From the NCBI RefSeq assembly GCF_000221185.1, contig NC_015865.1, positions 248,001 through 312,000 on the forward strand: a DNA stretch of 64,000 nt, given 5' to 3'. Within the stretch, counting starts at the first letter, position 1. Every line of letters starts with the position of its first letter. Below the pieces are notes generated by a model. That model made no database searches. It was not told the origin of the DNA and saw only the letters and a program-made list of their open reading frames with translations. This document shows positions 1-64,000 of the stretch, piece by piece. Position numbers and translations under genes: made by a program. Origin of the DNA: Thermococcus sp. 4557. Its GTDB lineage: Archaea > Methanobacteriota_B > Thermococci > Thermococcales > Thermococcaceae.

Positions 1-253
1 AGAGAACCTCGTAGTTCGTCTCGCGGAACTCGCCGCCGATCCTGCCCTTCCTCAGGACGGTTTTGACCCCGATTACCTGGGCATAGACCTCGGCGATGCG
101 GTGCTTGTACGGCTCAAGCTCCTGCCTGAGCGGCAGAATGAGCACATCGCCTATCTGGACCCAGTGCTTGGGGAGCATCTCAACTAACTCCTCGGGGAGT
201 TCGCGGGACAGAATCTCCCTGATGCGGGGTTTTATGAGTCTGGTGCTTCTCAT
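1..253 (-). CDS. taw2: tRNA wybutosine-synthesizing protein Taw2 (partial)
   Basis: Only the N-terminal 84 residues are present; the rest lies beyond the left edge. The visible protein opens MRSTRLIKPRIREIL and continues through IGDVLILPLR, KHRIAEVYA and GVKTVLRKG, matching the N-terminal substrate-recognition part of archaeal Taw2/TYW2. Taw2 transfers the aminocarboxypropyl group of SAM to the wyosine precursor at tRNA-Phe G37. The SAM-binding domain is outside the window, so a Trm5 paralog cannot be fully excluded. An in-frame TGA lies 12 bases upstream of the ATG, which fixes the start. A TATA-like GCTTTTTAAGG at about 280-290 fits a promoter for this strand. Confidence 0.85.
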   Translation of the reverse strand, partial: MRSTRLIKPRIREILSRELPEELVEMLPKHWVQIGDVLILPLRQELEPYKHRIAEVYAQVIGVKTVLRKGRIGGEFRETNYEVL

Positions 254-380
254 CGCCCTTACTCAGCAGGGAAACCTTAAAAAGCCTTCTCCCGTCATTT
301 CGGCAAAAAGCGAGGAGAAAGCCTTAAAAAGCGGAACGACGAATTTAACACGAGAAATCCTCCGGAGGTAGATGAGGAGT

Positions 381-716
381 ATGGATGAAGAACCTTCAAG
401 TAGTTGGTTCTCCCGCCTGTTTAAGTCACGTGAGAAACCCGTATTTCTTGAGCAGAAGCTCAGCAGGGAGGCATACGAGAACTACAGGGAGCTTTTGATG
501 AAGGCCAGGCCCGAAGTGAACGGCTCGAAGCTCACCCTGAGGCTGTCCAACGGAACGGTTGAGCTCGAGGACGGCGTTCTGAGGGTGAAGGCCAGGAACA
601 AAAAGACCGCAGAGAAGATACTGAGGAACCTCCACCACTACGAGCAGCCGCCAAGCATCTGGCCGGCGTACGGGCTGAGCTACTCGCTCAAGAGGAAGAG
701 GGGCACCGTACTCTGA
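381..716 (+). CDS. conserved hypothetical protein
   Basis: I do not recognise a family. The product is about 111 residues, soluble and very basic toward the C-terminus (ends LKRKRGTVL), with no signal peptide or membrane segment. Codon use matches the neighbours, so it looks like a genuine gene. A TATA-like GCCTTAAAAAGC lies at about 322-333. The Shine-Dalgarno GGAGGT at 364-369 is only 2 bases from an ATG at 372 and 11 bases from the ATG at 381. The second spacing is workable, so 381 is preferred; 372 would add three residues. Confidence 0.6.
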   Translation: MDEEPSSSWFSRLFKSREKPVFLEQKLSREAYENYRELLMKARPEVNGSKLTLRLSNGTVELEDGVLRVKARNKKTAEKILRNLHHYEQPPSIWPAYGLSYSLKRKRGTVL

Positions 717-750
717 TTTCCTTCTCCCCTTGTTCGACCTTCTTTCCCCA

Positions 751-763
751 AAGATTTAAATGT
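751..763 (+). promoter_or_regulatory. TATA/BRE element for the sRNA transcript
   Basis: AAGATTTAAATG is a good archaeal TATA element. Its usual start point, about 25 bases downstream, falls at roughly 782-786, exactly where the C/D-box RNA begins. The same transcript could run on into the nuclease gene at 897. Confidence 0.6.
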
Positions 764-785
764 CTGGTTAGCCTTAACCCTCCAA

Positions 786-841
786 GCGGATGACGACCCT
801 TGCCCAGTCTGATGGGTGATGACGTCGGTATTAGCTGACGC
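786..841 (+). ncRNA. C/D-box guide sRNA
   Basis: All four boxes of an archaeal C/D sRNA are present in order. The C core GATGA is at 789-793, D' CTGA at 809-812, C' GTGATGA at 816-822 and D CTGA at 835-838. They are bracketed by a short terminal stem GCG (786-788)/CGC (839-841). The two spacers (794-808 and 823-834) are normal guide lengths, and such RNAs direct 2'-O-methylation of rRNA or tRNA. A TATA element at the right distance supports an independent transcript. The C box is imperfect in its first two bases. I could not assign targets from memory. Confidence 0.72.
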
Positions 842-896
842 AGGGGCGGAGAGGTTCGCGGGCCGATGACCCGCCCCCCTTCCTGGAGGGAACGGA

Positions 897-1538
897 ATGG
901 CCGGAAATGATGGAAGCAACGGGAACGATGGTCTCATCGAGTTCTACGCCAGCGAGGCCTTAACCTGCCCGAGGAGGATATACTTCAGGCTCAAGGGCTA
1001 CCCCGAGAGGTGGCCGGAGTTCGTAAAGGTGAGGCTGAACCAGGGTATAAACACCCACAACGTCCTCGGTGAGATTCTGCAGAAACGCTTCGGCTTCGAG
1101 CTTGAGAAGCACCTCGTTCTCAGGTCCAGGAGGCTCGGTTTCGAGATACACGGCAGGATAGACGCCATAGGGGATTTCCCGATAGAGATAAAGGGCAAGA
1201 CCAGCCTCCCCAGCAAACCCTACGACTATCACATGGCCCAGCTCAACATCTACATGCGCTGGGCCGAGGCGGAGTATGGCTACCTCTACTACATAAAGCT
1301 CCACGAGGAGCCGATGAAGGTCATAAGCAAGATCGACTTCTCGCGGTTCCCCATAGTAAAGGGGCCGAACTTCAGGGCCTTCGAAGTTCCCTACGACGGC
1401 AAGCTCTTCCGCGAGACCCTCAGGCACTTCTACTCCGTCAAGAAGGCCTACGAAAGGGGAAAGCCCCCCAGGGGGGAGTACTCCTACCTGTGCAGGTTCT
1501 GTCCCTACCGCTACCTGTGCTATCCCGACGAGGAGTGA
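897..1538 (+). CDS. Cas4/RecB-like PD-(D/E)XK nuclease with Fe-S cysteines
   Basis: The 213-residue protein has the Cas4 arrangement: an N-terminal cysteine in TCPRRIYF (C24), a histidine near residue 54, the nuclease core GRID (D89) and IEIKG (E97, K99), Q115 in AQLNIYM, and a C-terminal cysteine trio in CRFCPYRYLC (C199, C202, C208). Together C24 and the trio would hold a 4Fe-4S cluster, as in Cas4 and Dna2-type exonucleases. No cas1, cas2 or CRISPR array is in the window, so this is probably a stand-alone Cas4-like enzyme in general DNA processing. The start has GGAGGG at 885-890, six bases before the ATG, just after the C/D sRNA. Confidence 0.85.
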   Translation: MAGNDGSNGNDGLIEFYASEALTCPRRIYFRLKGYPERWPEFVKVRLNQGINTHNVLGEILQKRFGFELEKHLVLRSRRLGFEIHGRIDAIGDFPIEIKGKTSLPSKPYDYHMAQLNIYMRWAEAEYGYLYYIKLHEEPMKVISKIDFSRFPIVKGPNFRAFEVPYDGKLFRETLRHFYSVKKAYERGKPPRGEYSYLCRFCPYRYLCYPDEE

Positions 1539-1540
1539 GC

Positions 1541-1630
1541 CCTTTGTGATTGGGAACCGCAAAGGTTGTGGAAATTTTGTGGTTACTAACCACAAAAATT
1601 TGGGGGATATTTGGGGTTGAAGACCACAAA
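1541..1630. repeat. three tandem palindromes of the TTTGTGGTT/AACCACAAA type
   Basis: Three related dyads fill the gap between two convergent genes. Dyad 1 (1541-1565) has arms CCTTTGTGATT and AACCGCAAAGG. Dyad 2 (1575-1597) has perfect arms TTTTGTGGTT and AACCACAAAA around ACT. Dyad 3 (1610-1630) has arms TTTGGGGT and ACCACAAA. Their centres at 1553, 1586 and 1620 are 33 and 34 bp apart, close to three helical turns. This looks like a multimeric protein-binding array. No promoter element is obvious inside it, and a role in transcript termination is also possible. Confidence 0.7.
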
Positions 1631-1631
1631 G

Positions 1632-2510
1632 CTATCCCCTTTTCACCGCCCACTTGAGCCCCCCATCCACGGCGGCCTCTATCTCTCCCCTGTTGTATAG
1701 CTCCGCTATGAAGGCCCTGACCGGGACGAGGTTGAGGGCGAGCTTCTGGGGCGTTATTTCGACGCCGTAGTGCCTCATTATCCTGAAGGCCAGCTCGTCC
1801 ATTGAGGCCGGTTTTTTCAGGAGCTCTAAAATGAGGGACTCGGTTTCCTCCACCCGCCCGAGGTTAAACTCAAGCAGTTCCTCCGCTTCTTCCCCTTCAA
1901 CCGGCCTGCCGTGCGATGGGATCAGCAGGTAGCCTTTTTCTACGTAATTCTGTAGTTCTTTAATTGAAGCTTTGAATAGGTCCGGGTCGACCAGGTAGGG
2001 CAGGCCGACCGAGGTTATGACCCGCTCTCCGAAGAAGGCGTCCCCCGCGTAGAGGACACCGCCCGCTTCGTCCGCAAAACCCGTCATGCCGGGGGAATGT
2101 CCGTTCAGCTTCACAGACTTGAGACCGAAGGGCTCGTCACCCCACTCGAAAACCGCGTGAACCTTGACCTCCTCTGGGAACTGGAAGACGAGGAACCCGT
2201 TCGGAGCCTTTGAGCCGAAGGTGAGCAGTTCCCTGTTCAGCGGACTCTCGGCTATCGAGAACTCGAAGCGGTGCATGAACAGGGGAGCGTCGATCCTCGG
2301 CGCAACCGATATGTGGTCCGCGTGGCCGTGCGTCGCGAGCTGGGCCTTTATTTCGACCCCGAGCTTTCGGGCTTCTCTTTTCAGGTCCTTGTGCCTGCCC
2401 TTTCCGTGGCCGGGGTCGATCAGAAGGGCCCCATCCTCGAGAACCTTTATCAGGGTGGATGGACTGCCCGGGTACAGGTAGAGGGAATCTCCGAGCTTCC
2501 TCAGGGCCAT
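1632..2510 (-). CDS. MBL-fold metallo-hydrolase
   Basis: This is a metallo-beta-lactamase-fold hydrolase of about 292 residues. It carries the metal motif THGHADH (H61, H63, D65, H66 from the chosen start), a later GHSPGM histidine, the AGDAFFG aspartate and a C-terminal SHGRP histidine. The C-terminal 80 residues form a helical/winged-helix-like tail, as in MBL proteins related to LACTB2 or glyoxalase II. The substrate cannot be deduced. The ATG at 2510 was chosen because a TATA box (complement of AATAAAAG, 2540-2547) places the transcript start near 2518 and GGTGGT precedes it; an ATG at 2552 would lie upstream of the transcript. Confidence 0.8.
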   Translation of the reverse strand: MALRKLGDSLYLYPGSPSTLIKVLEDGALLIDPGHGKGRHKDLKREARKLGVEIKAQLATHGHADHISVAPRIDAPLFMHRFEFSIAESPLNRELLTFGSKAPNGFLVFQFPEEVKVHAVFEWGDEPFGLKSVKLNGHSPGMTGFADEAGGVLYAGDAFFGERVITSVGLPYLVDPDLFKASIKELQNYVEKGYLLIPSHGRPVEGEEAEELLEFNLGRVEETESLILELLKKPASMDELAFRIMRHYGVEITPQKLALNLVPVRAFIAELYNRGEIEAAVDGGLKWAVKRG

Positions 2511-2587
2511 GTTACCACCGCGGAAGTTAGGAAGGGGAGAATAAAAGGCCATCGATGGAATGGAAAAAGCAGGAAAAGGGAGAGGCC

Positions 2588-2767
2588 TCAGACGTGCCTC
2601 GGGTAGAGGGTCTTCTTGCCCTCGTCCTTGGCCCTCTTGACGGCCTTCTCAACGAGGGTCTTGATCTCGGCCTCAAGGGCCTCGTAGAACTCCGGGTTGA
2701 CCCTCATCTCGGGGTCGATGGCCTTAATGGCCTCCTTAACCTTGCTCTTAACAATCATCTCAGCCAT
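2588..2767 (-). CDS. DUF1931 histone-fold small protein
   Basis: The 59-residue protein (MAEMIVKSKVKEAIK... ending KTLYPRHV) matches the DUF1931 family of single histone-fold proteins. The helix-loop-helix pattern and the terminal KT-PR-V motif echo archaeal histones, but this is not the canonical HMf-type histone. DNA binding is likely but unproven. The start is the ATG six bases after AGGAGGTG; a GTG three codons earlier lies too close to that site. The TATA GGTTATAAACC near 2830-2838 gives a leader of about 40 bases containing the palindrome GGCGGCCGCC. Confidence 0.75.
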   Translation of the reverse strand: MAEMIVKSKVKEAIKAIDPEMRVNPEFYEALEAEIKTLVEKAVKRAKDEGKKTLYPRHV

Positions 2768-2947
2768 TTCATACACCTCCTTTCAACGGGGCCGCTTTGG
2801 GCGGCCGCCAATAATCATACCTCCTTGGGGTTTATAACCCTTCCTGCGGTTCCCAGGGTGGTGTACCTATCCCCTCCGGAGAGGTGCCACCGGGTGCACA
2901 CTCCAAAATGTTAAATGCTCTATGGAGATAGTGGTTACGGTGGTGGC

Positions 2948-4255
2948 ATGAAAAATCGAAGGCTCGTCCTCATCGACGGCGAGCACTATCCAGACGTTAC
3001 CGCGTGGGCTGTGGAAAGGCTCGGCGGCGTCTGCTGCGCCGTCTTTCTGGGCGGAAGCGAGAAGATTGGGGACGTTCGGGACATCGAGGAGAGGCTCGGG
3101 ATTCCGGTGTACTACGCGGGGGACTATCTTTCTGCCCTCGCCAGGGCTCTCAGGGAGAACGACGTTTGCGAGGTCGTTGACCTGAGCGACGAGCCCGTTC
3201 TGAACTACGAGGACAGGTTCAGGATTGCATCCCTGTGCATGCTCCACGGTGTGACCTACAGGGGAGCGGACTTCACGTTCACCCCCAGACCGCTGAAGAG
3301 GACCAGAAAGCCGAGCCTTGCAGTCATAGGGACGGGGAAGAGGGTCGGCAAGACCGCGGTCAGCGGCTTCATAGCCAGGACCCTCAAGGAGATAGCCAAC
3401 CCCGTCATAGTCACGATGGGCCGCGGGGGCCCCGAGGAGCCGGAGCTTATAGAGGGGGACAGGTTCGAGATAACCCCCGAGTTCCTGGTCAAGCTGGCGG
3501 GGGAGGGGAAGCACGCCGCCTCTGACCACTTTGAGAACGCGCTCACCTCACGCGTGGTGACCATAGGGTGCCGCCGCTGCGGGGGAGGCATGGCGGGGTT
3601 TTCCTTCTTCGATGTTGTGGACGAGGGGGTTAAGCTGGCCGAGAGCCTGCCGAACGACCTCATAATCCTCGAGGGCAGCGGGGCAACGTTTCCAGCCTAC
3701 CGTGCGGATGGGTACGTCCTCATGGTCAGCGCCACCCAGAAGCCCGACTTCATAGGCGGCTACTTCGGCCCCTTCAGGCTCTCCCTGGCGGACATAGTCG
3801 TCGTCACGATGGCCGACTTGGTACCCCCGGAGCGGCTGAGGGAGCTTGAGGGGATCATCAGGGAGACGAACACCGACGCGGACGTGCATCTGACCGCGTT
3901 CAGACCGAGGCCCCTGAGGGACGTTTCCGGGAAGAGGCTGGCCCTCGTGATGACATCTGCGCTGGCCCTCGAAGGGGCGAGGAGGTACATCGAGGACATG
4001 GGGGCGGACGTTGTCCACACCTCTGACAACCTGTCGAGGAGACCGGCACTGAGAAAGGACCTGGAGGGATTCGCGGGCATCGACGCGGTGGCCGTCGAGC
4101 TCAAGGCCGCCGCCGTGGATGTTGTTACTAGGTGGGCACTTGAGAGGGGAATCGAGGTTATCTACCTGGACAACGAGCCGGTCAACATCGATGGGAAGGA
4201 CCTGAGAGGTGCCGTTTTGAGGCTCGGCCGCTCGGTACTGGAGGGGAGAGGATGA
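2948..4255 (+). CDS. cpgS: cyclic 2,3-diphosphoglycerate synthetase
   Basis: This roughly 435-residue protein opens [16 protein letters not shown] and has a P-loop-like [13 protein letters not shown] near residue 126. Both features are typical of cyclic 2,3-diphosphoglycerate synthetase, which cyclises 2,3-diphosphoglycerate with ATP. The next gene is 2-phosphoglycerate kinase, which makes that substrate; the two overlap by four bases (ATGA), so they form a complete cDPG operon. cDPG is a known thermoprotectant of some methanogens. Its presence in Thermococcales is not something I can confirm. A TATA-like ATGTTAAATG at about 2908-2917 puts the start after the ATG at 2915, so 2948 is used. Confidence 0.85.
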
Positions 4256-5142
4256 TAATCGTAACCGACCCCGAGAGCAGGGCCAGGCTCCCTTTCTCGA
4301 GGGGAATTCTCACGCGTTCCATAACCCTCGCAGGCGTTGATGTTGGTATCGCCTACAGTATAGCCACGGAGGTTCAGAAGGAGCTGAATTCCAGGAAGGC
4401 CAAGTTCGTCACCACGGAGGAGATACGGGAACTGACGTACAGGAGGCTCATTGACCACGGCCTTAAAGAAGCGGCGAAGCGCTACCTGTTCTGGCGCCAG
4501 CTCCGCCGCCTGAAGGTGCCGATAACAATTCTCCTCGGCGGGGCAACGGGCGTCGGGAAGTCAACGATAGCGACCGAACTGGCGTTCCGCCTCGGCATAA
4601 GGAGCGTCATAGGAACGGACACGATAAGGGAGGTCATGAGGAAGATAATAGCGCCGGAACTTCTCCCGGATCTACACACGTCGTCCTTCCTCGCATGGAA
4701 GGCCGCCGGCAGGGTGAAGGGAAAGGACTCTCCCCTGATCAGAGGCTTCGAGGAGCAGGTTCGTCACGTTTCCGTTGGTCTCAAGGCGGTTCTTGAGAGG
4801 GCCCACAAGGAGGGCTTCAACACGGTCATCGAGGGCATACACCTGGTTCCCGGCTACGTGGAGCTCAACGACAGGGACTTCATGTACGTGATAACTGTGG
4901 GGGGCAAGCGGGACCTGGAGGCCAGATTCTACGAAAGGGCGCGCTACAGCAAGAGGCCGGCCGAGTACTACCTCGAGCACATAGACGCCATCATGGAGAT
5001 ACAGGACTTCATCGTGGAGATGGCGAGGGAGCACGGTGTCCGGGTGATAAACAACGTCGAGCTGGAGCACACTGTGGACGTTATAATGGAGGATATAATG
5101 GAGCGGCTGATGAGGAAGGTGGGAAAGGACGTCAGCGGGTGA
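4252..5142 (+). CDS. pgk2: 2-phosphoglycerate kinase
   Basis: The 296-residue protein has an N-terminal ATP-cone-like region (residues about 5-85, including [14 protein letters not shown]) followed by a kinase domain with P-loop [10 protein letters not shown] at 96-105 and a conserved [10 protein letters not shown]. This is the architecture of archaeal 2-phosphoglycerate kinase, which forms 2,3-diphosphoglycerate from 2-phosphoglycerate and ATP. Its ATG overlaps the stop of the cDPG synthetase gene, implying translational coupling and a shared pathway. The 3' end overlaps the convergent phosphoesterase gene by 11 bp. Confidence 0.87.
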
Positions 5143-6649
5143 ACGGCCCCTTTATCTTCCATATTCCAAGGAGCCTTCCGCTCCCCCACGTGGCCTGAAC
5201 CTCAAAGACGACTATCATTCCGGGATATACGTCTATAAGGTTGAAGCTGTTCCCGAAGGGGTTTCTGTGGAGCTCCCAGCTTATCGAGCCCGCGTTGACC
5301 ACAGGTGTTTTCTCAACCTTGACCGCGAAGGAGTTGCCCCCGTGGCCGGTCAGCACGAGGTTGGCTTCTCCGTGCGTTAAGGTTCTCAGCACGTCGCCGG
5401 CGTCTTCTAGGAATCCCACCTCCCTGCTCCGCGGAATCGGGATGATGTTGTGGTGCAGAACGACCACCGTAAAGCTCTCGCGATACTCCTCGAGGTGCCT
5501 CGCTATTTTCCGCTGGCCTATCCGCCCGACGACCCCTATGGGAGTCTCGTACTGGGCGCTTATCACGGGAAGGAACGTGAAGCCCTTCATCTCCACGATT
5601 TCCGGTTCGCCGAAGTACTCCAGGAACAGGTCGTAGCCGAGGTAGGTTATGTCGTTGTGGCCGGGAACTACGAGCGTTTCCGCCCTGATCTTCTCGTAGA
5701 ACTCGTAGGCCTTCTCGTAGTAGCGCTCTATCCCCATATCCACGACGTCGCCGTTGTGGATCACTATATCAGGCCTCAGCTTTTCGTTTATTGTGCGCAC
5801 CGCGTTTTTGAGTACCTTTCTCCTGAAGTACATCCTGTCCGAGACGTTGCTCTCGCTCATCTGGACTATCCTGAGCAGGCGCTCCCCGCGGGGCACGAAT
5901 ATCTTCGGCTTTATGGGCCTGTGCTCCTTCCGCACCTCATCCCCTGTCACGCGTTTTATCGTAACCTCAATCCTGCCGTCGTCGTGGATGGTGATGATGT
6001 TGTAGCTGTTCACGTCCCCCTTCCTCGTCTTCCTGCAGGATGTGCACCCCGCGTTGTCAACCACCATATCCTCTATGCGGTAGACGTTGGGCACGTGCTT
6101 GTGGCCGCAGGTGTAGAGGCTGACCTCGTGCCGAAGGAGGAGGTCGAGGACGTCGCCGGCGTTGTACAGAACGTTTCTCTCCCTCCCGGTGTCGGGCAGC
6201 GGGACGAGGTGATGGTGCGCGGCGACGATTTTGAACTTCTTCTCGGAGTATTCCTCGAGCTTCGCCTTGAGCCACCGGAACTTGTGACCTCCCACCCTGC
6301 CGTCGCTCAGGTCGGGTATGGTCGAGTCAACCCAGATAACGACCCCGTCGCGAAACTCGTAAACGCCGTTCAGCGGCCCTATGAACTTCTCAAACAGTTC
6401 ATAGCCAACGTTCCTGACATCGTGGTTGCCGGGGATGACGACGAGCGGCTTCTTTATTTTTCCAAGCTCGTACGATGCCCGCTCATACTCCTCGCGGAGG
6501 CCCTGGTTGGTCACGTCGCCGGTGTGTATCACGAAGTCGAAGTCCCCGCGGTTCACGTCGTTGACTATGAGGTCGTAGGCGTAGCCCTTGTAGGCGCTCT
6601 CGCCGGTTATGTGTGTGTCGCTTATGTGCGCTATCCGTATCATAACCAT
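5132..6649 (-). CDS. duplicated calcineurin-like metallophosphoesterase
   Basis: Two metallophosphoesterase domains lie in tandem in about 505 residues. The first (roughly 1-230) has all family motifs: [23 protein letters not shown] and GHKH. The second (roughly 260-500) keeps HNGDVVD and LHHN. However, it has MSESN where DxH is expected, PGHND in place of GNHD, and GHGG in place of GHxH, so it is probably inactive or structural. The substrate is unknown. The ATG at 6649 overlaps the stop of the CBS gene (TGATG), suggesting coupling; an ATG two codons later is an alternative start. Confidence 0.85.
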
Positions 6650-7059
6650 CACTCGGCCGCTATTGCTGTCTCAAGTCTTCTCCTGCTGGCGGTGAGGAGG
6701 TCGCTCAGGCTGAATATGCCGACTATCTCCCCGTTCTCCCTGATGAGCATGTGCTTGACCCCTTTCTTGGCCATCAGGTCGAGGACGTCCCTCACGGGTG
6801 TGTTCGCGTCAACGGTTATCAGCTCCCGGCTCATTATCTCCCTGACGGGGGTGCCGTTCGACAGCCCCGGGATGACGACACGTCGGATTATGTCGCTCTT
6901 CGTGAAGAACCCGACCACCCTGTTCTCTTCGACGACAACGAGGGAGCCTATGTCGAACTCCACCATTACCTCGCAGGCCCGCTTTACGCTGTCGTTCGGA
7001 GAAACGCCTATCAGCTTCCTTGTCATGTAAACCTTAATCGGGGCATCCCCCTCTACCAT
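6649..7059 (-). CDS. two-CBS-domain protein
   Basis: The 136-residue protein is two CBS motifs in tandem (about residues 10-65 and 75-130), with typical segments such as VVVEENRVVGFFTKSDIIRR and a second GIFSLSDLL. A CBS pair usually binds adenine nucleotides and acts as a sensor. It is coupled to the downstream phosphoesterase, which suggests it may regulate that enzyme. The start at 7059 is set by a TATA GTTATATACG at about 7093-7102 and a GGGTGGGA site in the short leader; earlier codons would lie upstream of the transcript. Confidence 0.85.
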   Translation of the reverse strand: MVEGDAPIKVYMTRKLIGVSPNDSVKRACEVMVEFDIGSLVVVEENRVVGFFTKSDIIRRVVIPGLSNGTPVREIMSRELITVDANTPVRDVLDLMAKKGVKHMLIRENGEIVGIFSLSDLLTASRRRLETAIAAE

Positions 7060-7103
7060 ATTCCCACCCAAAATAAAAGTGGGACGGCATCGTATATAAC
7101 GTT

Positions 7104-7895
7104 TCACAGGTGAACGGTCTCAACGTCGAAGCCGTCCTCACCAAGCCTGACGTAGAACGCGGTTCCGTTTGGGATTACCCGGTAGTCCGCGGGGTGGTAC
7201 AGCTCGAAGGTTGAGGACGTCACCGCGAAGAGGTCCTCACCTTCAATGAGGAGCAGCCTGCCGTAGTCGTAGTTCAGCTGGTTCTCGGCATATTTCTCGC
7301 TCATGCTGGCGGTTATGAACGCGGAGAAGCTTCCCCCGGAATCCTGAAACAGGGTGACGGTGTTAAAGAGGGACTTCATCGTCCCGTTGATGATCCGGTA
7401 CTGCTCCAGAACGTCCTCGAGCGACGGGCTGGGGAGCCTCCTGCACAGGTAGGTGGCGAAGGCGTAGGTGTCGGAAACGTTCCCCAGCTCCTTCCCGTCC
7501 AGTTCGGCGAGCTCCATAATTCTCTCCTTGTCAAGGTCGCCGTTGTGAAGCAGCCAGAACGTGAAGCCGTGTCTGGACGAGAATGCAAACGGGTGGACGT
7601 TGAAAAGGTTCCTGGCCCCCTGACTGGCCGCCCTCGTGTGAGCCATCAGCACGGTGAAGCCCTCAAGCTCCTCCCTAAGGGAGCCTATGGCGGCGGCGTC
7701 TTCAAATATGGGCCTCAGCGAGCGGTAGTGCTTCACCGAACCGTCCTTCAGGAGGACGTATCCCCATCCATCCCTGTGCTGCCTCCCCCTTCCCCTCCGC
7801 TCCTTGTACGGGTCATGCTCCGAAGACTTGACCAGGGCATCCAGCAGCGGACGAATCCGCTTCCCGTCACCTGCTGCAAACATTACGCGGCACAT
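7104..7895 (-). CDS. class II glutamine amidotransferase
   Basis: The protein begins MCRVMFAAG, so removal of methionine exposes the N-terminal cysteine nucleophile of class II glutamine amidotransferases. Other hallmarks are MAHTRAAS, an HPF segment, and LLHNGDLD. It lacks a synthetase or isomerase domain, so it resembles stand-alone YafJ/GlxB-like proteins and its acceptor is unknown. The start was moved in from 7922 because only the ATG-TGC start at 7895 exposes the cysteine and has GGTGGGA before it. Its promoter shares the palindromic AAAAGCTTTT at 7928-7937 with the divergent gene at 7973. Confidence 0.82.
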   Translation of the reverse strand: MCRVMFAAGDGKRIRPLLDALVKSSEHDPYKERRGRGRQHRDGWGYVLLKDGSVKHYRSLRPIFEDAAAIGSLREELEGFTVLMAHTRAASQGARNLFNVHPFAFSSRHGFTFWLLHNGDLDKERIMELAELDGKELGNVSDTYAFATYLCRRLPSPSLEDVLEQYRIINGTMKSLFNTVTLFQDSGGSFSAFITASMSEKYAENQLNYDYGRLLLIEGEDLFAVTSSTFELYHPADYRVIPNGTAFYVRLGEDGFDVETVHL

Positions 7896-7927
7896 AGTCC
7901 CACCGGAGCAACTTGAACCCACCGCCC

Positions 7928-7937
7928 AAAAGCTTTT
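7928..7937. promoter_or_regulatory. palindromic TATA element shared by divergent genes
   Basis: AAAAGCTTTT is identical on both strands and lies midway between the amidotransferase (start 7895) and the nuclease-like gene (start 7973). Read either way it would place a transcript start 13-15 bases before the respective start codon. No other TATA candidate is visible in the gap. Confidence 0.5.
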
Positions 7938-7972
7938 AGGTCCGGGAGAAGAGCACTAAAGAGGTCGGGGGT

Positions 7973-8851
7973 ATGGGCATGGAGGGGCTTACCAAGGCCG
8001 TGGCCAGCGTCAGGAGGAAAATTCGTTCACACAGGGAACTCTACGCCAAGAACGAGGAGGCTGTGAAGCAGCACCTCATAGGGGAGGTCTTTCAGGCACT
8101 GGGATGGGACTGGAACAACCCCGAGGAGGTCAGGCCTGAGGAGCGGACGGAGGACGGGAGGGCGGACTACGCGCTCATCCTCAACGGCGAGGTCTTTGCC
8201 TACGTCGAGGCCAAGAACCTCGGGGTCAACATAATCAAGCGGGACGAGCCCCTCCGCCAGCTGGCGCGCTACTGCTTCAACTCCGGCGTTAAATACGGCA
8301 TCCTCACGAACGGTGCCGTGTGGATAGCGGTGAAGGCCTTTGAAGAGGGCTCACGCCTGAGGGACAGGGTCCTCGTCACCGTCAACATCGAGGAGGAGCC
8401 CCTTGAGAAGGCCGTGCTGAAGCTGTCCATTCTCTCGAAGTCCAGGATAACCGAGATGGAGAGGGTGGCCTCCCTTCTGAGGGCGCTTGAGCTGAGCTTT
8501 CTGGGGCTCAGAGGGGAGGGCTACCCCGAGGATATGCTGATCGAGTACCTGACGTCGCGGGAGGGCATGAACACGGTTCCCGTTGGGGAGCTGAAGGGGG
8601 ACGAGACGCCCAAAGCGGCCTATGTCTATGACGGCGGATGGAAGCTCCTTCCCCTCCAGGAGAGGAGCATCAAGGGGGTTCTTCTCTCCGTCCTGCTGTA
8701 CCTCGAGAAGCGCGCCCAGGGGTACGAGCGGGAGGAGATACGGAGGGCCTACGAGCACATCAAGAGGATGTCGCTCAGCCCCGAGACCGCCCTGGGTGTG
8801 CTCAAAAAGCTCGAGGAAGAGGAAAAGCTGAGGATATCGGTTGAGATTTGA
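7973..8851 (+). CDS. HsdR N-terminal-type PD-(D/E)XK protein
   Basis: The 292-residue protein begins with a helical segment and then carries a type I restriction R-subunit N-terminal fold: EEVRPEERTEDGRADYAL followed by FAYVEAKN (the D...ExK nuclease core at about 65-80), and YGILTNG. No helicase or specificity subunit is nearby, so it is not part of a complete restriction system; stand-alone HSDR_N proteins are common in archaea and of unclear role. The C-terminal half is helical with no recognised domain. An ATG two codons in (7979) is an alternative start. Confidence 0.75.
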   Translation: MGMEGLTKAVASVRRKIRSHRELYAKNEEAVKQHLIGEVFQALGWDWNNPEEVRPEERTEDGRADYALILNGEVFAYVEAKNLGVNIIKRDEPLRQLARYCFNSGVKYGILTNGAVWIAVKAFEEGSRLRDRVLVTVNIEEEPLEKAVLKLSILSKSRITEMERVASLLRALELSFLGLRGEGYPEDMLIEYLTSREGMNTVPVGELKGDETPKAAYVYDGGWKLLPLQERSIKGVLLSVLLYLEKRAQGYEREEIRRAYEHIKRMSLSPETALGVLKKLEEEEKLRISVEI

Positions 8852-8856
8852 TGGGC

Positions 8857-9849
8857 TCAGACCACCTTCCAGAGCTCGTCGCTCTCGGGTCTCTCGAGGG
8901 GCCTCTCTTCGCCGTTCTCAACGATGACCCTGACGCCGGGGTCTTCCACGAACTCCCCTATGACTGAGGCGTTTATGCCCTTCTCTCCAAGGGCGTTCAG
9001 GATCTCATCCACGCCATCCCTCGGGGCGGCTATCATCAGGGCCCCGGAGCTTATCAGGGCGAGGGGGTTTAGGCCGTAGAACTCGCAGATTTTCAGTGTT
9101 TCCTCCCTTATCGGAATCCGCTCCGCGTAAACACGGAAGCCTATCCCCGCGGCATCCGCCATCTCGTGAAGGCCGTTCGCTATTCCCCCCTCCGTCGGGT
9201 CGTGCATGGCGTGAACGCCGACCTCGTTGGCCGTGAGGGCATCCTCCACGACGCTTATCATCTCGATGAACCCCTTTGCCCTCTCGACGAACTCCCTTCC
9301 GAAGGCCCTCTCAAGCTCCCCCGCCCTCTCGCTCGCTATTATCGACGTTCCCTCGAGGCCGGCCCACTTGGTGAGTATTATCGCGTCCCCGGGCTTCGAG
9401 CCGTTCGACGTCACGAGCTTTTCCCTCGGCACCTCCCCGAGCATCGTTCCGACGACTATCGGCCTGTCGAGGTCCGGCGTCACCTCCGTGTGGCCGCCCA
9501 CTATGGCGACGCCGAGTTTTGCGGCGCTCCTGTGGAGCTCCCCCATTATTCCAGAGAGTATGGACTCGTCGGAGTTCTCTGGGAGGAGGATTGAAACGAG
9601 GAACCACTTCGGCCTGGCCCCGAAGGTGGCCACGTCGTTGGCGTTGACGTGAACCGCGTAGAAGCCTATACCCTCCCCGGCACCGGTTATGGGGTCGGTC
9701 GATGCAACTAGAACCGTCTCTCCGAAGTCTATCGCGGCCGCATCCACCCCGAGGTCGGCCCCGATTATCACCCTCTCTCCCTCGGCCCCGAGGCGGTTAA
9801 AAACAAGCTCTCTGAGCTTTTCCGGTGGAATTTTACCCGCAGGCAGCAT
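8857..9849 (-). CDS. PurM/HypE-like AIR synthase-family protein
   Basis: About 330 residues with the PurM-N/PurM-C layout: a GADLGVDAAAIDF segment, HVNANDVATFGARPKWF, VGGHTEVTP and HDPTEGGIANGL, all typical of the HypE/ThiL/SelD/PurM superfamily. True HypE ends in a cysteine that carries the cyanide precursor. This protein ends DELWKVV with no cysteine, so it is not a standard hydrogenase-maturation HypE, and no hyp genes are adjacent. The substrate is unknown. The start at 9849 has GGGGGATCA upstream and a TATA (complement of GCTTAAAG) near 9897-9904. Confidence 0.78.
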   Translation of the reverse strand: MLPAGKIPPEKLRELVFNRLGAEGERVIIGADLGVDAAAIDFGETVLVASTDPITGAGEGIGFYAVHVNANDVATFGARPKWFLVSILLPENSDESILSGIMGELHRSAAKLGVAIVGGHTEVTPDLDRPIVVGTMLGEVPREKLVTSNGSKPGDAIILTKWAGLEGTSIIASERAGELERAFGREFVERAKGFIEMISVVEDALTANEVGVHAMHDPTEGGIANGLHEMADAAGIGFRVYAERIPIREETLKICEFYGLNPLALISSGALMIAAPRDGVDEILNALGEKGINASVIGEFVEDPGVRVIVENGEERPLERPESDELWKVV

Positions 9850-9980
9850 CTTGATCCCCCTGAATTCCGCTGTGTCTGTACGACATAACAGGTGAATGCT
9901 TAAAGACTTTGCCCGGGGATGCGTGGTTTCAGAACACGCGGATTGTCGGGTGAAGCAGTGAGAATATGAAAGAACGGGAA

Positions 9981-9999
9981 GGCAGCCCTCACGGCTGCC
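9981..9999 (-). terminator. hairpin at the end of the CWB2 gene
   Basis: GGCAGCC and GGCTGCC (arms at 9981-9987 and 9993-9999) form a 7-bp stem with a 5-base loop overlapping the stop codon. On the minus strand it is followed by a T-rich stretch (TTCCCGTTCTTTC), consistent with termination. Confidence 0.5.
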
Positions 10000-11176
10000 A
10001 GCGTCCGGCACGGTCCGGGAAAAGGATGTGCTCCCTGAACTTGCCTTTTCCGTGGGCGTACATCTGGAGCAGCTCCTGCCTGATCTGTGCCATCAGGGCA
10101 TCGATAACATCGTATTCCTTGTTCTCGATGGCGGTTCTGAGCTGGTCAACGAGGGTCTCTATCTTGGTGACGTTCATTCCCGACTTCTCCATGATCCTGA
10201 GCTGTATCTCCACGCGGTGCAGGAACACCCTCGCCATCACAGCGGTGTCGATCCTCACCCTGTTCTGCCACTCCTTCGAGGCCATCCTTATGACGAACTC
10301 AGCGTGCGCCTTTGCGGCCGTCGCCTGCCCGTAGGCCTTTCCGTACTCACCGTCGTCATAGGCTTCCCTTGCTCTCTCAAGCTCCCTCTTGGAGAGGTCC
10401 AGCATCTTCTCAGCGACCCGGTCTATCTGGGGCGGCAGGGTAACGTTCGCGAGCAGCTCCTCGGCGGAGGCAATGCGCTCCTCGCTCATGTTGATGGCCT
10501 CCATCGCCATCTCAGGGGTTATATTTACATCGACCTCTGTGACGTTGGCCCCGACGCGGTTCTCGAACCTCTCCCTGAGCCTCTCTGCCATCTCCCTCAT
10601 GACGTGGCTCCTTATGATGGTCATGTTCTTGGGGTGGGCCTCTATCTTCATCATGACCCTGGTTATGTTGGTGGTGTCGTTGGCGAAGATTATCACCCCG
10701 TGAACCTTCACGGCCTTCCTGAGGGCGACCTTGATCGCGGCGGTGTCGTTGCCGGGAACCACTATCACGTTGTTCTCAAACTTTATCCTGAGCTTGGCGG
10801 TTGCGTTTCCCATGACCGCCAGGTTGGTCTCGTACCTGTTCCTGCCCCACCAGCGCTCGACGGTGATGTTGAGCTCTCCGAGGTCATCCAGGTACCTATC
10901 GACGACGGCATCGGGTCCGCCTATTATTATAACATTATCCGGGCCGTAGCTCATCACGCTCGCCGTGACGTTCGGGTCATAGACCCCCCAGGGAGTCGTC
11001 ACAACCACCGCGCCGGTTATGTTGGCGAGGTACTGGGCCAGTGTGCAGTCAGCCTCGTTGTCACTGACTAGTATGACTGTCACGCTGGTATCTGCGGCCG
11101 ACACGTGGCCGAAGGAGGCGGTCGTCGCCACCATCATCAAACCAAAGAGCAATGCAATAGCTTTTTTCCACACCAT
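9989..11176 (-). CDS. secreted cell-wall-binding repeat 2 (CWB2) protein
   Basis: The 395-residue protein has a signal peptide (MVWKKAIALLFGLMMVATTASFGHVSA) and then a CWB2-like domain at about 30-190, with repeats resembling NVIIIGGPDAVVDRYL and RWWGRNRYETNLAVM. The C-terminal half is a long helical region. More than ten Asn-X-Ser/Thr sequons suggest heavy glycosylation outside the cell. CWB2 domains attach or organise surface proteins; an S-layer-associated role is inferred. The ATG follows GAGGTGA with seven bases between. A TATA-like AAGCTTAAATA lies at about 11213-11223. Confidence 0.8.
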   Translation of the reverse strand: MVWKKAIALLFGLMMVATTASFGHVSAADTSVTVILVSDNEADCTLAQYLANITGAVVVTTPWGVYDPNVTASVMSYGPDNVIIIGGPDAVVDRYLDDLGELNITVERWWGRNRYETNLAVMGNATAKLRIKFENNVIVVPGNDTAAIKVALRKAVKVHGVIIFANDTTNITRVMMKIEAHPKNMTIIRSHVMREMAERLRERFENRVGANVTEVDVNITPEMAMEAINMSEERIASAEELLANVTLPPQIDRVAEKMLDLSKRELERAREAYDDGEYGKAYGQATAAKAHAEFVIRMASKEWQNRVRIDTAVMARVFLHRVEIQLRIMEKSGMNVTKIETLVDQLRTAIENKEYDVIDALMAQIRQELLQMYAHGKGKFREHILFPDRAGRWQP

Positions 11177-11291
11177 GGGGCTTCACCTCGCTTTTCTTTT
11201 TGAAGACTGTCGTATTTAAGCTTTTTTCACGAAATCGTAGTCTTAGATTCATGTTTGTTCAGCATAGTCCCTCTTTACGGGCTTTTTCATA

Positions 11292-11332
11292 GTTTATCGT
11301 TAAACAACGTTAGCCAACGTTTATTTAAGTTT
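11292..11332 (-). promoter_or_regulatory. distal promoter-like element with helically phased CGTT repeats
   Basis: Read on the plus strand, CGTT recurs at 11298, 11308 and 11318, exactly one helical turn apart. This creates the palindrome AACGTT-AGCC-AACGTT (11306-11321) next to GTTTATCGTTAAAC (11292-11305). On the minus strand a TATA-like CTTAAATAAA (about 11323-11332) lies just upstream of these dyads. They may regulate a second, distal promoter of the CWB2 gene. Confidence 0.4.
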
Positions 11333-11398
11333 ACAGAGGTACAAAAGCCGGTGGTTTTGGCTGTGGGGGGTGTGGAGGAGAATAAACAGAAAAAAGAA

Positions 11399-13174
11399 TC
11401 ACGGGGCGACGTAGTAGTACTCGCCCATCTCCTTCTGCTCCCTGTCCTTGACGCTGTTCTCCTTGTTGGCCCTGGGCCTGCCTGTGTCCGGGTCGCGTCT
11501 GAAGGTTATGCCGACCCCCGCGAGGAAGCGGTTCATTCCCTCGCGCATCCCGGTGGGCGGCAGTGCCTTACCGTGCTTTCCAGGTTCGCCCTCGAAGACC
11601 ATAAGCCTGTCGCTGATGTAGTCTATCATGAGAACGTCGTGCTCGACGACGAGGGCGGTCTTGCCCTCTTTCTCCATCAGGTGCCTTATCGCCCTCGAAA
11701 CCGCCAGCCTCTGTTCGACGTCGAGGTAGGCGGAGGGCTCGTCGAGCAGGTACAGGTCCGCGTCGCGGATGAGGGCCGCGGTTATTGCAACCCTCTGAAG
11801 CTCACCGCCCGACAGCTCGTTCACCTGCTTGTCGTAGAGGTCCGGAACGCCGAGCGGGTTCAGGAGCTCGGTCTTGTAGAAGCTGTTGAGGAGCTTCCCG
11901 GCGTTTATCTTGCTCAGGAGATCGTAAACGGTTCCCTCGTAGTCGACCTTGATGTACTGCGGCTTGTAGGAGACCTTCAGCTCCCAGTCGACCTCCCCCT
12001 CTGTGGGCTTCTCGACGCCCGCGAGCATCTTCACGAAGGTGGTCTTACCGATTCCGTTGGGGCCGACGATGCTCACGACTTCGCCCATGTAGAGCGTTCC
12101 GGGCTCGGCCTCGAGCCTGAAGCCGCCGTAGTCCTTCACCAGCCTCGGGTACTCAACCAGTATCTCGCCCTCCTGGCTCTTCCTCTCGCTGGATTTGGTG
12201 AACCTTATCTCCTGGGGCCTGAAGCGGACGTTTTCGTCCTTCAGGTAGCCGCGCAGGAACTCGTTTATTCCGTTGCGCGTACCCTTCGGCTGGGAGAATA
12301 TACCGTAGGCGCCGGGCTTACCGTAGACGACGTGGATGACGTCGCTGAGGTAATCCAGGACCGCCAGGTCGTGCTCAACGGTGAGAACCGCCTTGCCCGA
12401 ATCGGCCAGCTTCCTGATTATCCTGGCCACTTTGAGCCTCTGCTTTATATCGAGGTAGCTGGACGGCTCATCGAAGAAGTAGAAGTGCGCGTCCCTGAGT
12501 ATCGCCGCGGCTATGGCCACGCGCTGAAGCTCACCGCCGGAGAGGTGTTTTATGTCCCTGTCGAGGACGTTCTCCAGCTCGAGCTCCCTTACGACCTCCT
12601 CGAACTTGCCCGCCTCGTCGGCCCTCTTGAGCAGGTCCCGAACCTTGCCCTTAACGGCCTTGGGGATTAAGTCCACGTACTGGGGCTTGACCACAGGTTT
12701 AATCTGCCGGTTCTTGAGCTTTTCGAAGTAGTTCTGGAGCTCGTTGCCGCGGAATGCCCTGATAACGTTGTCCCAGTCCTCGTTGTCGCCGCACAGGTTC
12801 GGCAGGAGCTGGCCGGCGAGTATCTTAACCGCGGTGGTCTTACCGGTTCCGTTCGGTCCGAGGATACCGACCACCATGCCGTCCTTGACGACCGGGAGCC
12901 TGTAGAGGACGAAGGCGTTTACACCGTAGCGGTGGACGCAGCCCTCCTCAAGCTCCTCCGGGAGGTTCACAATGGTTATCGCGTTGAACGGACACTTGTG
13001 GACACAGATTCCGCAGCCGGTACAGCTCGCCTCCTGGATCACCGGACGGTAGCTCTCCTCGTCTATGATTATCGCCTCCCCGCCCATTCGATTGACCGGG
13101 CAGACGCGCTCGCACAGGAAGTTGCCGCATTTGTCCGGATTACACCTGTCGTAATCGATGACCGCTATCCTCAT
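11399..13174 (-). CDS. rli: ABCE1/RLI ribosome-recycling ATPase
   Basis: The protein of about 591 residues has the complete ABCE1 layout. An N-terminal ferredoxin-like domain carries cysteines at 11, 16, 21, 25 and 51, 54, 57, 61. Two ABC domains follow, with Walker A GPNGTGKTT and GPNGIGKTT and two LSGGELQR signatures. ABCE1 splits ribosomes after termination and is essential in archaea. The ATG follows GGTGGTGA; the GTG one codon earlier is less likely. A TATA CCTTTAAAACC is just upstream. No feature is unusual. Confidence 0.96.
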   Translation of the reverse strand: MRIAVIDYDRCNPDKCGNFLCERVCPVNRMGGEAIIIDEESYRPVIQEASCTGCGICVHKCPFNAITIVNLPEELEEGCVHRYGVNAFVLYRLPVVKDGMVVGILGPNGTGKTTAVKILAGQLLPNLCGDNEDWDNVIRAFRGNELQNYFEKLKNRQIKPVVKPQYVDLIPKAVKGKVRDLLKRADEAGKFEEVVRELELENVLDRDIKHLSGGELQRVAIAAAILRDAHFYFFDEPSSYLDIKQRLKVARIIRKLADSGKAVLTVEHDLAVLDYLSDVIHVVYGKPGAYGIFSQPKGTRNGINEFLRGYLKDENVRFRPQEIRFTKSSERKSQEGEILVEYPRLVKDYGGFRLEAEPGTLYMGEVVSIVGPNGIGKTTFVKMLAGVEKPTEGEVDWELKVSYKPQYIKVDYEGTVYDLLSKINAGKLLNSFYKTELLNPLGVPDLYDKQVNELSGGELQRVAITAALIRDADLYLLDEPSAYLDVEQRLAVSRAIRHLMEKEGKTALVVEHDVLMIDYISDRLMVFEGEPGKHGKALPPTGMREGMNRFLAGVGITFRRDPDTGRPRANKENSVKDREQKEMGEYYYVAP

Positions 13175-13327
13175 CACTCACCACCGGGTTAGGCTGAGGG
13201 AGAGGGTTTTAAAGGGTTGCGGGATGGTGACCCTCCTGTCGTTCGCCCCATCTTATCCAGTGGGTAGGAGTTTCATAACGGTGGACATGCCCGCTACTTT
13301 TTTAGCCGTTCTTTCCAATTTATCTCC

Positions 13328-16027
13328 ATGTCCCTCTTCGAGACGCTCAAGCCCCTCAAGTCCGAGATAGCGAGGGTTCACGTTTTTCCTCCCGCGGAGG
13401 GCGAGTTCGGGGATTTTCGGTTCAGCAACCCCGAGGTAAACGCCCTCCTCGAAGAACTCGGCTTCACCTTATACCGTCATCAGGTCGAGGCCCTCGAGAG
13501 GCTCTACTCGGGAAAAAACGTCGTCGTGACGACGCCAACGGCCAGCGGCAAGAGCGAGATCTTCAGGCTGGCCATCTTTGACTCCTACCTCTCCAACCCC
13601 CGCGCGACGTACCTGCTCATATACCCCACGAGGGCCCTCATAAACAACCAGCTCGAAAAGTTCTCGCTCCAAAACCTTGTCTTCTACCGCCTCACCGGAA
13701 AGCACGTGAGCGCGAGAATCCTGACCGGAGACGTCCCCTGGGAGGAGAGGAGGGAGCTCCTCCGCGAGAAGCCGAGGGTTATCTTCACGACCCCGGACAT
13801 GCTCCACTACAACATTCTGCGGAGATGGCGGGACTACGAGTGGCTCCTCAGGAACCTCCGCTACCTGGTCGTTGACGAGCTCCACGTTTACAGGGGCGTC
13901 TTCGGGAGCAACGCGGCCTATCTCTTCCGCCGCCTAGACTTCAGGCTCAGGCGCCTCGGGGCGAAGCCCCAGATCATAGCGCTCTCGGCAACGCTGAGGA
14001 ACCCAAAGGAGTTCGCGGAGAAGCTCTTCAGGAAGGAATTCGAGCCGGTAAGCGGTGCCACGAATCCGTTCCCACGGAGGTACCTGGTCCTCTTCGAGCC
14101 GAGGAACCTCGACGAGAGGCAGCTGATAAGGAGTGCCATCGAGAGACTCGTCGGTGAGAACATCAAGACGCTGGTCTTCTTCGACAGCAGAAGGGGGACC
14201 GAAAAGCTCCTTCGCTTCCTTCTCAGCTCGCCGGTCTTTCACAGAACGAGCACCTACAAGGGGACCCTGCCCAAGAACGTCCGCTGGGAGATAGAGCGGG
14301 ACTTCAAGGAGGGCAAACTGCTTGTCCTGCTTACAACCAACGCCCTCGAGCTCGGCATAGACATCGGCGACCTCGATGCCGTCATCAACTACGGCATCCC
14401 TCCCGACGGGCTTTTCTCCCTCATCCAGCGCTTCGGCCGGGCCGGAAGGAAGGCCGACAGGGAGGCCCTCAACGCCATAGTCCTCAGAAAGAACGGCCTC
14501 GACTACTATTACAGGGAGCACTTCGACGAGCTCGTTGAGAGGCTCGAGCGGGGAATAATCGAGTACATGCCCGTTAACCTGGAGAACGACCGCATAGCCG
14601 AGAAGCACATCCACTACCTCCTCACCGAGCTGGGAATAGTAGACTGGGACGAGCTTGACGAATTCGAGAGGAAGATAGCCGAGAGGCTCGTCATCGAGAG
14701 GAAGGCAGACCTGAAGAACAATCCGCTCACCTGCAAGCTCGAGATTCGCCTGAGGAAGCCGGCCTTCAGCTACTCGTCACTGAGGACGGCGAGCGATGAG
14801 ACGTTCTTCCTCGTCAAGGACGAGCCCTGGATACGGGGCAAGCTGATGGAGAAGTCCTCGCTCAGGGAGTTGCTCAACTTCATCAACTGGCTCAAGCTCA
14901 AGGGCTACATCATCGAGGAGGTCGATGCCGACGAGTACCACCGCTCGCTCCTCCCGGGGATGGCTTACTTCTCACGGGGAGAGCTCTACATGGCCAGGGA
15001 CAGGCTCTCCCTCGGAAAGTTCCACTTCGTCTTCGCAAGGCAACTTAACCGCTTCTGGGACGTGGAAACCTTCGTGGCCAAGAGGGAGGAAGTCGAGATA
15101 CTGGAGAGCAGGGAGGAGAAAACCTACAGGGGAGTCGAGATAGGCCTCGGTCGGCTGAGGGTCAGGCACGTCTACACCGGATTCGCCGTCAAAGGGGCCG
15201 ATACTGGGAACTACGTCGGTGAGCTGATCAGGTTGAAGGAGGACGGCATCCTGCGCGGCGAGATACACTCCCCGATGACAGGCGAGAGGATCGAGGCCGA
15301 GGAGGACTTCTCGATCCTCAACTGGGAGAAGTTCGCGAAGGTCGAGTTCGAGGAACCCTACATCAGGGAGTTTGAGACCGATGGAATATGGCTCGTTTTC
15401 CCAGATTCGATAAGGGAAGTCACGAGCGAGGAGTTCAGGGAGTTCTTCGATGTGGCCGCCGAGAAGGGCTTTGAGGACCCTGCCTTTACCCTTTACACCA
15501 ACCTCGACCGGAGGAAGCTCTTCCCGCTCTACCTCGGGACGACCACCCACGTCATAAGGAAGGCCATCGGTGACGCCCTCCAGAGGCTCGGAATCAGCGA
15601 TGAAGAGCTGGCCTTCGCGGTGAAGAAGATGGTCGACAGCAAGGACGGAATCGGCTCGGCGCTCCACGCGATAGAGCACAATCTCATAAAGATAGCCCCC
15701 ATCTTCACCTACGTGGATTCGAGGGAGCTCGGCGGCTACAGCTACGCGAGCTTCCCGGGCTTACCCCACGTCGGAAGGCCGGTCGTGTTCATCTACGACG
15801 GCAACGAAGGGGGAGCAGGCCTCGCACCGATAATCTACGAGAACGTCGAGAGGCTGATGGAGAAAAGCCTTGAGCATCTCCGCTCCTGTCCCTGCCAGGA
15901 CGGCTGTCCCGTTTGCACGCTCTCCCCGAAGTGCGGGACCTTCAACGAGTTTCTTGACAAATGGGCCGCGATAAGGGTCTGGGAGAGGGTTCTGGGAGGG
16001 TCTCCCTCTGGGAGCAGGGATGACTGA
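13328..16027 (+). CDS. DEAD/DEAH-box helicase of the MrfA/YprA (DUF1998) type
   Basis: The 899-residue superfamily 2 helicase has Walker A TPTASGKSE (about 65-73), VVDELHVYRG as a DEVH-type motif II, LSATLRNP motif III and QRFGRAGRKADR motif VI. A long accessory region follows. The C-terminal DUF1998-like domain has four cysteines in CPCQDGCPVC and PKCG that would bind zinc. This arrangement matches bacterial MrfA/YprA helicases involved in DNA damage repair, and similar archaeal proteins. A TATA CTTTTTTAG at about 13294-13303 predicts a nearly leaderless transcript beginning just before this ATG. Confidence 0.9.
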   Translation: MSLFETLKPLKSEIARVHVFPPAEGEFGDFRFSNPEVNALLEELGFTLYRHQVEALERLYSGKNVVVTTPTASGKSEIFRLAIFDSYLSNPRATYLLIYPTRALINNQLEKFSLQNLVFYRLTGKHVSARILTGDVPWEERRELLREKPRVIFTTPDMLHYNILRRWRDYEWLLRNLRYLVVDELHVYRGVFGSNAAYLFRRLDFRLRRLGAKPQIIALSATLRNPKEFAEKLFRKEFEPVSGATNPFPRRYLVLFEPRNLDERQLIRSAIERLVGENIKTLVFFDSRRGTEKLLRFLLSSPVFHRTSTYKGTLPKNVRWEIERDFKEGKLLVLLTTNALELGIDIGDLDAVINYGIPPDGLFSLIQRFGRAGRKADREALNAIVLRKNGLDYYYREHFDELVERLERGIIEYMPVNLENDRIAEKHIHYLLTELGIVDWDELDEFERKIAERLVIERKADLKNNPLTCKLEIRLRKPAFSYSSLRTASDETFFLVKDEPWIRGKLMEKSSLRELLNFINWLKLKGYIIEEVDADEYHRSLLPGMAYFSRGELYMARDRLSLGKFHFVFARQLNRFWDVETFVAKREEVEILESREEKTYRGVEIGLGRLRVRHVYTGFAVKGADTGNYVGELIRLKEDGILRGEIHSPMTGERIEAEEDFSILNWEKFAKVEFEEPYIREFETDGIWLVFPDSIREVTSEEFREFFDVAAEKGFEDPAFTLYTNLDRRKLFPLYLGTTTHVIRKAIGDALQRLGISDEELAFAVKKMVDSKDGIGSALHAIEHNLIKIAPIFTYVDSRELGGYSYASFPGLPHVGRPVVFIYDGNEGGAGLAPIIYENVERLMEKSLEHLRSCPCQDGCPVCTLSPKCGTFNEFLDKWAAIRVWERVLGGSPSGSRDD

Positions 16028-16036
16028 CTTGGATTT

Positions 16037-16083
16037 TTACATGGGATGTAATTTACACCCCGTGTAATTTACATGGTATGTAA
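16037..16083. repeat. three tandem TTACAY-N3-RTGTAA palindromes, 16-bp period
   Basis: TTACATGGGATGTAA (16037-16051), TTACACCCCGTGTAA (16053-16067) and TTACATGGTATGTAA (16069-16083) follow one another with single T spacers. Their centres at 16044, 16060 and 16076 are exactly 16 bp apart. The array lies in the 60-bp gap between the convergent helicase and IMPACT genes and fills almost all of it. It has no T-run in a terminator position and no TATA box of its own. The symmetry points to binding of dimeric proteins on successive turns of the DNA. Confidence 0.75.
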
Positions 16084-16087
16084 AAAC

Positions 16088-16717
16088 TCAGAGGCTCCCA
16101 TCAAACGAACTCATGAAGAGCCTCCTGAGCCGGACCCTTCCCCTCGTCCTCTCCGTCAAGAGCCCCATCAGCCCCTCGGCTTCGCCTTTCCTCGTTTCGA
16201 CGGTGAACATCACTAGCTCGCCGTAGTCCTCTCCAACGACTTTTCCTCCGGAATTCTCAACGGTCTCCCTGACGAGGTGAAAGAGGCCGTAGGGGAAGGT
16301 GACCTGGAAGTGCTCCGTCTCGTAGACTTCAATAATTCCTGCATTTTCAATGGCCAGACTGGCGGCGTCGCTGTAGGCCTTAACCAGACCGCCGTAGCCG
16401 AGCTTTATGCCGCCGAAGTAGCGGGTAACAACGACGACAACGTTGCTTAATCCCCTGTTCTGGATAACCTTGAGTACTGGCTTTCCCGCACTGCCCTTTG
16501 GCTCCCCGTCGTCATCGTAGCGAACCGCGAAGCTCTTTCCGTCGTTGATGAGGTAAGCCGAAACGTTGTGCGTCGCGTCGCTGTGATGGGCCTTGATTTT
16601 TGCGATGAACTCCTTGGCCTCTTCCTCCGTCTTCGCCGGCGAGGCGTAGCCTATGAAGACCGACTTTTTAATCACCAGCTCAGCAGTTCCGACTCCCTTA
16701 AGCGTTCTGTAGTCCAT
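16088..16717 (-). CDS. IMPACT/YigZ (UPF0029) family protein
   Basis: The 209-residue protein has the family core: KKSVFIGYASP, the HHSDATHNVSAYLI segment, and the signature DDDGEPKGSAGKP followed by NVVVVVTRYFGGIKLGYGGL. The C-terminal part is the ferredoxin-like DUF1949-type region. Members in bacteria are linked to ribosome or tRNA metabolism and in eukaryotes to Gcn1 binding; the archaeal role is unknown. It starts three bases after the stop of the HAD gene, and the two are probably co-transcribed. Confidence 0.88.
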   Translation of the reverse strand: MDYRTLKGVGTAELVIKKSVFIGYASPAKTEEEAKEFIAKIKAHHSDATHNVSAYLINDGKSFAVRYDDDGEPKGSAGKPVLKVIQNRGLSNVVVVVTRYFGGIKLGYGGLVKAYSDAASLAIENAGIIEVYETEHFQVTFPYGLFHLVRETVENSGGKVVGEDYGELVMFTVETRKGEAEGLMGLLTERTRGRVRLRRLFMSSFDGSL

Positions 16718-16720
16718 AGC

Positions 16721-17167
16721 TCACCCTCTGAGCGTAGCTATGAGCTTTTTTTCGTCGAGGAGCATGCCTATGGCGTCCTTAACGTCCCTTACCACCACAT
16801 CGCTGGCGAGAAGGGCGTCGGTTGTCGCTCCCTCCGGCCCTATCACGCAGAAAGCCAGCTCCGCGCTCTCAAGCATGGCCACGTCGTTGTTTCCGTTGCC
16901 AACCGCTATGTAGGGTTCGTAGCCCCTCGCGATTTCTGCCTTCTCGGCACCGCTCGAAACCCTCTCTATCCTCACGGGAAGCCCTTCAAACTCCTCCTCC
17001 AGCGTCCCAAAGGTATCCGCGCTCAGAACTACGACCGTGTACTTGTCCGCGAGCCTTTCGAGGAGGTGTTTAACTTCGTCGTCGATCCTTCCGCCCTCCG
17101 CCAGGGTGCCGTTCAGGTCAAAAAGTACCGCATTTATCTCCAGGTTCCTGTAGTTCGGAATCTCCAT
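16721..17167 (-). CDS. HAD-superfamily protein, soluble P-type-ATPase-like
   Basis: The 148-residue protein is a minimal cap-less HAD fold. It has the nucleophile loop FDLNGTLA (D17), a VVLSAD motif II, a lysine in GAEKAEIA and VGNGNNDVAML as motif IV. The second acidic residue of the usual DxDGT is replaced by Asn, as tolerated in COG4087-type soluble P-type-ATPase-like proteins. Phosphatase activity is likely but the substrate is unknown. It heads a two-gene unit with the IMPACT gene. The TATA GCCTTAAAAACC lies near 17199-17210. Confidence 0.78.
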   Translation of the reverse strand: MEIPNYRNLEINAVLFDLNGTLAEGGRIDDEVKHLLERLADKYTVVVLSADTFGTLEEEFEGLPVRIERVSSGAEKAEIARGYEPYIAVGNGNNDVAMLESAELAFCVIGPEGATTDALLASDVVVRDVKDAIGMLLDEKKLIATLRG

Positions 17168-17275
17168 ACCTTTTCACCATCACAGGTTGGAGTGTAAGGT
17201 TTTTAAGGCTTGGAGTCAAACTTGGAGTGTTCAAGAAGGTGGAGTTAAAGGCTTGACTACTTGGGGGTAGAAGTT

Positions 17276-18091
17276 ATGAACATGCTCCAGCGGCGCCTTG
17301 AAGACCCAGAGGTGCTCGTAAGGCTGAACGCGTTCTTCCTCAGCTACTTTGGATGGGTTGCCTTCGGCGTTCTGTACGGTATCATCGGGCGCTGGAGCCT
17401 GGACCTAACACCACAGTTTCTCCGGCTCCCCCTCACGTCGCGGGATCTGGTCGTCGGCCTGGTGGAGTTCACAAAGAGCCTCCCACCCCTCTATGCACTC
17501 TTCACCGTCGTGTACTATCTCGGCTTTGCCGGTTCCATAGCCCTTATCGTCGCATATCTCCTTCTGTATCTGAGGGATTTGGAGGCGTCCGACCGGCTAC
17601 TTGCCAGGTACCTGATGGCGTATGCCGTCGCGGGCTCGATATACCTGATAGCCCACATCTACGCCCCGCATATAGTCTACAACCTGCCGGGTTACATATC
17701 GGATAACACCCTGCTCACGAGGCAGGAGTTCGTCCTTCCTTCCCTTCACAACACGTTCATTATGATAAACATAATAACCCTGTGGAAATACAGGAAGCGC
17801 CTCGGGGCGAGGGCCGTAATCCTCGTGAACGCCCTCATTCCTTTCGCAACGGTGTTCCTGGGGCACCATTGGGTCTACGATGTCCTTGCGGGCTTCCTCC
17901 TCGGCGTTGCAGTGTCAAAGGTCTCCTGGGAATGGAGCGCAAGGATATCAGAGGTCATATACCGGTGGGAGGTTTCCTCGCTCCAGAGGGTCACGGTCTT
18001 CAACTTCCTCCTCGCGGTCATAGTCCTGATAGTCGCGGCCGATCCCGCCAGGGCCCTGGCCATCTTCGGGGGGCTCCTCGGTGCCCCCTGA
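17276..18091 (+). CDS. PAP2-superfamily membrane phosphatase
   Basis: About 271 residues with six or so membrane segments and the PAP2 signature pieces PSLHNTF and GHHWVYDVLAG in the right order, for a lipid phosphatase or inositol-phosphoceramide-synthase-like enzyme. The histidines of both motifs are present. The substrate may be an isoprenoid or archaeal lipid phosphate. The ATG at 17276 has GGGGGT seven bases upstream; an in-frame TTG at 17261 precedes that site and is rejected. The divergent promoter region upstream contains repeated TTGGAGT words. Confidence 0.83.
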   Translation: MNMLQRRLEDPEVLVRLNAFFLSYFGWVAFGVLYGIIGRWSLDLTPQFLRLPLTSRDLVVGLVEFTKSLPPLYALFTVVYYLGFAGSIALIVAYLLLYLRDLEASDRLLARYLMAYAVAGSIYLIAHIYAPHIVYNLPGYISDNTLLTRQEFVLPSLHNTFIMINIITLWKYRKRLGARAVILVNALIPFATVFLGHHWVYDVLAGFLLGVAVSKVSWEWSARISEVIYRWEVSSLQRVTVFNFLLAVIVLIVAADPARALAIFGGLLGAP

Positions 18092-18131
18092 GAAAAGCTT
18101 ATAAACTCCCCGCTGGTCTTTAACATCGGGT

Positions 18132-18208
18132 GCCGGGGTAGCCTAGCTCGGCAGGGCGGCGGACTCGTAATCCGCAGGTCGCGGGTTCAAATCCCGCTCC
18201 CGGCTCCA
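18132..18208 (+). tRNA. tRNA-Thr (anticodon CGT)
   Basis: The cloverleaf folds fully. The acceptor GCCGGGG (18132-18138) pairs with TCCCGGC (18198-18204), including one G-U pair. The anticodon stem GCGGA/TCCGC encloses CTCGTAA with anticodon CGT at 18166-18168, and the T arm is GCGGG-TTCAAAT-CCCGC. The discriminator is U, and CCA is encoded at 18206-18208. There is no intron. A TATA AAGCTTATAAACT lies at about 18095-18107, the usual distance upstream. Confidence 0.95.
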
Positions 18209-18351
18209 CAATGCTCCTTCCCGTTTCTCCGGCCAGTTCTTGAGTGAACGCCTTGCCAAAATAGCGTCCTCAATAAAACGGCTCCTATTATACGTTGCAG
18301 CCGGCGAGATCATAACGGTCAAGCCCTGACAGAGCCCGATCATCCAGAGGG

Positions 18352-18789
18352 TCACCACAGAACCAGGCCGCTCTTTACCGTAATTGAGACCCTGGTCTGT
18401 TGAGTGCCGGGGGCCGGGACCAGCACCAGGTAGAGCGGGCCCTTCTCAGGGAATCTCCAGATCTTCTCGATGCTGGTTGTGTCCTCCGCTCTGAAGAAGC
18501 ACAGAGGACTTTCTCCGGATTTAAGCATTTCAACGCCTGTTTCATCGGTAATGCAGATCGTCACCGGTTGTGTGGATTTTATCGAAAAGTATATGGTGCT
18601 CCACTGGTGGCCACTGAGCGTGTAGAGATAATACTCCCCCGGATTCAGCATGACGTCCCCCTGAAACCCGTGAGAGCCCCCCCACACCGCGGCGACCATA
18701 AGCACAGCTGCCACGATCATGAGGGAGAAACCGAGGGCTTCCATTTTTTTCAGGGTCGGGGGCCTCACGGTTATCGCGGCCATCCTCAT
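18352..18789 (-). CDS. membrane-anchored hypothetical protein
   Basis: The 145-residue protein has a basic N-terminus, one hydrophobic anchor at about residues 17-38 and an extracytoplasmic beta-rich domain. The domain's pattern (PGEYYLYTLSGHQ, VTICITDETG, GPLYLVLVPAPG) resembles small GOLD/emp24-like or pre-peptidase C-like beta sandwiches. I do not recognise a named family. Two TATA-like elements precede it. ATATTTAAATA at about 18820-18830 fits this ATG; ATTTATAAATG at 18795-18806 would require a downstream start such as 18744. Confidence 0.6.
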   Translation of the reverse strand: MRMAAITVRPPTLKKMEALGFSLMIVAAVLMVAAVWGGSHGFQGDVMLNPGEYYLYTLSGHQWSTIYFSIKSTQPVTICITDETGVEMLKSGESPLCFFRAEDTTSIEKIWRFPEKGPLYLVLVPAPGTQQTRVSITVKSGLVLW

Positions 18790-19008
18790 TCCCCCACATT
18801 TATAAATAGCTGCGGCCCTATTTAAATATTGTGACTCAAAGTCTTAATTTTGACTAGTTTTGTTACTAATCCCCCCAACTTTTGCTGTTTTATCACGTAC
18901 TTGGACAAAATCCAGGATGTTGGAGCACCACAGCTGGAGTATTGCCACCAGCGGTCGGCTTCAGGTGCCACTGTGAGGTTTATAAAGCCGGAGAACCAAA
19001 ACTTGGGT

Positions 19009-19863
19009 ATGCGGCGCGAAGCTCTGGGGACCGCCCTGGCGCTCTCGGGGATGGTGATATACGGACTTGAGCCGGTTGTTATAAAATCCAACCCAACCAG
19101 TCCGATCAGCTTCGCCGCTCTCTCTGCCATGGTTGCGTCTCTCGTTCTCTGGATAGCGGTCGGCTGGAGTGGGGGGCTGGATGAGATCCGTGAAAATCCC
19201 TCGGGAATAAAACCGGCGTTTCTGGTGGGGTTCTTCGGAACTGCGCTCGCCTATCTTGCGTACTCCTTTGGCGCCCGGATGAGCACCGCAATAAACGCCG
19301 CCCTCATAACGAGGAGCGAGGTGCTGTGGTCGTTCCTTCTCGCGTGGCTCCTCCTGGGGGAGAGGATAACGAAGCGCCTTGTGGCGTATTCCTTCGTTAT
19401 CCTGGCGGGCCTGGTTCTTATCATGGTTCCTGGACATTCGGTTGAGCTCAGGCTGGGCGACCTTCTGCTTCTCCTCGTGCCCCTCTTCTGGCAGCTGGGC
19501 CACGTTATAGCCAAGAGGCTTCCCTACAGCCCTCAGACCATAGCGGCCCTGCGCAACACCTTCGGCTTCCTCCTTCTCCTGCCCCTGGCGGCTGCGTCTG
19601 GACTTGAGTTCTCAGACTTTGTAATCGCCGAGGGTCTGGTGATAGCGGCTGGCCAGCTCGTGTGGTACGGATCGATAAAGCGCATCAACCTCTCCAAGGC
19701 AACGGCCATAATAACCCCGGCCCCTGCGGTTGCGATAGGCGTCAGTGTACTGCTGGGGGAGACGCTGACCTTCTATCACGTCGTTGGTTTCGCTCTCATA
19801 ACCGCCGGAACCCTGGAGGCGATAAAGGTTAAAAGTGCAATCAAAACCGAAGGTACGCCCTGA
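19009..19863 (+). CDS. EamA/DMT-family transporter
   Basis: About 284 residues with ten predicted membrane helices in two EamA halves. Family signs include the conserved LLGERITKR and a matching LLGETLTFYHVVG near the ends of each half. Drug/metabolite transporters export amino acids, nucleobases or other small molecules; the cargo is unknown. The TATA AGGTTTATAAAGCC at about 18974-18987 places the transcript start just before the ATG at 19009, implying a leaderless message. The end overlaps the convergent glycosyltransferase gene by 23 bp. Confidence 0.85.
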   Translation: MRREALGTALALSGMVIYGLEPVVIKSNPTSPISFAALSAMVASLVLWIAVGWSGGLDEIRENPSGIKPAFLVGFFGTALAYLAYSFGARMSTAINAALITRSEVLWSFLLAWLLLGERITKRLVAYSFVILAGLVLIMVPGHSVELRLGDLLLLLVPLFWQLGHVIAKRLPYSPQTIAALRNTFGFLLLLPLAAASGLEFSDFVIAEGLVIAAGQLVWYGSIKRINLSKATAIITPAPAVAIGVSVLLGETLTFYHVVGFALITAGTLEAIKVKSAIKTEGTP

Positions 19864-20509
19864 TGAAGCGGAACACGTCCCTGACCCCGAAGCGGCCCTC
19901 CCTCGAGGGGTCGTATATCATGCCCACAGGAACTTCCTTTATCATGGCACCCATCTTTGCGGCCTTCAGGAGCATCTCCGTCTCGACCTCGTAGCGGTCG
20001 CTCTCTATTTCCGGAAGGAACTCCCGTCTGTAGGCCCTGAACCCGCTCTGGGTGTCGTAGACATAGCGCCCCAGTTTGAGGCGTATAAGCCGTGTCGTCA
20101 GGATGTTGCTGATTCTCCTGTGCAGCGGCCTTTTTCCAGCCTCCTCGACCTTCCTTGCCCCTATCACCAGATCGGCCTCACCGCGGACTATGGGCTCGAC
20201 GAGCTTTATTATCTCCTCCGGCCTGTGCTGTCCGTCGGCGTCGATGAAAACTATCACGTCCCCCGAGGCCTCCTCAACGCCCCTTCTCATTGCGCAGCCC
20301 TTGCCGCAGTTCCTCTCGAGTCTGATCGCCTTTATCCTGGGGTCCTTCTCGGAAAACGCCCGTGCTACATTGTAAGTCCCATCGCTTGAGCCGTCGTCCA
20401 CGACCACTACCTCGTCGATAAAGTCTGGCATCCTATCTAAAACGCTGGGAAGGCGCTTTTCTTCGTTGTACGCTGGAATCACAACGCTTACCCGTTTTCC
20501 ATCCAGCAT
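19841..20509 (-). CDS. family 2 glycosyltransferase (dolichol-phosphate type)
   Basis: The 222-residue GT-A enzyme has VVIPAYNEE, VVVDDGSSDGT, a DADGQHRP metal-binding motif and DTQSGFRAYRRE, typical of dolichol-phosphate-mannose/glucose synthases of GT2. There is no C-terminal membrane domain. It would load a sugar on a polyprenyl phosphate for protein or lipid glycosylation. The ATG directly follows the panB stop with AGGAGGA in the end of panB, so it is translated as a downstream operon gene although the two pathways are unrelated. Confidence 0.88.
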   Translation of the reverse strand: MLDGKRVSVVIPAYNEEKRLPSVLDRMPDFIDEVVVVDDGSSDGTYNVARAFSEKDPRIKAIRLERNCGKGCAMRRGVEEASGDVIVFIDADGQHRPEEIIKLVEPIVRGEADLVIGARKVEEAGKRPLHRRISNILTTRLIRLKLGRYVYDTQSGFRAYRREFLPEIESDRYEVETEMLLKAAKMGAMIKEVPVGMIYDPSREGRFGVRDVFRFIRAYLRF

Positions 20510-21367
20510 TCAATCCTCCTCTCTCAGTTTCTCAAGGGCACGTGCGGCCTTTTTCCTGAAGTCGTCCTTATCGAGGAACTCCCAGTAGTGCTCCCTGCCC
20601 GGAAACGCGCCGCCCTTAACCTCCTCCAGGTAGTTCTCAATAGCAAGGCGCATCATCCCGCCGATGTCGGCGTACTTCTTGACGAAGGGTGGGGTCTCTT
20701 CGTAGATGCCGAGAAGGTCATGCCAGACGAGAACCTGGCCGTCTACCCACGGTCCGGCGCCAATGCCGATCGTGGGGATTGATATCTCCTCGGTCACGAG
20801 TTTCGCCACGTCCGCCAGGGTGAACTCGAGGACAACCGCGAAAGCCCCAGCCCTCTCCAGCGCCTTGGCGTCGCGGAGTATCTCCTCAATCTCCTCCTCG
20901 GTCTCTCCCATCAGCCTGTATCCTCCGAACCTCAGATAGCGTTGCGGGGTAAGCCCGGTGTGCCCCATGACGGGTATCCCCATGCGCACGAGCTTTCTGA
21001 CGAGCTTCCTGTGGTCGTAGCCGCCCTCAATCTTGACGGCATCCGCACCGGCCTGTACCAGTCTAACCGCGTTCCTCAGGCCCTCGTCGGTGTCTATCTC
21101 GTAGCTCGCAAAGGGCATGTCCGCCAGAACGAGCGCCCTCTTGACTGCCTTCGAGACCGCCCTGGTGTGGAAGACCATCTGCTCCATAGAAACGTTCAGC
21201 GTGTTCCCCTCGCCGTAAACGACCATTCCGAGGGAATCGCCGATGAAGATGATGTCCATCCCTGCCCTGTCTGCTATCAGTGCGGACGGGTAATCGTAGG
21301 CGGTTATCATCGCGATCTTTTCCTTCCCCTTCATCTCGATAATCCTTCGCGCCGTTATCTCCCTCAT
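20510..21367 (-). CDS. panB: 3-methyl-2-oxobutanoate hydroxymethyltransferase
   Basis: The protein of about 285 residues has PanB signatures: [47 protein letters not shown] and [20 protein letters not shown]. The enzyme makes ketopantoate from ketoisovalerate and methylene-tetrahydro(methano)pterin for coenzyme A synthesis. The start at 21367 has AGAGGTGGAG before it; the frame extends upstream without support. Promoter candidates are GTTAATTAG near 21400 and the TATA shared with the divergent archease region near 21430. Confidence 0.95.
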
Positions 21368-21466
21368 GTTCTCCACCTCTGAAGGGTTGGACTGCGGTCT
21401 AATTAACGGTTTCGTTTCGATGGGTGGATTTATTAAGCACCCCGGCAACCTTAATAATGAGAGAGT

Positions 21467-21586
21467 ATGGTGAAAGTGGGATATGATTTTGAGCCGGTGA
21501 AGGTTGGAGGAAAGCCAGCTTCCGAGCTAATCAGGGAGATGAGAGACGAGAGGGAAAGGCTGCTCATGGGAATGGAGGTGAACGAT
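21467..21586 (+). other. in-frame coding-like extension ahead of archease
   Basis: These 40 codons ([16 protein letters not shown]... to MEVND) are open, in frame with archease and use ordinary Thermococcus codons. The ATG at 21467 lies about nine bases after the start expected from the TATA GATTTATTAAG (about 21428-21438) and has weak GAGAG upstream. Archease normally lacks such an extension. It may be a leader peptide, a small protein read with internal reinitiation, or simply a 5' leader that happens to be open. Confidence 0.4.
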
Positions 21587-22015
21587 ATGAGAACTTGGGA
21601 GCACTACGAGCACACGGCGGACGTGGGCATCCGCGGCTACGGTGAGAGCCTTGAGGAAGCCTTCGAGGCCGTCGCGCTGGCGCTCTTTGACGTGATGGTT
21701 GATGTGAGAAAGGTCGAGAGCAGAGAATGCCGTGAGGTCGAGGCCGATGGTGAGGACCTGATGGCGCTCCTCTACAACTTCCTTGAGGAGCTTCTCGTGC
21801 TCCACGACATGGAGGGTCTGGTCTTTGGAGACGTTGACGTTGAGATAGAGAATGCTGGAGAAGGCTACCGGCTCAGGGCGAAGGCCTGCGGCGAGGTTCT
21901 CGATTACGAGAAGCACGAACCGAAGGAAGAGGTGAAGGCGATAACCTACCACGAGATGAAGATAGAGCAGCTGCCAGATGGGAGATGGATGGCGCAGCTG
22001 GTTCCGGATATCTGA
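21587..22015 (+). CDS. archease
   Basis: The 142-residue protein starts [19 protein letters not shown], the archease signature, and ends with the conserved [16 protein letters not shown]. Archease activates the RNA ligase RtcB and in Pyrococcus abyssi was reported to sharpen the specificity of the neighbouring Trm4-type methyltransferase. Both partners are encoded just downstream. GGAGGTGA five bases upstream sets this start. The same frame is open for 40 more codons back to an ATG at 21467, which also has a promoter; see the separate entry. Confidence 0.95.
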
Positions 22016-22024
22016 GGTGGTTCC

Positions 22025-22960
22025 ATGAGCGCGAGGGACAGAGTTAAGGAGACCAATCCGGCCTTTTACGAGCGCTATTCGATGCTCGAAGACACGGACG
22101 AGTTCTGGGAGTTCATAATCCGACCCCTGCGGCAGAGCATAAGGGTGAACACCCTCAAGGCTCCGCTTGATGTGGTCGTTGAGAGGCTTGAGGAGGAGTT
22201 CGAGCTTGAACCGGTTCCCTGGGTCCGCGAGGGCTTCTTCATCAACGTTGACAACCTCGCGAAGGTACCAGAGCACAGTCTTGGCCTGATCTTCGGCCAG
22301 GAAGCGAGCTCCATGATACCCCCTGTTGTCCTCAACCCCAAACCGGGCGAGCTGGTTCTCGACATGGCCGCGGCCCCGGGCTCGAAGACGGGTCAGATGG
22401 CCCAGTATATGGAAAACGAAGGCTGCATAATTGCCAACGACCCCAAAATAAGCAGGGCGAACGTCCTCATAGCGAACCTCAACAGGATGGGGGTTTTGAA
22501 CACCCGCGTGAGTGTGAAGGACGGCGTTTACTTTGCCCGCTTTGAGAATCTCTTTGACAGGGTCCTGCTGGACGCCCCGTGCTCTTCGGTCGGAATGATA
22601 CGGAAGAAATGGAGGTTCCTGACGGAGTGGCGCATGAAGGAGGTTGTCAGATACATGAACATCCAGAAGAGGCTCATCATGGCGGCTTACAGGGCGCTCA
22701 AGCCCGGCGGAACGCTGGTTTACTCCACCTGCACCATAGACCCCATGGAGAACGAGGAGGTCGTCGATTACCTGCTCAGGAAAACCGACGCGAGGCTCGA
22801 GCCGATAGATTTGCCGGTGAAAACCAGCGAGCCGGTCCTTGAGTGGGAGGGGAGAACCTACTCCGAGGAGCTGAGAAAGGCCCTCCGCATACACCCCAAC
22901 GACAACGACACCGAGGCCTTCTTCATCGCGAAGATAGTCAAGCCGGAGGGAGGGGCATGA
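22025..22960 (+). CDS. Trm4/NSUN-type RNA m5C methyltransferase
   Basis: The 311-residue Nop2/Sun methyltransferase has DMAAAPGSKTGQMAQ (SAM motif I), NRMGV, LLDAPCSSVGMIRK (motif IV cysteine) and YSTCTIDPMENEEVV with the catalytic motif VI cysteine. It makes 5-methylcytosine in tRNA. Archease immediately upstream is its reported specificity partner. The stop codon overlaps the ATG of the next gene (ATGA), so the methyltransferase and PUA-like protein are coupled. Confidence 0.93.
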   Translation: MSARDRVKETNPAFYERYSMLEDTDEFWEFIIRPLRQSIRVNTLKAPLDVVVERLEEEFELEPVPWVREGFFINVDNLAKVPEHSLGLIFGQEASSMIPPVVLNPKPGELVLDMAAAPGSKTGQMAQYMENEGCIIANDPKISRANVLIANLNRMGVLNTRVSVKDGVYFARFENLFDRVLLDAPCSSVGMIRKKWRFLTEWRMKEVVRYMNIQKRLIMAAYRALKPGGTLVYSTCTIDPMENEEVVDYLLRKTDARLEPIDLPVKTSEPVLEWEGRTYSEELRKALRIHPNDNDTEAFFIAKIVKPEGGA

Positions 22961-23406
22961 GTGACAATCCGAGGGCGGAGATAGGGCAGACGAATGACGC
23001 CGAACTCGTCAAAAGGCTTCTCATCGAAAACTATGGGTATGCACCGGAGCTTGTCTATGAGATACGAGGGAGGTATCACAAGGTCTACGCATGGAAGCCC
23101 TGCCCCATTGAACTCAGGGGCCCCGATAGAAACGGGGTGTACTTCGGCAGGGTGGAGAGCGACGGGATAAGGCTGAGCATCGAGGGTTCCTTCCTCGTTG
23201 GCCCAAATGCCACGAAGAACGTCGTTGAGCTGGACGACGAGAGGGCGAAGCGGTATCTGTCCGGCGAGAGCGTGGAGATCGGTGATAAGGAGCTCCATGG
23301 GTGGGTGATAGTCAAGTGGCGCTCCTACTACCTCGGCTCGGCCAAGGCCAAGGAGGGCAGGCTCATCAACTACGTGCCGAAGGAGAGGCGGTTAAGGATT
23401 GAGTAA
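22957..23406 (+). CDS. PUA-like RNA-binding protein (RsmF C-terminal type)
   Basis: The 149-residue protein has the features of the PUA-like domain that ends bacterial RsmF methyltransferases: NGVYFGRVESDGIRLS, a GWVIVKW strand, YLGSAKAKEG and INYVPKERR. Here the domain is a separate gene directly coupled to the Trm4-type enzyme, suggesting it supplies RNA recognition in trans. The start is the ATG overlapping the previous stop. The frame continues upstream into the methyltransferase gene but without a better start. Confidence 0.78.
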   Translation: MSDNPRAEIGQTNDAELVKRLLIENYGYAPELVYEIRGRYHKVYAWKPCPIELRGPDRNGVYFGRVESDGIRLSIEGSFLVGPNATKNVVELDDERAKRYLSGESVEIGDKELHGWVIVKWRSYYLGSAKAKEGRLINYVPKERRLRIE

Positions 23407-23466
23407 CATTTCCGTTCCTCGAAAGCTTAAAATAATTTTAGGCCCACCTAAGGAGGGGGTGAGAGG

Positions 23467-26349
23467 ATGGTTCCGCTGAAGAGGATTGACAAAATCCGGT
23501 GGGAGATTCCCAAGTTCGACAAGCGCATGAGAGTTCCGGGCAGGGTTTACGCTGACGACCAGCTCATCGAGAAGATGCGCGGGGACAGGACGCTGGAGCA
23601 GGCCGCGAACGTCGCAATGCTCCCCGGCATCTACAAGTACTCCATCGTCATGCCCGACGGCCATCAGGGCTATGGCTTCCCGATTGGAGGAGTAGCGGCC
23701 TTCGACGTGAAGGAGGGTGTGATAAGCCCCGGAGGGGTCGGATACGACATTAACTGCCTTGCTCCTGGCTCAAAAGTCCTCACGGAGCATGGATACTGGG
23801 TTAAAGTCGAGGAGATGCCCGGGAAGTTCAAGCTCCAGGGGCTGAGGGTCTACGACGTTGATGAGGGACACAACGATTTCTCAGAGGTCGCCTTCGTTGC
23901 CGAGAGGGACGTTGAAGAGAACGAGCTCGCGGTGAGAATCGTCACCGAGTCAGGGAAGGTCATCGAGGGCAGCGAGGACCACCCGGTTTTAACTCCACAG
24001 GGATACGTCTATCTCGGCAACGTCAGGGAGGGCGACGAAGTTCTCGTTTACCCGTTCGAAGGTGTTGAGTTCGAGGAGAGAAGAGGTGTTCTCCTGAGCG
24101 AGGAGGATTTTGAGGACGAGGACGGGCAAATAGTGAAGTTCCTGCGCGAGAAAAATCTACTACCGCTCCGCTGGGAGGACCCGAGGATAGGAACCCTCGC
24201 GAGAATCCTCGGCTTCGCTTTCGGCGACGGCCACCTCGGCGAGATGGACGGCAGGCTCTACCTGAGCTTCTACGGGAAGGAAGGAACGCTGAGGGAGCTG
24301 AAGAAGGACCTTGAGAGGCTCGGCGTAAACGCCAACCTCTACGTGCGCGAGAGGGACTACCGCATCGAGACGGTGAGCGGTGAGTATGAGGGCAGGAGCG
24401 TCTCGGCCGAGCTGAGGGTCACCTCAAGGAGCTTTGCCCTGCTCATGGAGAAGCTCGGAATGCCGAGGGGTAAGAAGGCGGATAAGGCTTACAGCGTCCC
24501 CGAGTGGATTAAGAGCGCTCCGCTCTGGGTGAAAAGGAACTTCCTTGTCGGACTCTTCGCGGCTGATGGAAGCATCGTCGAGTTCAAGGGCAACACCCCT
24601 CTACCGATAAACCTCACCCAGTCGAAAGCAGAAAAGCTTGAGGAAAACCTCAGGGAGTTCATGAATGAGGTAACCGAACTCCTCGCAGAGTTCGGTGTCA
24701 AGACGACGGTTTACATGGTCAAGTCGAGGAAGGGCGTAACCTACAGACTAGCCCTCGTTGGCGAGGAGAGCATCAGGAACTTCCTCGGGAGGATAAACTA
24801 CGAGTACGACCTCGAGAAGAAGGCCAAAGGCTTAGTTGCATACGCCTACCTGAAGTTTAAGGAGCGCGTTAGGGCCGAGAGGAAGAGAGCGGCCGAGGTA
24901 GCAAGGAAAGTTTACGCGGAAACTGGAAGCGTGACGAAGGCCCACGAGGCTGTCAAGGACGTTGTCAACAAACGCTTCGTCGAGAGGGCAATTTACGAGG
25001 GCGATAAAGAACCGCGCGTTCCCAAGGATTTCCCGACCTTCGAGGAGTTCGCGCGCGAGAGGGGCTACGAGGGAGGCTTCGTCGCTGAGAAGGTCCTCAA
25101 GGTCGAGAGTGTCAGGCCGGGTTATGAGAAGTTCTACGACATCGGTGTCTACCACAGAGCTCATAACTTCATAGCCAACGGCGTCGTAGTTCACAACTGC
25201 GGCGTTCGCCTTATCCGCACGAACCTCACCGAGAAGGAAGTGAGGCCGAGGATAAAGGAGCTCGTTGACACGCTCTTCAAGAACGTGCCGAGCGGGCTGG
25301 GAAGCAAGGGCCGTGTGAGACTCCACTGGACTCAGCTTGACGATGTTCTCGCCGACGGTGCCAAGTGGGCCGTCGATAACGGCTACGGCTGGAAGGAGGA
25401 TTTAGAACACCTCGAAGAAGGCGGGAGAATGGAGGGCGCCGACCCAAACGCGGTCAGCCAGAAGGCGAAGCAGAGGGGTGCCCCGCAGCTCGGCTCCCTC
25501 GGCTCCGGAAACCACTTCCTTGAGGTCCAGGTCGTCGATAAGGTCTTTGATGAGAAGATAGCGGAAGCGTATGGCCTCTACGAAGGGCAGGTCGTCGTCA
25601 TGGTTCACACCGGAAGCAGGGGACTCGGCCACCAGGTGGCGAGCGACTACCTCAGGATAATGGAGAAGGCCAACAGGAAGTACGGGGTGCCGTGGCCCGA
25701 CCGTGAGCTCGTGAGTGTTCCCTTCCAGACAGAGGAGGGACAGAGGTACTTCAGCGCGATGAAAGCGGCCGCCAACTTTGCCTGGGCTAACAGGCAGATG
25801 ATAACCCACTGGGTCAGGGAGTCCTTTGAAGAGGTCTTCAAGAGGAAGGCCGAAGACATGGAGATGAGCATCGTCTACGACGTCGCCCACAACATAGCCA
25901 AGGTCGAGGAGCACGAGGTTGATGGGAAGAAGGTCAAGGTGGTCGTCCACAGGAAGGGAGCGACGAGGGCGTTCCCAGCAGGCCATCCGGACGTGCCGAG
26001 GGCCTACCGTGACGTCGGCCAGCCGGTTCTGATTCCGGGCTCGATGGGAACGGCGAGCTACGTCCTGGCCGGTGCGGAGGGTTCAATGAAGGAGACCTTC
26101 GGCAGCTCCTGCCACGGTGCGGGGAGGCTGATGAGCAGGCACGCCGCAACCAGGCAGTACCGCGGCGATAGGCTTAGAAATGAGCTCCTCCAGAGGGGAA
26201 TCTACGTCCGTGCGGCCTCGCTCCGTGTCGTTGCCGAGGAGGCTCCGGGAGCCTACAAGAGCGTTGACAACGTCGTCAACGTCGTCCACCAGGCTGGCAT
26301 AGCGAACCTCGTGGCGAGAATGCGCCCGATGGGCGTCGCCAAGGGCTGA
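23467..26349 (+). CDS. rtcB: RNA ligase RtcB precursor containing an intein
   Basis: The 960-codon frame encodes RtcB interrupted by an intein. The N-extein runs from [12 protein letters not shown] to GGVGYDIN (residues 1-96). The C-extein starts [10 protein letters not shown] and holds the active-site histidines and [11 protein letters not shown]. Removal of 481 intein residues leaves about 479, the normal RtcB size. RtcB joins 2',3'-cyclic phosphate and 5'-OH ends in tRNA splicing, using Mn and GTP with archease as activator. GGAGGGGGTGAGAGG precedes the ATG, and a TATA-like AAGCTTAAAATAA lies near 23424. Expression of active ligase depends on protein splicing. Confidence 0.97.
23755..25197 (+). 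other. LAGLIDADG intein in RtcB
   Basis: The 481-residue intein starts with C97 ([13 protein letters not shown], block A). It contains block B in GSEDHPVLT and two LAGLIDADG helices ([11 protein letters not shown] and [12 protein letters not shown]), and ends with block F plus HN (VVHN) before the +1 cysteine. All splicing residues (Cys1, block B His, C-terminal His-Asn, Cys+1) are intact, and the endonuclease core looks complete. The insertion falls exactly at the Mn-binding catalytic cysteine of RtcB, the site used by known Pyrococcus/Thermococcus RtcB inteins. It is a mobile element within the protein. Confidence 0.95.
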
Positions 26350-26405
26350 TTTCGATTTTCTCAATTTTCCCGGTTCTTTCAATTTACAAAATAAAAAAGC
26401 AAAAG
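26350..26405. terminator. T/A-rich bidirectional terminator region
   Basis: The gap between convergent rtcB and the ABC permease holds T-runs on the plus strand (GATTTTCTCAATTTTCCC) and, on the minus strand, TTTTGCTTTTTTATTTTG. Such oligo-T stretches are the usual archaeal terminators for each direction. Confidence 0.55.
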
Positions 26406-27332
26406 TCAATTGATGTCACTGGTCATGAACCTGACGTAGGCGAAAGCGAAGGGCAGGAAGAGCATGACCAGCAGTATCGCCAGGTTGTTGAAGCCGTAGG
26501 TGAAGGAGTCCCCCAGGGGGAGGTAGTAGTTGAGGAATCTGTCGCCGCCGAAGATGTACTGGACAAGCTGGGTGTAGTGGTGTGCTGGGTTCAGGAAGTG
26601 GAGTCTCGTCATCCATGTGATCACCGTTTCCCGCCAGACCTCGTGGGCACTCGTTCCCCACGGCGGCTCGGGCCCCGCGAACTTGGGCGCCACAATCTCC
26701 ACCACGATGCCGTAGAAAACCGTCAGGAAAATCGCCAGACCGACAGCGGCAAGCATCGAGGTCTCGGGCTTTTTGAAGAGCGTTGAGAACAGCACTCCAA
26801 TTGACAGGAATACCAGCGTGTAAAGCATCGTTGCCAGAATCGCCAGGGATCCCCTGAGGAGCGAGTCCCCGTCAATGGGTATTCCCAGTATGAGCATCAC
26901 GGCGATGATGGCAACGTAGACCACCAGGTTGGTCAGTACTATCAGGGTTCCCATTCCAAGGAACTTGCCGTTGATGACCTCGTCCCTGTAAACTGGATGG
27001 CCGAGGAGAACCTTGGCCGTTCCGGTTTCAATCTCCCTGTTTATTGCGTCTGATCCGAGGGCGGCGCCGAGAACAGCCCCGATGACGGTGATTATCATCA
27101 TGTTTACCATGAAAAGCATCGCGAGGGGGGTCATGTAAACCTCCCCCTTGGCCCCCCACAGGCCGAGCTCGTTGGATTCGACGCCTGGAACGCCCATCTG
27201 GATCAGGTAGTCCTTTATGCCGTAAACCGCGAGGCCAAAAATGAGGAGGTAGAGGCCCATGATGACGATGAACCTCTTGCTCTTCACCGAGGTGTAGAGC
27301 TCCTTGAGGGCTATGTTCCAGGCGGGGTTCAT
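26406..27332 (-). CDS. ABC-2-type transporter permease
   Basis: The 308-residue protein has six membrane helices and the ABC-2 permease pattern, with an amphipathic NIALKELYTSVKSKRF start and the INREIETGTAKVLLGHPVYRDEVINGK coupling region. A long extracytoplasmic loop lies between the fifth and sixth helices. It is the last gene of a three-gene unit with a secreted NEW3 protein and an ATPase, each overlapping the next by four bases. The substrate is unknown; export is typical for this family. Confidence 0.87.
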   Translation of the reverse strand: MNPAWNIALKELYTSVKSKRFIVIMGLYLLIFGLAVYGIKDYLIQMGVPGVESNELGLWGAKGEVYMTPLAMLFMVNMMIITVIGAVLGAALGSDAINREIETGTAKVLLGHPVYRDEVINGKFLGMGTLIVLTNLVVYVAIIAVMLILGIPIDGDSLLRGSLAILATMLYTLVFLSIGVLFSTLFKKPETSMLAAVGLAIFLTVFYGIVVEIVAPKFAGPEPPWGTSAHEVWRETVITWMTRLHFLNPAHHYTQLVQYIFGGDRFLNYYLPLGDSFTYGFNNLAILLVMLFLPFAFAYVRFMTSDIN

Positions 27333-29458
27333 CTCCTACCAACCCTCCTCATCAGCCATATCACGATTCCGAAGACGACCACGAGCAGGAGGATTCCGAG
27401 ATAAGCGCTGCTTGAGCCCTGCGTAACCCTGACCGTTATCACGGTTTCTGCCTTTGCTTGGTCGCCGGTGGCGGTTACGGTTATGGTGTACGTTCCTGCG
27501 GGGGCGGATTTGGGGACCTTGATCCTCAGCTCAAACTGGCTGGGTCCTTCGCTGATCACCATGTTGCTTTCCCGGATGGGACCGAGGCGGGGTATCGTGT
27601 CGGGAACCGCCTCAACTTCCCAGCCGCTGGGCGCCTGGGCGGTTATCTTGATGTTGGTGACCGTGGTCCCCATGCTGTCAATCCACACCGTGGTGGCCGT
27701 TGAGCCTCCTGCCTTGACCGTGAGCGTGGGGTAATCAGCGTTGAGGGAGAGTGCGGCGGGGTTCTCGACTTTGATCACAACTGGAATTTCAACCCGGGTT
27801 CCCTTCCCGGTGATGATGAGTTTGGCGTTTATTTCGCCGGATACTACGTTGAACGGGGCGATAACAACGAGGTACGCGCTGGTGCTTCCGCCGGGTTCTG
27901 CCTTCAGGGTTCCGATGGGGGTTGCGCCGCTGGGGTCCTGGCTGATCACGTAGCTCCATTCGGGTTCGAGGCCCTCCAGCGTGACACGGTACTCGTCCTC
28001 TTTGGAGCCGAGGTTGGTTATCGTGATCTCCGTACTGGCACTCGCCCCTGCTGTCACGGTAAGAACGTCGTTCTGGAGCTTGGCCTCGAAGTAGTAGGGC
28101 GCCTTTGTTAGGGCTATATTGAGGGTTTTCTCCTCGCCATCGCCGAGCTTGACATTTTCGACCTTCGAAACGGCTCCCGGGGCGCCGGCAATGAGCCTGT
28201 AGTCCCCTGCGGGGAGCTCAATCATCATGCTGCCTGTGGAGGATGTTGTAACGTTCTTTCCGCCGATGCTCACCCATCCCTTCAGGGGGTTTCCGCTCTC
28301 GTCGGTCAGGATCACCGTCAGTTTTGCGGGCTGGCCGAGGTACGTCTTGTATACGTGAACCGTCAGGCCGTATTCCCTTCCGTTTATGGTGAAGCTCAGC
28401 CTGTGGTCGCCGAGGGTCGCGTTCCTCGGTATCTCGATGAGCAGGGTGGCGCTGAAGGTTCCCGAAACGGTAAAGCTCCTGAGTCTGTACTGACCGTCCG
28501 TCAGATACATCGTCCACCCTGCCGGGAGGGCCATCTGCTGGAACTCCACGGTGCCGCTCCCCGTGAATGTTATCGGAATCGTGAGTTTCTGCCCCGCCTC
28601 CACGTCCAAGCTTAGATATGGAACCGAGATGTCAACGCCGGCGGTCTCTATCTGGACGCTTCCCGGGAAATCCCCAATGCAAAATCTGAGGGTTCCACTG
28701 CCTGCAGGCTCGATGTGAAGGCTGACCGGTACCGAACCCTTCGGGGGAAGCGTTATCTCCTCGACCTCGACTCCCCCGTACAGGAAGCTCGCCCTCCACC
28801 CTTCCGGCATCGAGGTAACCTTGAGGCTCAGGCGGAGCTCCGAGTTTGAGGAGCTCGTTATCGTTATCGGTACATCAACGGGCCCGGAGACCCTTATCTT
28901 TCCGTAGGGGTAAAACACCGAGTACTCCATGCTGACCGTTTCCGAGGCGGGTTCCGCGGCGTACACCTTTATCTCCTTTCCGTCGTACTCCAGGGCTATA
29001 AGGTCGACGACGGCGCTTCCGTTCACTTCCAGGGTTCTCGCAACGCCGTTTACGGAGACGTCGACGGTCTTGTTGCCCACCGCGGTAACGAGGACAACGT
29101 TCCCATCAAAGACTGCCTTGGCACCTACCTTGGGCTTTAGAGATGTAACGAAGTCGGGCTTAACTGATACGATTATGAAGCCGCCCTGTGCGGTGTAGCT
29201 CCCGATGAGTATCTTGATGCCGTCGCGCTCTATTTCGGTTCCAAATGCGAAGGGTTTCAGCTCCAGTATCCTGCTCCCGTTCCTCAGCATCAGGTAGTAG
29301 CTCCCGTCGGCGGCCTGGACCACCGTTATCGTGTAGTTCCCAACCGAGATCATCTGTCCCGCGGAGATCCTGTCCTCGAACACGGTCACGTAAGGCTGAG
29401 CCGCAACGAGTGAGGACAGAAGGACGAACGAAAGCAGAACCACCAGGAGTTTTCTCAT
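27329..29458 (-). CDS. secreted, membrane-anchored NEW3-domain protein
   Basis: The 709-residue protein has a signal peptide (MRKLLVVLLSFVLLSSLVAAQ), a long beta-sandwich region with several Ig/NEW3-like repeats (for example ITITNLGSKEDEYRVTLEG and later GPIRESNMVISEGPSQFELRIKVPK) and a carboxypeptidase-regulatory-like segment. It ends in one C-terminal membrane helix (AYLGILLLVVVFGIVIWLM) with a basic tail. It is embedded between the ATPase and permease genes of an ABC exporter, suggesting it is an outer-face partner of that exporter or its cargo handler. Confidence 0.8.
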   Translation of the reverse strand: MRKLLVVLLSFVLLSSLVAAQPYVTVFEDRISAGQMISVGNYTITVVQAADGSYYLMLRNGSRILELKPFAFGTEIERDGIKILIGSYTAQGGFIIVSVKPDFVTSLKPKVGAKAVFDGNVVLVTAVGNKTVDVSVNGVARTLEVNGSAVVDLIALEYDGKEIKVYAAEPASETVSMEYSVFYPYGKIRVSGPVDVPITITSSSNSELRLSLKVTSMPEGWRASFLYGGVEVEEITLPPKGSVPVSLHIEPAGSGTLRFCIGDFPGSVQIETAGVDISVPYLSLDVEAGQKLTIPITFTGSGTVEFQQMALPAGWTMYLTDGQYRLRSFTVSGTFSATLLIEIPRNATLGDHRLSFTINGREYGLTVHVYKTYLGQPAKLTVILTDESGNPLKGWVSIGGKNVTTSSTGSMMIELPAGDYRLIAGAPGAVSKVENVKLGDGEEKTLNIALTKAPYYFEAKLQNDVLTVTAGASASTEITITNLGSKEDEYRVTLEGLEPEWSYVISQDPSGATPIGTLKAEPGGSTSAYLVVIAPFNVVSGEINAKLIITGKGTRVEIPVVIKVENPAALSLNADYPTLTVKAGGSTATTVWIDSMGTTVTNIKITAQAPSGWEVEAVPDTIPRLGPIRESNMVISEGPSQFELRIKVPKSAPAGTYTITVTATGDQAKAETVITVRVTQGSSSAYLGILLLVVVFGIVIWLMRRVGRR

Positions 29459-30384
29459 TCCCCATCCCTCCCGTAGATGGTCCGGAGGAAAACGTCCTCC
29501 AGGCTGGGTTCTTCAATATCAAGCTTCAGGATCGTGAGGCCTTTTTCGGAGAGGTATCTGGAGAGGTCTTCCCTTATGTCGGTTCTGGCGAATATTATCG
29601 CCCTGTTCGGCTGAATCACCTCCACCCTCGTGATCTCGGGATGCTCTATCTCCGGCAGCGGCTCCTTGGTCTCAACCTTTATCTCGTAGCCCTCAAGCTC
29701 CATGAACTGCCTCTTTATCTCCCCGAGGGTTCCGACGGCCTTCAGCTTCCCCTTCACTATTATACCGACCCTGTCGCTGAGCTCCTCGACCTCGCTGAGC
29801 ACGTGGGATGAAAAGAAGACGGTCCTGCCCTCGGCTTTTGCCTCCCTGATGAGCCTCTTGACGAGGTGAGCCCCCTCCGGGTCGAGGCCGCTCGTCGGCT
29901 CGTCGAGGATGAGCAGTTCGGGGTCGTTTATGAAGGTCTGGGCTATCAGGAGTCTCTGTTTCATGCCCTTGGAGAAGGTCTTCGCCTTTCTGTAGCGGAC
30001 ATCCCAGAGACCGACCATTTTCAGGAGCTCGGTTATCCGTTTCTCCTTCTCCGCGTTCGACATCCTGTAAAAGTTGGCGAAGAACTCTAGGTTTTTCCAC
30101 GCGGTGAGTTCACCGTACACCGTTGCGTTCTCCGGGAGGTATCCTATGCGCTCTTTTATCCCGATGGGATTCTTGGACATGTCGATTCCCAGTATCTCCA
30201 CCCTTCCTGTATCTGGGATTTTCATGCCCAGCATGCTGAGTATTGTGGTCGTTTTTCCGGCACCGTTCGGCCCTAAAAAGCCGAACACCTCCCCTCGTTG
30301 AACCTCAAAACTTAGACCATCAACCGCCCGGAACTTCCCGTACGATTTGGTAAGGTTCTCAACCAGTATCGCCTGAGTGGGCAT
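29455..30384 (-). CDS. ABC transporter ATP-binding protein
   Basis: The 309-residue ATPase has Walker A GPNGAGKTT, a KTFSKGMKQRL signature variant, Walker B LLILDEPTSGLDPEG and an SSHVL switch. The C-terminal 90 residues form the extra domain common in ABC-2 exporters. It starts a three-gene operon; its stop overlaps the ATG of the NEW3 protein. The ATG at 30384 follows AGGGGTGCT; the GTG three codons earlier overlaps that site. Confidence 0.92.
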   Translation of the reverse strand: MPTQAILVENLTKSYGKFRAVDGLSFEVQRGEVFGFLGPNGAGKTTTILSMLGMKIPDTGRVEILGIDMSKNPIGIKERIGYLPENATVYGELTAWKNLEFFANFYRMSNAEKEKRITELLKMVGLWDVRYRKAKTFSKGMKQRLLIAQTFINDPELLILDEPTSGLDPEGAHLVKRLIREAKAEGRTVFFSSHVLSEVEELSDRVGIIVKGKLKAVGTLGEIKRQFMELEGYEIKVETKEPLPEIEHPEITRVEVIQPNRAIIFARTDIREDLSRYLSEKGLTILKLDIEEPSLEDVFLRTIYGRDGE

Positions 30385-30482
30385 ATTGAGCACCCCTTTT
30401 AGGAGTAAGATCCTGATAATCCCAAGTGTAAGTGGGGGTCATGGTTTTAAACTTTATCGTCCTTCATGGAATGGGGATTCAC

Positions 30483-30953
30483 ATGGGTGAGCTGACGCAC
30501 GTTGATGAAAAGGGTGTTAAGATGGTGGAGGTTGGCCATAAGACGGAAGTTTTTAGGAAGGCCACCGCCAGGGGCAGGATAAAGCTGAAGCCCGAAACCA
30601 TCGAGCTGATAAAATCCGGGAAGACGAAGAAGGGCAACGTTATAGCCACCGCCCAGATAGCGGGAATCCTGGCCGTTAAGAAAACGCCCGAGCTGATTCC
30701 GCTCTGCCACCCGATACCCCTCACGGGGGTTGATATATCCTTCGAGTTCGGCGATGACTACATAGAGGCGACCTGCGAGGTTCGCGCCACCTACAAGACG
30801 GGGGTTGAGATGGAGGCCCTCACCGGTGTTACCGTCGCCCTGCTGACGATATGGGACATGGTCAAGGCCGTTGAGAAGGACGAGAACGGCCAGTACCCGT
30901 TCACGAGGATCGAGGGCATTCACGTGGTCGAGAAGGTAAAGGGGGCAGGTTAG
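30483..30953 (+). CDS. moaC: cyclic pyranopterin monophosphate synthase
   Basis: The protein of about 156 residues begins [18 protein letters not shown] and has the MoaC signatures [30 protein letters not shown] and an [11 protein letters not shown] helix. MoaC makes cyclic pyranopterin for molybdenum/tungsten cofactor, needed for the tungsten enzymes of Thermococcales. A TATA GTTTTAAACTT (about 30444-30454) puts the transcript start near 30475, so the start is 30483. Its stop overlaps the convergent hypothetical gene by 4 bp. MoaB and MoeA are encoded elsewhere in the window. Confidence 0.95.
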
Positions 30954-31456
30954 TCCCTGCAGTAGCCCAGGACGAAGTACTCCAGCACCTTCGAGAGGTC
31001 ATCGAGGAGGAAACCGAGGAAGAACAGCAGGAACGTTCCGAGCGGGTATTCCTCGAAGTAGTTCCAGACGAGCCACCACACGGCACCCCAGATGATGATG
31101 CGGGGCACCTCTATAACCACCATCGATTTCCTGGAGACCTCCCTCAGAAGGAAGCGCTTGAGCCCGTTCTCATCGCGGGCGATGTAACACCCTGTATCCG
31201 ACCATTTCTTTTCATGGAGCCTTTTGGTGTGCCTTGCCAGGAACAGCCGCCTCTTCGGAAACTTCAGCACGTAAACGTAGTCCCCGTAGCTCGAGGCTAT
31301 GAACGACTCTATGGCGAGTTCGATATCGATGTCCCTCTGAAACTCCGAGACGTATGCCCCTTTCCGGCGGAACCCATCAACTATATCTTCCGGTTTGAAC
31401 TTGTCGAGTTTGAGGACCCTTATGTGATAGCTCGGGCTCAGGAGCCTATCGATCAT
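30950..31456 (-). CDS. hypothetical membrane protein
   Basis: About 168 residues with a soluble N-terminal part and two closely spaced C-terminal membrane segments (around [12 protein letters not shown] and [10 protein letters not shown]). I recognise no family. AGGTGA eight bases before the ATG at 31456 supports that start over the GTG at 31468. A TATA ATTTATAAATTTG lies at about 31498-31508. The end overlaps moaC. Confidence 0.65.
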
Positions 31457-31565
31457 CGCTATTCTCACCTACAGACATTGTTGTAATATTACTTCACAAA
31501 TTTATAAATTTTGCCGTTTTCGAGCTTCAGGTAACTTTTTTAGTCCTTTGCCCATTTCCTTAGCG

Positions 31566-33296
31566 ATGACGCTCAAGCTGAACCCCGAGGCTAAAGCGAT
31601 ATACCGCTCAATCCGGGAGGAGATAAAGAGACGGTTAGTCCTTCCAGGGAGTTCGGCCTTTCTCGAGGGATTCGAACCTACCTCCGAGGAGAAGGAGATT
31701 CTCCGCAGGCAGGACTATTTTCGGAAAAACCTCCCCAAAATCCGGCCCGAGCTGAGGGAGCAGATAGCTAAAGTCAAGCCGATAAAGTTCCGCCGCGACT
31801 ACCTCCACGACAGGATTCTCATAGTTGACGAAAGCGAGCTCGAAAGGGCCCAGAGCCTGGGGCTCTGCGAGGTCTCGACAAGTTTGGAAGAGGGGGAGGG
31901 CTACGCCCTGGTGCTCAGCACCGTCGGCTACGGGATTGACGTCGAGCTAACGCCGTCCCAGATAGCCCCGGAGCTCTACATCATGCCCCTATGGGAGAAT
32001 CGGGAAACGCTTGAGGCCCTATCTAAAATCGGCGAGCTAACCGGAGAGGGCAGCGTCGCCTCGGAGATACTCCATGGGCTGAACGAACTCGGAGAGGTCA
32101 TGAAAAAGCAGAAGCTCCTCGACGGTCTTGAGGAGCTGGTTGCAGAGAAAGAGCACGAGCTTAACGAGGAAATAGCAGAGAAACTTGAAAAGTTCAGCCT
32201 GACGTTGAGTGGGAAAGAGTTGCTCGACTTCCTCGGGGAGCTCAAGGCCGGGAATTATGAGGCGATATTCAGGCACTTCGGCGAGGTCGAGGGCGAGATT
32301 CTGGATTTAATAAACGCGGCCGAAAACGAGCTGAGCGAAAAGCTTGGCATCACCGTTGAGCTCTTCTCCCGGGAGGAGCTGTATCCGGTGACCGTGCCCC
32401 CGGAGAGGATAGAGATGCTCCGCGAGGAGCTCGAAAGGGAGCTTAAGGTCGAGCTGTACCTCAGAAGCAGGGAAGTGCTTGAGAGAATCATGCCCCTCCT
32501 CCCCAAGCTCAAGGAGGAACTCGGCCGCGTCCACGAGCTTGACTTCCTGCTGGCCGTGAGGAACTTCACCGAGGGCTTTTCCTTCCCGGAGCTCTGGAAG
32601 GGCGGAATAGCATTCGTCAACGGGCGGCATCTCGTCATTGAAAACCCCCAGCCGGTCAGCTATGCAGTCGGGAAAAGGCCCGATGGGTTCCCAGTACCGG
32701 GAGCCGAAGATATACACGGCGAGAGTGTGGTCATCCTCACCGGTGCCAACAGCGGTGGAAAGACCAGCCTCTTGGAACTGATGACGCAGATAACCGTTCT
32801 CGCCCACATGGGATTCCCTGTTCCTGCCGAAAAGGCCTGGATCGAGCCTCTTGATGAGCTGTTCTTCTTCAGGAGGAAGAGGAGTGCCTACGGTGCCGGT
32901 GCCTTTGAGACGGCCCTGCGCTCCTTTGTCAGGGCCCTTCGCGGAGAGGGTAGAAAGCTCATCCTTATAGACGAGTTCGAGGCCATAACCGAGCCCGGCG
33001 CAGCTGTCAAGATAATTGGCGAACTTTTGAAGATAGCCCATGAAAAGGGCTTCTACGTTGTCATAGTGTCGCACCTGGGAGAGGACCTCAGGAAGGAGCT
33101 TCCCTTCGCCAGGGTCGATGGAATAGAGGCCAAAGGCCTGGACGAGAAGCTCAACCTCATTGTCGACCGGCAGCCCGTCTTCGGAAAGCTCGGCAGGAGC
33201 ACGCCGGAGCTCATCGTTGAAAGCCTTTCGAGAAAGAAGCGCGGAAAGGAGAGGGAGATATTCGAGAGGGTTCTATGGGCATTCAGGCAGGAGTGA
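31566..33296 (+). CDS. MutS-family ATPase (archaeal MutS2/MutS5-like)
   Basis: The protein of about 576 residues has a helical lever region with long coiled coils (about 160-330) followed by a MutS-type ABC ATPase. Its motifs are Walker A TGANSGGKTSLLE, a GAGAFE signature, Walker B LILIDEFEAITEPG and VSHLGEDL. It lacks the mismatch-recognition domain of MutS1 and any C-terminal Smr nuclease, so canonical mismatch repair is unlikely. Roles in recombination or ribosome rescue are known for other MutS2 proteins. The ATG at 31566 fits a leaderless transcript from a TATA around 31530-31543; an upstream TTG was rejected. Confidence 0.85.
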   Translation: MTLKLNPEAKAIYRSIREEIKRRLVLPGSSAFLEGFEPTSEEKEILRRQDYFRKNLPKIRPELREQIAKVKPIKFRRDYLHDRILIVDESELERAQSLGLCEVSTSLEEGEGYALVLSTVGYGIDVELTPSQIAPELYIMPLWENRETLEALSKIGELTGEGSVASEILHGLNELGEVMKKQKLLDGLEELVAEKEHELNEEIAEKLEKFSLTLSGKELLDFLGELKAGNYEAIFRHFGEVEGEILDLINAAENELSEKLGITVELFSREELYPVTVPPERIEMLREELERELKVELYLRSREVLERIMPLLPKLKEELGRVHELDFLLAVRNFTEGFSFPELWKGGIAFVNGRHLVIENPQPVSYAVGKRPDGFPVPGAEDIHGESVVILTGANSGGKTSLLELMTQITVLAHMGFPVPAEKAWIEPLDELFFFRRKRSAYGAGAFETALRSFVRALRGEGRKLILIDEFEAITEPGAAVKIIGELLKIAHEKGFYVVIVSHLGEDLRKELPFARVDGIEAKGLDEKLNLIVDRQPVFGKLGRSTPELIVESLSRKKRGKEREIFERVLWAFRQE

Positions 33297-33311
33297 GTTC
33301 TGCACTTTGTC

Positions 33312-33974
33312 CTACCCGACCCAGCTCCGCTCCCGGTACCTTCCCCTGCTCTCGATTTCTTCTATCTTCACCCTGATTTCTTCCGCCCTCTCCTCGCCCC
33401 TGACCTCGGCGTAGCCTTCCAAAACCGCCTCAAACCCTTTCTCGAACCACGTGTAGTGCGTGCTCTCCATGGCGCGCCTGAGTAGGTGCAGGTCAACGCC
33501 CTGGGCCTCCAGGGTGGGGTCGAAGTCCGCCAAACCAAAGTCTATCAGGTAAACCTTTCCGCCTCTGAGTATCATGTTGCTGGTGGTAAGGTCGCCGTGC
33601 ACTACCCCCGCCTCGTGAAGCTTTCCAATCTGCCTCCCAATCTCGCGGCAGAGGGGAAGCCTCTCCTCCATCGGCAGCCTCTCCAGAAGCTCCTTCAGTC
33701 TCTCACCATCGATGAACTCCATGGCTATCTTCATGTCCCTTGTATCAACCTCATAGACGTGGGGGCAGTTCACACCGAACTCCTTCGCCCGGTGGAGAAC
33801 CCTGGCTTCCCTAACCGTTCTCTCCTTTCTCAGCCGTTCGTCTATCTCCTTTATCCGGTAGCGCTTTGGAATTCTGTGCTTGATGATCACCGTTTCACCG
33901 GGAAGGAGTTCCGCCCCGAAATACTCGCCGAATCCTGAGATGTATATCTTGGCCTCCGCGCCCTGCTTTATCAT
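33312..33974 (-). CDS. bud32: KEOPS complex kinase Bud32
   Basis: The protein of about 220 residues opens MIKQGAEAKIY and has HRIPKRYR, the atypical kinase loop VVHGDLTTSNMIL and LIDFGLADFD, all hallmarks of Bud32. It is the KEOPS subunit that supports Kae1 in making t6A37 of tRNA. It is not fused to Kae1 here, unlike in some archaea. The ATG lies just after GAGGTGAGG; a GTG at 33989 sits closer to the transcript start predicted from the TATA GGCCTAAAACC and cannot be excluded. Confidence 0.94.
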   Translation of the reverse strand: MIKQGAEAKIYISGFGEYFGAELLPGETVIIKHRIPKRYRIKEIDERLRKERTVREARVLHRAKEFGVNCPHVYEVDTRDMKIAMEFIDGERLKELLERLPMEERLPLCREIGRQIGKLHEAGVVHGDLTTSNMILRGGKVYLIDFGLADFDPTLEAQGVDLHLLRRAMESTHYTWFEKGFEAVLEGYAEVRGEERAEEIRVKIEEIESRGRYRERSWVG

Positions 33975-34157
33975 CCTCACCTCGTCCACCCGCCCTCAGT
34001 TGTGCGCGGAGGTTTTAGGCCTTTCCCCCATTTCAAGGACACATTTTTGTCATTTCTTCAAAATTTTCTGTGTTAATTGAAATTTTTGACCCAAAAACTT
34101 ATATGCAGTGCTGACGAAGCGTTTCTGCAAAAAGGAATTTGATAGGAGGAATGTCAA

Positions 34158-35810
34158 ATGGCACAGCTTAGCGGACAGCCGGTTGTTATTCTGCCTGAGG
34201 GAACCCAGAGGTACGTTGGTAGGGATGCTCAGAGGCTCAACATTCTGGCTGCTAGGATAATCGCGGAGACCGTCAGGACCACCCTCGGTCCGAAGGGTAT
34301 GGACAAGATGCTCGTCGACAGCCTCGGTGACGTCGTTGTCACCAACGATGGAGCCACTATTCTTGACAGGATAGACCTCCAGCACCCGGCTGCGAAGATG
34401 ATGGTTGAGGTTGCGAAGACTCAGGACAAGGAGGCTGGCGATGGAACCACCACCGCCGTCGTCATCGCTGGTGAGCTTCTCAGGAAGGCCGAGGAGCTTC
34501 TTGACCAGAACATTCACCCCAGCATCATCGTTAAGGGTTACACCATGGCCGCCGAGAAGGCCCAGGAGATACTCGAGGACATCGCCATAGAGGTCACCCC
34601 TGACGACGAGGAGACCCTCATGAAGATAGCCATGACCTCAATCACCGGCAAGAACGCCGAGAGCCACAAGGAGCTCTTTGCGAAGCTCGCCGTTGACGCC
34701 GTCAGGCAGGTCGCCGAGAAGAAGGACGGGAAGTTCACCGTGGACATCGACAACATCAAGATCGAGAAGAAGGCCGGCGAGAGCGTTGAGGAGAGCGAGC
34801 TCGTTCGCGGCGTTGTTATCGACAAGGAGCGCGTCCACCCCAGGATGCCGAAGAGGGTCGAGGGTGCCAAGATCGCCCTCATCAACGAGGCCCTTGAGGT
34901 CAAGAAGACCGAGACCGACGCCAAGATAAACATCACCAGCCCGGACCAGCTCATGAGCTTCCTCGAGCAGGAGGAGAAGATGCTCAAGGAGATGGTGGAC
35001 AAGATCGCCGCCACCGGTGCGAACGTTCTCTTCGTCCAGAAGGGCATCGATGACCTTGCCCAGCACTACCTTGCCAAGTACGGCATCCTCGCCGTCAGGC
35101 GCGTCAAGAAGAGCGACATGGAGAAGCTCGCCAAGGCCACCGGCGCCAAGGTCGTTACCAACGTTAAGGACCTCACCGCCGAGGACCTCGGCCACGCCGA
35201 CCTCGTTGAGGAGCGCAAGATAGCCGGCGAGAGCATGATTTTCGTCGAGGGCTGCAAGAACCCGAAGGCCGTCACCATACTCATCAGGGGCGGCACCGAG
35301 CACGTCATCGACGAGGTTGAGCGCGCCCTTGAGGACGCCATCAAGGTCGTCAAGGACGTCATGGAGGACGGCTACGTTCTTCCGGCCGGTGGTGCTCCGG
35401 AGATCGAGCTGAGCATCAGGCTAGACGAGTACGCTAAGGAAGTCGGCGGCAAGGAGGCCCTCGCCATCGAGAACTTCGCCGAGGCCCTCAAGATAATCCC
35501 GAAGACCCTCGCCGAGAACGCTGGTCTCGACACCGTCGAGATGCTCGTTAAAGTCATCAGCGAGCACAAGAACAAGGGTAAGGCCATAGGCATCGACGTC
35601 TTTGAGGGAGAGCCGGCTGACATGCTCGCCAATGGTATCATCGAGCCGCTCCGCGTCAAGAAGCAGGCCATCAAGAGCGCCAGTGAGGCTGCCATAATGA
35701 TCCTCAGGATCGACGACGTCATCGCCGCCAAGGTCAGCAAGCCCGAGGGCGGCCAGGGCGGCGGAATGCCCGGTATGGGCGGAATGGGCGGCATGGACAT
35801 GGGCATGTGA
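34158..35810 (+). CDS. ths: thermosome (group II chaperonin) subunit
   Basis: The 550-residue chaperonin has [11 protein letters not shown], the ATPase motif GDGTTTAVV, an NDGATIL segment and a C-terminal tail of GGM repeats ending GGMDMGM. The tail resembles the heat-inducible (CpkB-like) subunit of Thermococcus rather than the acidic-tailed cold-inducible one. Codon choice is strongly biased, in keeping with very high expression. The TATA AAAACTTATATG at about 34096-34107 is followed by a leader with TAGGAGGAATG. I saw no convincing Phr heat-shock site. Confidence 0.97.
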
Positions 35811-35911
35811 TGCCCTCTATTCTCTTTCCTTATACTCAATCTTGTACCAAAAGGTTTTATTTGTAGATTCGCCTCTCCTTATGGGAGTGAGAGTTCACCG
35901 GAGGTGAGAGA

Positions 35912-36790
35912 ATGGGGCTTGGTTTGTGGCTCAGAACTGGTCTGCTGATGGCCGCCCTGACCGGGTTACTGATGGCCATCGGCTACGCTTTTGGGGGCCC
36001 CAGTGCGGCTTTCATGATGTTCCTGTTCTCGCTGGCGTTCAACTTCATCACCTACTGGTACAGCGATAAAATAGTGCTTAGCTGGTACCGCGCGAGGATA
36101 GTTGACGAGTTTGAGGCCCCTGAGCTCTACGCTATAGTCAAAAAGCTCGCCGAGAACGCGGGCCTGCCGATGCCGAGGGTTGCCATAATCCCCAGCGAGA
36201 CGCCCAACGCGTTCGCCACTGGGAGAGACCCTAAGCACGCGGTCGTCGCCGTGACCACTGGCCTGCTCAGAATCCTCGACAGGGACGAGCTTGAGGGAGT
36301 AATCGGCCACGAGCTTACTCATATAAAGAACCGGGACATGCTCATCGGAACCTTCGCGGCAGCACTCGCCGGTGCCATCGTCCAGCTCGCCTACTGGGCC
36401 CGCTGGATAGCCATCTTCGGCGGCTTCGGAAGGGACGAGGACGACGCGGGCAACGTGCTCACTGCGATACTCATAGCCGTCCTCGCCCCGATAGCGGCGA
36501 TGCTCATCCAGGCCGCCGTGAGCCGGTCGAGGGAGTTCCTCGCTGACGAGGGCGGAGCGAAGATAAGCGGCAAGCCCTGGGCGCTCGCGAGCGCGCTGAT
36601 GAAGATAGAGCGCGCCGTCAGCTATCGGCCGATGAGGGAAGGAAACCCGGCGACGGCCCACATGTTCATAGTGAACCCGTTCAAGGGGACGAGCATAGCG
36701 AGCCTGTTCTCCACTCACCCGCCCACCGAGGCGAGGATCGAGAGGCTCAGGAAAATAGCGGAGGAGATGGGCTACGCCCCCACTTTCTGA
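35912..36790 (+). CDS. htpX: HtpX-like membrane zinc protease
   Basis: The 292-residue protein has two N-terminal membrane helices, the zinc motif [10 protein letters not shown], two more helices, then a [11 protein letters not shown] third-ligand region and [13 protein letters not shown]. This is the HtpX/Ste24-type M48 layout for membrane protein quality control. GGAGGTGAGAGA precedes the ATG. The TATA AAGGTTTTATTTG is near 35850. It lies just after the thermosome gene, another protein-quality gene, though with its own promoter. Confidence 0.94.
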
Positions 36791-36915
36791 TTTAATTTTT
36801 GCATAATTGCCTAATCCTGCAATTCTCTATTTATGTGATCGACCCTGTTGATAACTGTCGGTTGCACTTCTCAATCAGCAAGCATTTAAACGTTAGTGCA
36901 CACTTCTTAACGGTG

Positions 36916-38064
36916 ATGGATATGAAAGCCGTAAAGGCAACCCTTCTCTACGACGGTCTGGGGAACATTCTGAAGGACGTCTACGTCGTTTTTGATAAGG
37001 ACATCGTGGACGTAACGAAGGATAAGCCAAAGGGAGCGGAGATAATAGCCGAAGGTGTTGTTACTCCCGCCTTCATAGACGGCCACAGCCACATAGGAAT
37101 GGACAGGTATGGGGAACCCTACCAGGAGGGCGAGGCCAACGAGGAGATGGACGCGGTTCTGCCGCTCGTCGATGCGCTCTACTCCATCTACATGGACGAC
37201 AAGGCATTCAGGCACTCCATCGAGTTCGGCGTGCTCTACTCCTCCGTCCTGCCGGGGAGCGGGAACATCATCGGCGGAAAAGCAGTTTTCATAAAGAACT
37301 ACGGGCGCGACATAGAGGACGCCTTCATCCAGTACGCGGGCGTTAAGGCGGCCTTCGGCTACAACCCGCGCTCGACCACGAGCTGGAAGGGAACCAGGCC
37401 GAGTACTAGGATGGGTGCCATAGGAATCCTTCTCAACTGGCTCATCAAGACCCAGAAGACAATAAAGCTCATCGAGAAGGGCAAGAAGGAACCTGAGGAA
37501 GTCGAACCCACCGTTGAAGCCCTGATTCCGGTTCTCAAGGGAGAACTCCCGCTCCGCGTCCACGTCCACAAGGAGGACGACATAGCGGCTTTGCTTATGA
37601 TAAAGCGGAAGTTCGGACTCAGGATAACCATCGAGCACGCAGGAGATGTCCACAGCAGGGAGACCTTCGAGAAGATTAAAGCCGAGGGCGTTCCTGTGAT
37701 TTATGGTCCCTTCGACAGCCACCCCTACAAGGTCGAGCTGAAGCACGAGGACTGGAAGAACGCCCGCTATCTGCTTGAGGTCAGGCCCCTCTTCGGCCTC
37801 ATGAGCGACCACCCCGTTACGCTCCAGGCGAATCTCTACTTACAGCTCCGGCACTTCATAAGGCTCGGCATGAGCAAGGCAGAGGCGATAAAGGTCATAA
37901 CCCACAACAACGCGAAAATCCTCGGCGTTGACGACAGGCTTGGAAGCATAGAGAAGGGCAAGTGGGCCTCGCTCGTTGTCTGGAACGGGGACCCGTTCAA
38001 CCTTGAAAACTACCCGACGCACGTCTTCGCGGAGGGAGAGCTGATTCACGAGGCGGATTGGTGA
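36916..38064 (+). CDS. amidohydrolase-family protein
   Basis: The protein of about 382 residues has the metal-dependent amidohydrolase pattern: FIDGHSHIGMDRYG after the first beta strands, LRVHVHKEDD, ITIEHAGDV, LMSDHPVT and a C-terminal LGSIEKGKWASLVVWNGDPFNLE typical of imidazolonepropionase/dihydroorotase-like enzymes. The substrate is not predictable. TATA GCATTTAAACG at about 36882-36892 sets the transcript start near 36910; ATG codons at 36916 and 36922 are both possible, and the longer open frame upstream is not transcribed. Confidence 0.85.
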   Translation: MDMKAVKATLLYDGLGNILKDVYVVFDKDIVDVTKDKPKGAEIIAEGVVTPAFIDGHSHIGMDRYGEPYQEGEANEEMDAVLPLVDALYSIYMDDKAFRHSIEFGVLYSSVLPGSGNIIGGKAVFIKNYGRDIEDAFIQYAGVKAAFGYNPRSTTSWKGTRPSTRMGAIGILLNWLIKTQKTIKLIEKGKKEPEEVEPTVEALIPVLKGELPLRVHVHKEDDIAALLMIKRKFGLRITIEHAGDVHSRETFEKIKAEGVPVIYGPFDSHPYKVELKHEDWKNARYLLEVRPLFGLMSDHPVTLQANLYLQLRHFIRLGMSKAEAIKVITHNNAKILGVDDRLGSIEKGKWASLVVWNGDPFNLENYPTHVFAEGELIHEADW

Positions 38065-38072
38065 TTTGAAGG

Positions 38073-38109
38073 TTTTTCCAGTTTTTGTTTTTACTGGTTT
38101 ATTGTTCTT
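38073..38109. terminator. T-rich terminator with CCAGT/ACTGG dyad
   Basis: CCAGTTTTTGTTTTTACTGG followed by more T-rich sequence sits between two convergent genes. The short dyad around oligo-T is a plausible archaeal terminator for the plus-strand amidohydrolase. Confidence 0.5.
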
Positions 38110-38916
38110 TCAGAGGTTAACACCCCTCGTCATCGCGCCATCTATGACAACTGTCGAGCCGAGCATGTACTCCGCCTCTTCGCTCAGGAGGAAGGCCACC
38201 AGAGAGCCGAGTTCGCTCCACCTCCCGGTTCTGTGAAGGGGCGTTCTGCCAAGCACCTCCCGCTTCCAGGTCTCCTCGAAGGGTTCTCCCCTCGCCTTGG
38301 CAACTGCCTTAAGGTTCTCCCTCGCGCCGGGCGTGTCGAAGCTGCCGAGCAGAACGCTGTATGCCCTTATCCCCCTCTTCCCGTAGGTTCTCGAAACGCT
38401 CTTCGCCAGCTGAACCAGGCCGGCCCTCGTGACGTCCGCCAGAATCAGCGGCGGCATTGGCTCCTTTATCGAGACGGAGTTGAGATAGATGAGGACACCC
38501 TTCATCTTCCTCTCAAGCCACGCCTGGACGAGGAGCGTCGTTAGATATCCCGGGGCGACCGTGTGGAGGGCGGAAGCCTCTATCCAGTCGATGTAGCTCG
38601 CCTCGTGCAGGAGGCAGGGTTCACAGCGGACGTTCCCCGCGTTCCAGACGAGGGCATCAACCCCTCCAAGGAGCTCCCAGCTCTCCTTCACGAGGTTTTC
38701 AATGTCGCGCTGGTCAAAAAGGTTGGTTCTAACTGAATAAACCTCACCATAGCTTGAAAGCTCATCCAGAGCCTTCTTCAGGTTCTCCTCACTCCGGGAG
38801 CTTATAACGACCCTCGCGTTCCTCTTCAGCAGCTCCTTTGCAACGTTGAAGCCTATGCCGCGGGATGATGCTGTGACGATGACGCCGAGGCCGTTCAGGT
38901 CTATCTTCACCTGCAT
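38110..38916 (-). CDS. short-chain dehydrogenase-like protein, degenerate active site
   Basis: About 268 residues with the SDR Rossmann start VTASSRGIGFNVAKEL, an NAGNV segment and a C-terminal GSTVVIDGAMTRG. The catalytic YxxxK helix is replaced by a segment reading LADVTRAGLVQLAKS: both Tyr and Lys positions appear lost (Ala and Arg), while a serine in YLNSVSI is kept. It may bind nucleotide without normal oxidoreductase activity. The ATG at 38916 fits a leaderless transcript from the TATA GCGTTTTATTC (38939-38948). The TATA of the divergent dys gene is interleaved. Confidence 0.8.
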   Translation of the reverse strand: MQVKIDLNGLGVIVTASSRGIGFNVAKELLKRNARVVISSRSEENLKKALDELSSYGEVYSVRTNLFDQRDIENLVKESWELLGGVDALVWNAGNVRCEPCLLHEASYIDWIEASALHTVAPGYLTTLLVQAWLERKMKGVLIYLNSVSIKEPMPPLILADVTRAGLVQLAKSVSRTYGKRGIRAYSVLLGSFDTPGARENLKAVAKARGEPFEETWKREVLGRTPLHRTGRWSELGSLVAFLLSEEAEYMLGSTVVIDGAMTRGVNL

Positions 38917-38942
38917 GTGGGAGAGTTGGGGCTGAAGAATAA

Positions 38943-39998
<1,056 letters not shown>

Positions 39999-40059
39999 TG
40001 CTCTTTTCTTTCCAATCTCTCTGACCTTCCTTCTTGTCTGTGCTGTGCTCCTCAAGTGC

Positions 40060-40100
40060 TGCAAAATGCTTTTATTTGTGCATGCAGTATGTGCATCAGG
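40060..40100 (+). promoter_or_regulatory. promoter of the redox operon with TGCAAA/TTTGTGC half-sites
   Basis: TGCAAAATGC (40060-40069) leads directly into a TATA element CTTTTATTT (about 40069-40077), followed by TTTGTGCATGC and a second TGTGCAT (40077 and 40090). The predicted transcript start near 40098 lies ahead of the TTG start at 40110. The TGCAAAAT-TATA-TTTGYGC layout resembles the ATPase promoter at 47.6 kb. Confidence 0.5.
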
Positions 40101-40109
40101 GGTGGAATC

Positions 40110-41540
40110 TTGACGCTGACGTTTGATGAAGTCCTTAAGCGCCCCAAAAGGGGCAGCGTTGGTGAAGCCATCGCCGAACTTAAAAATCTTCTCGGGGACA
40201 AGGTTTCGACCAAGCCGGCTGACCTCTTTTCGTACAGCCACGACTACTGGCTCATAACCTTCCACTGGCTGCTGAAGGGTAAAGTTCCAGCGCTTCCCGA
40301 TGCGGTGGTGTTTCCGGAGAGCGAGGAAGACGTTGTGAAAGCAGTTAGAGTGGCTCACGAAAAGGGCGTTCCTCTCTACCCATACGGCGGCGGCTCTGGA
40401 GTTCTGGGGGGAACAGTGCCTGAGTACGGGGGCATAGTGGTTGACCTGAAGCGTCTTAGGGGCCTGAGGCTTTATGGGGATGACCTTATGGTCGAGGCTG
40501 GGGCTGGAGTCAACGGCTATTACATCGAGGAGTACCTCAACAGACGGGGCTACACACTCGGCCACTTTCCGCAGTCGCTCTATCCCTCAACAGTGGGCGG
40601 CTGGGTTGCCACCAAGGCTATAGGCCAGTTCTCGACCAGATACGGCGGCATCGAGGATATGGTGCTTGGCCTGAGGGCGGTAATTCCGCCGGGAAAGCTC
40701 ATCGAGCTCAAACCACACCCAAGGACGGCAACGGGCCCGGACCTGCGGAAGCTCTTCGTTGGGAGCGAGGGAATATTCGGCATCGTGACGAGGGTGTGGC
40801 TCAAAGTTCGTCCCTACCCTGAGGAGCGCTTTCTGCTCTCCTTTGCATCGGAGAGCCTTGAGGAGGCTCTGGACTCCGTCAGGCGGATACTCCACCGCGG
40901 TGCGAGGCCGGCAGTGGTGAGGATATACGACCGGGTCGAAACGAAGAGGCACTTCTACAAATTCGAAGAGCTGTACGGAAAGATAGGGACGATCATCATA
41001 GTCGAGGGGGACTCCAGGCTGGCAAGGACCGAGAAGGAAATCGTCGAGGGGGAGTTCAAAGGGGTGCCTGCCGGGGAGGAACCCGTGAGGCACTGGCTGG
41101 AAACGAGGTTCAACGTGAAGGAGATATCCGAGTTCGCGCCGATCGGAGTGGTCATAGACACGATAGAGGTTGCGGTAAACTGGGGCAGGGCTGCGGAACT
41201 TTATGAGAACGTCATCAGGGCCATGAAGTCCGTGAAGGGCACGCTGATGGCTTCCGCCCACGCTTCGCACTTTTACGACCAGGGGGTCTGCTTCTACTTC
41301 ACCTTTGCGGGCGTTCCCCCGAGGGGCAGAAGCGCGGGGGAGTTCTACAACGCGGTCTGGGATGCCGCAATGAGGGCCACGCTCGATAGCGGGGGCACTA
41401 TAAGCCACCACCACGGGATAGGCCGTCACAGGCGAGGATGGCTCGCGGAGGAGCTGGGAGATGCCTACGAGGTGCTGAGGAAGGTTAAGCTCGCGATAGA
41501 TGAGAAGGATGTTATGAACCCCGGCAATATGGTGATGTGA
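40110..41540 (+). CDS. FAD-linked oxidase, GlcD/AGPS-like
   Basis: The protein of about 476 residues has the FAD-binding type 4 fold (YPYGGGSGVLGG, GHFPQSLYPSTVGGWVATKA, VGSEGIFGIVTRVWL). It also has a C-terminal GGTISHHHGIGRHRRGW that matches the histidine-rich active-site loop of alkyldihydroxyacetonephosphate synthases and related oxidases. With the Fe-S gene that follows it forms a GlcD/GlcF-like pair. The substrate is probably a 2-hydroxyacid or glycerol-derived compound. Earlier ATGs lie before the predicted transcript start; the TTG at 40110, preceded by GGGGTGGA, is the best start. First gene of a six-gene operon. Confidence 0.85.
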   Translation: MTLTFDEVLKRPKRGSVGEAIAELKNLLGDKVSTKPADLFSYSHDYWLITFHWLLKGKVPALPDAVVFPESEEDVVKAVRVAHEKGVPLYPYGGGSGVLGGTVPEYGGIVVDLKRLRGLRLYGDDLMVEAGAGVNGYYIEEYLNRRGYTLGHFPQSLYPSTVGGWVATKAIGQFSTRYGGIEDMVLGLRAVIPPGKLIELKPHPRTATGPDLRKLFVGSEGIFGIVTRVWLKVRPYPEERFLLSFASESLEEALDSVRRILHRGARPAVVRIYDRVETKRHFYKFEELYGKIGTIIIVEGDSRLARTEKEIVEGEFKGVPAGEEPVRHWLETRFNVKEISEFAPIGVVIDTIEVAVNWGRAAELYENVIRAMKSVKGTLMASAHASHFYDQGVCFYFTFAGVPPRGRSAGEFYNAVWDAAMRATLDSGGTISHHHGIGRHRRGWLAEELGDAYEVLRKVKLAIDEKDVMNPGNMVM

Positions 41541-42677
41541 ATGCCCGGAAAGTGGGACTGGCTCAAGGACGAAATCGGCCTCTCGAACCTTCTTACAGGC
41601 GGGAGGATGATCTTCAAGGTTGTTCAGGGGAAGCTCTCGGCGGATGACCTGACCAAGTGCGCCCTCTGTCCCAACATGTGCCGCCACGCCTGTCCAGTTT
41701 CGATAGTTGAAGGGCGCGAAACGACCTCCCCCGCGGGAAAGGCGCGGATCGCGCTCATGATACGCGAGGGACGGCTCGAACTGAACCTCGACAACCTGGA
41801 GCCCCTGTACACCTGCCTCGGCTGCGACCTGTGCACCCTCTACTGTCCGTTTGAATTCTCGGTCGCCGACCTCATCCGGCCGGTGAAGGAAGAGGCCGTG
41901 AGTAGGGGTGTGGTGTTCGAAGAGTTCAGGAAAGTTTTTGAAAACCTCGAAACGTCGGGGGACGTCTACGGGAACGCTGATTCGGGTGCTGACGGTTCAG
42001 GGAAAGTCCTCTACTTCAGGGGCTGCACCGTGAGGAACGAGAGGCCGGAACTGGCCGAAAAGACCCTGACCCTCCTCGATAAGCTCGGTTATGAAGCCTT
42101 CACCATAAGCGAGACCTGCTGCGGCCTCCCGGCGTACAACCTTGGCAATACGGAGCTGTTTAAGAAGGTCGCCGAGAGAACCGCGGAGAGGCTCAACGCA
42201 ACCGGTGCAGAGCTGATAGTCACCTCGTGCCCCTCTTGTGCCTACACCTTCCGCGTCCTCTACCCCAAATACGGGATAAAGCTCAAACCTCGGGTTCTAC
42301 ACATAACGGAGCTCCTTGGCGAGGTCATCGGCGGTCTGAAGCTGAAAGGGGCTGAAGCCGTGACCTACCACAACCCCTGCAAGCTCGCGATGCATCTCGG
42401 GCGGAGAGGGCTCCTCAAGAGCCTGCTGGAGAATGTGGAAGGGCTTGAAATCAGAGAGCCGCGCAGGGAGCTCTTCTGCTGCGGTCACGGTGGGAGTGCC
42501 GTCTCAAGACTGAAGCCGGAGCTCGCCGAGGAAATTGCCGCGGAGAGGAGGGAGCAGCTCAGGGACGGCGCGGCCAGAGTCGTGACGGCCTGCCCGAGCT
42601 GTGAGCTGGCTCTCAACGGTGATGGTCTGGAGGTTCTCGATATAGTCGAGTTCCTGCTGGAGATGATGGAAGAATGA
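41541..42677 (+). CDS. GlcF-like iron-sulfur protein with two CCG domains
   Basis: The 378-residue protein has two 4Fe-4S motifs near the start (CALCPNMCRHACP and CLGCDLCTLYCP). Two CCG domains follow (ISETCCGLPAYN, with cysteines in TSCPSCA, and FCCGHGGSAVS with TACPSCEL), as in GlcF, lactate dehydrogenase LutA and heterodisulfide reductase HdrB/D. It probably accepts electrons from the preceding flavoprotein. The ATG immediately follows that gene's stop, and its own stop overlaps the next start (ATGA). Confidence 0.9.
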   Translation: MPGKWDWLKDEIGLSNLLTGGRMIFKVVQGKLSADDLTKCALCPNMCRHACPVSIVEGRETTSPAGKARIALMIREGRLELNLDNLEPLYTCLGCDLCTLYCPFEFSVADLIRPVKEEAVSRGVVFEEFRKVFENLETSGDVYGNADSGADGSGKVLYFRGCTVRNERPELAEKTLTLLDKLGYEAFTISETCCGLPAYNLGNTELFKKVAERTAERLNATGAELIVTSCPSCAYTFRVLYPKYGIKLKPRVLHITELLGEVIGGLKLKGAEAVTYHNPCKLAMHLGRRGLLKSLLENVEGLEIREPRRELFCCGHGGSAVSRLKPELAEEIAAERREQLRDGAARVVTACPSCELALNGDGLEVLDIVEFLLEMMEE

Positions 42678-44437
42678 GCCTCGAATCAAAGGTTCGGAAG
42701 GTCCTTGGGAGGTTTCCTTACAGAATCACCTTCGAGATCAGGGACGGCGTGGTCTTTCTCGACGGGGAAGTGGAGGCTTACGAGGAATGGGTCGAGATCG
42801 GGCTTGCAGTGGGGAGCATTAAGGGCGTTGAGGGCGTGGTGAACAGGATAAAATGGAAGGACTACCCGGAGGAGGAGCTCAGGCGTAAGGAAGAGCGGAG
42901 GAGGAAACTCTACGAGGAAAACAAGGGTAGAATTATCGGCGAGTACGACGTCGTCATAATCGGGGGCGGTGTTACCGGGACGGCGATAGCGAGGGAGCTC
43001 TCAAAGTACCGTCTGAAGGTCGCCCTCCTCGAAAAGGCCACCGACGTTTCTGTGGGGGCATCAAAGGCGAACAACGGGATGATACACCCCGGAGTGGCCC
43101 CGAAGCGCGGCACGCTGAAGGCCAAACTCAACGTCAGGGGAAACGCGATGTATGACGAGCTTGCAAGGGATTTGGGGGTCAAGTTCAAGCGTGTCGAAAG
43201 CCTCTGGCTGATAACCCCGCGGACACTCCAGAAGTACAGGAGATACCTCCCGGGGCCGTTCTACAAATTCGTCTCGGCCTACATCTTCCCGTACCTCGTG
43301 AAGCTCAAGGGCATGCTGAACGGCGTTAAAGGAATACGCATAATCAGAGGCGAGGAGATATGGAAACTGGAACCCAAGGCCACGAGGGAGGCCTGGGCCG
43401 CGGTTTACGTGCCGTCAACGGGAATACTTGACCCCTATGACCTCGTCGTGGCCCTGGCGGAAAACGCGATTGCCAACGGGGTTGAAATACACCTCGAGAC
43501 AGAGGTGGTGGGCTTCATCAGGGAGGGGGAGACCATTAAGGGCGTCGTTACGAACAGGGGGACTTTTCTAGCTAGGTACGTCGTGAACGCCGCCGGCGTT
43601 TTCGCTGATGAGATAGCCGAGCTTGCAGGCTCGAGGGAGTACACCATACACCCGAGGAAGGGCGTGATCCTTCTCTTCGACAAAGAGCTTGAGGGATGGG
43701 TGAACCACTGCGTCACCGAGCTCAGGTTTCCTGCGCCGGCCCACACCAAGGGCGGTGGCATAAACCCCACCGTTCACGGAAACATCCTCTGGGGGCCGAC
43801 TGCAGTGGAGGTGCCAGATAAAACCGACACGTCAGTCCATCCCGAGGAGATCGAAGAGATACTCGAGCGCTACAGGGAGATATACCCGGACTTTCCGAGG
43901 CACAGGATAATTCGCTACTTTGCCGGGGTCAGGGCGCCGACCTTCACTGAGGACTTCATAATAAGGCCCGCCAAGTGGGTGAAGAACCTCCTCCACGTCG
44001 CTGGGATACAGTCTCCCGGACTCGCGTCAGCACCTGCGATAGCGGAGTACGCCGTCGAGCAGCTGCGCTCGATGGGACTCATTCTGGAGCCGAAGCCCGA
44101 CTTCAACCCGCACAGGGAACCGATCCCTCGTGCGAGCGAGATGAGCCTTGAGGAACTCGATAGGAGGATAAAGGAAGATCCGCGCTGGGGCAACATCGTG
44201 TGCACCTGCGAGATGGTCTCAGAGGCTGAAATAGTGGAGGCGATACGCCGGGGCGCGAGAACCCTTGACGCCATCAAGAGACGTACGAGGCTCGGAATGG
44301 GAACGTGCCAGGGCGGTTACTGCACGCTGAGAGCGGCGGAGATACTGTCAAGGGAGCTGGGAGTTCCGATTTCCCAGGTCGTCAAGGAGAACAGTGGAAG
44401 GCTCTTCAACGGCACCGTTAGGGGTGAGGAACCGTGA
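42674..44437 (+). CDS. BON-fused FAD glycerol-3-phosphate dehydrogenase-like protein
   Basis: The 587-residue protein has three parts. Residues about 1-70 form a BON-like domain (VFLDGEVEAYEEWVEIG, VEGVVNRIKW). A DAO-type FAD domain follows, with VVIIGGGVTGTAIAREL and AGVRAPTF as in GlpA/GlpD. A C-terminal BFD-type 2Fe-2S domain has CTCEMVSEAEIVEA and GTCQGGYC cysteines. GlpA-type enzymes oxidise glycerol-3-phosphate. The N-terminal BON, usually a phospholipid-binding domain, is unexpected on a flavoenzyme and could bring it to the membrane. It overlaps both neighbours by four bases. Confidence 0.86.
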   Translation: MSLESKVRKVLGRFPYRITFEIRDGVVFLDGEVEAYEEWVEIGLAVGSIKGVEGVVNRIKWKDYPEEELRRKEERRRKLYEENKGRIIGEYDVVIIGGGVTGTAIARELSKYRLKVALLEKATDVSVGASKANNGMIHPGVAPKRGTLKAKLNVRGNAMYDELARDLGVKFKRVESLWLITPRTLQKYRRYLPGPFYKFVSAYIFPYLVKLKGMLNGVKGIRIIRGEEIWKLEPKATREAWAAVYVPSTGILDPYDLVVALAENAIANGVEIHLETEVVGFIREGETIKGVVTNRGTFLARYVVNAAGVFADEIAELAGSREYTIHPRKGVILLFDKELEGWVNHCVTELRFPAPAHTKGGGINPTVHGNILWGPTAVEVPDKTDTSVHPEEIEEILERYREIYPDFPRHRIIRYFAGVRAPTFTEDFIIRPAKWVKNLLHVAGIQSPGLASAPAIAEYAVEQLRSMGLILEPKPDFNPHREPIPRASEMSLEELDRRIKEDPRWGNIVCTCEMVSEAEIVEAIRRGARTLDAIKRRTRLGMGTCQGGYCTLRAAEILSRELGVPISQVVKENSGRLFNGTVRGEEP

Positions 44438-45678
44438 AGGACGTCGTTGTGATCGGCGGAGGGCCGAGCGGGATGGCCGCGGCGGTTAAGCTCGCCGGTA
44501 AGGGCTACGATGTCGCGCTCATCGAACGAAAGGAAGAACTTGGAGGTATCCTCGACCAGTGCATCCACGACGGCTTCGGGACCAAAATATTTGGAAAGGC
44601 CCTCTCCGGACCGGAGTTTGCGGGCCACTTTATGGATGAAGTTAGCAAACTTGACCTTGAGGTCCACCTGAACACGTACGTCAAATCCGTAAACGCCGGG
44701 GGAGACGTCAAGGAGCTTGTGACGGTGAGCCCGCGAGGTGTCGAGCGCATAAAGGCCCGCTCGATAGTGTACGCCATAGGCTGCAGGGAGAGGCACCCCT
44801 TCGAGATAAAGGTCGGTGGGACGAGGCCCGCTGGTATTTACACGGCCGGAATGGTGCAGAGGCTTGTGAACCTCTACGGAATCCTGCCCGGGAAGAAGGT
44901 CCTCATGGTCGGCGGCGGGGACGTTGGCATGATCGTCGCCAGGCATCTTTACCTGGAGGGGGTTGAGTCTATAACCGTCGTCTTTCCGGAGGAGTTCTTC
45001 GTTGGGCTCCCGAGAAACGTCCAGCAGTGCATCCTCGACTTCAACATACCTTTCAGGCCCAGGACTGTGGTGAAGGAGATAGTTGGGAAGGAGCGCGTTG
45101 AGGGAGCTATCCTTGTGAAAGTGGACGAGAACTGGAGGCCCATACCCGGCACCGAGGAGTTCTACCCCTGCGACACGGTGATATTCTCCATTGGCCTCGT
45201 ACCCTATGCCAAGAAGATGAGGGCAATTGGGGCCGAGATAGACCCGAGAACCAGAGGTCCGGTCGTGAACGAGTTCTTCGAGACGACCGTGCAGGGAGTC
45301 TTTGCCGCCGGCAACCTCGTCCAGATATTTGACTACGTTGACGACGCCGTTGAGAGCGCTTACATCGCGGCAGACGGCGTTGAGAAGTACCTGGCGGGCG
45401 GGGGACGGCTTGATAATCCAGTACCTTTCAAGCCCGGGAGCAACGTCCGGACGCTGACACCCCACCGGCTGGAATGGGAGGACGAGAGACCGGTGGTTGC
45501 TTTTCTCAGGCCTGCTGTCGAAGGCCGCGCGTGGATAATCGTCAGGGGCGGGAATGGAGAGATCCTGAAGAAGGAGTTCCGGCAGTATGTGAGGCCCTCA
45601 ACGCTTGAGCGGATTGAGATCCCCCGGGAAGCTATCAGCGGGGCGGAAGAGGTGTATGTGGATGTCGCGAGAGTATGA
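44434..45678 (+). CDS. NAD(P)/FAD-dependent oxidoreductase
   Basis: The 414-residue flavoprotein has VVIGGGPSGMAAAVKL at the N-terminus, a second dinucleotide fold VLMVGGGDVGMIVARHL in the middle and TTVQGVFAAGNL near the FAD end. It resembles the NAD-linked partner of GlpA-like dehydrogenases in anaerobes, or the alpha subunit of sarcosine oxidase. It would pass electrons between NAD(P)H and its partners in this operon. It begins with GTG overlapping the previous stop (GTGA) and preceded by GGGGTGAGG. Confidence 0.88.
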   Translation: MKDVVVIGGGPSGMAAAVKLAGKGYDVALIERKEELGGILDQCIHDGFGTKIFGKALSGPEFAGHFMDEVSKLDLEVHLNTYVKSVNAGGDVKELVTVSPRGVERIKARSIVYAIGCRERHPFEIKVGGTRPAGIYTAGMVQRLVNLYGILPGKKVLMVGGGDVGMIVARHLYLEGVESITVVFPEEFFVGLPRNVQQCILDFNIPFRPRTVVKEIVGKERVEGAILVKVDENWRPIPGTEEFYPCDTVIFSIGLVPYAKKMRAIGAEIDPRTRGPVVNEFFETTVQGVFAAGNLVQIFDYVDDAVESAYIAADGVEKYLAGGGRLDNPVPFKPGSNVRTLTPHRLEWEDERPVVAFLRPAVEGRAWIIVRGGNGEILKKEFRQYVRPSTLERIEIPREAISGAEEVYVDVARV

Positions 45679-46030
45679 GGTTCTCTGCATTCGGTGCCCC
45701 AAGGGGTGCAGGCTGAGGATCACGGTCGAGGGGAACGAGGTCCACGTCTCGGGCTTCGCCTGCCTTGAGGGAAAGAGGTTCGGGGAGGAGGAAGTGAGGA
45801 ACCCGAGGCGGGTTGTCACGACGACCGTTAGGATACTCAACGCCCGCTATCCACGCCTTCCGGTGAGAACGGCAGAACCCGTGCCCAAGGACAGAATTCG
45901 AGACGTTATAGATGCCCTCAAAGGGCTCGTTGTGGAGGCCCCGGTGAGGCGCGGTCAGGTTATCGTGAAGGATGTTGCTGGAACCGGTGTTGATGTGATA
46001 GCGGAGAGGGATATGGAGGCGGTTGGATGA
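45662..46030 (+). CDS. DUF1667 small cysteine-motif protein
   Basis: About 122 residues beginning MSREYEVLCIRCPKGCRLRI, with a CxxCxxxC motif, then GFACLEGKRF and a VRTAEPVPKDRI segment, matching DUF1667. In bacteria this family always accompanies the GlpA-like/NAD oxidoreductase pair and is thought to be an Fe-S or zinc accessory subunit. GAGGTG precedes the ATG, which overlaps the previous gene by 17 bp; its stop overlaps the kinase start. Confidence 0.88.
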   Translation: MSREYEVLCIRCPKGCRLRITVEGNEVHVSGFACLEGKRFGEEEVRNPRRVVTTTVRILNARYPRLPVRTAEPVPKDRIRDVIDALKGLVVEAPVRRGQVIVKDVAGTGVDVIAERDMEAVG

Positions 46031-47523
46031 ATTACTACCTCATCCTCGACGTTGGGACGACGAACGTTAAGGCCTACGCTTTTTCTGAGGAGGGGGAGAA
46101 GCTCCTGGAGAAGAGCATGAGAACGCGGCCCGTTTATCCAGAACCTGGCTGGGCCGAACTCGACCCCGAAGAGCTCATTGAAACGGTCAGGCGGCTCATA
46201 GACGGGGTTACTTCTTCCCTTGGGATGCCAGGGGGAATGGCCATCACCAACCAGCGGAGCTCCACCGTCGTGTGGGACGACGAAGGAGCGCTCCACAACA
46301 TGATAACCTGGCAGGACACGAGGACCAGAGATATCGTGGAGGCCTTTTCCCGCAACTTCCTCGTTCGCTTTGGTAGGGCTATCGGAAAGGTCTTCTACGG
46401 ACTCTCCCGCATCGTTCCCGGAATAGCCAGCCTACCAAAGGGAGCCTATATAATCACCCTGGCCCATGTGGGCTTCGGCACTTCCCACTCCTCGATGCAC
46501 CTACGCTGGCTAATGGACAACGTCCTCGAGGTTCGGAGAGCCCTGGAACGCGGTGAAGCGAAGTTCGGCACGATGGACAGCTGGATAGCGTGGAACCTGA
46601 CGGGGAAGCACGTGACGGACTACACGAACGCATCCGCGACAGGCCTCTTTGACCCATTCTACCTCAAGTGGAGCGACAACATCATGGGCATCGTGGGAAT
46701 TCCCAAGAAAATCCTTCCCGCCCTCCAGCCGAACGACCTCCCAGTGGGGGAAACGGACTACGGTGTGCCCCTCCTCACGATGGTGGCGGATCAGCAGGCG
46801 GCCCTTTACCGTGCGGGCGTTGAGCCGGGGAGCGCGAAGATGACCCACGGAACAGGGACCTTCGTCGATCTGAACGTTGGAGAGAAACCCAAACCCGCAT
46901 CGCCTGGCCTCTACCCAATGGTCGCCCTTAAAACCCGGGAAAAGACGCTCTACCTCCTTGAGGGAATAATAAACGCCTCCGGTTCGGCCGTTGACTGGCT
47001 GCTGAAAGTGGGGCTCGTCGAGGACTACTCCGAGATCAGCGGTGCGTTTAAAGACCCCGCCCTTCCAAGGGTGCTTTTCATACCTGCCTTCGCCGGCCTC
47101 TCGACGCCCTATCTGAGGCCTGACTTCAGGGGAGCGCTCCTCAACCTGTCGTTCAGCGTAAGGAAGGAAGACATCATCAAGGCGCTCATAGCGGGGATAG
47201 CGATGAGGGTCGCGGAGGTTATAGCCGCCATGGAATCGGGAACCCGGGTTGAGATTGGCTCCCTGACCTCCGACGGGGGTGCTTCGCAGATCGACCCGCT
47301 CCTGCAGCTGATAGCCGACTTCAGCGGGAAGAGAATAGTCCGACCGGTGGAGCTCAACGGCTCCGCGCAGGGAACCTTCATGATAGCACGGGCGGTTGCG
47401 GAGGGAAGGGACGTTCTGAGCGCGTGGGAGAAACCTATGGTGGAGAGGGTCTTCGAACCGAGCGGGGAGAAACACGAGGACTTCAGAAGGCTGTGGGAGG
47501 AGTTCATGGGAAGGCTGCTTTGA
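46027..47523 (+). CDS. FGGY-family kinase, glycerol-kinase-like but divergent
   Basis: The 498-residue kinase has the FGGY fold: ILDVGTTNVKAYAF, TNQRSSTVVWDDEGA, GTMDSWIAWNLTGKHVTDYTNAS, ADQQAALYRAG and HGTGTFVDLN. Its place beside DUF1667 and GlpA-like genes suggests glycerol or a related polyol. However, canonical GlpK has Arg-Glu after TNQ, the Glu binding glycerol; here it reads Arg-Ser, and overall similarity to the known Thermococcus GlpK (as I recall it) is low. The aspartate in DQQAAL is kept. The substrate should be treated as open. Confidence 0.82.
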   Translation: MNYYLILDVGTTNVKAYAFSEEGEKLLEKSMRTRPVYPEPGWAELDPEELIETVRRLIDGVTSSLGMPGGMAITNQRSSTVVWDDEGALHNMITWQDTRTRDIVEAFSRNFLVRFGRAIGKVFYGLSRIVPGIASLPKGAYIITLAHVGFGTSHSSMHLRWLMDNVLEVRRALERGEAKFGTMDSWIAWNLTGKHVTDYTNASATGLFDPFYLKWSDNIMGIVGIPKKILPALQPNDLPVGETDYGVPLLTMVADQQAALYRAGVEPGSAKMTHGTGTFVDLNVGEKPKPASPGLYPMVALKTREKTLYLLEGIINASGSAVDWLLKVGLVEDYSEISGAFKDPALPRVLFIPAFAGLSTPYLRPDFRGALLNLSFSVRKEDIIKALIAGIAMRVAEVIAAMESGTRVEIGSLTSDGGASQIDPLLQLIADFSGKRIVRPVELNGSAQGTFMIARAVAEGRDVLSAWEKPMVERVFEPSGEKHEDFRRLWEEFMGRLL

Positions 47524-47552
47524 GGGTTCTGTTTTGATTTATGAGGGAATAG

Positions 47553-47639
47553 TTTGTGCTCCTACTGCAAACTATTTTTAAATCTCTTTGCAGTAAGAGT
47601 GCAAAATCTTTATAAATATCTTTGCACTATAAATGCACA
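47553..47639 (+). promoter_or_regulatory. three 19-bp palindromes at exact 34-bp spacing over the ATPase promoter
   Basis: TTTGTGCTCCTACTGCAAA (47553-47571), TTTGCAGTAAGAGTGCAAA (47587-47605) and TTTGCACTATAAATGCACA (47621-47639) have centres at 47562, 47596 and 47630. The 15-base spacers are also related and each holds a TATA-like word (TTTTTAAAT and TTTATAAAT), so the unit is a 34-bp direct repeat. The second TATA is the likely promoter and dyad 3 covers the transcript start and start codon of the ATPase. This is the layout of a repressor operator array. Confidence 0.8.
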
Positions 47640-48796
47640 TGCTTGAGGTACAGAACCCATGGTGGATTGGTGAACCCGACAGGGACTGGGAGCTCTTTGA
47701 AAAGCTCACCTACAGAATCAGGCCGAAATGGCTCGACGGGCTCTCATTGGAGCCTTTTTCTGTCAACTTCGTTGTCGGCCCGAGAAGGGTCGGGAAGACC
47801 ATGGGAATAAAGCTCCTCATTAGGGAACTCCTCAAAAAAGTCCACACTCCCTACGCCGTCTTTTACTTCAGCTGTGACGTGCTTGAGGGCTACAAAGAGC
47901 TTTTGGAGGTTCTAAAAGACTATCTAAGGCTGAAGAGACGAAAAAGCGTTAAAACGGCCTTTATATTCCTCGACGAGGTCAGCCTCGTGGATGACTGGTG
48001 GCGTGCCTTGAAGTTCCTCATAGACAGAGGCGAGTTGAGGAGCGACGTCATCACGGTGACCGGCTCGATTTCCCTGACGGTAGGCAGGCATTTTGAGACC
48101 TTCGGCGGCAGAAGGGGGAACGGAAGAACGATTGAGGTCATGCCGCTGAGTTTTCACGAATACTACAACCTTTTCTACGACGAGTTCTTCCCCTCAAAGG
48201 GGGAAGAGGTCTTCGAGAACTACATTGAGACCGGAGGATACTTGGCATACCTGAACGGAACGCTGAAAGTCGAGGAGCTCGTGGGCTTCCTGAAGGCCGA
48301 CTTGAAAGCTTTAGACCGCTCGACCGACCTTGCGAGGGACGTTATGGGTGCGATACTTGATAAGGCTCCCTCACCCACATCCTTCAACGCGATAGCGAAG
48401 GTAGTTGGAATCTCCCCCCACACCACGAGGGATTACGTTGAGCTCTTCGAGGCCTTCCACGTCCTTCTGCAGGTTCTCTACCTCGGCGGCGACGGGAAGG
48501 TCTACCCTCGGAAGGAAAGGAAGCTGATTCTCCGCGACCCGCTCATCGTGAGGGCCATGGAGCTATGGACGAGAAGGAGGGTTGATAAAGCGGTTCTCTA
48601 CGAGTGGCTCGTCCAGGAGCACCTGTACAGGAAGTTCGGGGAGGTTTACTACTACAGGAACTCCTACGAGGTTGATGCAATCGCTGGAAACCTGAAGGTC
48701 GAGGTGAAATCGGGGGAGAGAAGGGGGAGGTATCCGAGGGACGTTAGAGTCCTGAATGGCCCGGAGGTTCCGGGGTTCCTCTACCACCTCCGCTGA
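47639..48796 (+). CDS. AAA_14/DUF4143-type accessory ATPase
   Basis: The protein of about 385 residues has Walker A VGPRRVGKTMG, Walker B AFIFLDEVSLVDDWW, a sensor TGSIS, a winged-helix segment (FNAIAKVVGISPHTTRDYV) and a C-terminal nuclease-like fold ending YEVDAIAG-NLKVEVKSG. This is the archaeal/bacterial ATPase group with DUF4143, common as multicopy accessory genes of unknown function. The TATA at about 47608-47617 and a leaderless ATG at 47639 define the start; the ATG at 47633 lies before the transcript. A palindrome array covers the promoter. Confidence 0.85.
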   Translation: MLEVQNPWWIGEPDRDWELFEKLTYRIRPKWLDGLSLEPFSVNFVVGPRRVGKTMGIKLLIRELLKKVHTPYAVFYFSCDVLEGYKELLEVLKDYLRLKRRKSVKTAFIFLDEVSLVDDWWRALKFLIDRGELRSDVITVTGSISLTVGRHFETFGGRRGNGRTIEVMPLSFHEYYNLFYDEFFPSKGEEVFENYIETGGYLAYLNGTLKVEELVGFLKADLKALDRSTDLARDVMGAILDKAPSPTSFNAIAKVVGISPHTTRDYVELFEAFHVLLQVLYLGGDGKVYPRKERKLILRDPLIVRAMELWTRRRVDKAVLYEWLVQEHLYRKFGEVYYYRNSYEVDAIAGNLKVEVKSGERRGRYPRDVRVLNGPEVPGFLYHLR

Positions 48797-48819
48797 TTAT
48801 GCAGATGACTGCCAGCGAT

Positions 48820-48990
48820 TTAATGATGGCCCGGCATGTACTTCCTCTTTCTTGCCTCGACGGCCTTCCTCCCGAGGAATTCCCTCTCCACCCACTCAAG
48901 AATTGCCCGATGCTTAGCGATTATTCCGACGGGCTCGTCCCCTACTCCTCCGTATATGGATCCGGCGAACCTATTCACCGTACCGCACAC
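48820..48990 (-). CDS. small ORF directly after the ATPase stop codon
   Basis: After the TGA of the minus-strand ATPase the same frame stays open for 59 codons to a TAA at 48820. The codon usage looks real, and the peptide (RFAGSIYGGVGDEPVG, then AILEWVEREFLGRKAVEARKRKY) reads like a helical basic protein. A GTG at 48990 after GAGGGGTGGGA could start a 56-residue product; a GTG at 48978 is another choice. It may be a small gene, or the old C-terminus of the ATPase cut off by a nonsense mutation. I do not recognise it. Confidence 0.4.
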   Translation of the reverse strand: MCGTVNRFAGSIYGGVGDEPVGIIAKHRAILEWVEREFLGRKAVEARKRKYMPGHH

Positions 48991-48999
48991 TCCCACCCC

Positions 49000-50361
49000 T
49001 CAAACTTCACCCTCAAAAGAAATAAGCCTTTCGAAGTCCTCTAAATCCCATACCAGCCAGCCTTCGGCACTCAAAGCTTCCTTCCCGTTTACCTTCTTTG
49101 CCACAAGACCGTAGCTCTTCTCGTAGTCCTTTAAACCAACGAGCTCTGCTTTCCTCTCCAGATCTTTTAAAATGCCCCTCGCCTCTCTTTTGCTCAGCTC
49201 TTTCCATTTTGCCTCAACAAAGAGCGCCTTTCTTTCCCGCTCGTTCAAAGCCACGAGGTCAATTTCCTCTCCCTTCCTCCACCATTTTCCAACCTTTGTG
49301 AACTTGAAGGGCAGCTTTTCCGCCCGGTTCAGCTCAATTAGGAACTGTCTTGCAATTTTCTCAAAAATTGGGCCAAGGTAGTGGTTATATGCCCCTCGTA
49401 TCTCATTCACGTCAAATATGCCCTCCTCCATGAGTGAGAGGTTCGGGTAAACAAAGCGGAACCAGAAGGCGAGAAAGTTGTCCGCAACGTAGTAGCGGCC
49501 CAGCTTGGAGTTTGGTTTTTCCGTGATGGGAACTTCCCTCACTACTAACCCGGTCTCGATTAAGTTCCTGAGGTATGGGGTTATCTCCGAGTGCTTCATC
49601 CCCGTGAAGTCCCTTATCTCCTTCGGCGTCGTTTTGCCGAGGGCTATTGCCTCAAGTATCCTCCTGTACGTCCTCGTCTCCGTGAACTCGTACCTCAGCA
49701 GGAAATCCACCTCGTCGCGGAAGAAGCTCACTGGGTTCTTCAGCTCCCCCTCAAGCCACTCCCAGAAGGGAAGCCTGACCTGAGCTATGTAGAAGGGAAT
49801 CCCGTCCGTCATGCCGTAGACCTCTACAAGCTCCTTCCAACTGGCATTCGGGAAGAATTCTCTTAGGTGAAAGAACTTTAGGGGTTTGAGCTTCATTGAA
49901 CCAGTTCTCCTGCCATAGAGGGGACTCTTGTAGCTGAGAACCTTCTCGGTCATTATGCTCACCGAAGAGCCAAGGAGAATTAGCTTCGTGTTTGAATTCG
50001 AAAGATCTGTATCAATAACTCTCTGAAACTCGCTTAGAACTCTAGGGTCTTCTTTTATCAAGTTCGGAAACTCGTCAATGACGATGACCTTCCCTCTTAG
50101 GGTGTGGAGGAGGGCCTCCCAGCTTCCACGGGCGTATCTCGCCTCTGGAAAAACCCTCTCTGCGGTCTCCTGAAAGTGCCTCAGGTTATCTCCTTCAATG
50201 GCCAAGTAGTAAACGTGGGGAACGTCTTTCACTGCTTCGAGGACAAGACGGGTCTTCCCAACGCGCCTTCTTCCATAGATGACGATTAGCTCGAAATTCT
50301 CGCTTGAGAGCCGTTCTCTCAGTGCCTTAAGCTCCTCATTCCTATTTACGAACTTGGTCAT
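49000..50361 (-). CDS. archaeal ATPase (ATPase_2) with DUF234 domain
   Basis: The 453-residue protein starts MTKFVNRNEELKALRERL and has Walker A YGRRRVGKTRL, Walker B VIVIDEFPNL, a LLGSS sensor and a winged helix (LEAIALGKTTPKEIRDFTGMKHSE). Its DUF234-like C-terminal nuclease fold contains GEEIDLVALN and LFVEAKW. These proteins are abundant, variable accessory genes in Thermococcales with no settled role. The ATG lies beside tandem TGATAAT palindromes, with the TATA GGCTTAAAG just upstream. It is convergent with the AAA_14 ATPase gene. Its stop is followed by an in-frame open extension. Confidence 0.9.
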   Translation of the reverse strand: MTKFVNRNEELKALRERLSSENFELIVIYGRRRVGKTRLVLEAVKDVPHVYYLAIEGDNLRHFQETAERVFPEARYARGSWEALLHTLRGKVIVIDEFPNLIKEDPRVLSEFQRVIDTDLSNSNTKLILLGSSVSIMTEKVLSYKSPLYGRRTGSMKLKPLKFFHLREFFPNASWKELVEVYGMTDGIPFYIAQVRLPFWEWLEGELKNPVSFFRDEVDFLLRYEFTETRTYRRILEAIALGKTTPKEIRDFTGMKHSEITPYLRNLIETGLVVREVPITEKPNSKLGRYYVADNFLAFWFRFVYPNLSLMEEGIFDVNEIRGAYNHYLGPIFEKIARQFLIELNRAEKLPFKFTKVGKWWRKGEEIDLVALNERERKALFVEAKWKELSKREARGILKDLERKAELVGLKDYEKSYGLVAKKVNGKEALSAEGWLVWDLEDFERLISFEGEV

Positions 50362-50362
50362 G

Positions 50363-50395
50363 TGATAATCACCGTTATGATAATGGTAATTATCA
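50363..50395 (-). promoter_or_regulatory. tandem TGATAAT palindromes at the ATPase promoter
   Basis: Two 18-bp dyads follow each other with 15-bp spacing: TGATAATCACCGTTATGA (50363-50380) and TGATAATGGTAATTATCA (50378-50395), sharing three bases. They lie between the TATA (complement of CTTTAAGCC, about 50397-50405) and the start codon at 50361, so they would cover the transcript start. This is a repressor-type position. Confidence 0.7.
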
Positions 50396-50410
50396 CTTTA
50401 AGCCTTTCGT

Positions 50411-51685
50411 TTACAGGAGTTCTAAAACCCTCTCTTCCCCACCCGGCAGCACCAGCGGCCTCGACAGGTGCTTTCTCGCGTCGGGCGGCACTTCGTAGAT
50501 TTTCCTCTCCAGCTCGCGCGGGACTTCAACCGGGATGAGCTTCTTCGGCATTCTATAACCACAGCGCTTGCATTTCAGGTAGTCGCCCTTGCTCTTCATC
50601 GTTCCACCACAGCGCGGACACTTAGGCTTCTGGTACTCGATTTTGGGGACGAGCTTTACCGGGTAGAACTTTTCGAGGTTGAGCGTCAGAACGCCATCGT
50701 GCTCCTTAACTCCCCCGGCCGCGATGATTTCATCGCCGGGCAGGAGCTTCCTCACGTAGTTCCTGAACTTCTTGGTCGGCTCGAAGGCAGCAACGCGTAT
50801 CTTCCCTGTCTCGTCCTCAAGCTCAAAGAACACGTGCCTCCCGCGCTCCCAGTAGGGCTTAACCACCGTTCCCCTAACCACCGCGCTGTCGTATAGCTTC
50901 AGCTCACCGATTTTTTTGTATGTAAGATGGTCGTCGGTGTTCTGGTTCGTTTTGAATAGCTGGTAAAACGCAACCGGCTCCCCAAACTCGACCCGCTCGA
51001 AGGTCTGGAGAACTTTCCCTCTGTCAATCCCCCTGATGCCAACCAGAACGGGATCCTTGCCGTGGGGTGTTATGAGGACGCTCCTCTTGTGGGGGTCAAC
51101 ATTGTCGTAGGTGAAGGGATAGCTCCAGCGGTCGGCGGTGAAAACACTCTTCGAATCGACCTTTCTCGGAGTTCCCCAATTGTCTGGCTCCCTGTAAGCC
51201 AGCAGTTCGTAGGTGAAGCGTTCAAGGGGATAGCCTATCGCCGCGAGGGAGCCTATTATGCCCCTCCCGACCTTGAACTTGAAGTACTCTGCCCCAACTT
51301 CCTTTGCGACCCTTTCAGCCTCCTCGATCGTAACGTGCTCCCTCAAAGCCCTCAACGAGAACTCGCGGAGCTCTTCTGGAATATCCCCTTCGAAGAAGAC
51401 AACGCCGGGGTTAGTGTTCTCGTGAGTGAAGTCAGAAAGCTGGTTTACGTAGAAAAGGACGGTATCTTTGATTTCGGGGATAACTTTCTCATCGACTTCA
51501 AAGGTTATCGCCACTGCCCCATTGCCGCGGGTCTTGTACGGGATATTTGGGTTGAGCCTGATCAAGCGGGGAAGGTCTATGGGCTCCGCTAGGCGGGAAA
51601 GCTCGCGGTATAGGAGGGCACCGAGGTACGTGGTGCACATGCCGTTGGGTGAGTCGGTGTCGTCGATTCCGATGTGAAGGAGCAT
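50411..51685 (-). CDS. tiaS: tRNA(Ile2) 2-agmatinylcytidine synthetase
   Basis: The 424-residue protein has TiaS signatures: [22 protein letters not shown] at the start, [15 protein letters not shown], the HENTNPG segment, an OB-fold region ([11 protein letters not shown]) and a C-terminal zinc ribbon ([21 protein letters not shown]). TiaS attaches agmatine to C34 of tRNA-Ile(CAU) so it reads AUA; it is essential in archaea. The TATA TTTTTAAACCC near 51708 places the transcript start just before the ATG, a leaderless gene. Confidence 0.95.
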
Positions 51686-51715
51686 GGTTGAAGAAAAGGG
51701 AATGGGGTTTAAAAA

Positions 51716-53080
51716 TCAACCGCCGAAGAGCCAGAGCACCGCATCCGGGAAGCGCCTCGACCAGTAGTACTCGTTGTGTGTGGCTCCCTCGTCCTCGATG
51801 ACGAGAAGGTTTTCGCCCTCCACGTAGCCCCTTTCCTTCAGTGCCTCCACCATCTTTCTGTTGGTCTCTATCATCTCGCTCGGGTCGCCCCCCTCGAGGG
51901 TTCCCCAGTCGATGTAGATTTTCTCCGGGCCCTTCGGGGCGTTCCTCACGAAGTCATAGATCTCCGGGTTGAACCAGAAGGCTGAACTCATGGCTCCAAC
52001 GTAGCGGAAGGTCTCAGGGTATTTGAAGCCGGCGTATATCGAGATGAGTCCTCCGAGGGAGGAGCCCATTATCCCTGTCTCGTTCGGGAGGGTTCTGTAA
52101 TGGGAGTCGATGTAGGGCTTAAGCGTTTCGACGATGAAGCGGACGTAGGCGTCTCCTTCCCCGCCCCCTCCGTAGGCCTCGTTCCTCCACGGCGAGTACT
52201 CGTCTATCCTCCTCTCGCCGCCATTGTCTATGCCGACAACTATGATCGAGAAGTTTCTCTCCCGGAAGAGTTTCTCCAGGGTCTCGTCCACCCTCCATTC
52301 GCCGGCAAAGGAGGTCGCCCGGTCAAAGAGGTTCTGGCCGTCGTGCATGTAGAGGACGGGGTATCTCCTGTCGCTCTTTCCGTAGTCTGGAGGCAGATAG
52401 ACCCATATCCTCCTCGTCCTGTTGAGCTGGGGCATGAACATCTTGAAAGTCGTCACGTTCCCGACTATCGTGTGCGTGCCGACTCCGGCTTCCTCCACGT
52501 AATCGCGCCAGTGGTAAACCGTGAACTCGTACCTCCCGCTTTCCTCCAGCACCATGGCCCTGTTCGGAAGCTCCTCGCCGTTTCTGCCCTTCTCAACGGT
52601 CTCCCACGAGCCGCGGGTGAACTTGAACTCGATCTTGGTTCCTCTCCTGAACGCCAGCGTTATCTCCCACTTCCCGTCGTCGCGCTTTCTGAGCCTGTAG
52701 TTTTCGTCACCCGGATTCCAGCCGTTGAAGTCACCTGCGATATACACCGCGTCATTTTCCGGCGTGTAGTCGGGAACCGAGACGATGAACGTGACCGTGA
52801 CCACATTGGGGGTTTCCGCAGCGGGGGAGGTCGTTTCGTTGTCCCCCTCGGGTACTTCAGTGCTTGGTGTTTCTGTTGTTGAAGTGGAGTTCGTTGACGT
52901 CGGAGTGCTCCGGGGAGAATCGGTGGTCTCGCGGGTATGGAAAGTGGTGCTTTCGTTGGACTGTTCTGAGGTCGTCTGCGTGGCTCCGCCGCCGTTGAGA
53001 CATCCCACGGAGAGGACGAGCATTCCAGCTAGCAGCACAACGAGGAGTCTGGTTGGACCTTCCGTTACCACCAGTTTCAC
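51716..53080 (-). CDS. secreted lipoprotein esterase with starch-binding-like domain
   Basis: The protein of about 454 residues has a signal peptide with a lipobox-like LSVGC, then a Ser/Thr-rich linker with sequons (about 30-95). A CBM20/48-like domain follows (VYIAGDFNGWNPGDENYRLRKRDD), then an esterase D-family hydrolase with YLPPDY, MHDGQNLFD, the nucleophile GSSLGG and a catalytic His near THNEYYW. It is likely an extracellular, surface-anchored carbohydrate esterase. Two GTG starts are possible, at 53080 and at 53071, the latter with GAGGGTGA five bases upstream. The TATA GGATATAAGG is near 53106-53113. Confidence 0.85.
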   Translation of the reverse strand: MKLVVTEGPTRLLVVLLAGMLVLSVGCLNGGGATQTTSEQSNESTTFHTRETTDSPRSTPTSTNSTSTTETPSTEVPEGDNETTSPAAETPNVVTVTFIVSVPDYTPENDAVYIAGDFNGWNPGDENYRLRKRDDGKWEITLAFRRGTKIEFKFTRGSWETVEKGRNGEELPNRAMVLEESGRYEFTVYHWRDYVEEAGVGTHTIVGNVTTFKMFMPQLNRTRRIWVYLPPDYGKSDRRYPVLYMHDGQNLFDRATSFAGEWRVDETLEKLFRERNFSIIVVGIDNGGERRIDEYSPWRNEAYGGGGEGDAYVRFIVETLKPYIDSHYRTLPNETGIMGSSLGGLISIYAGFKYPETFRYVGAMSSAFWFNPEIYDFVRNAPKGPEKIYIDWGTLEGGDPSEMIETNRKMVEALKERGYVEGENLLVIEDEGATHNEYYWSRRFPDAVLWLFGG

Positions 53081-53284
53081 CCTCAGGATGGTGGGTGGGG
53101 CGTCCTTATATCCTTACCGAACTGTTAGGGTTAAATAGGTGCGGTTTTCTCAGCGAGGGCGAGATGACGATCGTGCCGGGGGATGGAGCACTGTCCCAAG
53201 GCCCTCGAACCTTCGTACGTCCTGATGTTCGAGCCTGCGGAGCTGAGGAGCAAGGGAGATTGATCAGCTAAAGCAGTCCGGAGA
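53081..53284 (+). other. intergenic region with weak small ORFs
   Basis: Between the esterase promoter and the GNAT terminator lie a TATA-like GGGTTAAATAGG (about 53127-53138) and two overlapping short plus-strand frames. One is a 26-codon frame at 53183-53263 (MEHCPKALEPSYVLMFEPAE...), with codons typical of this genome but no proper ribosome site. The other is a 35-codon frame at 53164-53271, with GAGGGCGAG before its ATG. Either could be a microprotein or the remnant of a lost gene. Confidence 0.25.
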
Positions 53285-53315
53285 AGAAAAATATCAAACC
53301 CGAATCAAACGGGTT
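53285..53315 (-). terminator. hairpin plus T-run after the GNAT gene
   Basis: On the minus strand AACCCG and CGGGTT (arms at 53310-53315 and 53297-53302) form a 6-bp stem with a 7-base loop, followed by TTTGATATTTTTC. It lies just past the stop of the acetyltransferase gene. Confidence 0.6.
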
Positions 53316-53322
53316 CTCCTCC

Positions 53323-53892
53323 CTAGGTTTTACTGTTCGTTGGACTTTCATCTATTGAACCCTGTTCCCTGAACCGCTCGTACATCAGCACATCAACGAA
53401 GCCTTCTCCCGGGACGTACTGGTGCTTCCTCCAGCGGCCGGCGAGGGTGAAGCCGTTCTTCTCGAGGACCCTTATCGATGCGATGTTTGTCTCGAAGACG
53501 TGGGCGTAGACCTTCCGCAGGTTGAGCCAGTCGAAGGCGTATTCAAGGGCGAGCTTTACGGCCTCGCTGGCATAGCCATGGCCCCAGTGCCTCTTGGCCA
53601 GGAAGTATCCCAGCTCCGCCCTGCCGTTGTGGTGGTCTATCCTGTGCAGCCCCACAAGTCCCACGAGGGAGCGCGAGGAGTTCTCCATGATCGCGAATAC
53701 CTTTTCGTGCTTCTTCTCCCGCCTCAGAGCCTCGTACCACTCCAGTTCGTCCTCGTAGAAAAATATCTCCTCCGGGAACGAGAGGTACTTCCTGACGTCG
53801 CGGTCGTTGTACCAGAGCCAGACCTGCCGCAGGTCGTCCTTCAGAAGCATGCCTATCGACACGAGACTCCCCCTGAGTATGATCGGCCTCAT
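53323..53892 (-). CDS. GNAT-family N-acetyltransferase (RimJ/RimL type)
   Basis: The 189-residue protein has the GNAT fold of ribosomal-protein acetyltransferase type, with VWLWYNDRDVRKYLSFP, the AELGYFLAKRHWGHGYASEAV acetyl-CoA loop and ASIRVLEKNGFTLAGRWRKH. The substrate is unknown. AGGTG precedes the ATG, and a TATA CTTAAATACGC lies at about 53925-53935. The promoter is interleaved with that of the divergent HTH gene. Confidence 0.87.
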   Translation of the reverse strand: MRPIILRGSLVSIGMLLKDDLRQVWLWYNDRDVRKYLSFPEEIFFYEDELEWYEALRREKKHEKVFAIMENSSRSLVGLVGLHRIDHHNGRAELGYFLAKRHWGHGYASEAVKLALEYAFDWLNLRKVYAHVFETNIASIRVLEKNGFTLAGRWRKHQYVPGEGFVDVLMYERFREQGSIDESPTNSKT

Positions 53893-53937
53893 AGCGACAC
53901 CTTAACTTTATATAAGCCGTTTGCGTATTTAAGGGTG

Positions 53938-54894
53938 ATGGACAGGGAAAGGCTCATACGGACGGTTGAGGCGATACTCAGGGGCACGGGGTACAAAACG
54001 GCGCGTATGGAGTTTAAGGGCTCGTGCTTTGACATAGTGGCGAGCAGGTTATTCCTCCTGCTCTTCATAAAGGTGGCCACCAACATAGATGCCGTCACCG
54101 GGGAGCAGGCGGAGGATTTAAAGAGGCTGGCCCGCTTCTTCAAGGCTTCGCCCCTGATCGTCGGCCTAAAGACGAAAAACGCCGAGCTTGAGGAGGGTGT
54201 CGTTTACGAGAGGTTTGGAATATACGCCCTCAGACCCGAGACCCTCTACGATGTTCTTGTCGAGAACGAGATGCCGGCCATATTCGCCGAGCGCGGCGGC
54301 TTTTATGTGAGGATAAACGGCGGCCTATTGAGGAAGCTGAGGGAGAAGTACGGGTACTCAATAAACGAGCTGGCGCAGCTCCTCGGCGTCTCCAGAAAGA
54401 GCCTCACCAACTACGAGCGCGGTGAGCAGGCGGTCTCGCTTGAGGTCGCCATCCGCCTTGAGGAGCTCTTTGACGAGCCCCTTGCGGAGCCCATCGACGT
54501 TCTCCACTCAACAGTTGAGGCCAACCTCGACGTTACCCCGGAGACACCGCTTGAGAGGGAGATATTCGACCGCCTCAAGGAGCTGGGCCTCGGCGTTGTC
54601 AAGGTCAAGAAGGCCCCATTCAACGCCGTCTCGAGGGAGGACGAGTTCAGGATCCTGACTGGCATAGACGAGCGCAAGACCCGCTCCACAGTCAAGCGCG
54701 CCGAGATGGTGGCGGAGGTTGGCAGGATAATAAACAGCGACGGTGTTTTCATACTCGAGAAGACCCGGACCGAGGTCGTTGGGGAGGTTCCCCTTATTCC
54801 GAAGGAAAGCCTCGACGAGGTGAGGGACGCCGACGAGCTCATAGACCTCATAGAGGAGCTGAAGAAGGAAATAAAGAAGCAGCTCTTCGGCTGA
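53938..54894 (+). CDS. archaeal HTH-type transcriptional regulator
   Basis: The 318-residue protein has an N-terminal domain with FKGSCFDIVASRLFLLLFIKV. A clear Cro/C1-type helix-turn-helix follows at about 125-180 (LREKYGYSINELAQLLGVSRKSLTNYERGEQAVSLEVAIRL). The C-terminal domain is of the conserved archaeal HTH-type regulatory protein family. Its targets are unknown. A TATA TTTATATAAG at about 53908-53917 predicts a leaderless transcript from this ATG. Confidence 0.88.
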   Translation: MDRERLIRTVEAILRGTGYKTARMEFKGSCFDIVASRLFLLLFIKVATNIDAVTGEQAEDLKRLARFFKASPLIVGLKTKNAELEEGVVYERFGIYALRPETLYDVLVENEMPAIFAERGGFYVRINGGLLRKLREKYGYSINELAQLLGVSRKSLTNYERGEQAVSLEVAIRLEELFDEPLAEPIDVLHSTVEANLDVTPETPLEREIFDRLKELGLGVVKVKKAPFNAVSREDEFRILTGIDERKTRSTVKRAEMVAEVGRIINSDGVFILEKTRTEVVGEVPLIPKESLDEVRDADELIDLIEELKKEIKKQLFG

Positions 54895-54912
54895 TCGCGT
54901 TCCGGTGTCCCT

Positions 54913-56163
54913 TCAGCTGAACAGCACCTTTCTCCAGGTCTCCCGCAGTTTGGGCACGTACTCCCCCGGTGATGCTATGAGGACGGCCCAGCGCGGCGTC
55001 TGGCGCCTCTTCAGGGCGTTGGCCAGGGGCGTAACCCGGGTCAGTGGCTGGATGCTTCCGTCGTCCAGGAGGACGTTTATCTCCGTTGCCTTAAGCCTCG
55101 GTTCACTGAGCATGAGGTCAGCTATGCTGAACTCCAGGATGACCTCGCCCTCCCTCGCGCCAACCGCATCGGCGAGTGCCCTTTCTATCTCCTGCCTCCT
55201 TTTGACGTTCCTGTACGCTGTCAGCAGCTCCCTCTTTTCCTCGGTACTCAGTTCGTCGGCGTTTGCCAGAACCGCGGCCTTGTAAAGCTCCCTGTACTTC
55301 ACGCGCCGCACCATCTCCGCGGGGAAGCCCTCGAGATCCTCCAGCTCCACAAGAACGCGGCAGTCGGTCATCCTCCAGAAGTCCCAGAGGTGGCCCTCCT
55401 CCAGGGCGAACTCCAGAGCTCTGGTGAGCATACCTTCAGCTATCTTCACGGTGTGGTGGAAGTAAACGCGGGAGTACATGAGGGAGCGGGCGACCATCAT
55501 GCCCTCAACAGCCTCGATGCCCTTCTCATCGACAACGAGCTCGCCCTCGTGGATCCGGAGAACCTTCATGAGCCTCTCCAGGTCGATTATGCCGTGGGCG
55601 ACGCCGGTGTAGTGCGCGTCCCTGACAAGGTAGTCGAGCTGATCAACGTCAACATCTCCGTGCAGCATCTGGCCGAGATAGCGCTTTTCGTGTTTGCCGA
55701 GGATGAGGTTAGCCACGTCCGCAGGTTCGAAGTCGTAGCCGTAATCCTCGATTATCTCGGGAATCCGGCCGCCGTTCTCGCTCTCGGTTATGTTAACCTT
55801 GCCGAGAACTATATCCTGTCCGAGTCGCATGTGGTCGTGCTCTTTAACGTAGTGCTTGTATATGCTCTCAAATGTGTGGCTGAAGGGCCCGTGCCCGATG
55901 TCGTGAAGCAGGGCCCCGACCTGGAGGAGCATGCTTTCATCCTCGCTTAGGCTAACTTCCGCGGCGAGTCTTCGGGCTATGCTCCACGCGCCGAGGGAGT
56001 GCTCGAACCTGCTGTGGTTGGCACCTGGGTAAACGAGGTACGCGAGGCCGAGCTGTCTTATATTCCTAAGGCGCTGGAACTCGGGGGTTTTAACGAGGTC
56101 AAGGATGAGTCCCGTGAGCTTCATGCTGCCATGGATACCGTCGTGAATAATTTTTCCATTCAT
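54913..56163 (-). CDS. HD-domain phosphohydrolase (dNTPase/SAMHD1-like)
   Basis: The protein of about 416 residues starts MNGKIIHDGIHGSM and has PEFQRLRNIRQLG, the histidine in NHSRFEHSLG, the HD motif GALLHDIGHGPFSHTFE and a distal DVDQLDYLVRDA aspartate. This is the SAMHD1/YpbG-like group of HD proteins that split dNTPs. All metal ligands are present. The ATG follows GCGGTGATAGCG; a GTG three codons upstream lies in that site. The TATA ATTTATTTAAGCC is near 56190-56202. Confidence 0.9.
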   Translation of the reverse strand: MNGKIIHDGIHGSMKLTGLILDLVKTPEFQRLRNIRQLGLAYLVYPGANHSRFEHSLGAWSIARRLAAEVSLSEDESMLLQVGALLHDIGHGPFSHTFESIYKHYVKEHDHMRLGQDIVLGKVNITESENGGRIPEIIEDYGYDFEPADVANLILGKHEKRYLGQMLHGDVDVDQLDYLVRDAHYTGVAHGIIDLERLMKVLRIHEGELVVDEKGIEAVEGMMVARSLMYSRVYFHHTVKIAEGMLTRALEFALEEGHLWDFWRMTDCRVLVELEDLEGFPAEMVRRVKYRELYKAAVLANADELSTEEKRELLTAYRNVKRRQEIERALADAVGAREGEVILEFSIADLMLSEPRLKATEINVLLDDGSIQPLTRVTPLANALKRRQTPRWAVLIASPGEYVPKLRETWRKVLFS

Positions 56164-56250
56164 CGCTATCACCGCTGAAGATTTGAGAACAGGCTTAAAT
56201 AAATTTTCGGCATTGTGACAACGATGGAATAAAATAGTGGAAGGGGGCGC

Positions 56251-57534
56251 TCAGAGGTCTTTTCCAACTATGTATATTCTCTTGGTTTTTCCGAGCCTCC
56301 TCGGGAGGTCCGCCCTGAGCTTCTCCAGCGGAACCGCCACTATCTCCAGTTCCGCCTGCCGGGACTCTTCCACCTCGTACCGAACGGGATTGTTGGCCTC
56401 GTAGAGCAGTTCTCTGACTTCGTCCTCTATCCCCGCGGGCTTCTTCTCCCCATATGCGATGCGTATCGTGGCCTTTGGTTTCGGGTTCTCCGGTGAGAGC
56501 GGGTGGTAGATTATCACGAAGTCGAGGAGGTCCGGATGGTCGTACACTATTTCCATCACCTGATCGATGTGGAGCTTCGCTCCAGCGAGGGTCACGACGT
56601 CCTTGATACGGATGATGTTCCTGACCTCGCCGTTCTCTATCCTCGCCAGGTCGCCGATGTCATAGTTGAAGAGCGGCAGTCCGGTGAGTTCACCGTCCCG
56701 CATCACCTTGGTTATGTAGATGCGCTTGTAGTCATCGTAGCTGTCCCCGTTGTCCTTGAGGACCACTATGGATTCCCCGAAGCTGAACTTCGTGGCCTTC
56801 TTCTTTGTGATGACGCGGTAGCCGGTTACCGCATCCTCCGTTGAACCGAAGTTGTCTATTATCACCGCGTTCTCAAACAGTTCCAGAGTTGCCCTTGCGA
56901 GCTCGGGGGTCAGGGTTTCGCCGCCAACGACTATGGTCTGTATGTCCTTCTTTATGGACTCGGGCAGGGTAAGGCCAAGGTTGTATGCCGTCGCTGTGAG
57001 GCAGAAGAGGGAGGTTGGCTTTATGTCCTGAAGCTCGCGCAGGAGCATCTCCCTGTCCAGGAGGTACTGGATGGGCACCTGGTAGTAGGCGGTTTTTGCA
57101 TTGATGGCCTCGAACCCGCCAAAAGCAAACATGCCGGATGACGAGGGGAGCGGAGGGAAGAACGACGCGATTCTGTCGCCCCTATCCATGTACTCCCTTA
57201 TCCACGGCTCGAGCTGGCGCCCGCTCCTCATACGGTCGTCCCGGGTGTAGGGCACCCTCTTGGGACGGCCAGTGGTTCCGCTGGTTCTCATCACGGTGTA
57301 GAAAATCTTGGGATCCTGAATGTAGTCGGGCCATATCTCGGAGGTTCGGTAAAGGTCGTGGGGTTCGATGGTCACCCGGTCCGTCAATTCCGCCAGGTCT
57401 TCGGGCGTTATTTCCTCCGCGTTCACCCCCAAGAACTTTTCTTTCCAAAATTTCGTCGTTTCCAGGGCCTTCTCCAGGGTGTACCTGAGGTCCTCTACCC
57501 CACTCCTGTCAACCCTGCCAACTATTAATCCCAT
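56251..57534 (-). CDS. PaaK-like adenylate-forming enzyme
   Basis: The 427-residue protein has the AMP-binding motif MRTSGTTGRPKRVPYT, a GSTEDAVTGY segment, FNYDIGDLARIENG and a C-terminal domain ending with the lysine-rich RLGKTKRIYIVG. It resembles phenylacetate-CoA ligase-type acyl-CoA synthetases. Its acid substrate is unknown. It diverges from another adenylate-forming-like gene across a 120-bp promoter region. The TATA CATTAAATAGG (57568-57578) fits the ATG at 57534. Confidence 0.82.
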   Translation of the reverse strand: MGLIVGRVDRSGVEDLRYTLEKALETTKFWKEKFLGVNAEEITPEDLAELTDRVTIEPHDLYRTSEIWPDYIQDPKIFYTVMRTSGTTGRPKRVPYTRDDRMRSGRQLEPWIREYMDRGDRIASFFPPLPSSSGMFAFGGFEAINAKTAYYQVPIQYLLDREMLLRELQDIKPTSLFCLTATAYNLGLTLPESIKKDIQTIVVGGETLTPELARATLELFENAVIIDNFGSTEDAVTGYRVITKKKATKFSFGESIVVLKDNGDSYDDYKRIYITKVMRDGELTGLPLFNYDIGDLARIENGEVRNIIRIKDVVTLAGAKLHIDQVMEIVYDHPDLLDFVIIYHPLSPENPKPKATIRIAYGEKKPAGIEDEVRELLYEANNPVRYEVEESRQAELEIVAVPLEKLRADLPRRLGKTKRIYIVGKDL

Positions 57535-57654
57535 TTAACATCCACCCAATTACACGTGCACTTTTTCCTATTTAATGTTTGGCATTTATTTAATTACATT
57601 GAGACGGCATTGGATTTGAAAAAGCTTTTATACTGTTTGGTTAAAACATTCAGC

Positions 57655-58704
57655 ATGAACTATGAAATCCTGTTGGAGAACCTACAGGAACACCCACTAG
57701 GTGTTAAGGAAACTTGGATGAGGGAATACCTGAGGGAGATATTTGAGTTTCATTTTGAGAGAACTGCCTACTGGAGGAACGTTGCTGAAAGGCTGAAGCC
57801 AGACCTCGATGAGATATTCCAGGGAACCATAGCGGAGGCCTTTGAGAGGATATTCAATCTGGGCCTCGCGGTGGATGAGGACTACCTCCGCGCCAACTGG
57901 CTTGAATTCGTTCCCGAGGGATACAGCGGCAGGATACGCTTCTACCAGTCCTCCGGGACCACCCGTGAGAGGGCCATCGGGCACTGGGACGCCCGCTACA
58001 CGGATGCCCTTCACGCGTACCTGCGTGCGGCCCTGGATGAGATCTACGGGCTGGCGGACGTTTACCGTGGTGACCACCAGATGCGCGCCATCTCCCACGG
58101 CCCCTACGGCTGGTACCAGGATGAGATAAGCCAGCTCGTCTGGAGCTACGGAGGAGTCCTCTACTTCATAGGCATGGAAACCGATGGTCTGAAAAAGGTC
58201 CTCCGCGAGAAGGGGCAGGAGGCCGTGCTGAAGATCCTGGATCCCCTGGTAAGGTACACAAAGCGCGTCATGGAAGCGGACAGGATAAATACTGTTCGCT
58301 CGGCCCCGCCGTTGATGTCCCTCTTTGAGCCATACAGCGAGTCCATTGAGACCGCGATAATAAGCGGAGTTGGGATAAACAGGGATTTCTTCGAGTACCT
58401 CTCGAACACCTTCGACGGCACAAAACTCATTCCCCTCTACGGCTACTACCTCTTTGGTGACCTCGTTGGAATCTTCCGACGCGGGGAGTTCTGGTACTAC
58501 CCCAACTACCCCACAACCATAGTGTTTCCCATGAAAGTGGTGGACGGAACGCACAGGATAGTCCGGTACGGGGAGAGGGGAAGGGTAGCATTTATAATCG
58601 CCAGACCTGAAGTTTTAGTTGTCAAATTTGAGGATGAGACAGCACTCCGCGTTCCACCTGAGAGACCGTTTAGATGGGACGGGTTCGGTGAGCCCAGCAG
58701 ATAG
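57655..58704 (+). CDS. truncated adenylate-forming-like protein, unknown function
   Basis: The protein of about 349 residues keeps a clear echo of the AMP-binding phosphate loop (RFYQSSGTTRERAIGHWD) and a YGYYLFGDLVG segment. It has no C-terminal lysine domain and is shorter than active synthetases. It may be a pseudoenzyme or a different transferase built on that fold. It is divergent from the PaaK-like gene and followed by the DUF835 gene 5 bases later, so it may share a pathway with both. The TATA AAAAGCTTTTATAC (57621-57634) gives a leaderless start at 57655. Confidence 0.7.
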   Translation: MNYEILLENLQEHPLGVKETWMREYLREIFEFHFERTAYWRNVAERLKPDLDEIFQGTIAEAFERIFNLGLAVDEDYLRANWLEFVPEGYSGRIRFYQSSGTTRERAIGHWDARYTDALHAYLRAALDEIYGLADVYRGDHQMRAISHGPYGWYQDEISQLVWSYGGVLYFIGMETDGLKKVLREKGQEAVLKILDPLVRYTKRVMEADRINTVRSAPPLMSLFEPYSESIETAIISGVGINRDFFEYLSNTFDGTKLIPLYGYYLFGDLVGIFRRGEFWYYPNYPTTIVFPMKVVDGTHRIVRYGERGRVAFIIARPEVLVVKFEDETALRVPPERPFRWDGFGEPSR

Positions 58705-58709
58705 ATGGG

Positions 58710-59813
58710 GTGAGGTTGTTGGATGGCATCCATACACTCCTGCTCGTAGAGGCCGCACTGGTGCTGATCGCGGACGCCGTGGCCGTAACATGGATATTCA
58801 AGATATACCTGCGCAACAGGAGAAAATCTGCCCTGGCGTTCTCGATAGCGTGGGTATTCGATTTCTTAACGATCCTCTTTACCGTGCAGCAGAGCGTTAC
58901 CATCCAGCTGGCTGGACTCCTGTGCCTCTCGACGTTCGCGGGCTTCATTTTCTACGGCTCCGTGAAGTTCCTTGAGGAGGAGTCCATAAACGCCAGACAC
59001 AAAACCCTCGCTGTCCTTTCCGCCATGCCCGTCGCGTTTATGGTGTACATCCTCGGTGTGTACGCATACACAGGGGACGCCTTCTGGACGGCCACGACCG
59101 CAGCGGCGCTTGGGATAAGTGGGGTCTTCGTGGTGGCGGGCGGACTGCTGCTGATGGAAGTTGAGGAGATTTACAAGAGCGCCATCAAATACCTCTCCAT
59201 CAGCATAATTCTGTTTGGGATTCACCTCATCCCTGCGGCCCTCTTCGGCCTTTACACCTGGTACGAAGCGATAGGCTTCACGTTCTCGTCCATACTGATA
59301 GTCTTCATGGTATGGGCAATGGTCAAGCTGACATCATCCAAGACGTTCCTGCCCTCAAAAGAAACGGTTCCCCAGCAGCCCGACCTTAAACCCGGCACCC
59401 TCCTTGTGGGGATCAACGAATACAAGAAGCTCAAGGAGAAACTCCGCGAGATGCCCGTGCTCGCCTTCGTCAGGGACGTCTCGGATATACCGGAGGGGTG
59501 GGAGTGCTACTTCGTGACCACCATCCCATTCCAGGGCACCTTCAAGAACACAATAAATCCCACCAACCTCGCGAGGATGACCGAGATCTCCTACCAGTAC
59601 CTTGAGACCTTCGCGAGGTCAGGGAAGCACGGCGTCATAGTGATCGACTGCTTTGAGTACCTTACAGTGTACAACTCTTGGGAGAGCCTCATGAAGTTCA
59701 TCTCCAAACTGAGGGACTTCACCATCGTGAACAACGGCACCCTGGTGGTTGTCCTGGAGAAGGAAAGCCTAGAACCGAGGCTTTACTTCCAGCTGCGGAA
59801 GCTGATAGAGTGA
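58710..59813 (+). CDS. seven-helix membrane protein with DUF835 domain
   Basis: The protein of about 367 residues has some seven membrane helices (roughly 8-205) and a cytosolic C-terminal DUF835 domain (about 245-367: LLVGINEYKKLKEKL, FVRDVSDIPEGWECYFVTT, VIVIDCFEYLTVYN). DUF835 is largely restricted to Thermococcales and its role is unknown; the form resembles a membrane sensor without a kinase. It is co-directional and close to the adenylate-forming-like gene. The start is uncertain: GTG at 58710, or a TTG at 58716 or 58719 after GGGGTGAGG. Confidence 0.78.
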   Translation: MRLLDGIHTLLLVEAALVLIADAVAVTWIFKIYLRNRRKSALAFSIAWVFDFLTILFTVQQSVTIQLAGLLCLSTFAGFIFYGSVKFLEEESINARHKTLAVLSAMPVAFMVYILGVYAYTGDAFWTATTAAALGISGVFVVAGGLLLMEVEEIYKSAIKYLSISIILFGIHLIPAALFGLYTWYEAIGFTFSSILIVFMVWAMVKLTSSKTFLPSKETVPQQPDLKPGTLLVGINEYKKLKEKLREMPVLAFVRDVSDIPEGWECYFVTTIPFQGTFKNTINPTNLARMTEISYQYLETFARSGKHGVIVIDCFEYLTVYNSWESLMKFISKLRDFTIVNNGTLVVVLEKESLEPRLYFQLRKLIE

Positions 59814-59818
59814 GGCAG

Positions 59819-59828
59819 CTTTATATAC
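59819..59828 (+). promoter_or_regulatory. TATA element of the H/ACA RNA
   Basis: GCTTTATATAC lies about 26-30 bases upstream of the first base of the first hairpin at 59851, the normal distance for archaeal transcription initiation. Confidence 0.65.
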
Positions 59829-59850
59829 CCTCTTTTTCAACTTATCAATG

Positions 59851-60064
59851 CCCCCGCGCGAGGACCCTCCAGAACAGTGATGGTGGGTGCGATGCGGGGG
59901 CTACAGCCCGGTCTTACAGCGAGGTCCCCGCGGGAGGGCCTTCCGCGTTACGGAGCACGATGGCCGCGGGAAACCCAGACCGGGCACAGACGGCCCGCCT
60001 GGGTTAGCCCGCCTGAGCCCGCCGTCTGGCATCGATGAGGGCGGGAGTTACGGGCGGGCCATAG
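59851..60064 (+). ncRNA. three-hairpin H/ACA guide RNA
   Basis: Three successive H/ACA modules are visible. In module 1, GCCCCCGC (59851-59858) pairs with GCGGGGGC (59895-59902), followed by ACA at 59904. In module 2, GCCCGGTCT (59907-59915) pairs with AGACCGGGC (59978-59986), then ACA at 59987. In module 3, GGCCCGCC (59993-60000) pairs with GGCGGGCC (60054-60061), then ATA at 60062. Each has an inner stem and internal loops suitable as a pseudouridylation pocket, and GATGG/GATGA kink-turn elements for L7Ae. It guides pseudouridine formation in rRNA. It is probably the counterpart of a known three-hairpin Pyrococcus RNA; I did not assign targets. Confidence 0.88.
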
Positions 60065-60127
60065 CATCGTAACATCCCGTGGAGTAAGGTTTATTAGGTT
60101 CTTGTGGTAGTTCTACGGGGGATATGT

Positions 60128-60352
60128 GTGGCAGATCAGAAGAAAAACCCCGGGGACGAAGAGGAAGAAAAAATCAGGGACGTTCTCCCGTGGGGAAAAT
60201 CGAATTTTCTGAGTGATGTTATTGCGGAACGGAAAAGGGAGCGCAGCGAGGCCATTGAGATAGTGGAGAACCTCGTTGATCCAAACGGCCTCCCCGATGA
60301 GGTTAAGCCCATAATAAAAAAGCCGGATAAAAAGGAGCTGATTGGGGAGTGA
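60128..60352 (+). CDS. small hypothetical charged protein
   Basis: The 74-residue product (from GTG) is highly charged, with an acidic start (NPGDEEEEK) and basic end (IIKKPDKKE), no cysteine motif and no membrane segment. I recognise no family. GGGGGATAT lies before the GTG at 60128, and a TATA-like GGTTTATTAGG is at about 60086-60096, 20 bases past the H/ACA RNA. It is convergent with moeA with a gap of six bases. Confidence 0.6.
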   Translation: MADQKKNPGDEEEEKIRDVLPWGKSNFLSDVIAERKRERSEAIEIVENLVDPNGLPDEVKPIIKKPDKKELIGE

Positions 60353-60358
60353 GGGCTT

Positions 60359-61549
60359 TCAGTACAGCACCACTTCGATGGTCTCCCCCTCGAGATACCC
60401 CTCGCTGTCCTCGGGGATTTCGATATACCCGTTGCTCTCCACGAGCGAGCTTATTATCCCGCTGCCCTTCTTCTTGATGGGTCTGGCTTCCCCGTTCTCG
60501 TACCACACCTTCACGAACTCGTAGCGCCCGAGCTGGCTCGAAACGCGCTCGGTGAGCCTCGCCCGGATCCTGACCTCATAGTTCCTGGCCCCAACCAGCT
60601 TCGCGAGGGCGTGCTTGACGTAGAGATGGAACTGGGCGAAGACGGCTACCGGATAACCGCTCATGATGAAGACCCTCTCGCCGTAGCCCACCGGCCTCCC
60701 GGGCTTTATCGTCGTGCCGTGGAAGAGCAGCTTGACGAAGCGGTGGGCGAAGTCCTTATCCCCGAAGGCGGAGCCGCCCGTGACGAGGACGAGGTCGCAC
60801 TCTCCCCTTGCCCGTTCTATCGCAGATCTGATGGCATCTTCATCGTCCGGGACGACGCCGTAGAAAACCGGCTCGCCGAAGTACTGCCGCACCAGTCCTG
60901 TGAGCATGACCGAGTTGCTCTCAACAATCTTCCCAGCCTTCAGTGCGTCTTCATCGAACTCCTCGATGAGCTCGTCGCCCGTAATTATTATCCCGACGCG
61001 GGGCTTTCTCTTGACCTTCACGCTCCTGAAGCCGATGCTCTTGAGGAGCGCCAGGTCCTGGGGCCTTAAAACCTGTCCCTTTTGGAGGACAACCTCCCCC
61101 TTCCTCACGTCCTCGCCGGCGAAGGCCACGTTCTGTCCCGGAGCGACAGGTCTGAGAACCCTTATGACGTTCCCATCGCGCTCCGCCATCTCCTGCATAA
61201 GAACCGCGTTGGCCCCCTCAGGCATCTTCGAGCCGGTCATGAGCTTCACAGCCGTTCCGGGCTCAACTTTCGCCCCGCTCTCCTCCCCCGCGACTATCTC
61301 GTCCACGACGCTGAGTTCAACCGGGCTGTACTCCCTTGCCGGGAACGTGTCCTCCGCCCGGAGGGCATAGCCGTCGACGGCCGAGCGGTCGAAGGGCGGG
61401 CTGTCTATGGGGGAAACGACGTCTTCAGCCAGAACCCGTCCGAGGGCCTCGGAGAGGGGAACCTTCTCGGTTTCATAAATCTCGCTCAGGTCGTCGAGGA
61501 GGAGCTTTAATGCCTCTCTGTAGGGAGTGAGAGTCTTGAACTCCTTCAT
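60359..61549 (-). CDS. moeA: molybdopterin molybdenumtransferase MoeA
   Basis: The protein of about 396 residues has MoeA signatures: PPFDRSAVDGYAL, KLMTGSKMPEGANAV, GQNVAFAGEDV, GIIITGDELIE, LVTGGSAFGDKDF and LSGYPVAVFAQF-like segments. MoeA inserts molybdenum or tungsten into molybdopterin. The ATG at 61549 has GGGGGT six bases upstream; an ATG at 61555 touches that site. It overlaps or abuts the end of the PIN toxin gene, so it may be co-transcribed with a toxin-antitoxin pair. Confidence 0.94.
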   Translation of the reverse strand: MKEFKTLTPYREALKLLLDDLSEIYETEKVPLSEALGRVLAEDVVSPIDSPPFDRSAVDGYALRAEDTFPAREYSPVELSVVDEIVAGEESGAKVEPGTAVKLMTGSKMPEGANAVLMQEMAERDGNVIRVLRPVAPGQNVAFAGEDVRKGEVVLQKGQVLRPQDLALLKSIGFRSVKVKRKPRVGIIITGDELIEEFDEDALKAGKIVESNSVMLTGLVRQYFGEPVFYGVVPDDEDAIRSAIERARGECDLVLVTGGSAFGDKDFAHRFVKLLFHGTTIKPGRPVGYGERVFIMSGYPVAVFAQFHLYVKHALAKLVGARNYEVRIRARLTERVSSQLGRYEFVKVWYENGEARPIKKKGSGIISSLVESNGYIEIPEDSEGYLEGETIEVVLY

Positions 61550-61551
61550 TT

Positions 61552-62010
61552 TCATACCCCCACTGTTTCTAGAAACTCAACACGCTTGAAGTCTGAATCA
61601 AATGTAGCTATCCTCTGGATGCCATAGCTTTTACAGGTCAGAGTTATTTGGGCATCGGAGGGCAGAAGATTGTATTTTTCCATGATGACCCTAAGTTCCC
61701 TTGTCTGCTGAACGTCTTGGAGTATCACAATGCCCACTTCGCTGAGAAGGCCATCGAGCACGTTCAGAACTGGCTCAAAGGGTTTCCATCCATTTTTTCT
61801 AATGAACTTTCGTAGACTGTGCTTGCCCTTTATTCCAAACTTTTCACGTCCGAATGCCATTGCGAGGGCTCCAAGAGATTCCCTGTATACGAGCATTGAG
61901 GTAACCTTGGTATCTCCGCTCAAAAGAATCATCTCGGCCGCGTCAGCATCTTTCCCGTTGAGGATGTACTCGACGATGACAGAAGTGTCGATGAAGATGA
62001 CGTCTTTCAA
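61552..62010 (-). CDS. PIN-domain (VapC-like) toxin
   Basis: The 152-residue PIN protein begins KDVIFIDTSVIVEYIL and has a conserved glutamate in YRESLG, LLPSDAQITLT and IATFDSDFKRV. These supply the four acidic residues of PIN ribonucleases. It starts with TTG (62008-62010) overlapping the stop codon of the upstream antitoxin. Type II VapC toxins cut tRNA or rRNA and are blocked by their partner. Confidence 0.85.
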   Translation of the reverse strand: MKDVIFIDTSVIVEYILNGKDADAAEMILLSGDTKVTSMLVYRESLGALAMAFGREKFGIKGKHSLRKFIRKNGWKPFEPVLNVLDGLLSEVGIVILQDVQQTRELRVIMEKYNLLPSDAQITLTCKSYGIQRIATFDSDFKRVEFLETVGV

Positions 62011-62150
62011 AGCTCTTCAGCCTCCGCAATGGCCCATTTTATCGTTTTCTCCTCAAACGTTCCAAGTGCACCCCTAAAGTGCCTTAGCCTCTCAAGTTTT
62101 TTGGCCTCCGTTTGCATTGGTTGTTTCCCTGGCTCGTTGAGATTTTCCAT
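62007..62150 (-). CDS. short VapB-like antitoxin
   Basis: A 47-residue protein (MENLNEPGKQPMQTEAKKLE, ending AIAEAEEL) is encoded right before the PIN toxin. Its TGA overlaps the toxin's TTG start by two bases. It is helical and charged, with no clear DNA-binding motif. GGTGGTG six bases upstream supports the ATG at 62150; an ATG at 62156 is possible. TATA GGTTAATATTC is near 62185. The coupling and size define a toxin-antitoxin operon. Confidence 0.75.
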   Translation of the reverse strand: MENLNEPGKQPMQTEAKKLERLRHFRGALGTFEEKTIKWAIAEAEEL

Positions 62151-62192
62151 CTTCATCACCACCCATTATCTTTGTATGATCGAATATTAACC

Positions 62193-62708
62193 TTACTCCC
62201 TCCCGTGCTTGAGTACGTGGCCGGCCTCTTTGAGGATGATTTTGATCCCAGTCCTTGCCGCGCCGAGACTGCCGGGCAGGCAGAAGACGGCCATGGTTCT
62301 GCCGGAGCTCCTGATTATTCCCGCGGTTGCCCTCGTCATGACCGCGGCTGTGCCTATCTCCTCGTAGCTGAGGAGTCTAAAAACCTCGCCGAAGCCCGTC
62401 AGTTCCTTATCGAGGAGGGGCCTGATGCTCTCTATCGTCACGTCCCTGCTTGTTATTCCGGTTCCGCCGGAGGTTACCAGGACCTCCGCCCCCGCTCTGA
62501 AGGCCTCGACAACGGCACCGATTATCGCCATCTTCTCGTCGGGAACGACCGCGTAGTAAACCTTCTCATGTCCAGCCTTCTCCAGCTCCTCCACGAGGAA
62601 CTTCCCGCTCTTGTCCTCCTTCTCACCCCTGCTCGCGGTGTCGCTGACCGTTATGACCGCGAACTTAAACTTCTTTGGAGCCTTTCTCTTGTGTTCCTCC
62701 GCTCCCAT
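62193..62708 (-). CDS. moaB: molybdopterin adenylyltransferase-type protein MoaB
   Basis: The 171-residue protein has the MoaB/MogA core: FAVITVSDTASRGEKEDKSG, VVPDEKMAI, LVTSGGTGITSRDVTIE, RATAGIIRSSGRTM and FCLPGSLGAARTG. It adenylylates molybdopterin before metal insertion by MoeA. It is separated from moeA by the PIN/antitoxin pair, which looks inserted between the two cofactor genes. Confidence 0.94.
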   Translation of the reverse strand: MGAEEHKRKAPKKFKFAVITVSDTASRGEKEDKSGKFLVEELEKAGHEKVYYAVVPDEKMAIIGAVVEAFRAGAEVLVTSGGTGITSRDVTIESIRPLLDKELTGFGEVFRLLSYEEIGTAAVMTRATAGIIRSSGRTMAVFCLPGSLGAARTGIKIILKEAGHVLKHGRE

Positions 62709-62808
62709 ATTACCACCCGATTAAGCTTGTTCCTGAACTTAATAACCTTTCAGCAAACGGAAGCGTTTAACGGGAAGGGTTATATCTTGAGAGGCTGAGG
62801 AGGAAGTC

Positions 62809-63402
62809 ATGGAGTTCAAACACTTCATCCAGCCATTCGACGAGCCGCTGCTGGCATTAAGCAACGCACCCCACAGAGGGGGCCTAACGAAAGCAAATGG
62901 TTTCTTTTTCATGATGGTTCACAAGAACTACTCCGGCGACTACAAAGCCGACTGCCTCGCCTTCGAGCGGGAGAGCGGCCTAAAGAACTTCGTTGGCTTT
63001 ATGACGGCCGCGGAGGTGGGTAAGGTTCTCTCTGTTGCAAGGAGCGGGAGTGTTACGGCCTATGTCACGGCCGGGATAACAAACCCTGCGATAGCCGGCG
63101 ATGTGCCGCCTCCCTGGAAGCCGGGGACGATAAACATCGCCCTCGTCATCCGGGAAGGCCTGACCGTCGGCGCGATGGCGAACGCAATAATGACTGCCAC
63201 CGAGGCGAAGACGTACACCCTGCTGAGCCTCGGATACAACGCCACCGGAACGACGAGCGACGGCATCGGCGTCTTCGCTTTTGAAGGGGAGAAGGAGTGG
63301 GCGGGAACGGCGACGGAGCTTGGAATGGGCATAGGAAAAGCGGTAAGGGAAGCCCTCGCTGAGAGTCTGAGGAAGTGGGAGAGGACGAGAAGCGTTAAAT
63401 AG
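62809..63402 (+). CDS. cbiZ: adenosylcobinamide amidohydrolase
   Basis: The 197-residue protein has CbiZ features: HRGGLTKANGFFFMMV, TAAEVGKVLSVARSG, VTAGITNPAIAGD and ATEAKTYTLLSLGYNATGTTSDGI. CbiZ removes the aminopropanol arm of adenosylcobinamide so that salvaged corrinoids can be rebuilt into cobamide. Archaea use it for corrinoid salvage. TATA GGGTTATATCTTG is near 62778, and GAGGAAG precedes the ATG. Confidence 0.93.
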   Translation: MEFKHFIQPFDEPLLALSNAPHRGGLTKANGFFFMMVHKNYSGDYKADCLAFERESGLKNFVGFMTAAEVGKVLSVARSGSVTAYVTAGITNPAIAGDVPPPWKPGTINIALVIREGLTVGAMANAIMTATEAKTYTLLSLGYNATGTTSDGIGVFAFEGEKEWAGTATELGMGIGKAVREALAESLRKWERTRSVK

Positions 63403-63431
63403 TCTCGCTTCCTATTAGGAGCGGTGAGAGA

Positions 63432-63644
63432 ATGGAGGACGTTGAGAGCCAGGTCGAGAGGCTGTTCCTTGACGCACAGAACCTCCTGTTGAAAATGAAG
63501 CTGAAGGAGATTCGGAAGGGCAGGGTTACCCTTGAGGAGGTAGAAAAAGTTGTTCAGGAGGAGCTGAAGGTCGAAGAGGACGTAGAGGATATAACGGAGA
63601 TAATCCGCCAGATGAGGGAGAGAGACTATGAGTTCGAGTACTGA
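63432..63644 (+). CDS. VapB-like antitoxin
   Basis: The 70-residue charged helical protein (MEDVESQVERLFLDAQ, later VTLEEVEKVVQEEL) precedes and overlaps a PIN toxin gene by 17 bp, the usual layout of archaeal VapBC pairs. No ribbon-helix-helix motif is certain. GGTGAGAGA precedes the ATG. Confidence 0.75.
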   Translation: MEDVESQVERLFLDAQNLLLKMKLKEIRKGRVTLEEVEKVVQEELKVEEDVEDITEIIRQMRERDYEFEY

Positions 63645-64000
63645 CGTAGTGCTGGACACAAGCGTCCTCGTTAAGGGATTTCTACCGCCGTTGCGCCGAA
63701 AACACGATGAGATTTACTACAGGCAACTTTCCGTTCATCTGAAAGCCAAGGAACTGCTGAAGAAAGCTCAGAACGGAGAGTTCATACTTCATGAACCCGT
63801 CATAGCGCTCGTAGAAACTTCAACTGTGTTGTGGAGGCTCTCAAAAAGTGAAAGAATAGTCGACGTTGGCGTTGAGTTCCTCGAAACTTACTCAATCTTC
63901 TACTCCGACGTTTACCTCATGGAAGACGCGATGAAACTGGGCAGAGAAACCGGGGCCAGCGGTTTCGACGTTCTCTTCCTCGCCTGCGCGAAGAAGGTAA
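63628..64000 (+). CDS. PIN-domain toxin (partial at the right edge)
   Basis: An open frame from the ATG at 63628 encodes MSSSTDVVLDTSVLVKGFL, a typical PIN-domain opening. The middle has a HEPVIALVETSTVLW segment with the second acidic residue, and SGFDVLFLACAKK supplies the third acid. The C-terminus lies outside the window. It overlaps the antitoxin stop by 17 bp, indicating coupled translation. Confidence 0.8.
   Translation, partial: MSSSTDVVLDTSVLVKGFLPPLRRKHDEIYYRQLSVHLKAKELLKKAQNGEFILHEPVIALVETSTVLWRLSKSERIVDVGVEFLETYSIFYSDVYLMEDAMKLGRETGASGFDVLFLACAKKV

Follow-up and report, generated by a model that had tools for sequence, protein, structure and literature searches.

The window, a 64,000-nucleotide stretch of the Thermococcus sp. 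4557 genome, contains a helicase gene and a yigZ gene that converge on a 60-bp gap (positions 16028 to 16087). Three TTACAY-N3-RTGTAA dyads, in which perfect 6-bp arms enclose a 3-bp center, occupy 47 bp of this gap (16037 to 16083) at a period of 16 bp, with a single T between adjoining dyads. The number of dyads, their exact phasing, the one-T spacing, and the convergent intergenic setting were all confirmed from the sequence as the original prediction, based on the letters of the window, had described them; the T5 and A5 tracts on either side of the array are an addition to that description. The features of the junction are as follows.

13328 to 16027, + strand: DEAD/Helicase_C/MZB (MrfA-like) helicase gene, 899 amino acids (aa), flanking gene
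16034 to 16038, + strand: T5 tract just past the stop of the helicase gene and running into dyad A; possible terminator for transcripts of the + strand
16037 to 16051, no strand assigned: dyad A, TTACATGGGATGTAA
16053 to 16067, no strand assigned: dyad B, TTACACCCCGTGTAA
16069 to 16083, no strand assigned: dyad C, TTACATGGTATGTAA
16082 to 16086, - strand: A5 on the + strand (T5 on the - strand) just past the yigZ stop codon; possible terminator for transcripts of the - strand
16087 to 16096, - strand: mutated BRE/TATA remnant overlapping the yigZ stop, AGCCTCTGAG here versus AACCTTTAAA in relatives (alignment of this genome, G000, with G032, G031, and G049)
16088 to 16717, - strand: gene for a YigZ/IMPACT (UPF0029) protein, 209 aa, flanking gene

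Exact matches to TTACAY-N3-RTGTAA in the 2,011,320-bp genome were limited to these three dyads, and the reversed control pattern had none. When up to two mismatches were allowed, the motif matched 57 times genome-wide and the reversed control 76 times, so that only the exact array stands out. A search for tandem dyads returned the array and one weak chance match in the window and none in five Markov-1 simulated windows. The scan of relatives that had been proposed together with the prediction gave a tandem match in 24 of 61 congeneric genomes, at one place in each, and no match to the reversed control. A chance origin was rejected based on uniqueness in the genome, the simulated windows, and the 61-genome scan with its reversed control, and the comparison of sequences lends good support to the prediction that the dyads form an array for a DNA-binding protein. 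That prediction had been staked on conservation at the same junction in close relatives, where the array does recur in many congeners.

At some of these orthologous yigZ/helicase junctions, a gene for a 376-aa ATPase lies between the array and the helicase gene. Full-length copies of the ATPase (77 to 100% identical to the query) were found in 14 congeners, and a 15th copy, in G034, is frameshifted. The junctions that were read have the array at the start of the ATPase gene, and all but that of G059, in which the ATPase gene is apparently intact and only one dyad is complete, place it between BRE/TATA and the start codon. Thirteen aligned promoters shared the order AAC(C)TTTAAAT (BRE/TATA), dyad 1, dyad 2 with the Shine-Dalgarno sequence, and dyad 3 with the ATG. 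The array of gene-bearing relatives other than G059 therefore overlaps the core promoter and the start codon, and the ATPase N terminus (M-V/G/A-C-K) is encoded within it. The earlier remark that no nearby promoter explains the dyads holds for the present genome and fails for these relatives, where the array forms the promoter, putative operator, and start region of an ATPase gene that is lost here. The centers, which had been described as variable and GC rich, are partly explained as well: in ATPase-bearing genomes, the GGGG(TG) found almost without variation at the center of dyad 2 is the Shine-Dalgarno sequence, with GGGGTG eight bases upstream of the start codon in the 13 aligned promoters. 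On the - strand, ACGGGGTG in dyad B preserves this Shine-Dalgarno-like center.

The same array was also found at the start of ATPase genes at unrelated loci in two more distant genomes (L071, 75% identity; L068, 56%), which indicates that it belongs to the ATPase and not to the locus. In G001, G040, G034, and G023, where other genes separate the array from yigZ, it is the ATPase gene that the array accompanies. Decayed copies, consisting of ATPase pseudogenes or remnants with arrays, were found in G023, G028, and G054, and at another locus of G029 two dyads precede a short relic reading MGCKNFF. Specificity of the motif for the yigZ/helicase junction was rejected, since the array follows the ATPase to other loci. 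At L077 (G024), all that is left of the array is a partial dyad (TTTTTACATCCCAT), and about 400 bp of inserted sequence separate it from the end of the helicase gene. Other genes (including those labeled tpr22 and tpr25, which are labels only) are inserted between yigZ and the helicase gene at L075, L083, L084, L088, L089, L092, L098, and L099, which are the junctions in G040, G023, G001, G034, G011, G042, G009, and G055, and insertions in so many genomes make the junction look like an insertion hot spot.

Outside the genus, single exact motif matches were isolated. Exact matches outside Thermococcales (L066 and L069, both Pseudomonas, and L070, a bacterial metagenome-assembled genome) came without any ATPase match and seem to be unrelated. 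In the two Pseudomonas species, an AT-rich pair of TTACA-N5-TGTAA in tandem lies in similar flanking sequence (L066:6721-6751 and L069:870-900) and is probably unrelated too. A viral origin was rejected after the tandem pattern found no match in the viral_contigs set.

The 376-aa query matched AAA_14 above the cut-off and a winged-helix family below the cut-off, and its score for PF01637 (ATPase_2), 29.4 bits, was below the curated cut-off of 33.2. Profile matches (E about 1e-38) were obtained to PDB entries 2FNA and 2QEN, which are SSO1545/PABY2304-type archaeal AAA+ (STAND-like, PF01637) ATPases. An AF2 model built on an alignment of 23 sequences (pLDDT 88.7) has a winged-helix-like C-terminal region, and its best structural matches were SSO1545 and PABY2304, followed by Orc1/Cdc6 proteins, including DNA-bound forms. 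The family sequence and fold, a Walker motif, and a C-terminal winged helix are all present in the product of the lost gene, with the winged helix reaching a Pfam E value of ≤0.001 in only 5 of the 23 family members. The putative recognition helix is 75% identical to that of the query in L068 (58% overall) and 12 to 19% identical in paralogues with other dyads (32 to 38% overall), so that in this small number of sequences it appears to track the dyad type.

No ATPase ortholog was found in the genome of Thermococcus sp. 4557, where the best relative is just 35% identical. The absence of the ATPase together with the mutated TATA marks the array as an orphan of the putative operator, with no gene of this type left at the site to be controlled. 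Nine genomes are in this orphan state (G000, G046, G012, G036, G008, G043, G010, G045, and G057).

Other ATPase_2 genes of this genome carry palindromes at the corresponding position, but with arms of other sequences (for example, TTACTTGCAAGTAA/TTACTGGTGAGTAA, GTATCGGTACCGATAC/GTATCGGGGGCGATAC, CTTACCCCCGGGTAAG/CTTACGGTGGGGTAAG, and AGTGATGGCCCGTCACT/AGTGATGGGGTGTTCACT), as do those of G023, G036, and G045, each with its own palindromes. One such gene lies in the window, and another carries its dyads at both ends.

49000 to 50361, - strand: second ATPase_2 gene in the window, 453 aa, which served for comparison within the window; a strong match to the PADLOC candidate-defense model PDC-S27 (E = 1.5e-41)
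50362 to 50396, - strand: palindromic leader of the 453-aa ATPase_2 gene, GTGATAATTACCATTATCATAACGGTGATTATCAC, directly before the ATG
G000:C1:1716341-1716375 and 1717468-1717502: CTTAC-N6-GTAAG tandem dyads, with no third tandem copy in the genome

The CTTAC-N6-GTAAG dyads belong to a single ATPase gene, whose promoter has one tandem copy of its own motif and whose 3' end coincides exactly with the other (L034, L219, and L220); the 3'-end array also lies at a convergent junction. Palindromes were scored between TATA and the start codon, and matched neighboring promoters were used as controls. A best dyad arm of ≥6 bp was found in 32 of 36 Thermococcales PF01637 ATPase promoters versus 14 of 60 controls (P = 2e-10), and paired dyads with a shared arm were found in 13 of 36 versus none of 60 (P = 6e-7); orthologous promoters from different genomes were counted separately, which makes these P values somewhat optimistic. 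Clear tandem dyads are not universal, with several ATPase_2 promoters having a single dyad and the L127 promoter having none by the arm-length measure. No comparable palindromes were seen by eye at the ATPase_2 genes of a distant archaeon (G087).

Taken together, the array is probably the operator of a lost gene for a STAND-like AAA+ ATPase of the SSO1545/PABY2304 type with a C-terminal winged helix. In relatives that keep the gene, the three dyads cover the stretch between the TATA edge and the start codon, which lies in the third dyad, and take in the Shine-Dalgarno sequence and the expected transcription start. ATPase dimers would most likely bind neighboring dyads cooperatively via the winged helix, and the bound ATPase would obstruct TBP/TFB and RNA polymerase, repressing its own gene. 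The sequences show the linkage of array and gene, the anatomy of the promoter, gene-specific palindromes across the family, and the loss of the gene here; binding by the ATPase, its cooperativity, and repression are inferred, with indirect support from the modeled winged helix and the putative recognition helix. A winged-helix ATPase encoded directly behind its own, otherwise unique, palindromes points to autorepression. In the present genome, the TATA and the gene are gone and the arms and flanking T-tracts are kept, perhaps for another role at the convergent junction.

The array may instead be a pure relic, in which case the loss of the ATPase would be recent and the dyads would simply not have decayed yet, serving no present function. 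We consider this a real possibility, though not a probable one. The missing ortholog and TATA fit it, as do the frequent shifts between presence and absence (counting all states, 14 changes on the yigZ tree and 21 on the rpoB tree) and the broken dyad in some orphan arrays (G010, G043, and G008). Orphan alleles sharing a junction, however, differed at 1 of 70 arm positions and at 8 of 35 center (remaining) positions (Fisher's exact test, P = 6e-4; nine changes in three pairs, hand-counted from alignments), with fourfold-site divergence of 0.13 to 0.40 in the flanking genes. Three orphan genomes (G043, G046, and G012) also form a supported clade on the rpoB tree, which likewise speaks against recent loss. 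These results suggest, from the sequences of few events, that the array has been under constraint after gene loss. The history of the allele in the present genome is clouded by recombination at the junction (16028 to 16087), which is indicated by a comparison with G032, an incomplete draft genome in which a chimeric contig is possible: YigZ is 97% identical, and fourfold divergence is 0.04 in yigZ versus 0.41 in the helicase gene.

Conservation of the arms in orphan alleles suggests that the orphan could still be in use, possibly at the convergent terminator. One reading, which we regard as possible but rather doubtful, is that the orphan array now serves the helicase and yigZ genes, which converge on it, as a roadblock or as a terminator in both directions. 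Tracts equivalent to T5 and A5 are shared by the orphan alleles and flank the array on both sides, replacing the TATA side, and the CTTAC-N6-GTAAG array at the 3' end of another ATPase gene offers a parallel at a convergent junction. T-tracts alone would suffice for archaeal termination, though, which leaves the conserved inner arms unexplained; moreover, the array is missing at this junction in many congeners, and the RNA is predicted to fold only marginally at 85°C (-0.5 to -1.1 kcal/mol). Within the preferred reading of the array as a former ATPase operator, the most plausible new role for the orphan would be to terminate transcription or to hold a protein roadblock between the helicase and yigZ genes, at lower confidence than the operator itself.

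Regulation of the ATPase gene by a different DNA-binding protein, which would recognize TTACAY-N3-RTGTAA and still bind the orphan, would account for arm conservation without the ATPase. It is unlikely, as each ATPase type has its own dyad and a separate unlinked regulator would be needed for each gene; the genome has no further exact site for such a protein, and the putative recognition helix tracks the dyad (in few sequences). Another regulator that travels with the ATPase gene may also be the binder of the dyads. It is very improbable that the palindromes are RNA hairpins that hide the Shine-Dalgarno sequence in dyad 2 and the ATG in dyad 3, given the pairing-breaking C.A combinations on the coding strand in 8 of 42 dyads of ATPase-associated arrays, a folding energy of about -0.5 kcal/mol at 85°C, and the absence of compensatory arm changes that keep pairing. 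Recognition at the DNA level accounts better than RNA pairing for the C.A and T.G combinations at the Y/R positions, and a structured RNA element was rejected based on these and on an Rfam scan that returned no match.

SSO1545- and PABY2304-type ATPases (2FNA and 2QEN) are both matched by the product of the lost gene in sequence profile, and they occupy the top two places among its structural matches. No operator for this family was found in the literature searched, in which subscription papers were thinly covered, so that this absence is weak evidence; we likewise know of no description of one. AbiEi-type autoregulated antitoxins are winged-helix proteins whose own promoters are said to contain the inverted repeats that they bind. 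They resemble the ATPases in the winged helix, with a Pfam AbiEi_4 match in 3 of the 23 family members, but are not ATPases and belong to a two-gene toxin-antitoxin operon. Archaeal Orc1/Cdc6 proteins with their origin recognition boxes (2QBY and 2V1U) also combine AAA+ and a winged helix on DNA but bind origins rather than promoter palindromes, and were weaker structural matches (rank 3 and below, with a TM-score of about 0.5). A precedent for a STAND ATPase acting at a promoter is the mycobacterial protein IniR, which has an SSO1545-like ATPase domain and a DNA-binding domain and activates the iniBAC promoter, where ChIP-seq was used to test its binding (PMC5760070). IniR differs in activating its target, in having a separate MalT-like sensor and an SdiA-like DNA-binding domain, and in showing neither autorepression nor tandem palindromes. 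Autoregulatory palindromic operators are already known, and the gene-specific sets across an ATPase family and the orphan survivors appear to be new.

A broader and more tentative proposal is that the Thermococcales STAND-like ATPases are paralogues that each have a private palindromic address over their own promoter, and that some addresses persist under constraint after gene loss, as functional sites or as anchors for the exchange of alleles with and without the gene. To our knowledge, there is no agreement on what the expanded ATPase families of archaea do. If true, one private palindromic operator per gene, placed between TATA and the start codon, would make the regulation and DNA specificity of these ATPases directly testable, and orphan operators would reveal lost genes. 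Since the 453-aa ATPase_2 gene in the window matches the candidate anti-phage defense model PDC-S27, the same rule may bear on the silencing of such systems.
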